A DNA stretch of 22,266 bases from a virus: IMG/VR virus record IMGVR_UViG_3300026382_000281, positions 1 through 22,266 of that record; one strand, written 5' to 3'. The translations under genes and the position numbers were made by a program. The notes under the pieces are model-generated. The model was given only the letters and a program-made list of their open reading frames with translations, was not told the origin of the DNA and ran no database searches. Positions 1-22,266 of this stretch are shown here, in pieces. The stretch's first letter is position 1. The number at the start of each line of letters is the position of its first letter.

Positions 1-414
1 TCATTTTTTCTTTTGTTTTTTTTCTTCAATAGCATTACAAATTTTTTCAACACATTCATCAAGATTTTTTCTTATTTCTTTTTCCCAAAACCTTAATACT
101 GTCCATCCTTCTTTTTTTAAAGTTTCATTTACTTTTTTATCTCTTTCGATATTTCTTTTTAATTTAGGTATCCAGTAATCTTGGTTAGTTTTGGGAACCT
201 TGCCTTCGAGAAAATATTTGCCGTGCCAGAATTCGCTGTCGCAGAAGACGGCAATTTTATATTTTTTTATGCAAATATCAGGCTTTCCGAATATATCTTT
301 ACAGTTTTTTCTATATCTTATGCCTTTTGCCCATAATGCTTTCCTTAGCATAATTTCTATAGAGGTATCTTTTGACCTTATTCTTCTCATGTTTTCTGAA
401 CGGCTTATTCCCAT
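1..414 (-). CDS. vsr: Vsr-like very short patch repair endonuclease
   Basis: Family role: nicks DNA at T:G mismatches that arise when 5-methylcytosine deaminates, so it normally travels with an m5C methyltransferase. The 137 aa match the usual Vsr length (about 135-155). Visible motifs, in order: MRRIRSKDTSIE near the N-terminus (E20), GKPDICI with D46 at the catalytic Asp position, FCDSEFWHG with H64 at the catalytic His position, then NIERDKK and WTVLRFWEKEI. The Thr found before the FWH motif in E. coli Vsr is Cys58 here. It is the last gene of a minus-strand operon, 13 nt after the restriction endonuclease gene, with a weak ribosome site, so translation may depend on its neighbour. Its stop codon is at the window edge. 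The mismatch context it recognises cannot be read from sequence. Confidence 0.9.
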   Translation of the reverse strand: MGISRSENMRRIRSKDTSIEIMLRKALWAKGIRYRKNCKDIFGKPDICIKKYKIAVFCDSEFWHGKYFLEGKVPKTNQDYWIPKLKRNIERDKKVNETLKKEGWTVLRFWEKEIRKNLDECVEKICNAIEEKKQKKK

Positions 415-427
415 GAGTTGTCTTTCA

Positions 428-1453
428 TTATAATTTGTTTATTATGTGATTTTCCCAATCATCTTTAGTGTATTTTAAACTTTTCATCCCAAAAATATAT
501 TTATGCTGTTTGCTAAAACTTCTTATGCCTTCAAAAGAAACTTTTATTTTGTTTTTGTTTTGTTTTTCCTCGATTTCTTTTTTTATTTCTTCTAAAATAT
601 CTTCGCTGTATTCTCCGCAATAATTATAAATTGTTGCATTTGTTCTTCCAAATCTATATTCATAAAAAGGTTCTTTGCTTTTATGTTCATTTTTGACAAT
701 AAATCCCGGAATATAGCCTATAACAGGTTTAAAAGAAGGTATCTGGTTGAAAATATTATCAGCTTCTTCTTCATCAATGCAGTTTTCTTGAATTCCGCAT
801 TTAAGAATTTTGTCTCTAAAAACGGATATTTCTTTAAAAAAGCTGAAAAGATGGTCGTTGGAAATTATAAGCTTTGTTAATATAAAAATATCAGATTTAT
901 TAAATTGATCGCCGGGTATATCCATCCATATACCATTGAATTTTGTAGATTTTATTGAAATTTTTTGTTCAGGTTCTTTTATTTGTTCTTTAATTTTAAC
1001 TTGATGTATGTCTCTAGGAAGATATTCTTCAAGAGAACCTTGTTCATGGCCTAAAAATATTTTTATATCGGGAAAGTTCTTTTCTATCCATTGTTTTACG
1101 CCGAATTCTCCCAAATATCCTCTTATAGTATCAGCCCATTTTTGCCCAAAATCTCTTTGTCTTGAACTGCCGAAATCGGTTCCTGCAATTAAGAATTGAA
1201 TTTTTAACGCTTCGATTACCACTTTTGAATATGTTTTTAGATCTAACTCAAAAATAAAAGGCTTAAATCTTTTATGAAACCATTCTTCAATTCCTTTTTC
1301 ATCAGGAAAAGCAGAGCCAGCAAGAACACATTTGCTTATTAAAGATTTGAATTCATTTTCAGTAATTTTATTATTTGTTTCTTCTGAAAATTCTTTTGCT
1401 TTATCTTTTATAATTTGTTTCAGCTCTTTTTTTGTAAGTTTTTTTGTAGCCAT
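428..1453 (-). CDS. Putative type II restriction endonuclease
   Basis: 341 aa, 11 nt after the m5C methyltransferase and 13 nt before vsr, which is the classic place for the cognate endonuclease. I do not recognise the family with confidence. Residues 140-170 contain LPRDIHQVK followed by QKISIKST, compatible with a PD-(D/E)XK-type centre using D148 and K168 with Ser in place of Glu; this is a suggestion only. Residues 90-115 (GTDFGSSRQRDFGQKWADT) look like a conserved block. The open frame extends 11 codons upstream and would overlap the methyltransferase, but ATG at 1453 is preceded by AAAAAGGATCACC, a good ribosome site, so I start there. Target specificity is unknown and presumably that of the methyltransferase. 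Confidence 0.72.
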   Translation of the reverse strand: MATKKLTKKELKQIIKDKAKEFSEETNNKITENEFKSLISKCVLAGSAFPDEKGIEEWFHKRFKPFIFELDLKTYSKVVIEALKIQFLIAGTDFGSSRQRDFGQKWADTIRGYLGEFGVKQWIEKNFPDIKIFLGHEQGSLEEYLPRDIHQVKIKEQIKEPEQKISIKSTKFNGIWMDIPGDQFNKSDIFILTKLIISNDHLFSFFKEISVFRDKILKCGIQENCIDEEEADNIFNQIPSFKPVIGYIPGFIVKNEHKSKEPFYEYRFGRTNATIYNYCGEYSEDILEEIKKEIEEKQNKNKIKVSFEGIRSFSKQHKYIFGMKSLKYTKDDWENHIINKL

Positions 1454-1464
1454 GGTGATCCTTT

Positions 1465-2556
1465 TTATGTCAAAACAGGAGTGCATGATTCTAAAGATGG
1501 TTTTATTGAAGGATATTCAATACCGGCTAAAGTTTTTAGGCAGGCGGTAAAAATAATTTCAGCAAGTTTAGGAGGAACGGCCATACCTATTTGCCTTCTG
1601 ACGCTTTCTTTGTTTCCTTCAAAAATAAAATTATCCGGAAAAGTCTGAAGCCTTGCTCTTTCTCTGTTGGTAAGAGCCCTTGGCTCTTCATAATGATATA
1701 TATGTGTTCCTCCGCCTCCGCTTCCTGTTACAGTGTATGAAGGTTCATCAGGGTGCAGTCTTTTATATATTTGGCTTAATTTTGCCCCTTTAACATTTAG
1801 CCTTAATTCAGGAGGCAGGGTTTCATTTACATCCCATATATTTTGTCCGGGTTTTATTCTTTTAAGTCTTTCAACAACCGTTTTAGACTGTTTGGTAAAT
1901 TCATGGTTCGGAGCGTCTGCAGGTATATTTTCTAAAACTTCTTTTACTGTTATATAATTGTTTTTATGCGTCGGCGCAGGAACCTTAAATGTTTTTTTTA
2001 AATCTTTCCTGAAACCGACAATAATAATTCTGTGTCTTTTCTGAGGGATTCCATATTCTTCTGCTTTAAATTCATGAACCGTAATATTGTATCCTTTCCC
2101 TGCCTTTTCAAGATCTTTAAGTATTTTTGCAAAAGCTTTTCCAGAATTTGAGCTTTTCAGTCCTGATACATTTTCAGCGACAAAAAATAGAGGATTGAAA
2201 TTATTCAGAACTTTTACTCCATAAGTATATAAAGGCCCGTATTCTCCCTCAAAACCTTTTCTTTTTCCTACATTGCTAAAATCGTTGCAAGGGAATCCGT
2301 AAGCAAATACATCCACCGGCGTAAGGTTTTCAATATTTAATTTTCTTACGTCTTCGCATATAACATTTTTAGGATCTATATCTATATTGCGTCTGTAAGT
2401 TTTACATGAGTCTTCGTGGAAATCATTAGCCCATTCATGTTTTATTTTGTAAATTTTGCTATCTGTTTCAAATATTGCCTTCTGGGCACCCAGTGCCAGT
2501 CCTCCGGGACCGCTGAAAAGTTCACCCATTTTTAATTCTATTATCTCTTTTCTCAC
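1465..2556 (-). CDS. DNA (cytosine-5-)-methyltransferase
   Basis: Transfers a methyl group from S-adenosylmethionine to C5 of cytosine, protecting host or phage DNA from the paired endonuclease. Motifs in canonical order: motif I FSGPGG (14-19), motif IV GFPCNDFS with catalytic Cys90, motif VI ENV (128-130), motif VIII QKRHR (172-176), a target-recognition region (about 190-290), motif IX LTNRERARLQTFP and motif X RQIGMAVPP. Length (363 aa) is normal for single-chain enzymes. The start is GTG with AAAAAGGGA just upstream; the alternative ATG at 2529 has no good ribosome site. It leads a three-gene methyltransferase-endonuclease-vsr operon. Only 20 nt separate its start from a remnant of the phage repressor 3' end, so it may be read from the repressor promoter. 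The recognition sequence is not assignable by eye. Confidence 0.95.
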   Translation of the reverse strand: MRKEIIELKMGELFSGPGGLALGAQKAIFETDSKIYKIKHEWANDFHEDSCKTYRRNIDIDPKNVICEDVRKLNIENLTPVDVFAYGFPCNDFSNVGKRKGFEGEYGPLYTYGVKVLNNFNPLFFVAENVSGLKSSNSGKAFAKILKDLEKAGKGYNITVHEFKAEEYGIPQKRHRIIIVGFRKDLKKTFKVPAPTHKNNYITVKEVLENIPADAPNHEFTKQSKTVVERLKRIKPGQNIWDVNETLPPELRLNVKGAKLSQIYKRLHPDEPSYTVTGSGGGGTHIYHYEEPRALTNRERARLQTFPDNFIFEGNKESVRRQIGMAVPPKLAEIIFTACLKTLAGIEYPSIKPSLESCTPVLT

Positions 2557-2576
2557 ATATTCCCTTTTTCTTCTAA

Positions 2577-2620
2577 TTATATCCTATTCCTTAAAATTCC
2601 TACAACTATTCCAATCCCCT
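2577..2620 (-). pseudogene. Remnant of repressor gene 3' end (copy 2)
   Basis: Reading the minus strand, the frame ending at the TAA at 2579-2577 gives GIGIVVGILRNRI. This is nearly the C-terminus of the intact repressor, FIGRVVGILRNRI. The DNA is also close: GGAATAGGATATA occurs at the end of both. The fragment has no start and lies directly upstream of the methyltransferase ribosome site, in the position the complete repressor holds relative to the 2758-3702 gene. Best explained as the scar of a recombination or insertion behind the repressor. A distinct reading frame and stop codon separate it from the second remnant just upstream. Confidence 0.75.
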
Positions 2621-2626
2621 TCTTAT

Positions 2627-2757
2627 TTAAAACTTCTTAATACTCCCAACAACTCTTCCGATTATTTTACACCCATCCAATTCATCACCGCTTATTACAA
2701 TATCCGGTATTTCCGGATTGTCGCTTTTAAGTGAGATTTTTCTATTTATGATAATTA
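2627..2757 (-). pseudogene. Remnant of a second S24 repressor C-terminus (copy 1)
   Basis: Minus-strand translation immediately after the stop of the 2758-3702 gene gives about 40 residues including KISLKSDNPEIPD and KIIGRVVGSIKKF before a stop at 2629-2627. The intact repressor has KIILHSDNPDIKD and KFIGRVVGILRNRI in the same order and spacing. No start codon or N-terminal domain is left. The divergence is larger than for copy 2, so this probably derives from a related but different repressor. Together with copy 2 it makes three repressor 3' ends within 1.2 kb in the same orientation. Confidence 0.8.
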
Positions 2758-3702
2758 TTAATTGTTTTTTATGTCTTCAACACTTTCTAAAACTTTTTCT
2801 TTTGTTGCTTCGTTCTCTTTAACTATTCTAAGCTTGATTTTCACTTCTTTATTTAGATTGTCGAGTAATTTACTTCTCAATGGTAGCTCTTTTTCACTTT
2901 TCCCTAAAGTAATTATAATTTCTTCTTGGTTGTTCGTTAAATAATAAGTTGTTTTGTCTTTTGTTAATCCTCTAATTCCATCAACAATATAGATACCTTC
3001 TATTATTTCTTCAATTTTTTTTGGTAAAGTTTTTTTACTTAAAATTTTTTTAGCTTCATCATGCGTTATTTTTACTTCTTTTGTAACGAGTTCATTATCT
3101 TTGTATTCTGCAACCGGCTTCAATATTGCTTCTTGTCTTTTGTTTTCATACTGAGGGTTTTCTCCAACTTTTGTTTTTAAATTCACAAAAGCATCATATA
3201 ATTTTTCTTCTCTTTCAATATTTTTTTCTTGCAATTCAGTTTTAGATGAAATTTCCTCTATTTCTATAATCTTTTCTCCAATTTTATCTATTGTAAGGTA
3301 GCCAAAAATAAAAACGATTAACACTACTAAAACAGTTTTTTTATCCTTGCTTTCCATATTTTCAAAACCTTTCGAGAAAATTTCTAAAAATTTTTCCGGA
3401 AACTCTAATAATGTATCTATTATATCACTTCCATCTTCTATTTTATATTTTATTCTTAAAGCAGTTTTTTCCTCTTCACTTAAATAAATTAAATTTTCTT
3501 TTTTTCCTTGGATTGCTAAATATGCATAATACACACTTTTTTGGAATTCTTCAAGAGTAAATACATAAGGTTGAGTTAATTCAGCTTTTAGCTTAGGATC
3601 TTTATAATGTAATTCAAATGAAATAGCTGTTAATAAATCCTCAAAACTTTCATAATTTTGATAATTTTTTAATAAATCTTCAATACTTTTAATTTTTTCC
3701 AT
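2758..3702 (-). CDS. Unknown single-TM coiled-coil protein downstream of repressor
   Basis: 314 aa, not recognised. Layout: an acidic, helical cytoplasmic-type N-terminal half (1-120), one transmembrane segment (about 123-138, VLVVLIVFIFGYLTI), a charged coiled-coil-like stretch (140-175), then a basic mixed alpha/beta domain (about 200-305). No enzyme motif is seen. Translation starts at ATG 3702 behind AGGAGGAAAG, one of the strongest ribosome sites in the window, only 8 nt after the repressor stop, so it is very probably co-transcribed with the repressor and made in the lysogen. Such placement is typical of superinfection exclusion or abortive infection genes and other lysogenic conversion cargo. 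That role is inference from position and membrane topology only. Confidence 0.75.
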   Translation of the reverse strand: MEKIKSIEDLLKNYQNYESFEDLLTAISFELHYKDPKLKAELTQPYVFTLEEFQKSVYYAYLAIQGKKENLIYLSEEEKTALRIKYKIEDGSDIIDTLLEFPEKFLEIFSKGFENMESKDKKTVLVVLIVFIFGYLTIDKIGEKIIEIEEISSKTELQEKNIEREEKLYDAFVNLKTKVGENPQYENKRQEAILKPVAEYKDNELVTKEVKITHDEAKKILSKKTLPKKIEEIIEGIYIVDGIRGLTKDKTTYYLTNNQEEIIITLGKSEKELPLRSKLLDNLNKEVKIKLRIVKENEATKEKVLESVEDIKNN

Positions 3703-3710
3703 CTTTCCTC

Positions 3711-4415
3711 CTATATCCTATTCCTCAATATTCCCACAACTCTTCCAATAAATTTAACTTTTTCCATAATCTCGCCTTCTAAAACCTCGTCTTTTATATC
3801 AGGGTTATCAGAATGTAAAATTATCTTTTCTTCAACTGGGTAAATATAAACTCTTTTAACCAAGACGCCAAAAGGAGTAGATATAACATAAACTCCGCCG
3901 TCTTTTAAGTCGTGGTCTCTTATAGGCAATACAAAAAGTCTATCCCCATCGAAAACGGTAGGTTGCATACTGTCTCCCACAGCTGTGATTATATGCAGTC
4001 CCGTAAAATCAATTATGTTTAGCATATTTCTCAAAAAATTTTCAGAAAAGGCTAGCTTTTGTGTCGGTGTAAGCTCTTCATTATAAGCTCCCGCACCGGC
4101 ACTTGCATATATATCCTCATAAAAAGGCACATTCACTACATCTGTTTTATGATTGTTTTCTATATTGTTTAGCAACTCTTTTGCTTTTTGCAGTCTTTCG
4201 TTTGTTTTATACATCTCTCCTTCACCTGTTTCAAGCCAAGTTTTATCTATTCCTTGCAAATGCACGGTTTGAAGTATATATTTATCTGGTATACTCCCTC
4301 TTGCTTTCCAACTATCAATAGTGCTTTCAGAAACACCGAGTTTTTGGGCTAATTCTTTAAAAGATTTAACCTTATATGCTTGTTTCATTCTTTTTAAAAT
4401 TTCTTTTACTTGCAT
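3711..4415 (-). CDS. CI-like phage repressor, HTH plus S24 peptidase
   Basis: Maintains lysogeny by binding operators in the adjacent control region and is inactivated by RecA-stimulated self-cleavage. N-terminal helix-turn-helix at 18-40 (FKELAQKLGVSESTIDSW), resembling Phage_CI_repr domains; linker 65-100; C-terminal S24/LexA-like domain from about 100. The probable cleavage site is an Ala-Gly bond in YASAGAG (103-109). Catalytic Ser149 lies in AVGDSMQP and the general-base Lys187 in VLVKRVY. 234 aa is normal for the family. It is divergent from the early operon, with a 42-bp promoter/operator block beginning 26 bp upstream of its start. Its 3' end (RVVGILRNRI) recurs as remnants downstream. 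Confidence 0.93.
   Translation of the reverse strand: MQVKEILKRMKQAYKVKSFKELAQKLGVSESTIDSWKARGSIPDKYILQTVHLQGIDKTWLETGEGEMYKTNERLQKAKELLNNIENNHKTDVVNVPFYEDIYASAGAGAYNEELTPTQKLAFSENFLRNMLNIIDFTGLHIITAVGDSMQPTVFDGDRLFVLPIRDHDLKDGGVYVISTPFGVLVKRVYIYPVEEKIILHSDNPDIKDEVLEGEIMEKVKFIGRVVGILRNRI
4252..4267 (+). promoter_or_regulatory. Operator-like copy inside the repressor gene
   Basis: CCTTGCAAATGCACGG matches the promoter-proximal CCTTGCAAATGCGTGG at 4461-4476 in 14 of 16 positions. It lies about 200 bp away within the repressor coding sequence, where a looping auxiliary operator would sit. It could also be chance in coding DNA. Confidence 0.35.
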
Positions 4416-4440
4416 TTTTAAGCCTTTTTTTCAAAAAAAT

Positions 4441-4482
4441 CCTTGCAAATATATTGACACCCTTGCAAATGCGTGGTATAAT
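4441..4482 (+). promoter_or_regulatory. Early rightward promoter with repressor operators
   Basis: TTGACA at 4454-4459 and TATAAT at 4477-4482, separated by 17 bp, form a perfect sigma70 consensus reading toward the early genes. Two direct copies of CCTTGCAAAT (4441-4450 and 4461-4470), 20 bp apart (two helical turns), flank the -35 box, so repressor bound there would block polymerase. The core TTGCAA is itself palindromic. Expected start of transcription is near 4489. A clear leftward promoter for the repressor was not found; a TATAAT on the minus strand (4520-4515) lacks a matching -35 box. Confidence 0.8.
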
Positions 4483-4542
4483 TACACATACACAACCATT
4501 TATAACCATATCGGATTATAACAAAAAAGGTTGAGGGTTGAG

Positions 4543-4716
4543 ATGATTGAAAATCAAGTGTTTAGCTTTAAGCGAGGGCAGGTTTTTATAGGTAACATTT
4601 CAATAAGCGTTACAGATTTTGTAACGCCTTCCAAGGTAAAAAGCAGTAACTACAACCTCATAGCACCAGTGGCCGCTGGTGCTTGTTGTAGCACTTTTGA
4701 AAGATTAACACAATAA
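4543..4716 (+). CDS. Possible 57-aa leader ORF (doubtful)
   Basis: First open frame downstream of the early promoter. ATG at 4543 has only GGTTGAG upstream. The product has no helix-turn-helix, so it is not a Cro analogue, and no family is recognised. Much of the frame coincides with two strong inverted repeats (4607-4627, 4650-4691), so the sequence may be held for its RNA structure and the frame may be incidental. Low confidence as a protein. Confidence 0.3.
   Translation: MIENQVFSFKRGQVFIGNISISVTDFVTPSKVKSSNYNLIAPVAAGACCSTFERLTQ
4607..4691 (+). ncRNA. Two-hairpin structured leader of the early transcript
   Basis: Hairpin 1: GCGTTACA (4607-4614) pairs perfectly with TGTAACGC (4620-4627) across a 5-nt loop. 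Hairpin 2: AGCACCAG (4662-4669) pairs with CTGGTGCT (4676-4683), and an outer helix CTACAAC (4650-4656) pairs with GTTGTAG (4685-4691). They begin about 120 nt after the predicted start of transcription. Neither is followed by a long U tract, so they are not simple intrinsic terminators. Possible roles are an antitermination (put- or nut-like) element, a small RNA or an attenuator; hairpin 1 could also be a DNA-level operator. Confidence 0.5.
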
Positions 4717-4778
4717 ATTTAAGACTAAAAAACACTCCTCAAACCTGTCTTCACTTAAATCTAAACAAAGGAGAGTAT

Positions 4779-4985
4779 ATGCAAGAAAAAGACCTTAGAA
4801 AAGAAGGGTATCTAAACCAGCTTGAAGCTGCTAAATACCTTGGTATCGGACTAAGCACAATTAAGAAGTACAAAAAAGTTTTTGATGATTTTCCAAAACC
4901 GTTTAGGCTTAGTTCTACGGCTGTATTTTTTAAAAAATCCGAACTTGACGAATGGATGGAAAAAAGGAGATTGAATGGAGCGTAA
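4779..4985 (+). CDS. AlpA/excisionase-like HTH DNA-binding protein
   Basis: 68 aa, a single MerR-superfamily-type helix-turn-helix domain: LNQLEAAKYLGIGLSTIKKY (12-31) followed by a wing and a C-terminal helix with KKSELDEWMEKRR, the usual pattern of HTH_17/AlpA/excisionase proteins. Preceded by AAAGGAG. It is the first solid gene of the rightward early operon, where a Cro-like regulator or excisionase is expected. It may control the early promoter or assist excision. Which of these applies cannot be read from the sequence. Confidence 0.8.
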   Translation: MQEKDLRKEGYLNQLEAAKYLGIGLSTIKKYKKVFDDFPKPFRLSSTAVFFKKSELDEWMEKRRLNGA

Positions 4986-5100
4986 AGCGGTCCTAAAAAA
5001 CAGAAGTTTACTAACTTACAAATATTATATAAGGATGTTAGATGCAGCGCTTAGACAAAAGCAAAAGGAAATCGAAAAAGCAAGACTGGGACGTAGATAA
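4975..5100 (+). CDS. Small basic protein, 41 aa
   Basis: ATG at 4975 overlaps the end of the HTH gene by 11 nt and is preceded by AAGGAGATTGA, a good ribosome site. The product is short, basic and probably helical, with RQKQKEIEKAR near the C-terminus. No family is recognised. A second frame (5042-5191) with its own good ribosome site overlaps it, so one of the two could be the real product. Confidence 0.5.
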   Translation: MERKAVLKNRSLLTYKYYIRMLDAALRQKQKEIEKARLGRR

Positions 5101-5144
5101 CAAATTCAAATATCCGAGCAATTATTTCGGGAAAGGAAAGGAAA

Positions 5145-5408
5145 ATGATTGGAAAAAAAGTCTATTTTATAGAGGAATGGAGAGTAGTTGAAGGCATTAT
5201 TACAGAGGCTGGAGAAACGATAAAAGGTGGCAAACGCTATATTGCACATTTTCTTACAGAAGAAGCTGAACTTGCACAGAGGATTTTAACAGAAAACGAC
5301 TTTGGGCTTACGCTTTGCGAACTGTTTGAAAAAGAGAGAAAAAAATTTGAAGAAAATAGTAAAGGCGATTATGAAAAATTAAAAAAAGCGTTAGGTGTTG
5401 AGCAATGA
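5145..5408 (+). CDS. Small phage protein, paralogue of the 8477 gene
   Basis: 87 aa with GAAAGGAAAGGAAA upstream. It opens with MIGKKVYFIEEWRVVEGIIT and runs through KGGKRYIAHF and ENDFGLTLCELFEKE. The gene at 8477-8917 has MIGAKIYFIADDKVRVGIVT, KGKITYHAAYF and EKEIFTTLDYLLCEI at the same spacing. The shared 60-residue N-terminal part looks like a small beta-rich (SH3-like) domain, then a helix. Function unknown. The C-terminus is a charged helix. Confidence 0.7.
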   Translation: MIGKKVYFIEEWRVVEGIITEAGETIKGGKRYIAHFLTEEAELAQRILTENDFGLTLCELFEKERKKFEENSKGDYEKLKKALGVEQ

Positions 5409-5533
5409 TTTACGGAATCGTTGTAGGAATAGCAGTAATATTGCCGTATGCGGTGTTGAAAACGATGGAATACATACAGATAAAACGCAATAAGAAAAAA
5501 ATATGGGAGAGCGAGTATGAGCAGGATTTTTAG
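5405..5533 (+). CDS. Single-TM micropeptide, 42 aa
   Basis: ATG at 5405 overlaps the upstream stop in an ATGA arrangement, implying translational coupling. Residues 3-17 (YGIVVGIAVILPYAV) form a short hydrophobic segment, followed by a basic then acidic tail (IKRNKKKIWESEYEQDF), which predicts a C-in membrane anchor. No family recognised. Confidence 0.55.
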   Translation: MIYGIVVGIAVILPYAVLKTMEYIQIKRNKKKIWESEYEQDF

Positions 5534-5678
5534 CGAATACCTCGATACGGTCGAGATGATAATAAGGACGAAATTAAATCCGGAAATAAAAGACAAGCCG
5601 GAACTGAGAGACGAGGTTTTAAGAAGAGTGAAAGTCGCATTGGCGCCTAAAACAAGAAAAGGAGGAAAAAATGGATGA
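5517..5678 (+). CDS. Small hypothetical protein, 53 aa
   Basis: ATG at 5517 lies inside the end of the 42-aa gene, behind GGGAGAGCGAGT, and its stop overlaps the next start by 8 nt. The protein is charged and helical (LDTVEMIIRTKLNPEIKD) with a lysine/glycine-rich tail. Not recognised. Support is the ribosome site plus coupling on both sides. Confidence 0.55.
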   Translation: MSRIFSEYLDTVEMIIRTKLNPEIKDKPELRDEVLRRVKVALAPKTRKGGKNG

Positions 5679-5925
5679 TTTATATTACGAACAGCCAAAA
5701 AGCTTGACAGAGACTGCAAAATGGGATGCGGGGGTAAAAAAAGTGATAGATGAAATAGCTTATTTAACAAGCGAAAAAATAAATCTTGAAATTACGAGAA
5801 ACGAGAAAAGCGACCTTGTTTTTGCCTTAGAGGTCGCTATCGAATATCTTAAAAAGCAGGATATGAAACCTTTCTTTCTGATTAAAAAATTCGAGAATCT
5901 AAAAGAAAGGATAAGCAATGAGTAG
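5671..5925 (+). CDS. Hypothetical early phage protein, 84 aa
   Basis: Strong ribosome site AAAAGGAGGAAAAA before ATG 5671. The protein is mostly helical and charged with no recognisable motif. It overlaps the Cas4-like nuclease gene by 8 nt, so it is probably translated in proportion with the recombination genes. Confidence 0.7.
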   Translation: MDDLYYEQPKSLTETAKWDAGVKKVIDEIAYLTSEKINLEITRNEKSDLVFALEVAIEYLKKQDMKPFFLIKKFENLKERISNE

Positions 5926-6919
5926 TTTACCAAAAAACGGAAACGAAATCAAATTAAATGCAAAAGACGCAGTTGTAAGAGCAATCTTGAATAAAGAAAA
6001 GTGGGACAGAAGCAAATTTGTCGGCGCAAGCGAAATAGCAGACTGCCCGTTAAAGATTTACTTTAACAAAACCGGCAAAAGCGAATTCAAGGGAAACGGG
6101 AAAACCGAAAGGGGAAGAGCGATTGAGATAGCTTTAATCTCTTTGCTCAAAAAAGGCGGGATGGATATTAGATACCACGACGGGCATGTAAACCACCAAA
6201 AAGAAATCAAGCATCCTGATTATCCCGTTGTAGTTCATCCTGACGGAATAATTTACAAAAACGGCAAACCTTATGCGGTGCTTGAAGTTAAAAGCGTTGG
6301 AAGCGAGTATTTTAGAAAGATAAAAGAACCGTTAAACAGCTGGGTTACACAGGCAAGATTTAACGCTTATATGGCTGGGCTTGACAAAGCCTTTTTGGTA
6401 GCGGTAAATGCAAGCGACCTTGAAGATATAAAAGAGTGGGAATTTGAGGCAATGACCGAAACAGAAGCAAAACAGCTTCTTGAAAAGGCAAAGAAGATAA
6501 TGACGGCGGTTGAGATGGAAATCGAGCCGTTTGCCGAGCCGAGTGAGGAGAGGTGCAAATGGTGCGAGTTTAAAAACGAGTGCAGCAGTGTCTGGATGCC
6601 TGACGAAGAGGCAAAAGAAAAAGAAGTTGAAACGGATGAAGTAAAAGAAGCCCTTGAAAAAATGAGAAGGGCAAAAGAGCTGAAAGACGAGGCAAAAGAG
6701 CTTGAAACCGAAGCGAAAGCCGAAATTCTAAACGCTGCTAAAAAATACGAAGCGGCAAAGCTTAAAAGCGGCAATTTGGTAGCGGTGGTTGAAACGAGAA
6801 AAGGAAGAGTAACGATAGACACAAAAAAACTTTTCGCAGAACATCCGGAAATTGACAAAAATAAATACGAAAAAGTTGGAAAGCCTGTAATAGCAATAAA
6901 AGTGAAGGAGTTAAGATGA
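5918..6919 (+). CDS. Cas4/YqaJ-like PD-(D/E)XK Fe-S exonuclease
   Basis: Probable 5'-3' DNA exonuclease partner of the RecT-like protein. 333 aa. N-terminal SEIADCPLKIYF supplies C43; HPDG holds D109; VLEVKS holds E123 and K125; QARFNAYMAGL (from Q145) is the QxxxY motif of RecB/Cas4 nucleases; CKWCEFKNEC holds C213, C216 and C222. One N-terminal Cys plus a C-terminal cluster of three is the 4Fe-4S signature of Cas4 and AddB nucleases. From about 235 to 280 there is a long charged coiled coil, then a small C-terminal domain, as in phage YqaJ-like recombinases. ATG 5918 follows AAGGATAAGCA. No Cas genes or CRISPR are nearby, so this is a phage recombination enzyme. Confidence 0.85.
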   Translation: MSSLPKNGNEIKLNAKDAVVRAILNKEKWDRSKFVGASEIADCPLKIYFNKTGKSEFKGNGKTERGRAIEIALISLLKKGGMDIRYHDGHVNHQKEIKHPDYPVVVHPDGIIYKNGKPYAVLEVKSVGSEYFRKIKEPLNSWVTQARFNAYMAGLDKAFLVAVNASDLEDIKEWEFEAMTETEAKQLLEKAKKIMTAVEMEIEPFAEPSEERCKWCEFKNECSSVWMPDEEAKEKEVETDEVKEALEKMRRAKELKDEAKELETEAKAEILNAAKKYEAAKLKSGNLVAVVETRKGRVTIDTKKLFAEHPEIDKNKYEKVGKPVIAIKVKELR

Positions 6920-7071
6920 ATTTATCTGAAAGAAAAAATTATAAAAGAAGAGCTGATGACGGAAGAAAATACACAAAACCACTTGCAAGTAAAGTGAAAG
7001 CAAAAAGAAGAGCTAAAAATAAAGCGGCAAGAAAAACAAGACAACTTCAAAGGAGACAAAATGAGCAGTAA
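6916..7071 (+). CDS. Highly basic 51-aa protein
   Basis: ATG at 6916 overlaps the nuclease stop (ATGA), with AAGGAG upstream, and its end overlaps the recT-like start by 11 nt. The product is extremely rich in Lys and Arg (e.g. KVKAKRRAKNKAARKTRQL), suggesting nucleic-acid binding. It sits exactly between nuclease and annealing protein, so it may work with them. No family recognised. Confidence 0.6.
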   Translation: MNLSERKNYKRRADDGRKYTKPLASKVKAKRRAKNKAARKTRQLQRRQNEQ

Positions 7072-7843
7072 TAACTTAGTTCCGCAAGAATTTGGCGAAA
7101 GAATGAAATATTGTGAGGTTTTAGCAAGCAGCAGTTTAGTCCCATCTGGATTTAGAGGAAAACCGGAAGACGTTTTCGTTGCGATTGAATTCGGACAAAT
7201 GGTCGGGCTTAACCCTATGCAGGCATTAACAAACATTGCCGTAATAAACGGCAGACCTTCAATTTGGGGAGACGCGGCGCTTGCACTTGTTAAAGCAAGC
7301 GGAAAGTTGGAATATATTAACGAATATTTGGAAGAAGACGGGGACAACATAGTTGCGGTATGCGAAACAAAAAGAAAAGACGAATCGGTAGCGGTAGTAA
7401 GAGAATTTAGCATAAAAGACGCTGAGAAGGCAGGCTTGCTAAATAAATCGACATGGAAACAATACCCTAAAAGAATGCTCCAGATGAGAGCAAGGGCGTG
7501 GGCTTTAAGAGACGCTTATCCTGACGTTTTAAGCGGTATTCAGATAGCGGAAGAAATGCAGGACGTGGAAGTTGTAGAAGAGACGCAAAGAAGCGAAATT
7601 AAAGCGGAAACTAAATCTTTACCGAAAAAAGAAGAGCCGCTTTATAAAATCGTCGGCAATTTGCTTATGGAGAAATACAAAGAGCCGTTGAGAATTAAAA
7701 AATTCGTAAGAGAAACTTTAAACCTGCCGGAAGAAGTGGAGCTAAAAGGCAAGTATTTACAAAATCTAACGGAAGATGAATTGAAAGTATTGCAGACGGC
7801 TCTACAAAGCGAAGAACTTCAGCTCCAAGCCGAAAAGGCTTAG
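7061..7843 (+). CDS. RecT-like single-strand annealing protein
   Basis: Anneals complementary single strands during phage recombination and replication restart. 260 aa with AAAGGAGACAAA before ATG 7061. Recognisable RecT-type core: VAIEFGQMVGLNPMQAL, then VINGRPSIWGDAALALVK (about 65-87), later YPKRMLQMRARAWALRD and YPDVLSGIQIAEEM (about 135-170). The C-terminal 80 residues are a charged, variable extension that may contact SSB or the nuclease. Follows the nuclease gene as in RecE/RecT and YqaJ/YqaK pairs. Confidence 0.82.
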   Translation: MSSNNLVPQEFGERMKYCEVLASSSLVPSGFRGKPEDVFVAIEFGQMVGLNPMQALTNIAVINGRPSIWGDAALALVKASGKLEYINEYLEEDGDNIVAVCETKRKDESVAVVREFSIKDAEKAGLLNKSTWKQYPKRMLQMRARAWALRDAYPDVLSGIQIAEEMQDVEVVEETQRSEIKAETKSLPKKEEPLYKIVGNLLMEKYKEPLRIKKFVRETLNLPEEVELKGKYLQNLTEDELKVLQTALQSEELQLQAEKA

Positions 7844-7844
7844 G

Positions 7845-8171
7845 ATGAAAACTTTACTTTCAATAGGTTTAATAGCTGCCTTTATCGGCAGCGCCGTATA
7901 TCTTAATTACACAAACAGACAAGAAAGAATTATTCACATAAAACAAGCAACTTCAGTTAATACGGGTAAATCACATAAATACCTGATATTTGCAAATGAA
8001 GGGGTGTTTGAAAATACAGATGCCCTTTTTATAGGCAAATTCAATTCAAGTGATTTGCAAAACCAAATGCTTAATGCAAAAGTATGCAAAGTGGAAACAA
8101 TGGGATATAGAGTTCCTTTTTTATCTAAATATCCAAACATTGTGAAAATTTATTGGTGTAAAGGAAAGTGA
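7845..8171 (+). CDS. Membrane-anchored small phage protein
   Basis: 108 aa. N-terminal hydrophobic segment 4-20 (LLSIGLIAAFIGSAVYL) without a lipobox, followed by a beta-rich periplasmic-type domain with FENTDALFIGKFNSSDL and YRVPFLSKYPNIVKI. Proteins with this pattern occur in many tailed phages as small anchored proteins of unknown role; I recall the pattern but cannot name the family safely. It starts 1 nt after the RecT-like stop, in the early operon. Confidence 0.7.
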   Translation: MKTLLSIGLIAAFIGSAVYLNYTNRQERIIHIKQATSVNTGKSHKYLIFANEGVFENTDALFIGKFNSSDLQNQMLNAKVCKVETMGYRVPFLSKYPNIVKIYWCKGK

Positions 8172-8480
8172 ATGTATCAGAAATATATATGTGTCGGCAA
8201 TTTAACAAGAGACGCCGAGCTTAAATACACTCCAAGAGGCAAATCCCTTGCCGTGTTTGATATTGCTGTAAATACGAAATACAAAGACAAACAAGACACA
8301 ATTTTTTGGAAATGCACGCTGTGGAACGCTGAAAAGTTAGCGCAATACCTTACAAAAGGCAAAAAAGTCTTAATAGAGGGAATTGTTAAAGAAGAAAAGT
8401 GGGAAGACAGGAACGGAACTATAAGAGTTAATAAAGTTTTAGAAATTAAAGAATTTAAGTTTTTTGGAGGTCAAAAATGA
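8172..8480 (+). CDS. ssb: Single-stranded DNA-binding protein
   Basis: Protects single-stranded DNA in replication and recombination. 102 aa with OB-fold features in order: ICVGNLTRDAELKYTPRGK, VAVNTKY-like strand, FWKCTLWNAEKLAQYLTKGK, VLIEGIVKEEKWEDRNG and a last strand ending FKFFGG. This is only the OB domain. The disordered linker and acidic DDIPF-type tail that recruit partners in bacterial SSBs are missing, so it may act without the host SSB interactome. Begins directly at the previous stop. Confidence 0.92.
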   Translation: MYQKYICVGNLTRDAELKYTPRGKSLAVFDIAVNTKYKDKQDTIFWKCTLWNAEKLAQYLTKGKKVLIEGIVKEEKWEDRNGTIRVNKVLEIKEFKFFGGQK

Positions 8481-8917
8481 TTGGAGCAAAAATTTATTTT
8501 ATAGCAGATGATAAAGTTAGAGTAGGAATAGTAACAGCCGTTACAAAAGATTACAAAGGTAAAATAACCTACCACGCTGCTTATTTTGGCGATGATGGGG
8601 AAATTTATGAAAAGTTTATTCCAGAAAAAGAGATTTTTACTACCTTGGATTATCTTTTGTGTGAAATTATAGAAGAAGTGAAAAGTGATGATGCAAAAAG
8701 ATTAAGGGAATTGTTTTTTAAAGAAGCAAAAAGGGCAAAAGAAGAAGGAAATGTATATGAAGTTTGGTTTTATAAAGAAGATAAGAAAATAGCAGAAAAG
8801 ACATTTAAAATGAGAGATAAACAAAGCCTTATGTTTGAAATTTTTACTTGTGGAATTGATGCAGATAGCTATTTCATAATCCCTAAAAGGACGGACAATG
8901 AAAAGAAGAATGGCTGA
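8477..8917 (+). CDS. Two-part phage protein, paralogue of the 5145 gene
   Basis: 146 aa, overlapping ssb by 4 nt, with GGAGGTCAAAA upstream. N-terminal about 65 residues are homologous to the 87-aa protein at 5145-5408 (MIG.K.YFI....V..GI.T). The C-terminal half (VYEVWFYKEDKKIAEKTF and onward) looks like a separate small alpha/beta unit. Function unknown. Its place next to ssb suggests replication or nucleotide-related early work, by association only. Confidence 0.72.
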   Translation: MIGAKIYFIADDKVRVGIVTAVTKDYKGKITYHAAYFGDDGEIYEKFIPEKEIFTTLDYLLCEIIEEVKSDDAKRLRELFFKEAKRAKEEGNVYEVWFYKEDKKIAEKTFKMRDKQSLMFEIFTCGIDADSYFIIPKRTDNEKKNG

Positions 8918-9170
8918 AACGAGTTTAGAGGCATATGAGTATTTAAAAGCAAACAATAAATTAAAACCTACTCAAAAAGAAGTTTTAAAAGCTCTTTTGG
9001 AGCTTGGAACTGCTACAAGCAAAAGGATAGCTAAAAAACTACATAAACCGCTGCATGCAATAAGTGGGCGCATTACAGAACTAAAAGATATGGGATTGGT
9101 TGAAGTAATTGGAAAAGTCAAAGAGGGCAGAACTTCTTTTAGTCTATTAAAAGCAAAAGGCAAAATATGA
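8898..9170 (+). CDS. Winged-helix (MarR-like) DNA-binding protein
   Basis: 90 aa. A winged helix covers 24-85: QKEVLKALLELGTATSKRIA, then LHKPLHAISGRITELKDMGL as recognition helix region, and a wing ending RTSFSLL. It overlaps the previous gene by 20 nt and the initiator gene by 4 nt, with AAAAGGACGGACA before ATG 8898. Phages often place such proteins beside replication genes as regulators or primosome parts. A later ATG at 8910 is possible. Confidence 0.78.
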   Translation: MKRRMAETSLEAYEYLKANNKLKPTQKEVLKALLELGTATSKRIAKKLHKPLHAISGRITELKDMGLVEVIGKVKEGRTSFSLLKAKGKI

Positions 9171-10075
9171 GCTATTATCAAATACAGCCAACAGACTACA
9201 TTGATAAACTAATTGATGAGGAATTATATCAAAAGGCAGGAGCTTTCCAAAATTATTGGAGGCTCTTTTATAAGTATTACGTAAAAGATAATGATATTAC
9301 AAGAGTAATAGATAAAGATTTAGAGCATTTTAATAAAAGATTTTCAAAACGCACACTTGCAAAGGTTTTTAATGTGAAGAGTAAAGATACTGCAGGTAAA
9401 TGGAGAGATGAGTTTATGGAAGTGATTAGTAACTTTATAGCCCACTGGAAGCTTTTTGAAACGCAAAAAAACATTACTCAGGATAAGTATACTCAAAAAC
9501 AGGGTAGCCACTCATTAGCCACCAAACAGCCAAAAAGTAGCCAAAGAGTAGCCACCCAATTAGCCACTGACAATATGTCAGAAACTACCGAAAAATCGGA
9601 GTTAAAAAGTAATGAAAAAAAATTAATTAGCCACCCGATTAGCCAAAAAATAGCCACTAAACAGCCAGAGAGTAGCCACGAAGTAGCCAAATATATAACA
9701 AATAACAATAACATTAACAATAACAAAAAAATAAATAAAGAATGGTTTGAAAACTTTTTAACGGAACTATCAAAAATTTCGAAACAAGTTCATCAGAAAA
9801 GATATGAATTTGAAAGCACATTTATAAGCTTATTTACTTTTTATGATGACGTAGAAGAAGTGATTGAATGGGCGAGCAAGAATGAGTTTTGGGCTGATAA
9901 ACTAATAGATCCAAGAAGCATTAAGAGAAATTACGAAAAAATGAGACTTCAAATGCTAAAAGAGAAATCAAAAAAATCTATTCCTAATGGACCTAATAAG
10001 GTAGAGCAAATAAAAGATGAGATTGAAGCATTAAGGGCTATTTATGAAAAAAAGTTAAATAAGGGGGTTGCATGA
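9167..10075 (+). CDS. Replication initiator with origin iterons in its gene
   Basis: 302 aa, the probable counterpart of lambda gpO. The N-terminal domain (1-100) is helical with a likely helix-turn-helix in RFSKRTLAKVFNVKSKDTAG; a low-complexity linker (about 113-195) rich in Ser, Gln, Lys and Asn is encoded by twelve DNA iterons and an AT-rich tract; the C-terminal domain (about 196-302) is charged and helical and would recruit helicase or loader. No nuclease or polymerase motif is present. Assignment rests on the iterons within the gene, its place after ssb and a winged-helix gene, and the next gene's resemblance to helicase-loader-region proteins. Direct sequence identity to known initiators is weak. 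Confidence 0.7.
   Translation: MSYYQIQPTDYIDKLIDEELYQKAGAFQNYWRLFYKYYVKDNDITRVIDKDLEHFNKRFSKRTLAKVFNVKSKDTAGKWRDEFMEVISNFIAHWKLFETQKNITQDKYTQKQGSHSLATKQPKSSQRVATQLATDNMSETTEKSELKSNEKKLISHPISQKIATKQPESSHEVAKYITNNNNINNNKKINKEWFENFLTELSKISKQVHQKRYEFESTFISLFTFYDDVEEVIEWASKNEFWADKLIDPRSIKRNYEKMRLQMLKEKSKKSIPNGPNKVEQIKDEIEALRAIYEKKLNKGVA
9505..9566 (+). repeat. Origin iteron cluster I (six TAGCCA sites)
   Basis: Sites start at 9505, 9516, 9527, 9538, 9549 and 9561: spacings 11, 11, 11, 11, 12. Five read TAGCCA and the third reads CAGCCA. The period is one DNA helical turn and is not a multiple of three, so the phase of the repeat shifts through the codons and the pattern cannot come from protein repeats. 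All copies have the same orientation, so a protein would bind along one face. Confidence 0.88.
9567..9599. repeat. Two small inverted repeats between iteron clusters
   Basis: CTGACA (9567-9572) and TGTCAG (9576-9581) form a perfect dyad around ATA. CCGA (9588-9591) and TCGG (9596-9599) form a second, weaker one. They sit in the gap separating the two iteron clusters and may be sites for another factor, or small hairpins in the unwound origin. Confidence 0.5.
9628..9689 (+). repeat. Origin iteron cluster II (six TAGCCA sites)
   Basis: Sites start at 9628, 9640, 9651, 9662, 9673 and 9684: spacings 12, 11, 11, 11, 11, the reverse order of cluster I. Five read TAGCCA and the fourth reads CAGCCA. 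Cluster II begins 67 bp after the last site of cluster I. Same orientation as cluster I. Confidence 0.88.
9690..9745 (+). other. AT-rich tract, candidate DNA unwinding element
   Basis: Directly after iteron cluster II the sequence is almost pure A/T with repeated AATAACA units, encoding the Asn/Lys-rich stretch ITNNNNINNNKKIN. The strong A bias on the top strand and the position beside the iterons match the easily melted part of an origin. The boundary is approximate. Confidence 0.6.
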
Positions 10076-10692
10076 TAGCACCAGAGCTGTTTACAATTGA
10101 AATGAGGAAATTTTTGGATGATATTGATGCAAATATGGATAAACAAACTCTTATAAGTTATTATGAAAGATTAAGTGAGGAATTAGATGATGAGAATTTT
10201 TTGAGAGCAATTGAAAGACTTAGAAGAGAATGGACGCCATATGGTAGACCTTATCCAAGCAAACTTGAGTTTATAAGAGCTGCTGGATTAAGTGATGCGG
10301 AAATTGAAGAAGCTGCTAATCTTGCTTATCAGGTAGCAAAAGAAACTGCTATTTTTGAAGGTTCATATGTTAGTCCTGATTTTGAGGATCCTTTAATCGC
10401 AGATGTGATAAATGAAAAATTTGGAAGCTGGTTTGACTTTCATAATGAAGTTGCTTATGCAAATAGTGATGATACTTGGGCTAAAAGAGATTTTATTGAT
10501 ACTTACAAAAGAAAAGCAAAAAATAAAAGAGTAAGAGGAGTTAAATTGATTGGTTATGGGAAAAATCCAAGACCTTTAAAAATAGCTTGTAATTATAACA
10601 TACCTGTAAGAGTTAAAGACGAAAAGCAAATTGAAAATAAAGCTATAAAAATAGTTGCTCAATTAGCAAACGCTAAAAGGATTGGGGCATGA
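10072..10692 (+). CDS. Probable helicase loader-like replication protein
   Basis: 206 aa, overlapping the initiator by 4 nt in the place held by gene P in lambda. N-terminal part (1-80) is helical and ends in RREWTPYGRPYPSKLEFIRAAG, which resembles the W..-P-P..-EF block of lambda P-like and DUF6475-like phage proteins. The rest is mixed and contains WFDFHNEVAYANSD. No Walker motif, so it is not an AAA+ DnaC-type loader. Role inferred from position and this one block. Confidence 0.55.
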   Translation: MIAPELFTIEMRKFLDDIDANMDKQTLISYYERLSEELDDENFLRAIERLRREWTPYGRPYPSKLEFIRAAGLSDAEIEEAANLAYQVAKETAIFEGSYVSPDFEDPLIADVINEKFGSWFDFHNEVAYANSDDTWAKRDFIDTYKRKAKNKRVRGVKLIGYGKNPRPLKIACNYNIPVRVKDEKQIENKAIKIVAQLANAKRIGA

Positions 10693-10958
10693 GAACGTCA
10701 AAACGATACGAATGCTTTAAATTCGCAAAAGAATATTTTTCAAAACAGACAACAACAAGCAGGGCAAAGTTTGAATTTGAACTTATTAAAAATTTCGGGG
10801 TTACAAAGAAATATGCGCAGATGATTATAAGACAGCTGCTTGATTTAAGAATTTTGGAAATGAAATTTAACAGATTGACCTACGAATATTTATTAGTTAG
10901 AGGCAAGCAGTTTGATTTGATCGAAAATTTGATTGCACCGGTAAGAGCGAAAGGTTGA
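10689..10958 (+). CDS. Small winged-helix-like phage protein
   Basis: 89 aa, overlapping its neighbour by 4 nt. Residues 25-70 (ELIKNFGVTKKYAQMIIRQL then LDLRILEMK...YEYLLV) fit a winged-helix pattern. Basic N-terminus. No named family. It may be a regulator at the end of the replication block. Confidence 0.6.
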   Translation: MRTSKRYECFKFAKEYFSKQTTTSRAKFEFELIKNFGVTKKYAQMIIRQLLDLRILEMKFNRLTYEYLLVRGKQFDLIENLIAPVRAKG

Positions 10959-10961
10959 AAA

Positions 10962-11123
10962 ATGATGATTAAGCTTTTAAACAAAATCGGGTTATATACC
11001 TCAAAGCAAATGAAGGTAGAAAAACTTTATGTGAAAGCAATTGATGCGAGGTTTAGGGTGTATATGCACAAATGCATAAGTCTTGAAGAAGAGAATGAAG
11101 CTTTAAAGATAGATTGTAAATGA
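10962..11123 (+). CDS. Small hypothetical protein, 53 aa
   Basis: Begins 3 nt after the previous stop, at ATG 10962 or 10965, with AAAGGTTGAAAA upstream. Basic N-terminal half (LLNKIGLYTSKQMKVEKLY) and a short helix ending LEEENEALKIDCK. Not recognised. Codon use matches the neighbours. Confidence 0.5.
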   Translation: MMIKLLNKIGLYTSKQMKVEKLYVKAIDARFRVYMHKCISLEEENEALKIDCK

Positions 11124-11144
11124 AGATGATTTTGAGGAGGCGGA

Positions 11145-11483
11145 ATGAGATTTAAAAAACACAAATACAATGCTAAACCCGTCGAATTCGACGGGTTTAA
11201 ATTTGACAGCAAGAAAGAGGCTAAGAGGTATTTAGAATTAAAAATGCTTGAAAGAGCTGGAGTGATAAGTAATTTGATACTCCAGCCAAAATTTTTATTG
11301 CAAGATAGTTTTAAATACAAAGGTAAAACTCAGAGAGCTATATTTTACATAGCCGACTTTGAGTATATAAAGGACGGGAAAAGAATAGTTGAAGATGTGA
11401 AAGGAGTTAAGACTGAAGTTTATAAACTTAAAAAGAAACTATTTTTAAAAAAGTATCCGCAAGTGGAATTTAAGGAGATTTGA
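11145..11483 (+). CDS. DUF1064 family phage protein, nuclease-like
   Basis: 112 aa with GAGGAGGCGGA before the ATG. The sequence follows the DUF1064 (PF06356) pattern closely: KYNAKPVEFDGFKFDSKKEA, then LQPKFLLQ, YIADFEYIKDGKRIVEDVKG and YKLKKKLFLKKYP. E-A-x-R near residue 30, D in IADF and the E-D-V-K set suggest the PD-(D/E)XK-like fold proposed for the family, perhaps a Holliday-junction resolvase as in other phages at this operon position. Activity is inference. Confidence 0.88.
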   Translation: MRFKKHKYNAKPVEFDGFKFDSKKEAKRYLELKMLERAGVISNLILQPKFLLQDSFKYKGKTQRAIFYIADFEYIKDGKRIVEDVKGVKTEVYKLKKKLFLKKYPQVEFKEI

Positions 11484-12007
11484 TGCAAATAAGAGTAGAA
11501 GTTGAAGGGCTTGATAAATTTAAAGCGTTTGCTGATTCGGTTGTGTGGTATAGAGCGCAAAAAAGAACTACAACTGAAATGGGAAGGAAGTTTAGGACAA
11601 GAGTGGTAAAAGATATTAGAAAAGTTTACAACATAAAAGCAAAAGATTTGAAAAAATCAATGAGAACTAAATTAGTTAAAAAAGGAGATGTTTTTGAGTG
11701 GAGATTGAATGTAAAGAGCAGGATGCTTAGTCTTACGCATTTTGGAGCAAGACAGAATAAAAAAGGTGTGAGTGTTTTAATTAGAAAAGATGAAGGAAGG
11801 AAAACATTAGCTAAAACTTTTATTGCAAAAGGTCAAGTGTTTCAAAGAGAGGGTAAAGGGAGATTGCCGTTAGTTGTGAAAAAAACTATTTCTATTCCAC
11901 AGATGTTTAATAAAGAGACAATGAAAGAAGCGTTTGAAGAAGTGAGTAGAGAGTATCCGAAAAGATTTGAGCATAATTTGGATTATTATTTAGGGAGAAT
12001 TAAGTGA
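11483..12007 (+). CDS. Minor tail protein Z (gpZ-like)
   Basis: 174 aa. The frame opens at TTG 11480, but ATG 11483 is 7 nt after AAGGAG and overlaps the preceding stop by one base, so I start there. SLTHFGARQNKKGVSV, IRKDEGRKTL, KTFIAKGQVF and ISIPQMF follow the prophage minor tail protein Z (PF06763) pattern. In lambda, Z helps complete the tail tip side of head-tail joining and is encoded with the tail genes; here it precedes the terminase. The last codons overlap the structured patch that may be cos. Confidence 0.82.
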   Translation: MQIRVEVEGLDKFKAFADSVVWYRAQKRTTTEMGRKFRTRVVKDIRKVYNIKAKDLKKSMRTKLVKKGDVFEWRLNVKSRMLSLTHFGARQNKKGVSVLIRKDEGRKTLAKTFIAKGQVFQREGKGRLPLVVKKTISIPQMFNKETMKEAFEEVSREYPKRFEHNLDYYLGRIK

Positions 12008-12081
12008 AAAGCCCGAAATCTAGGGCGTTTAGGTTCTTTCGGCAGGTAAGGTCTGCGGTGGTCGCCAACCCCAGTTTTCAC
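12004..12081. other. GC-rich structured patch, candidate cos site
   Basis: The only long gene-free stretch in the late half. Between 12011 and 12074, 38 of 64 bases are G or C, in an otherwise AT-rich window. An inverted repeat GTGAAAA (12004-12010) / TTTTCAC (12075-12081) encloses smaller ones, GCCC/GGGC (12011-12014/12023-12026) and GCAG/CTGC. TGGTCGCCAACC (12059-12070) matches the reverse complement of the lambda cohesive end, AGGTCGCCGCCC, at 9 of 12 positions. It lies just before a Nu1-like small terminase gene, where lambda has cos. A structured RNA is the alternative. Confidence 0.45.
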
Positions 12082-12104
12082 ACACACAAAATTTGAAAAA
12101 AAGT

Positions 12105-12211
12105 GGTTGACAAATATATTATGAAAAATTTAAGAAATCATCGTATTTAAGGGAGTTTTTTAGAGTATGTAATTTGTAAACTACTTGGTTGACATTTTTA
12201 TTTAGTTGACA
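12105..12211 (+). promoter_or_regulatory. Three (G/A)GTTGACA repeats before the terminase
   Basis: GGTTGACA occurs at 12105-12112 and 12187-12194, and AGTTGACA at 12204-12211, all on the plus strand in the AT-rich part of the spacer. Each contains a perfect -35 hexamer, but no convincing -10 follows at 16-18 bp, and the third merges into the AAAAGGAG ribosome site. They could be binding sites for the Nu1-like HTH (cosB R sites in lambda) or part of a late promoter. Confidence 0.4.
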
Positions 12212-12222
12212 AAAGGAGCAAA

Positions 12223-12795
12223 ATGGAATTAGTGTCACAAAATCAGTTAGCACAAAAGCTTGGAGTTAGTAGGCAATATATAAGCAAATTAGTCAAAAAA
12301 GGAGTTTTTGATAACTGCTTTGAGGGTAAAAAATTAAAACTTGATTGTGCAAAAAAAGCATACGAAGAAAATAGAAAAATCTTTGTAAGAGAGACAAAAC
12401 TTGAAAAAGTAAAAAAAGAAGTTATCAAAAAAACTCCTGCTGAGATTAAGCAAGATAAAGAAGTTTTTAATGAACAGAGTGTTGATGAGTTTGCCGAGTT
12501 GCTTTTAGATGTTGATAAACCTGCTTTAAAAGTTGCGATTATTAAAGAGTATTGGGCTGGAAAACTTAACGAGTTAAAGTTTTTAAAAGAAAAAGGCAAA
12601 CTGATTGAAAAGGATGAAGTTGAAAGAGAGTTTTATGAAATTGCTTTGATGGTAAAAGAAAAACTTTTAAATATTCCAATGAGAGTTTCAAATGAACTTG
12701 CAGGGAAAAGTGATGAGTTTGAAATAAGGCAGGTTTTAGAAGATGAAATAAAACAAGCACTTGAAGACTTATCAAGGAAGTTAAGAGATGATTAG
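12223..12795 (+). CDS. Terminase small subunit (Nu1-like)
   Basis: Recognises the packaging site and recruits the large subunit. 190 aa with AAAAGGAGCAAA upstream. N-terminal helix-turn-helix NQLAQKLGVSRQYISKLVKK (6-25) as in Nu1, then a charged linker, a long helical region ending YWAGKLNELKFLKEKGK (about 107-125), and a C-terminal part (MRVSNELAGKSDEFEIRQVL) typical of small subunits that pair with GpA-type large subunits. Overlaps the large-subunit gene by 8 nt. Confidence 0.88.
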   Translation: MELVSQNQLAQKLGVSRQYISKLVKKGVFDNCFEGKKLKLDCAKKAYEENRKIFVRETKLEKVKKEVIKKTPAEIKQDKEVFNEQSVDEFAELLLDVDKPALKVAIIKEYWAGKLNELKFLKEKGKLIEKDEVEREFYEIALMVKEKLLNIPMRVSNELAGKSDEFEIRQVLEDEIKQALEDLSRKLRDD

Positions 12796-14587
12796 AGAAA
12801 TTTTTGCCGAGGCTCTTTTACCTCCTCCAAAAGAGAGCATAAGCAAGTGGGCTGATAAGTATCGTGTGCTTCCAAGTAAAGGTAGTGCAGAACCAGGCAG
12901 ATGGAGAACAAGTAAAACGCCATATCTTAAAGAAATTATGGATGTTTTAAGCCCTATGGATGATACAAAAGAGGTTGTTTTTATGAAAGCTACCCAAATC
13001 GGTGGAACGGAGGTTGGAAACAACGTAATTTTTTACTATATGGACTATTATCCATGTCCAATGCTTCAAATCTTGCATACAGAAGACATTGCAAAAACTC
13101 ATATGAAAGATAAGCTCATTCCTTCAATTAAGGCAATGGATAAATTAAAAGATAAAGTAATATGGGCAAAAAGTAATCAAGGCGGAACTACAAGAACCGA
13201 AATTCAATTTAAAGGAGGAAGTTTAAAACTTGGATGGGCTCAAACTCCTTCAACTTTTGCGTCTATGAGTAGAAGAGTTGTAATTTGCGATGATGTTGAT
13301 AGGTGGAAAGATGACGTAGGGAATGAAGGAAATCCAGTTGCTCTTGCAAAAAGAAGAGCGGCTGCATTTAGAAACAAAAAAATCTTTATCAACTCTTCAC
13401 CTACCATTAAAGGAGACAGCTTGATTGAAGAAGAATTTAACGAAACTGACCAAAGGCATTATTTCGTGCCTTGTCCTGAATGCGGAGAGTATGTAAGGTT
13501 TGAAAAAGAGCATTTTGTTTATGACTTTGATGAAGCAAGAGGTGAGCTTACAAGTGATGTATTGTTTTGCTGTCCAAAATGCGGAAGTTTGATTGATGAG
13601 AGTAAAAAGATGGAAATGATGCAAAAAGGCAAGTGGATACCGCTTAATCCTAAAAGCTCTAAAAAAGGTTATAGACTTCCTGCGTTTTATTCTCCTTGGT
13701 TTAGCTGGAGAGAGGCTTTTAGCGAGTATGTAAAAGCTTTAAAAAAAGAAAAAGAAGGTAAGTTTGATTTTATGAAGACTTGGGTTAATACGATTGAAGC
13801 AAGACCTTATGAGAATAAATTTGAAGTGAGTGAACTACAGATAAAAGTCGAGGATTTGCTAAAAAGAAAAGAGCCTTATCCTGCCGAAGTTCCTGAGAAA
13901 GTAAAAGTTTTAACCGCAGGAGTAGATACGCAAGATAACCGTTTTGAGATTGAGGTTGTCGGTTGGGGCGAGGGGCTTGAAAGCTGGAGTATTGATTATA
14001 AGATTATTTATGGCGATCCTGCTGATATAAAAACACAAAAAGAGCTTGATGAATATTTAAGAAGCGTATTTAAACACGAAAGTGGTAATTATATGAGAAT
14101 AGTTGCTGCTGCAATAGATACGGGAGGACATAAAACGCAGGCGATGTATGAATTTTGCAAAAAAAGATTTTTAAGAGGAATTTTTGCAATAAAAGGTAGC
14201 AATAAAGCCGATGCGCCTATTACTACAAAAAGATTTAGCATTAAAAACAAAGGGAATGTTCCGCTTTTTCAAATCGGGGTAAATGCTGCGAAAGACGAAA
14301 TTTATGCTGCTCTTGAAGTGGAAACTCCCGGACCTCTTTATTGTCACTGGCCTGATAAAGAAATTTATGATGAAGAGTATTTTAAGCAGTTTTTAGCTGA
14401 AAAAAGAGTTAATGGTAAATGGGTAAAAAGAGGAAGGGCAAGAAACGAAGCACTTGATGTTAGAGTGTATGCAAGAGCTGCACTTGCAATTAGAGACCCT
14501 GATTTAAGCAGATACTATTTTGACAAATCCGCAAAAGAGAATAAAACGAAAAAACGCTCAAGAATTTTAAACAAAGGAGTAAAATGA
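12788..14587 (+). CDS. Terminase large subunit (GpA family)
   Basis: Packaging ATPase and DNA nuclease (PF05876 type). 599 aa. ATPase: KATQIGGTEVGN (67-78) as Walker A-like motif and VVICDDVD (164-171) as Walker B. Zinc-binding pairs: CPEC (229-232) and CPKC (262-265). Nuclease: GVDTQDNRFE with D380 and AIDTGG with D444. Characteristic early SKWADKYRVLP and GRWRTSKTPYLKEIM blocks are present. Length is close to lambda gpA (641 aa). Lambda-like GpA enzymes make staggered cuts at cos, supporting a cos packaging mode. Confidence 0.95.
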   Translation: MIREIFAEALLPPPKESISKWADKYRVLPSKGSAEPGRWRTSKTPYLKEIMDVLSPMDDTKEVVFMKATQIGGTEVGNNVIFYYMDYYPCPMLQILHTEDIAKTHMKDKLIPSIKAMDKLKDKVIWAKSNQGGTTRTEIQFKGGSLKLGWAQTPSTFASMSRRVVICDDVDRWKDDVGNEGNPVALAKRRAAAFRNKKIFINSSPTIKGDSLIEEEFNETDQRHYFVPCPECGEYVRFEKEHFVYDFDEARGELTSDVLFCCPKCGSLIDESKKMEMMQKGKWIPLNPKSSKKGYRLPAFYSPWFSWREAFSEYVKALKKEKEGKFDFMKTWVNTIEARPYENKFEVSELQIKVEDLLKRKEPYPAEVPEKVKVLTAGVDTQDNRFEIEVVGWGEGLESWSIDYKIIYGDPADIKTQKELDEYLRSVFKHESGNYMRIVAAAIDTGGHKTQAMYEFCKKRFLRGIFAIKGSNKADAPITTKRFSIKNKGNVPLFQIGVNAAKDEIYAALEVETPGPLYCHWPDKEIYDEEYFKQFLAEKRVNGKWVKRGRARNEALDVRVYARAALAIRDPDLSRYYFDKSAKENKTKKRSRILNKGVK

Positions 14588-14757
14588 AAAAGAAAATGCC
14601 TACGACTCAAATAAGACCGAGTGTAACTATTGAAACTGCTATGGTTTTGGAGATTTTAGCTAAAAAAGAAAAAAAGCCTCTTGGTGTGGTGTTAGAAGAG
14701 ATGTTAAAAGAAAGTAAAAAGTTTATTGGAATTAAAGAGAAGATTTATGAGGTTTGA
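14584..14757 (+). CDS. Ribbon-helix-helix-like small protein
   Basis: 57 aa, overlapping the terminase stop in ATGA style with AAAGGAG upstream. RPSVTIETAMVLEILAKKEK followed by KPLGVVLEEMLKESKKF fits a CopG/Arc-type ribbon-helix-helix: one strand then two helices. Possibly a late-gene regulator or an antitoxin-like orphan. Its 3' end overlaps, tail to tail by 13 nt, the minus-strand broken gene. It holds the place of gpW in lambda but does not look like gpW. Confidence 0.65.
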   Translation: MKKKMPTTQIRPSVTIETAMVLEILAKKEKKPLGVVLEEMLKESKKFIGIKEKIYEV

Positions 14758-15375
14758 AGTTTCTTTATTTTTTCTATAAATTTGTTCCAATTAATTGGAA
14801 ATTGTTCAAAATAAGAAACTAGCTTTTCAGTCAAAAGCTTGACATTTTGTCTTTGTTGACTTATTTCCTTTTCAAAATTGTTTATTTCTTGATTTATTTC
14901 TAAAAGTATTTTAATTCTTGTAAAAAAAATAAAATGTTTTCCTGGCTTAATCCTATAAAATCCACCAAGTCCACTAATATTTTTCTCATCATCATACTCA
15001 AACGGAAAAATTTGAGCTTTATTTAAAATATTGTGTATATCTTTTTCTGTAAGTGCCTTTTGAAAATGTGTTTTTATTATCTATTGTTACATATTCAGTA
15101 TAAAAGGTATTAAGAAATAAAGAGCTTTTTTCAATTGAACCGATAATTTCTGTTAATATTTGTTCTTGTTTATTTTTTAGTTCATTTATATGTTTTATCT
15201 TGTTCAAATATTCATTAATATTCTGTAATGATGGTATAAGCTCTAAAAAAGTCATTCCTAAAAGGTCTTTTTCAATAGGTGTAAAAATATTATCTTCTTT
15301 ATGTAATTGTTCAATATCTGCTTCTCTTTTTGGTTTTAAAAAATTATATAGATTAATATAATATTGAAGATTCAT
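14745..15375 (-). pseudogene. Frameshifted minus-strand moron gene
   Basis: An ATG at 15375 behind AAGGAGCAGAA opens a frame of 118 codons that stops at 15019. From about 15075 the reading continues in the next frame for 108 more codons (THFQKALTEKDIHNIL to KIKKLQTS) to a stop at 14745. The switch is at a run of five A (15071-15075, minus strand); four A would restore one protein of 209 aa. It is helical and charged, with coiled-coil stretches (QEINNFEKEISQQRQ), family unknown. It opposes the late operon, as morons do. The shift may be a real mutation, a programmed slip or a sequencing error. Confidence 0.72.
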
Positions 15376-15386
15376 TTCTGCTCCTT

Positions 15387-15439
15387 AATATCGCCAAATT
15401 TCACTCCCTTACATTTTATCAAATTTTCTTTACACTTAC
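15387..15439 (+). promoter_or_regulatory. Two-block late element, copy A
   Basis: Block 1 (15387-15412) starts AATATCGCCAAATTTC and ends ACTCCCTTAC; block 2 (15429-15439) is TTTACACTTAC. Both recur with the same 16-nt spacer at 20520-20572. TACACT could act as a -10 box, about 20 nt before the GTG of the connector gene. On the minus strand the same DNA is the 5' region of the moron. Candidate phage late promoter. Confidence 0.5.
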
Positions 15440-15455
15440 GATAAAAAGGATTATT

Positions 15456-15689
15456 GTGGCCGCTTGGAGTTTAGATGAAGCAAAGCAGTATTTAAAAGAA
15501 GCGCTTGAAGCAAGAAGCAGGATTTTAAGAGCGCAGGAATACGGTATTGGCGATAAAAAAACAAAAAGGGCTGAATTAGAGCAGATAAACGCTGATATTG
15601 CTTTTTGGAGAAAAGAGGTTGAGAGACTTGAAAAAATTGCAAGCGGCAAAAAAGGGTTAAATGTTGGATATGGTGTTTTTAAAGGGTAA
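15456..15689 (+). CDS. Head-tail connector, gpW/DUF6148-like
   Basis: 77 aa, GTG start with AAAAAGGA 5-6 nt upstream. WSLDEAKQYLKEALEARSRI, QEYGIGDKKTKRAELEQIN and DIAFWRKEVERLE match the helix-strand-helix layout of gpW-like connector proteins (DUF6148 type). Sits between terminase and portal as gpW does in lambda. It would complete the head before tail attachment. Confidence 0.75.
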   Translation: MAAWSLDEAKQYLKEALEARSRILRAQEYGIGDKKTKRAELEQINADIAFWRKEVERLEKIASGKKGLNVGYGVFKG

Positions 15690-15730
15690 AAAAATTATGT
15701 TAATTAAATTTATTAATAAAAAGGCAAAAA

Positions 15731-17206
15731 TTGGTTAAACCGTCTTTACTTGATAAGGCTATTGCTATTTTTTCGCCTGAGAGAGCTGTGAAAAGACTTA
15801 AAGCAAAAACTGCTTTTGAGTATTATGCAAGAAGCTATGAGGGAGCTTCTACCGAAAAAAAATCTCTTAAATATTGGAGAGGAACTTTAAAGAGTGCGGA
15901 TAGAGACGACCTGCCTTCTTTAAAACTCCTTAGAGCAAGAAGTAGAGATCTTTTTAGGAACGACCCTGTTGTAATTGGAGCAATTGAGACAAATCTTGAC
16001 AGTGTTGTGGGTGCCGGGCTTAGAGTCCAAAGTCAGATTGATTTTGAGTATCTTGGGATGAATGAAGATGAAGCGAGTGAGTGGGAAAATAAAGCTGAGA
16101 GAATTTTTAACAACTGGGCAAAAAGCGTAAATGCCGATGCGAGCAGGCAAAAGAACTTTTACGAACTACAAGCCGTAGCACTTGCTAGTGCATTGCTAAG
16201 TGGAGACGTTTTTGCGATAACTCCTGCAATAAAAAGAGAATTTTGGCCGTTTGAGACTGCTATTAGTCTTATTGAAGCCGATAGAGTGTGTAATGAAAAT
16301 TTTGTTCCTGACAGCAATGAACTTGCTGGAGGAATTAGAGTAAATGAATACGGAGAGCCTGTCGAATATCATATTTTAAAAACTCATCCGGGCGGATATA
16401 ACTTAAATTTGGAGTGGATTAAATTCCCCGCTTGGGGAGAGAGCGGCAGAAGGCTTGTAATACATCTATTTAAGCAGACTAGACCCGGACAACGAAGAGG
16501 AATACCTTATCTTGCGCCCGTAATTAAACACCTTAAACTTCTTGGAGACTACACAGAAGCTGAGCTTACCGCAGCACTTATAAGCGGACTTTTTACCGTA
16601 TTTTTAAAAAATGAAAATCCAGATGCCGAGCCTTTTGAAGATGAAGAACTAAAGCTTGGACCAGGTGCGATTGTAGCACTTAATCCTATGGAAGATATAG
16701 CAGTTGCCGACCCGAAACGCCCAAATAGCGCATATGATGCTTTTGTAAAAGGGATTTTAGAACAAATCGGAGTTGGATTAAATATTCCTTATGAAATTTT
16801 AATGAAGCATTTTACCTCTTCTTATACTGCGGCAAGAGCAAGTTTTTTAGAAGCTTGGAGAGCGTTTAAGACAAGAAGGGCTTGGTTTGTTAATGGCTTT
16901 TGTCAGCCTATTTACGAACTGGTTATTACAGAAGCGGTATTAAAAGGCTATTTGGAAGCTCCCGGATTTTTAGAAGACCCGTTTGTTAGAGCGGCTTATT
17001 TAAAAACAACTTGGTATGGTCCTACGCCTGGACAAATTAATGAAAAAGTTGAAACAGCAGCTGCAGCGCAAAGAGTAGCGGAAGGATTTTCAACTAGAAC
17101 AAAAGAAGCGGCCGAGATGAACGGAACCGACTTTTTTGAAAATATCAGAAAAGCAAAAAAAGAAAACGAAGCAATGATTAAAGCCGGACTTAAGGAGGAG
17201 AAATGA
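15731..17206 (+). CDS. Portal protein (lambda gpB family)
   Basis: Forms the dodecameric ring through which DNA is packaged and ejected. 491 aa. Start is TTG with AAAAAGG 6 nt before it; no better ATG exists before conserved sequence. ARSRDLFRNDPVVIGAIET (about 66-85), SVVGAGLRVQSQ, QAVALASALLSGDVFA, and GIPYLAPVIKHLK with YTEAELTAALISGLF are typical of the Phage_portal_2 (PF05136) family. The Ala/Glu-rich C-terminus is usual. Overlaps the protease gene by 4 nt. Confidence 0.95.
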   Translation: MVKPSLLDKAIAIFSPERAVKRLKAKTAFEYYARSYEGASTEKKSLKYWRGTLKSADRDDLPSLKLLRARSRDLFRNDPVVIGAIETNLDSVVGAGLRVQSQIDFEYLGMNEDEASEWENKAERIFNNWAKSVNADASRQKNFYELQAVALASALLSGDVFAITPAIKREFWPFETAISLIEADRVCNENFVPDSNELAGGIRVNEYGEPVEYHILKTHPGGYNLNLEWIKFPAWGESGRRLVIHLFKQTRPGQRRGIPYLAPVIKHLKLLGDYTEAELTAALISGLFTVFLKNENPDAEPFEDEELKLGPGAIVALNPMEDIAVADPKRPNSAYDAFVKGILEQIGVGLNIPYEILMKHFTSSYTAARASFLEAWRAFKTRRAWFVNGFCQPIYELVITEAVLKGYLEAPGFLEDPFVRAAYLKTTWYGPTPGQINEKVETAAAAQRVAEGFSTRTKEAAEMNGTDFFENIRKAKKENEAMIKAGLKEEK

Positions 17207-18450
17207 TTAATTTGATTGCAAAACTCTCATCTCAGCCTTGGCTTATGGAGCCAAATTGGATGAGAGTTGCTTTAAATATAGTAAGCAGAAATCCGCCAAC
17301 TCTTGGTTTAAGCGGCGAATTTAAAGAAAAAATCGAAAAAAGGGCTTTAAGCCTTGGGGATGGTAAAAAGCAAGAGCTTAAGTTTGTAGAAAAAAGAGGA
17401 AATATCGGTATTTTAAATATCAGAGGTCCTATTGTTAGATATGGCGGAATGATGGAACTTAGTGCAGATGTTAGAAGCCTTGAGAGTTATGCAAGGGAAT
17501 TTAAAGTCCTTGAAGAAGATCCAAGCGTTGAAGTGATTGTTTTAAATATAGATAGTCCCGGGGGAGAAGCGGCAGGGATTAGTCAATTTGCGACATATAT
17601 TAGAAATTCTCCTAAAAAAGTGGTGGCATATGTGGATGATTTGGCGGCAAGTGCTGCTTATTGGATAGCAAGTGCGGCAAAAGAAATTTACGCATCTCAA
17701 ACGGCATTTGTTGGAAGTATCGGAGTAGTTTTTACTGTAATTGATGATACTGAAAAACTAAGAAAAGAAGGAATTGAAAAGGTTGAAATTGTAAGCGTTC
17801 AATCTCCTAAAAAACGCCCTGACATTAAAAGCGAAGAAGGAGTTAAACAGATTCAAGTCTGGGCAAACGATTTGGCTGATAAATTTATAAAAGCAGTTGC
17901 TGCTTACAGGGGAGTGAGCGTTGATTATGTGCTTAACAATTTTGGAGAGGGCGATTTATTGATAGCCGATAAGGCAAAAGATGTAAAGATGATTGATGGG
18001 ATTATGACGTTTGAGAAGTTAATCAAAACTTTAAATAAAAAAACAAACTATAAAAAAGGAGCAAAAATGGAAGAGAACGTTCAAATTACGGCTGATGTAA
18101 TTAAAGAAAAGCATCCTCAAGTTTATGAAGAGATTTTTCAAGCTGGGGCTGAAGCGGAGAGAGAAAGAATTAAAGCAATTGAAGATTTAGGAGAATTTAA
18201 AGGCTATGAGGATTTAGTTAAAGAACTTAAATTTGATGGAAAAAGCACGGCTGAAATGGTAGAACTTGCTGTATTTAGAGCTGAAAGAGAGAAAAAGGCA
18301 AAAGTTGCTGAAAGTTTTAGCAAAGACGGGGCAAAAGCTGCTGCACTTTTAGCCGAAGCCGGGGTCGGAGCAGTGGTTGCTGATGGGAAAATGAAAGAAA
18401 AATCAAGTCCATATGCAAAAGTGCTTGAAAAATTTATTAAAAGGAGCTAA
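17203..18450 (+). CDS. S49 prohead protease fused to scaffold (gpC-like)
   Basis: Processes portal and scaffold during capsid maturation. 415 aa. S49/SppA-like protease domain about 60-275: ILNIRGPIV, VLNIDSPGGEAAG, VAYVDDLAASAAYWIASAA with nucleophile Ser150, FVGSIGVVF, then a Lys-rich segment (KKRPDIKS, 203-210) likely to hold the catalytic Lys. From 289 to the end is a helical scaffold domain rich in Glu, Lys and Ala that also has its own start (18067). This is the lambda C/Nu3 arrangement; lambda gpC is 439 aa. Confidence 0.94.
   Translation: MINLIAKLSSQPWLMEPNWMRVALNIVSRNPPTLGLSGEFKEKIEKRALSLGDGKKQELKFVEKRGNIGILNIRGPIVRYGGMMELSADVRSLESYAREFKVLEEDPSVEVIVLNIDSPGGEAAGISQFATYIRNSPKKVVAYVDDLAASAAYWIASAAKEIYASQTAFVGSIGVVFTVIDDTEKLRKEGIEKVEIVSVQSPKKRPDIKSEEGVKQIQVWANDLADKFIKAVAAYRGVSVDYVLNNFGEGDLLIADKAKDVKMIDGIMTFEKLIKTLNKKTNYKKGAKMEENVQITADVIKEKHPQVYEEIFQAGAEAERERIKAIEDLGEFKGYEDLVKELKFDGKSTAEMVELAVFRAEREKKAKVAESFSKDGAKAAALLAEAGVGAVVADGKMKEKSSPYAKVLEKFIKRS
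18067..18450 (+). CDS. Nested scaffold protein (Nu3-like), internal start
   Basis: In the frame of the protease, ATG at 18067 is preceded by AAAAAAGGAGCAAAA, an ideal ribosome site that has no purpose inside a coding sequence unless it is used. It would make 127 aa starting MEENVQITADVI, helical and charged throughout, lost from the mature head as in lambda Nu3. It coincides with the end of the protease domain. Confidence 0.72.
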   Translation: MEENVQITADVIKEKHPQVYEEIFQAGAEAERERIKAIEDLGEFKGYEDLVKELKFDGKSTAEMVELAVFRAEREKKAKVAESFSKDGAKAAALLAEAGVGAVVADGKMKEKSSPYAKVLEKFIKRS

Positions 18451-18452
18451 TT

Positions 18453-18779
18453 ATGGGTGTGGTAATTGGAGATACTATTGTTACTGATAGCGGAGTAATT
18501 GAGGCTGGGAGCTATAAAGCCGGTGCAGTGCTTGGAAAAGTTACCGATACGGGGACTTTAAAACTATCTGCTACAAAAGATAGTGAGGGAAAAGCTATTA
18601 CAGACGGAAGCGAAAAACCTTATGCGGTTTTGTTTGAAGATGTAAGCACAGATACAAATAAAAATGTGCCTATTTTGCTTTTTGGCGAAGTTGTAAAAAG
18701 TAAGCTTAGTTTTGGTAACGGATGGGACATTGAAAGCGTTGCAAGAGAGTTAAGAAATATCGGAATTTTTGCAAAGTAA
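18453..18779 (+). CDS. Head decoration protein (gpD-like)
   Basis: Trimeric cement protein stabilising the expanded capsid. 108 aa versus 110 for lambda gpD, with AAAGGAGCTAATT upstream. GSYKAGAVLGKVTDTGTL, SEKPYAVLFEDV, NVPILLFGEVVKSKL and a closing ARELRNIGIF follow the HDPD (PF02924) pattern. Lies between scaffold and capsid genes, as in lambda. Confidence 0.92.
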   Translation: MGVVIGDTIVTDSGVIEAGSYKAGAVLGKVTDTGTLKLSATKDSEGKAITDGSEKPYAVLFEDVSTDTNKNVPILLFGEVVKSKLSFGNGWDIESVARELRNIGIFAK

Positions 18780-18789
18780 GGAGGAATGA

Positions 18790-19818
18790 ATGGAAGAGTT
18801 AGTAAGTTTGTTTGAAACAAGGGAATTAATAGCGGTTGCAAATCAAGTTCCGACTGCCGGGACATTTTTGCAAGATACTTTTTTTGGTAAAGAAGAGGTG
18901 GCGCCAAGTGAATATGTTGATATTGTTGTAAGAAAAGGTAAAAGAACGTTAGCGCCTTTTGTATCGCCTAAAGTGCAGGGAAAAATCGTAAACACTTCTA
19001 CACAAAGCGTTAGAAGCTATAAACCTGCATATATTAAAGAAAAATGGGTTACTGAAGCTACTGATATTATCGGAAAAAGCAATAACGTTTTCTATGCCGA
19101 AAACAAATCCATTGCCGAAGTTGTAGCCGAAAAGGTAGCAAGAGAAACACAGGAACACAAAGAAAATCTTGTAAGAAGAATTGAATGGATGGCGGCTCAG
19201 GTGCTTACTACCGGTAAAGTTGAAGTGAAAGGTGATGGAGTTGAAGAGGTAATTGATTTTGGATTTGATGCAAATCAGTTTGTAGTTCTTACTGATAACA
19301 CTTGGGATAGCAATGACGTTGACCCGATTGCAATGATGAGAGAGTGGAGAAGAGAGAGGGTAAAAGCCGGTGGAATTGCTCCTAATGTAGCAGTATTTGG
19401 TAGCGATGCGATTGATGCGTTTATTAGCAACGCAAAAGTTCAAAAAGCTCTTGATTTAAGAAGAGTTGATAGGGGTATGATTGATCCTGAATTACTTCCT
19501 GATGGTGTGACTTATTGGGGATATATTCCTGAAATTGCTACTGATATTTATAGTTACGATGAGTGGTATATCGACCCAGAGAGTGGGGAAGAGAAAGAAA
19601 TGGTAGATAGCAAAGGCGTAATTTATGGAAGCACTAAAACACAGGCAAAAAGGGTTTACGGAGCTATTAAAGACTTACAAGCGCTTACCGCTACTAAATT
19701 TTTCTTGAAATCTTGGGAAGTAGAAGACCCAAGCGTTAGATTTATGCTAATGCAGAGTGCACCTCTTGTAGTGCCTGTAGAAGTTGATGCGTTTATGTTT
19801 GCAAAAGTGCTTGCATAA
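18790..19818 (+). CDS. Major capsid protein (lambda gpE family)
   Basis: Main shell protein. 342 aa versus 341 for lambda gpE, PF03864 type, with AAGGAGGAATGA before the ATG. FLQDTFFGKEEVAPSEYVDI near the N-terminus, VDIVVRKGKRTLAPFVSPK, YIKEKWVTEATDI, FGSDAIDAFISNAKVQ, then LPDGVTYWGYIPEIATDIY and APLVVPVEVDAFMFAKV at the end are family landmarks. No delta-domain is evident at the N-terminus, in keeping with a separate scaffold. Confidence 0.95.
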   Translation: MEELVSLFETRELIAVANQVPTAGTFLQDTFFGKEEVAPSEYVDIVVRKGKRTLAPFVSPKVQGKIVNTSTQSVRSYKPAYIKEKWVTEATDIIGKSNNVFYAENKSIAEVVAEKVARETQEHKENLVRRIEWMAAQVLTTGKVEVKGDGVEEVIDFGFDANQFVVLTDNTWDSNDVDPIAMMREWRRERVKAGGIAPNVAVFGSDAIDAFISNAKVQKALDLRRVDRGMIDPELLPDGVTYWGYIPEIATDIYSYDEWYIDPESGEEKEMVDSKGVIYGSTKTQAKRVYGAIKDLQALTATKFFLKSWEVEDPSVRFMLMQSAPLVVPVEVDAFMFAKVLA

Positions 19819-19836
19819 AACTTTTAAGGAAAGGAA

Positions 19837-20208
19837 ATGAAACAAATTAAACTAAAAGCTATAATAAGAATTTCTACTAGCAGAGGCAGTTTCTCTGCTG
19901 GGGAAACTTTTGAAATTGCAGAAGATATTGCAAAAAAACTTATTAAAGCCGGTTATGCCAAAATGATAGAGCCTCTAAGCGTTACTCAAACAAGTGAAGG
20001 CAGTGTGGAAATTAAGCCTGAAAAAGAGCTTGGGAAATTAAAAGTAGAAGAGCTAAAAGAGCTTGCTGAAGCTCTTGGATTTGATGCGGGGGATTTGAAA
20101 AAAGCTGATTTGATTAAAAAAATTATTGAAGAAGCAAAAAAAGAAGATGCTTTTAGCGGTATTCTTGAGATGAAAGCGGATGAGATAAGGGCGTATCTCG
20201 GTGAATAA
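19837..20208 (+). CDS. Small protein in FI position with HeH/SAP-like domain
   Basis: 123 aa with AAGGAAAGGAA upstream. N-terminal beta-rich part (KAIIRISTSRGSFSAGETF and EDIAKKLIKAGYAKMIEP), a linker, then a helix-extension-helix/SAP-like motif LKVEELKELAEALGFDAGDLKKADLIKKI (75-100). It holds the place of lambda gpFI, which stimulates DNA packaging, but the N-terminal part resembles DUF7210-like phage proteins. The SAP-like domain suggests contact with DNA or terminase. Confidence 0.65.
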   Translation: MKQIKLKAIIRISTSRGSFSAGETFEIAEDIAKKLIKAGYAKMIEPLSVTQTSEGSVEIKPEKELGKLKVEELKELAEALGFDAGDLKKADLIKKIIEEAKKEDAFSGILEMKADEIRAYLGE

Positions 20209-20521
20209 GTTTTATGAAGATTTAAAAGCGGATATTGATGAAGTTTTTTTCGAAGAGTTTGCAATTCCTGCAACTCTTCTTTGCGATTATGCGACTAAAG
20301 ACACGAAAATAATATTTAATTTAGACCCTGAACTTATTTTTAACAATGAGTTCTCTACAAAAGCAATTTTTATCTACATTAAGAAAGATGATTTAATTTG
20401 TGATAAGCCTAAAATCAAATGTGAATTTGGAGAATTTTCTACACTTTACAAAGAAGATGATGGAAGCGGGATTGTAAAAGTTTATGTAAGCAGAGATGAA
20501 GTAAAAAAAGTTTCTATTTAA
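20201..20521 (+). CDS. Head-tail joining protein (gpFII-like)
   Basis: 106 aa, GTG start at 20201 overlapping the upstream gene by 8 nt; no in-frame ATG serves. Pattern of FII/Gifsy-2-type joining proteins: an N-terminal helix (FYEDLKADIDEVFFEEF), IPATLLC strand, NLDPELIFNNEFSTKAIFIY, IKKDDL and a final YKEDDGSGIVKVYVSRD. Expected to sit at the portal exit and receive the tail. Family match is by pattern, not by strong identity. Confidence 0.65.
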   Translation: MNKFYEDLKADIDEVFFEEFAIPATLLCDYATKDTKIIFNLDPELIFNNEFSTKAIFIYIKKDDLICDKPKIKCEFGEFSTLYKEDDGSGIVKVYVSRDEVKKVSI

Positions 20522-20572
20522 TATCACCAAATTTTACTCCCTTACTTTTTTTTTCTAATTTTTTATACTTAT
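20520..20572 (+). promoter_or_regulatory. Two-block late element, copy B
   Basis: Block 1 (20520-20545) matches copy A in 24 of 26 positions; block 2 (20562-20572), TTTATACTTAT, matches in 9 of 11, with an identical 16-nt spacer that itself is not conserved. TATACT is a plausible -10 box, 24 nt before the tail terminator start. It begins within the stop codon of the joining protein gene and fills the only sizeable gap among the late genes here. Confidence 0.5.
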
Positions 20573-20595
20573 CAAAACTTTTAAGGATGGGAAAT

Positions 20596-20997
20596 TTGAG
20601 AAGAGCTGAAATTATAACTTCTATCATCGAAGCTTTAAAACCTTTAAATATTCCTATTTATGAATGGAGAGTAACTCCTGCTGAGTTTAATGAGCTTCCT
20701 ATTATTGTTGTAAGGGATAAAGAGGATAGTGTTGATGAAGAAGCAAGTGGAAGTGAAAAACATTCTTTAAAAGTAGAAATCGAATATACAACCGCAAAAA
20801 AAGATTTGACCGCAAGAAATGTAAGAGAGGCTATAAGTTCAATTTTATCGGCTCTTAAAACTGCTGAAGACAATCCTATTGGAGACTATGCAAGTGTAAA
20901 AAGTATTGAGATTGATTTTGAACACCACGAAGTTATTGTTGGTCGTGGAATGATTGAACTTGAAATAACTTACTACACTGAAAAATGGGGGATATAA
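20596..20997 (+). CDS. Tail terminator (gpU-like)
   Basis: Caps the tail tube at its proper length and joins the head. 133 aa from TTG 20596 (LRRAEIITSIIEAL), 7 nt after AAGGA; the ATG at 20587 directly abuts that ribosome site and is less likely, though it would give 136 aa. IPIYEWRVTPAEFNELPIIVV, then an acidic DKEDSVDEEASG loop, LKVEIEYTTA and a closing ELEITYYTEKWG match the gpU/tail completion fold (PF06141-like; lambda gpU is 131 aa). Confidence 0.72.
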   Translation: MRRAEIITSIIEALKPLNIPIYEWRVTPAEFNELPIIVVRDKEDSVDEEASGSEKHSLKVEIEYTTAKKDLTARNVREAISSILSALKTAEDNPIGDYASVKSIEIDFEHHEVIVGRGMIELEITYYTEKWGI

Positions 20998-21404
20998 TGA
21001 ATTTAGATAGAGTAATTGAGAGTCTAAAACAAGAAGAGGGGTTTGAGGGGATGCCTTATGAAGATACAAGAGGCTATCCTACAATCGGATACGGAACTAA
21101 ACTTCCAATTACAGAAAAAGAAGCCGAACTTCTTTTAAAACACCGCCTTGATGAAAAAATTCTTGAACTTAATGAAAAAGAGCCTTTCTTTTTAGAACTT
21201 CCTGCAAAAGCACAAGAAGTTATAGCAAATATGGCTTATCAGCTTGGAGTTGATGGAGTGTTGAAGTTTAAAAAAATGTGGGCTGCTTTAAAAAATAAAG
21301 ATTATCAAAAAGCTGCAGATGAAATGCTTGATAGCAAGTGGGCAAGAGAACAGACACCAAACAGAGCTAAAAGACTTGCTGAAATTATGAGGAGTTTAGG
21401 ATGA
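20997..21404 (+). CDS. Endolysin, T4 lysozyme-type (GH24)
   Basis: Muramidase that breaks peptidoglycan at lysis. 135 aa. The frame opens at ATG 20985, but ATG 20997 lies behind GGGGGAT and overlaps the upstream stop by one base, so I use it. Catalytic set by alignment with T4 lysozyme: E14 in EEGFEG, D23 in YEDTRG, T29 in YPTIGYG. A later QEVIANMAYQLGVDG and the C-terminal TPNRAKRLAEIM are family-typical. No signal peptide, so release needs the holin downstream. Confidence 0.93.
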   Translation: MNLDRVIESLKQEEGFEGMPYEDTRGYPTIGYGTKLPITEKEAELLLKHRLDEKILELNEKEPFFLELPAKAQEVIANMAYQLGVDGVLKFKKMWAALKNKDYQKAADEMLDSKWAREQTPNRAKRLAEIMRSLG

Positions 21405-21904
21405 TACCTTTAGTTTCTATGCTTGCAAGTGCCGGAATGGACTTGGTGGCTAAGTTTGTTGATAAAGGAAAAGACGAGGCGGTTAAATATATTAAAGATA
21501 AAACGGGCATTGACTTATCCGAAAAAAGGGAGCTTACACCGCAAGAGTTGCAAAAAATAAAAGAGTTTGAAATTAAAAACAAAGAGCTTATTTTAGAGAA
21601 ATTGCAGATGTATTTAGCCGATAAGCAAAACGCAAGAGAAATGAATGTTGGTATCAGTGCAAATGAAAAAGTCCCTTTAATTAAAAAGATATATCCTGAA
21701 ATTCTTGCAACTATTGTTGTTATAGCTACTTTTGCAATGTTTTATCTTTCGGTATCCGTAAATTTAGAGCCGCCTAAAGAGAAGGTCGTAATGCTTCTTT
21801 TAGGAACGCTTAATACGGCGCTTGGAATGGTTTTGAGTTTTTATTTCGGAAGCAGCATAGGAAGCAAAGAAAAGACAGAAGTTTTAGCAAGGAAAATAAA
21901 GTGA
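21401..21904 (+). CDS. Holin-like two-TM membrane protein
   Basis: 167 aa, ATGA overlap with the endolysin gene and AGGAGTTTAGG upstream. N-terminal amphipathic region, a charged helical middle (ELTPQELQKIKEFEIKNKEL), then two transmembrane segments at about 101-120 and 129-150 and a basic C-terminus. Resembles GTA/phage 3TM-type holins (PF11351-like), where a first weak helix may count as the third segment. Its place right after the endolysin supports a holin. Confidence 0.78.
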   Translation: MIPLVSMLASAGMDLVAKFVDKGKDEAVKYIKDKTGIDLSEKRELTPQELQKIKEFEIKNKELILEKLQMYLADKQNAREMNVGISANEKVPLIKKIYPEILATIVVIATFAMFYLSVSVNLEPPKEKVVMLLLGTLNTALGMVLSFYFGSSIGSKEKTEVLARKIK

Positions 21905-22266
21905 GCGTTGATAAAGATTTCGTTTATATCGCAACCATTATAGCTTCTCTTGGAGGCGCTTGGTTTTTAGTCAGGTATCAGGTGGCTGAGCTTATAAAAG
22001 CACAAAAAGCTATGTTTAGCAAGCTAGATACCATAAGTGAAAAAGTCGTTTTAACCGAGCAGGAAGTAAACGGAATGAAAAGGGAAGTAAAAGAGCTTTC
22101 TGAATATAAACAAAAAATAACAATTCTTGAACAGACTACTGCACACCATATTGATTTGATAAGCGCAGAAGAAAAATTTGTAACGAGAAAAGAATTTGAA
22201 CTTGTTGTAAAAAACCTTGATAAAGATATTAAGGAATTAAAGAGCGGACAGTATGAGATTTTAAAG
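21901..22266 (+). CDS. TM plus coiled-coil protein, spanin-like (partial)
   Basis: GTG at 21901 overlaps the holin stop (GTGA); the frame is open to the window end, 122 codons. One N-terminal transmembrane segment (about 7-25, FVYIATIIASLGGAWFLV) and then a long charged coiled coil (FSKLDTISEKVVLTEQEV and onward). This is the layout of an inner-membrane spanin or of phage accessory lysis proteins, and the gene follows endolysin and holin. No outer-membrane spanin is seen within the window. The 3' end is missing. Confidence 0.6.
   Translation, partial: MSVDKDFVYIATIIASLGGAWFLVRYQVAELIKAQKAMFSKLDTISEKVVLTEQEVNGMKREVKELSEYKQKITILEQTTAHHIDLISAEEKFVTRKEFELVVKNLDKDIKELKSGQYEILK

Follow-up and report, generated by a model that had tools for sequence, protein, structure and literature searches.

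An iteron array with an 11-bp pitch inside a phage initiator gene as a likely replication origin

Why would a phage gene carry the same six-letter word twelve times, at a period that is out of frame with its own codons? The window analysed here, a stretch of 22,266 nucleotides of viral DNA (IMG/VR record IMGVR_UViG_3300026382_000281), raises this question in an open reading frame at 9167-10075 (plus strand) that encodes a 302-residue protein. Twelve YAGCCA sites lie inside it, all on the plus strand, and each was located both in the window sequence and in its relatives. Block 1 consists of iterons 1 to 6 (9505-9510, 9516-9521, 9527-9532, 9538-9543, 9549-9554 and 9561-9566) and block 2 of iterons 7 to 12 (9628-9633, 9640-9645, 9651-9656, 9662-9667, 9673-9678 and 9684-9689). 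Ten sites read TAGCCA and two, iterons 3 and 10, read CAGCCA. Start-to-start distances are 11, 11, 11, 11 and 12 bp in block 1, 67 bp between the blocks, and 12, 11, 11, 11 and 11 bp in block 2, a mirror-like arrangement with the 12-bp steps at the inner edges, next to iterons 6 and 7. No inverted copies of the motif were found within the initiator gene. The positions, spellings and spacings given in the first-pass annotation of this DNA all proved exact.

The last iteron directly abuts an AT-rich stretch (9690-9740), A-rich on the plus strand, which by its composition and codon identity is a putative DNA unwinding element. Over the 50 bp from 9690 the AT content is 90%, the joint highest value among all 50-bp stretches in the 22-kb window. 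For the DnaD motif TnnT (PMC10201434), the bottom strand of this stretch has 26 sites against 22.4 expected (p 0.024), a weak excess that was kept only as a prediction. The blocks are separated by a 61-bp spacer (9567-9627), and the corresponding 67-bp start-to-start distance is fixed in three relatives. Part of the window's spacer (9567-9603) can form two hairpins, CTGACA-ATA-TGTCAG and CCGA-AAAA-TCGG (DNA folding z -7.4). These were rejected as a component of the mechanism, being absent in the close relatives L009 and L010.

The gene is called an initiator because its product has a DnaD-like domain and because of its neighbouring genes. The protein consists of a predicted N-terminal helix-turn-helix domain, a predicted disordered linker encoded by the array region, and the DnaD-like domain at the C-terminus. 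The latter covers residues 227-279 (9845-10003, plus strand), matched by positions 206-258 of the profile of the DnaD-like helicase loader phrog_2514 (E 9.4e-8). The full-length AF2 model is poor (pLDDT 51), and the low confidence for residues 100-189, across the array, was read as disorder. In the AF2 model of the N-terminal part, the block mean pLDDT is around 90. This model and the alignments define a predicted helix-turn-helix, SKRTLAKVFNVKSKDTAGKWRDEF, at 9344-9418 (plus strand), which is nearly invariant among relatives and is the proposed iteron-binding element. The array begins after it, at codon 113. The modelled N-terminus is helical and has no wing; Foldseek returned no structural match for it, and hhalign, with a shallow alignment, gave no detectable link to the winged-helix N-terminal domain of O/DnaD proteins (0.5%).

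When the amino acids were fixed and synonymous codons were redrawn from the phage's own usage (20,000 trials), the mean number of sites was 1.7 and the maximum 7, compared with 12 observed. The array is not a chance product. Its sites occupy all three reading frames, ten being in frames 1 and 2 and two in frame 0. The two frame-0 sites are exactly the two CAGCCA copies, where TAGCCA would place a stop in the gene, and one frame-0 site of L009 reads AAGCCA. The two spellings are thus explained: the first base is T except where coding forbids it.

Only two close relatives of the initiator were found, L009 and L010, both with a protein that is 74% identical; a scan of genome contigs found none. 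In both, the twelve positions are all retained, and so is each spacing, among them the 67-bp gap and the 12-bp inner steps, while the inter-site bases and the spacer sequence vary. Conservation of spacing in related phages had been proposed as a check, and the spacing is indeed kept despite changes in codons and residues. We also compared codons for residues that are the same, in the array blocks, the AT-rich stretch, and the N- and C-terminal parts. The two blocks had an identical-codon rate of around 0.97, against 0.87 for the AT-rich stretch and 0.65 for the terminal parts; the p-value of the Fisher test on these data is too small, since the test takes pairwise comparisons to be independent, but the contrast of 0.97 with 0.65 stands. 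This bears out the earlier claim that selection acts on the DNA. L009 shares 94-95% identity with the window in terminase and portal, and the virion genes are around 40-52% identical to those of Sulfurimonas phage SNW-1. Because of these resemblances, the host is probably a relative of Sulfurimonas.

SNW-1 also provides a distant homologue of the initiator. The N-terminal domain of the window protein matches WAK43912.1 of this phage (33% over 96 residues, E 2e-7), and the WAK43912.1 gene and its relatives L394 and L395 have, at about the same place, five GAAC sites spaced at 11, 9, 46 and 11 bp. The SNW-1 group shares with the window the N-terminal homology, a two-block array and an AT-rich stretch after it. 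It differs in having GAAC and no TAGCCA, fewer and less regular sites, a C-terminus without detectable similarity and an adjacent DnaB gene. The first-pass annotation held that homologous genes without the 11-bp sites would speak against an origin; this group retains the layout but not the strict array of twelve sites. At several sites of L395, GAAC is preceded by GT where the other two phages have CC, and the spacing is unchanged. A trans-acting binder would be expected to produce such concerted motif change at constant spacing. The joint change between CCGAAC and GTGAAC in this group (L394, L395 and L136:28549-29349) is a small natural case of initiator-iteron co-evolution.

The genes around the initiator, all on the plus strand, include a RecT-like annealing protein (7061-7843; PF03837, phrog_561), a single-strand DNA-binding protein (SSB; 8172-8480; PF00436, phrog_44) and, just upstream, a 90-residue winged-helix protein (8898-9170; TrmB/MarR-like matches, phrog_1123). 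The order of RecT, SSB and initiator resembles that of annealing protein, SSB and DnaD-like loader in phages Tuc2009, TP901-1 and Staphylococcus phage PVL. A 206-residue protein (10072-10692), conserved next to the initiator in L009 and L010, matches only phrog_10105, of unknown function, and weakly DUF6475. Modules of this type have a helicase or loader gene in this place, and from its position the protein may be a helicase loader or a partner of one. The GC skew shows no switch at the array but one near 4.5 kb, in step with gene direction, and was dropped as origin evidence.

The array is a long, split case of a known kind of origin, that of lambda and phage L. Features of intragenic origins found here are direct repeats in the initiator gene, an adjacent AT-rich tract and selection at the DNA level, and those resembling phage L are the 11-bp pitch, the two blocks and the direct orientation. 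Gene 18 of phage L has six 11-bp repeats that were called the likely origin (PMC8022706). As in the window, these are direct repeats in two blocks after the N-terminal domain, with an AT-rich stretch adjoining the last repeat. In phage L, the six copies of TGTCCAACGGA form a 3+3 array whose gap is 44 bp, against 6+6 TAGCCA-type sites and a 67-bp gap in the window. The phage L protein has an O-type winged-helix N-terminus and its gene is followed by a DnaB-like helicase gene, whereas the N-terminus of the window protein is unplaced and its C-terminus is DnaD-like. Phage ST64T gp18 has the same repeats as phage L gene 18, and Sf6 gp43 and HK022 O have a similar layout. In ST64T gp18 and Sf6 gp43, GTCCA recurs at 11, 11, 44, 11 and 11 bp, and the Sf6 record annotates a putative rep_origin on the 3+3 array of gp43.

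Lambda likewise has iterons and an AT-rich tract in its initiator gene O, at a similar position in the protein, but its four iterons are 18 bp long and spaced at 20-24 bp, compared with 6-bp repeats at 11 bp in the window. Similar too is rep (orf16) of Lactococcus phage Tuc2009, a DnaD-like helicase loader gene after SSB. It contains four CAACCA sites at 11 bp, and its record states 'contains origin of replication'; it differs from the window in having four sites, one block and another motif. Loaders of the phrog_2514 type (Staphylococcus phages PVL and TEM123, Listeria phage vB_LmoS_293, Bacillus phage Palmer, Cellulophaga phage phi18:3 and many IMG/VR phages) share the DnaD-like annotation, an array at around residues 100-120 and an A-rich stretch after it. 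Their winged-helix N-terminus is not matched by the window protein.

The first-pass annotation had described the array as denser than that of lambda. Uniqueness is not supported, since phage initiator genes commonly contain such 11-bp arrays, phage L being one case (PMC8022706). Scanning viral contigs for an exact pattern, four AGCCA spaced by 11 bp, gave 52 stretches, many of which sit in wHTH/DnaD-type initiator genes of unrelated phages. The reversed pattern was dropped as a null for viral contigs, since other initiators have iteron-like motifs of the form ACCGAC. To reduce bias, initiator genes were then collected by their N-terminal domain only, blind to arrays; the seeds were N-terminal domains of genes first found through arrays, which biases the seed lineages, while the retrieved genes were not chosen by array. 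Among lags of 5-25, lag 11 or 22 was best in 41 of 51 non-redundant genes, in the 110 bp after the N-terminal domain; in other stretches of the same contigs this was the case for around 7% of 1,718. With 14 named phages added, an 11-bp block (z of at least 3) was present in 60 of 65 O/DnaD-type initiator genes, and in 59 genes of this set 11 bp beat 8, 9, 10, 12, 13 and 14 bp. An initial survey filter left out two-letter motifs (CAACC, for example) and so counted too few arrays; the counts of 41/51 and 60/65 do not use it.

The surveyed arrays lie at the same place, right after the N-terminal domain, and an A-rich stretch then follows most of them. Their motifs are lineage-specific (TAACAAAC, CGACAAGC, ACCGACCAGCG, GAACAGCC, AACCATCAA, GGCCA and others). 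The pitch is not obligatory: no 11-bp array was found in TP901-1, which has 15-bp repeats outside this pitch, in lambda or in Paenibacillus phage HB10c2. In many surveyed genes (e.g., L270, L274 and L276), the A-rich stretch after the array has a 9-bp period, AAGAATGAT, and encodes Lys-Asn-Asp repeats. It is a candidate ordered single-strand binding element.

Very probably, then, 9505-9740 is a phage replication origin inside the initiator gene that would be bound by its own initiator, as the first-pass annotation had proposed. This reading is supported by the array, its conservation, the AT-rich stretch, the domain layout and the family-wide pattern, all of which were shown here, as was the coding constraint. 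Lambda offers the analogy for a mechanism: its O protein binds iterons, and unwinding needs the AT-rich tract (PMC7466680). By this analogy, the 302-residue protein would use its N-terminal helix-turn-helix domain to bind the TAGCCA iterons, with about one protomer per 11 bp, and coat two blocks of six that face the 61-bp spacer. The loaded array would strain or melt the adjacent stretch at 9690-9740, and the DnaD-like C-terminal domain, together with a host or phage loader, would recruit the replicative helicase. Predicted disorder in the linker that the origin encodes may let it tolerate a sequence dictated by the DNA; at sites whose frame would give a TAG stop, the iteron starts with C or A instead. 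The continuous filament on one face of the DNA predicted by the first-pass annotation is only roughly compatible with 11 bp, which slightly exceeds one helical turn (arithmetically, a drift of around 17 degrees per step at 10.5 bp per turn), and the 61-bp spacer between the blocks would interrupt it.

A different binder is conceivable for the same origin. The 90-residue protein encoded at 8898-9170 might recognize the iterons and leave the 302-residue protein to act mainly as a loader, giving a split initiator. The 90-residue protein is clearly a winged helix with a very weak O-like match (phrog_678, E 0.038), and its gene runs into the start of the initiator gene. The protein's 94% identity in L009, against 74% for the initiator, also fits, L009 being the sole informant on this gene because L010 starts downstream of it. 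We nevertheless consider this division of labour unlikely, as the 302-residue protein has its own near-invariant predicted helix-turn-helix and related families have the array in the gene of the presumed binder.

The role of the array in initiation can also be doubted. Phased short direct repeats occur in operators and centromere-like sites too, and protein binding within the gene could repress the operon, so that the array might be a regulatory operator or partition-like site for a phage protein, unrelated to replication initiation. Its location within an initiator gene, beside an AT-rich stretch, in a layout common to annotated or proposed phage origins, makes such a function improbable. We give hardly any credence to repeats that serve the protein as a Ser/Ala/Gln-rich linker or that form a neutral minisatellite. 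The encoded linker is repetitive, and in bacterial genomes the array pattern matched mostly simple minisatellites, with no initiator genes recognised among the matches. Against this stand the out-of-frame 11-bp period with use of all three frames, the conserved synonymous codons, and inter-site bases that differ while the sites stay.

Beyond the preferred reading of this locus as an origin bound by its own initiator, a general rule may apply, to which we give an even chance: in phages of many hosts, the origins of O/DnaD-type initiators would be built on a fixed pitch of around 11 bp, with one short site for each turn of the helix, in the linker just after the DNA-binding domain, with an A-rich end and a motif that varies freely and in concert between lineages. 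The window obeys it despite a seemingly unrelated N-terminus. If true, this suggests that the pitch is set by packing of initiator against initiator and not by the recognised word. A constant pitch with swapped motifs would make the origin, and the probable target word of its initiator, readable from many phage genomes, and provides a natural series for studying the co-evolution of initiators and their sites.

Two further observations concern other loci. In-frame 11-bp repeats of the ACCGACCAAGT type occur in the viral contigs L066, L068, L073, L078, L080, L087, L095, L096, L111 and L129. The genes concerned do not resemble initiators (one encodes a membrane-like protein starting MKEKFLPWF, and the product of another starts MNIFFLDENP), and the repeats look like a dispersed repeat element. 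At the left end of the window (1-2556, minus strand), open reading frames resemble, by sequence only, a Vsr-type endonuclease and a cytosine DNA methyltransferase, possibly a restriction-modification cassette.
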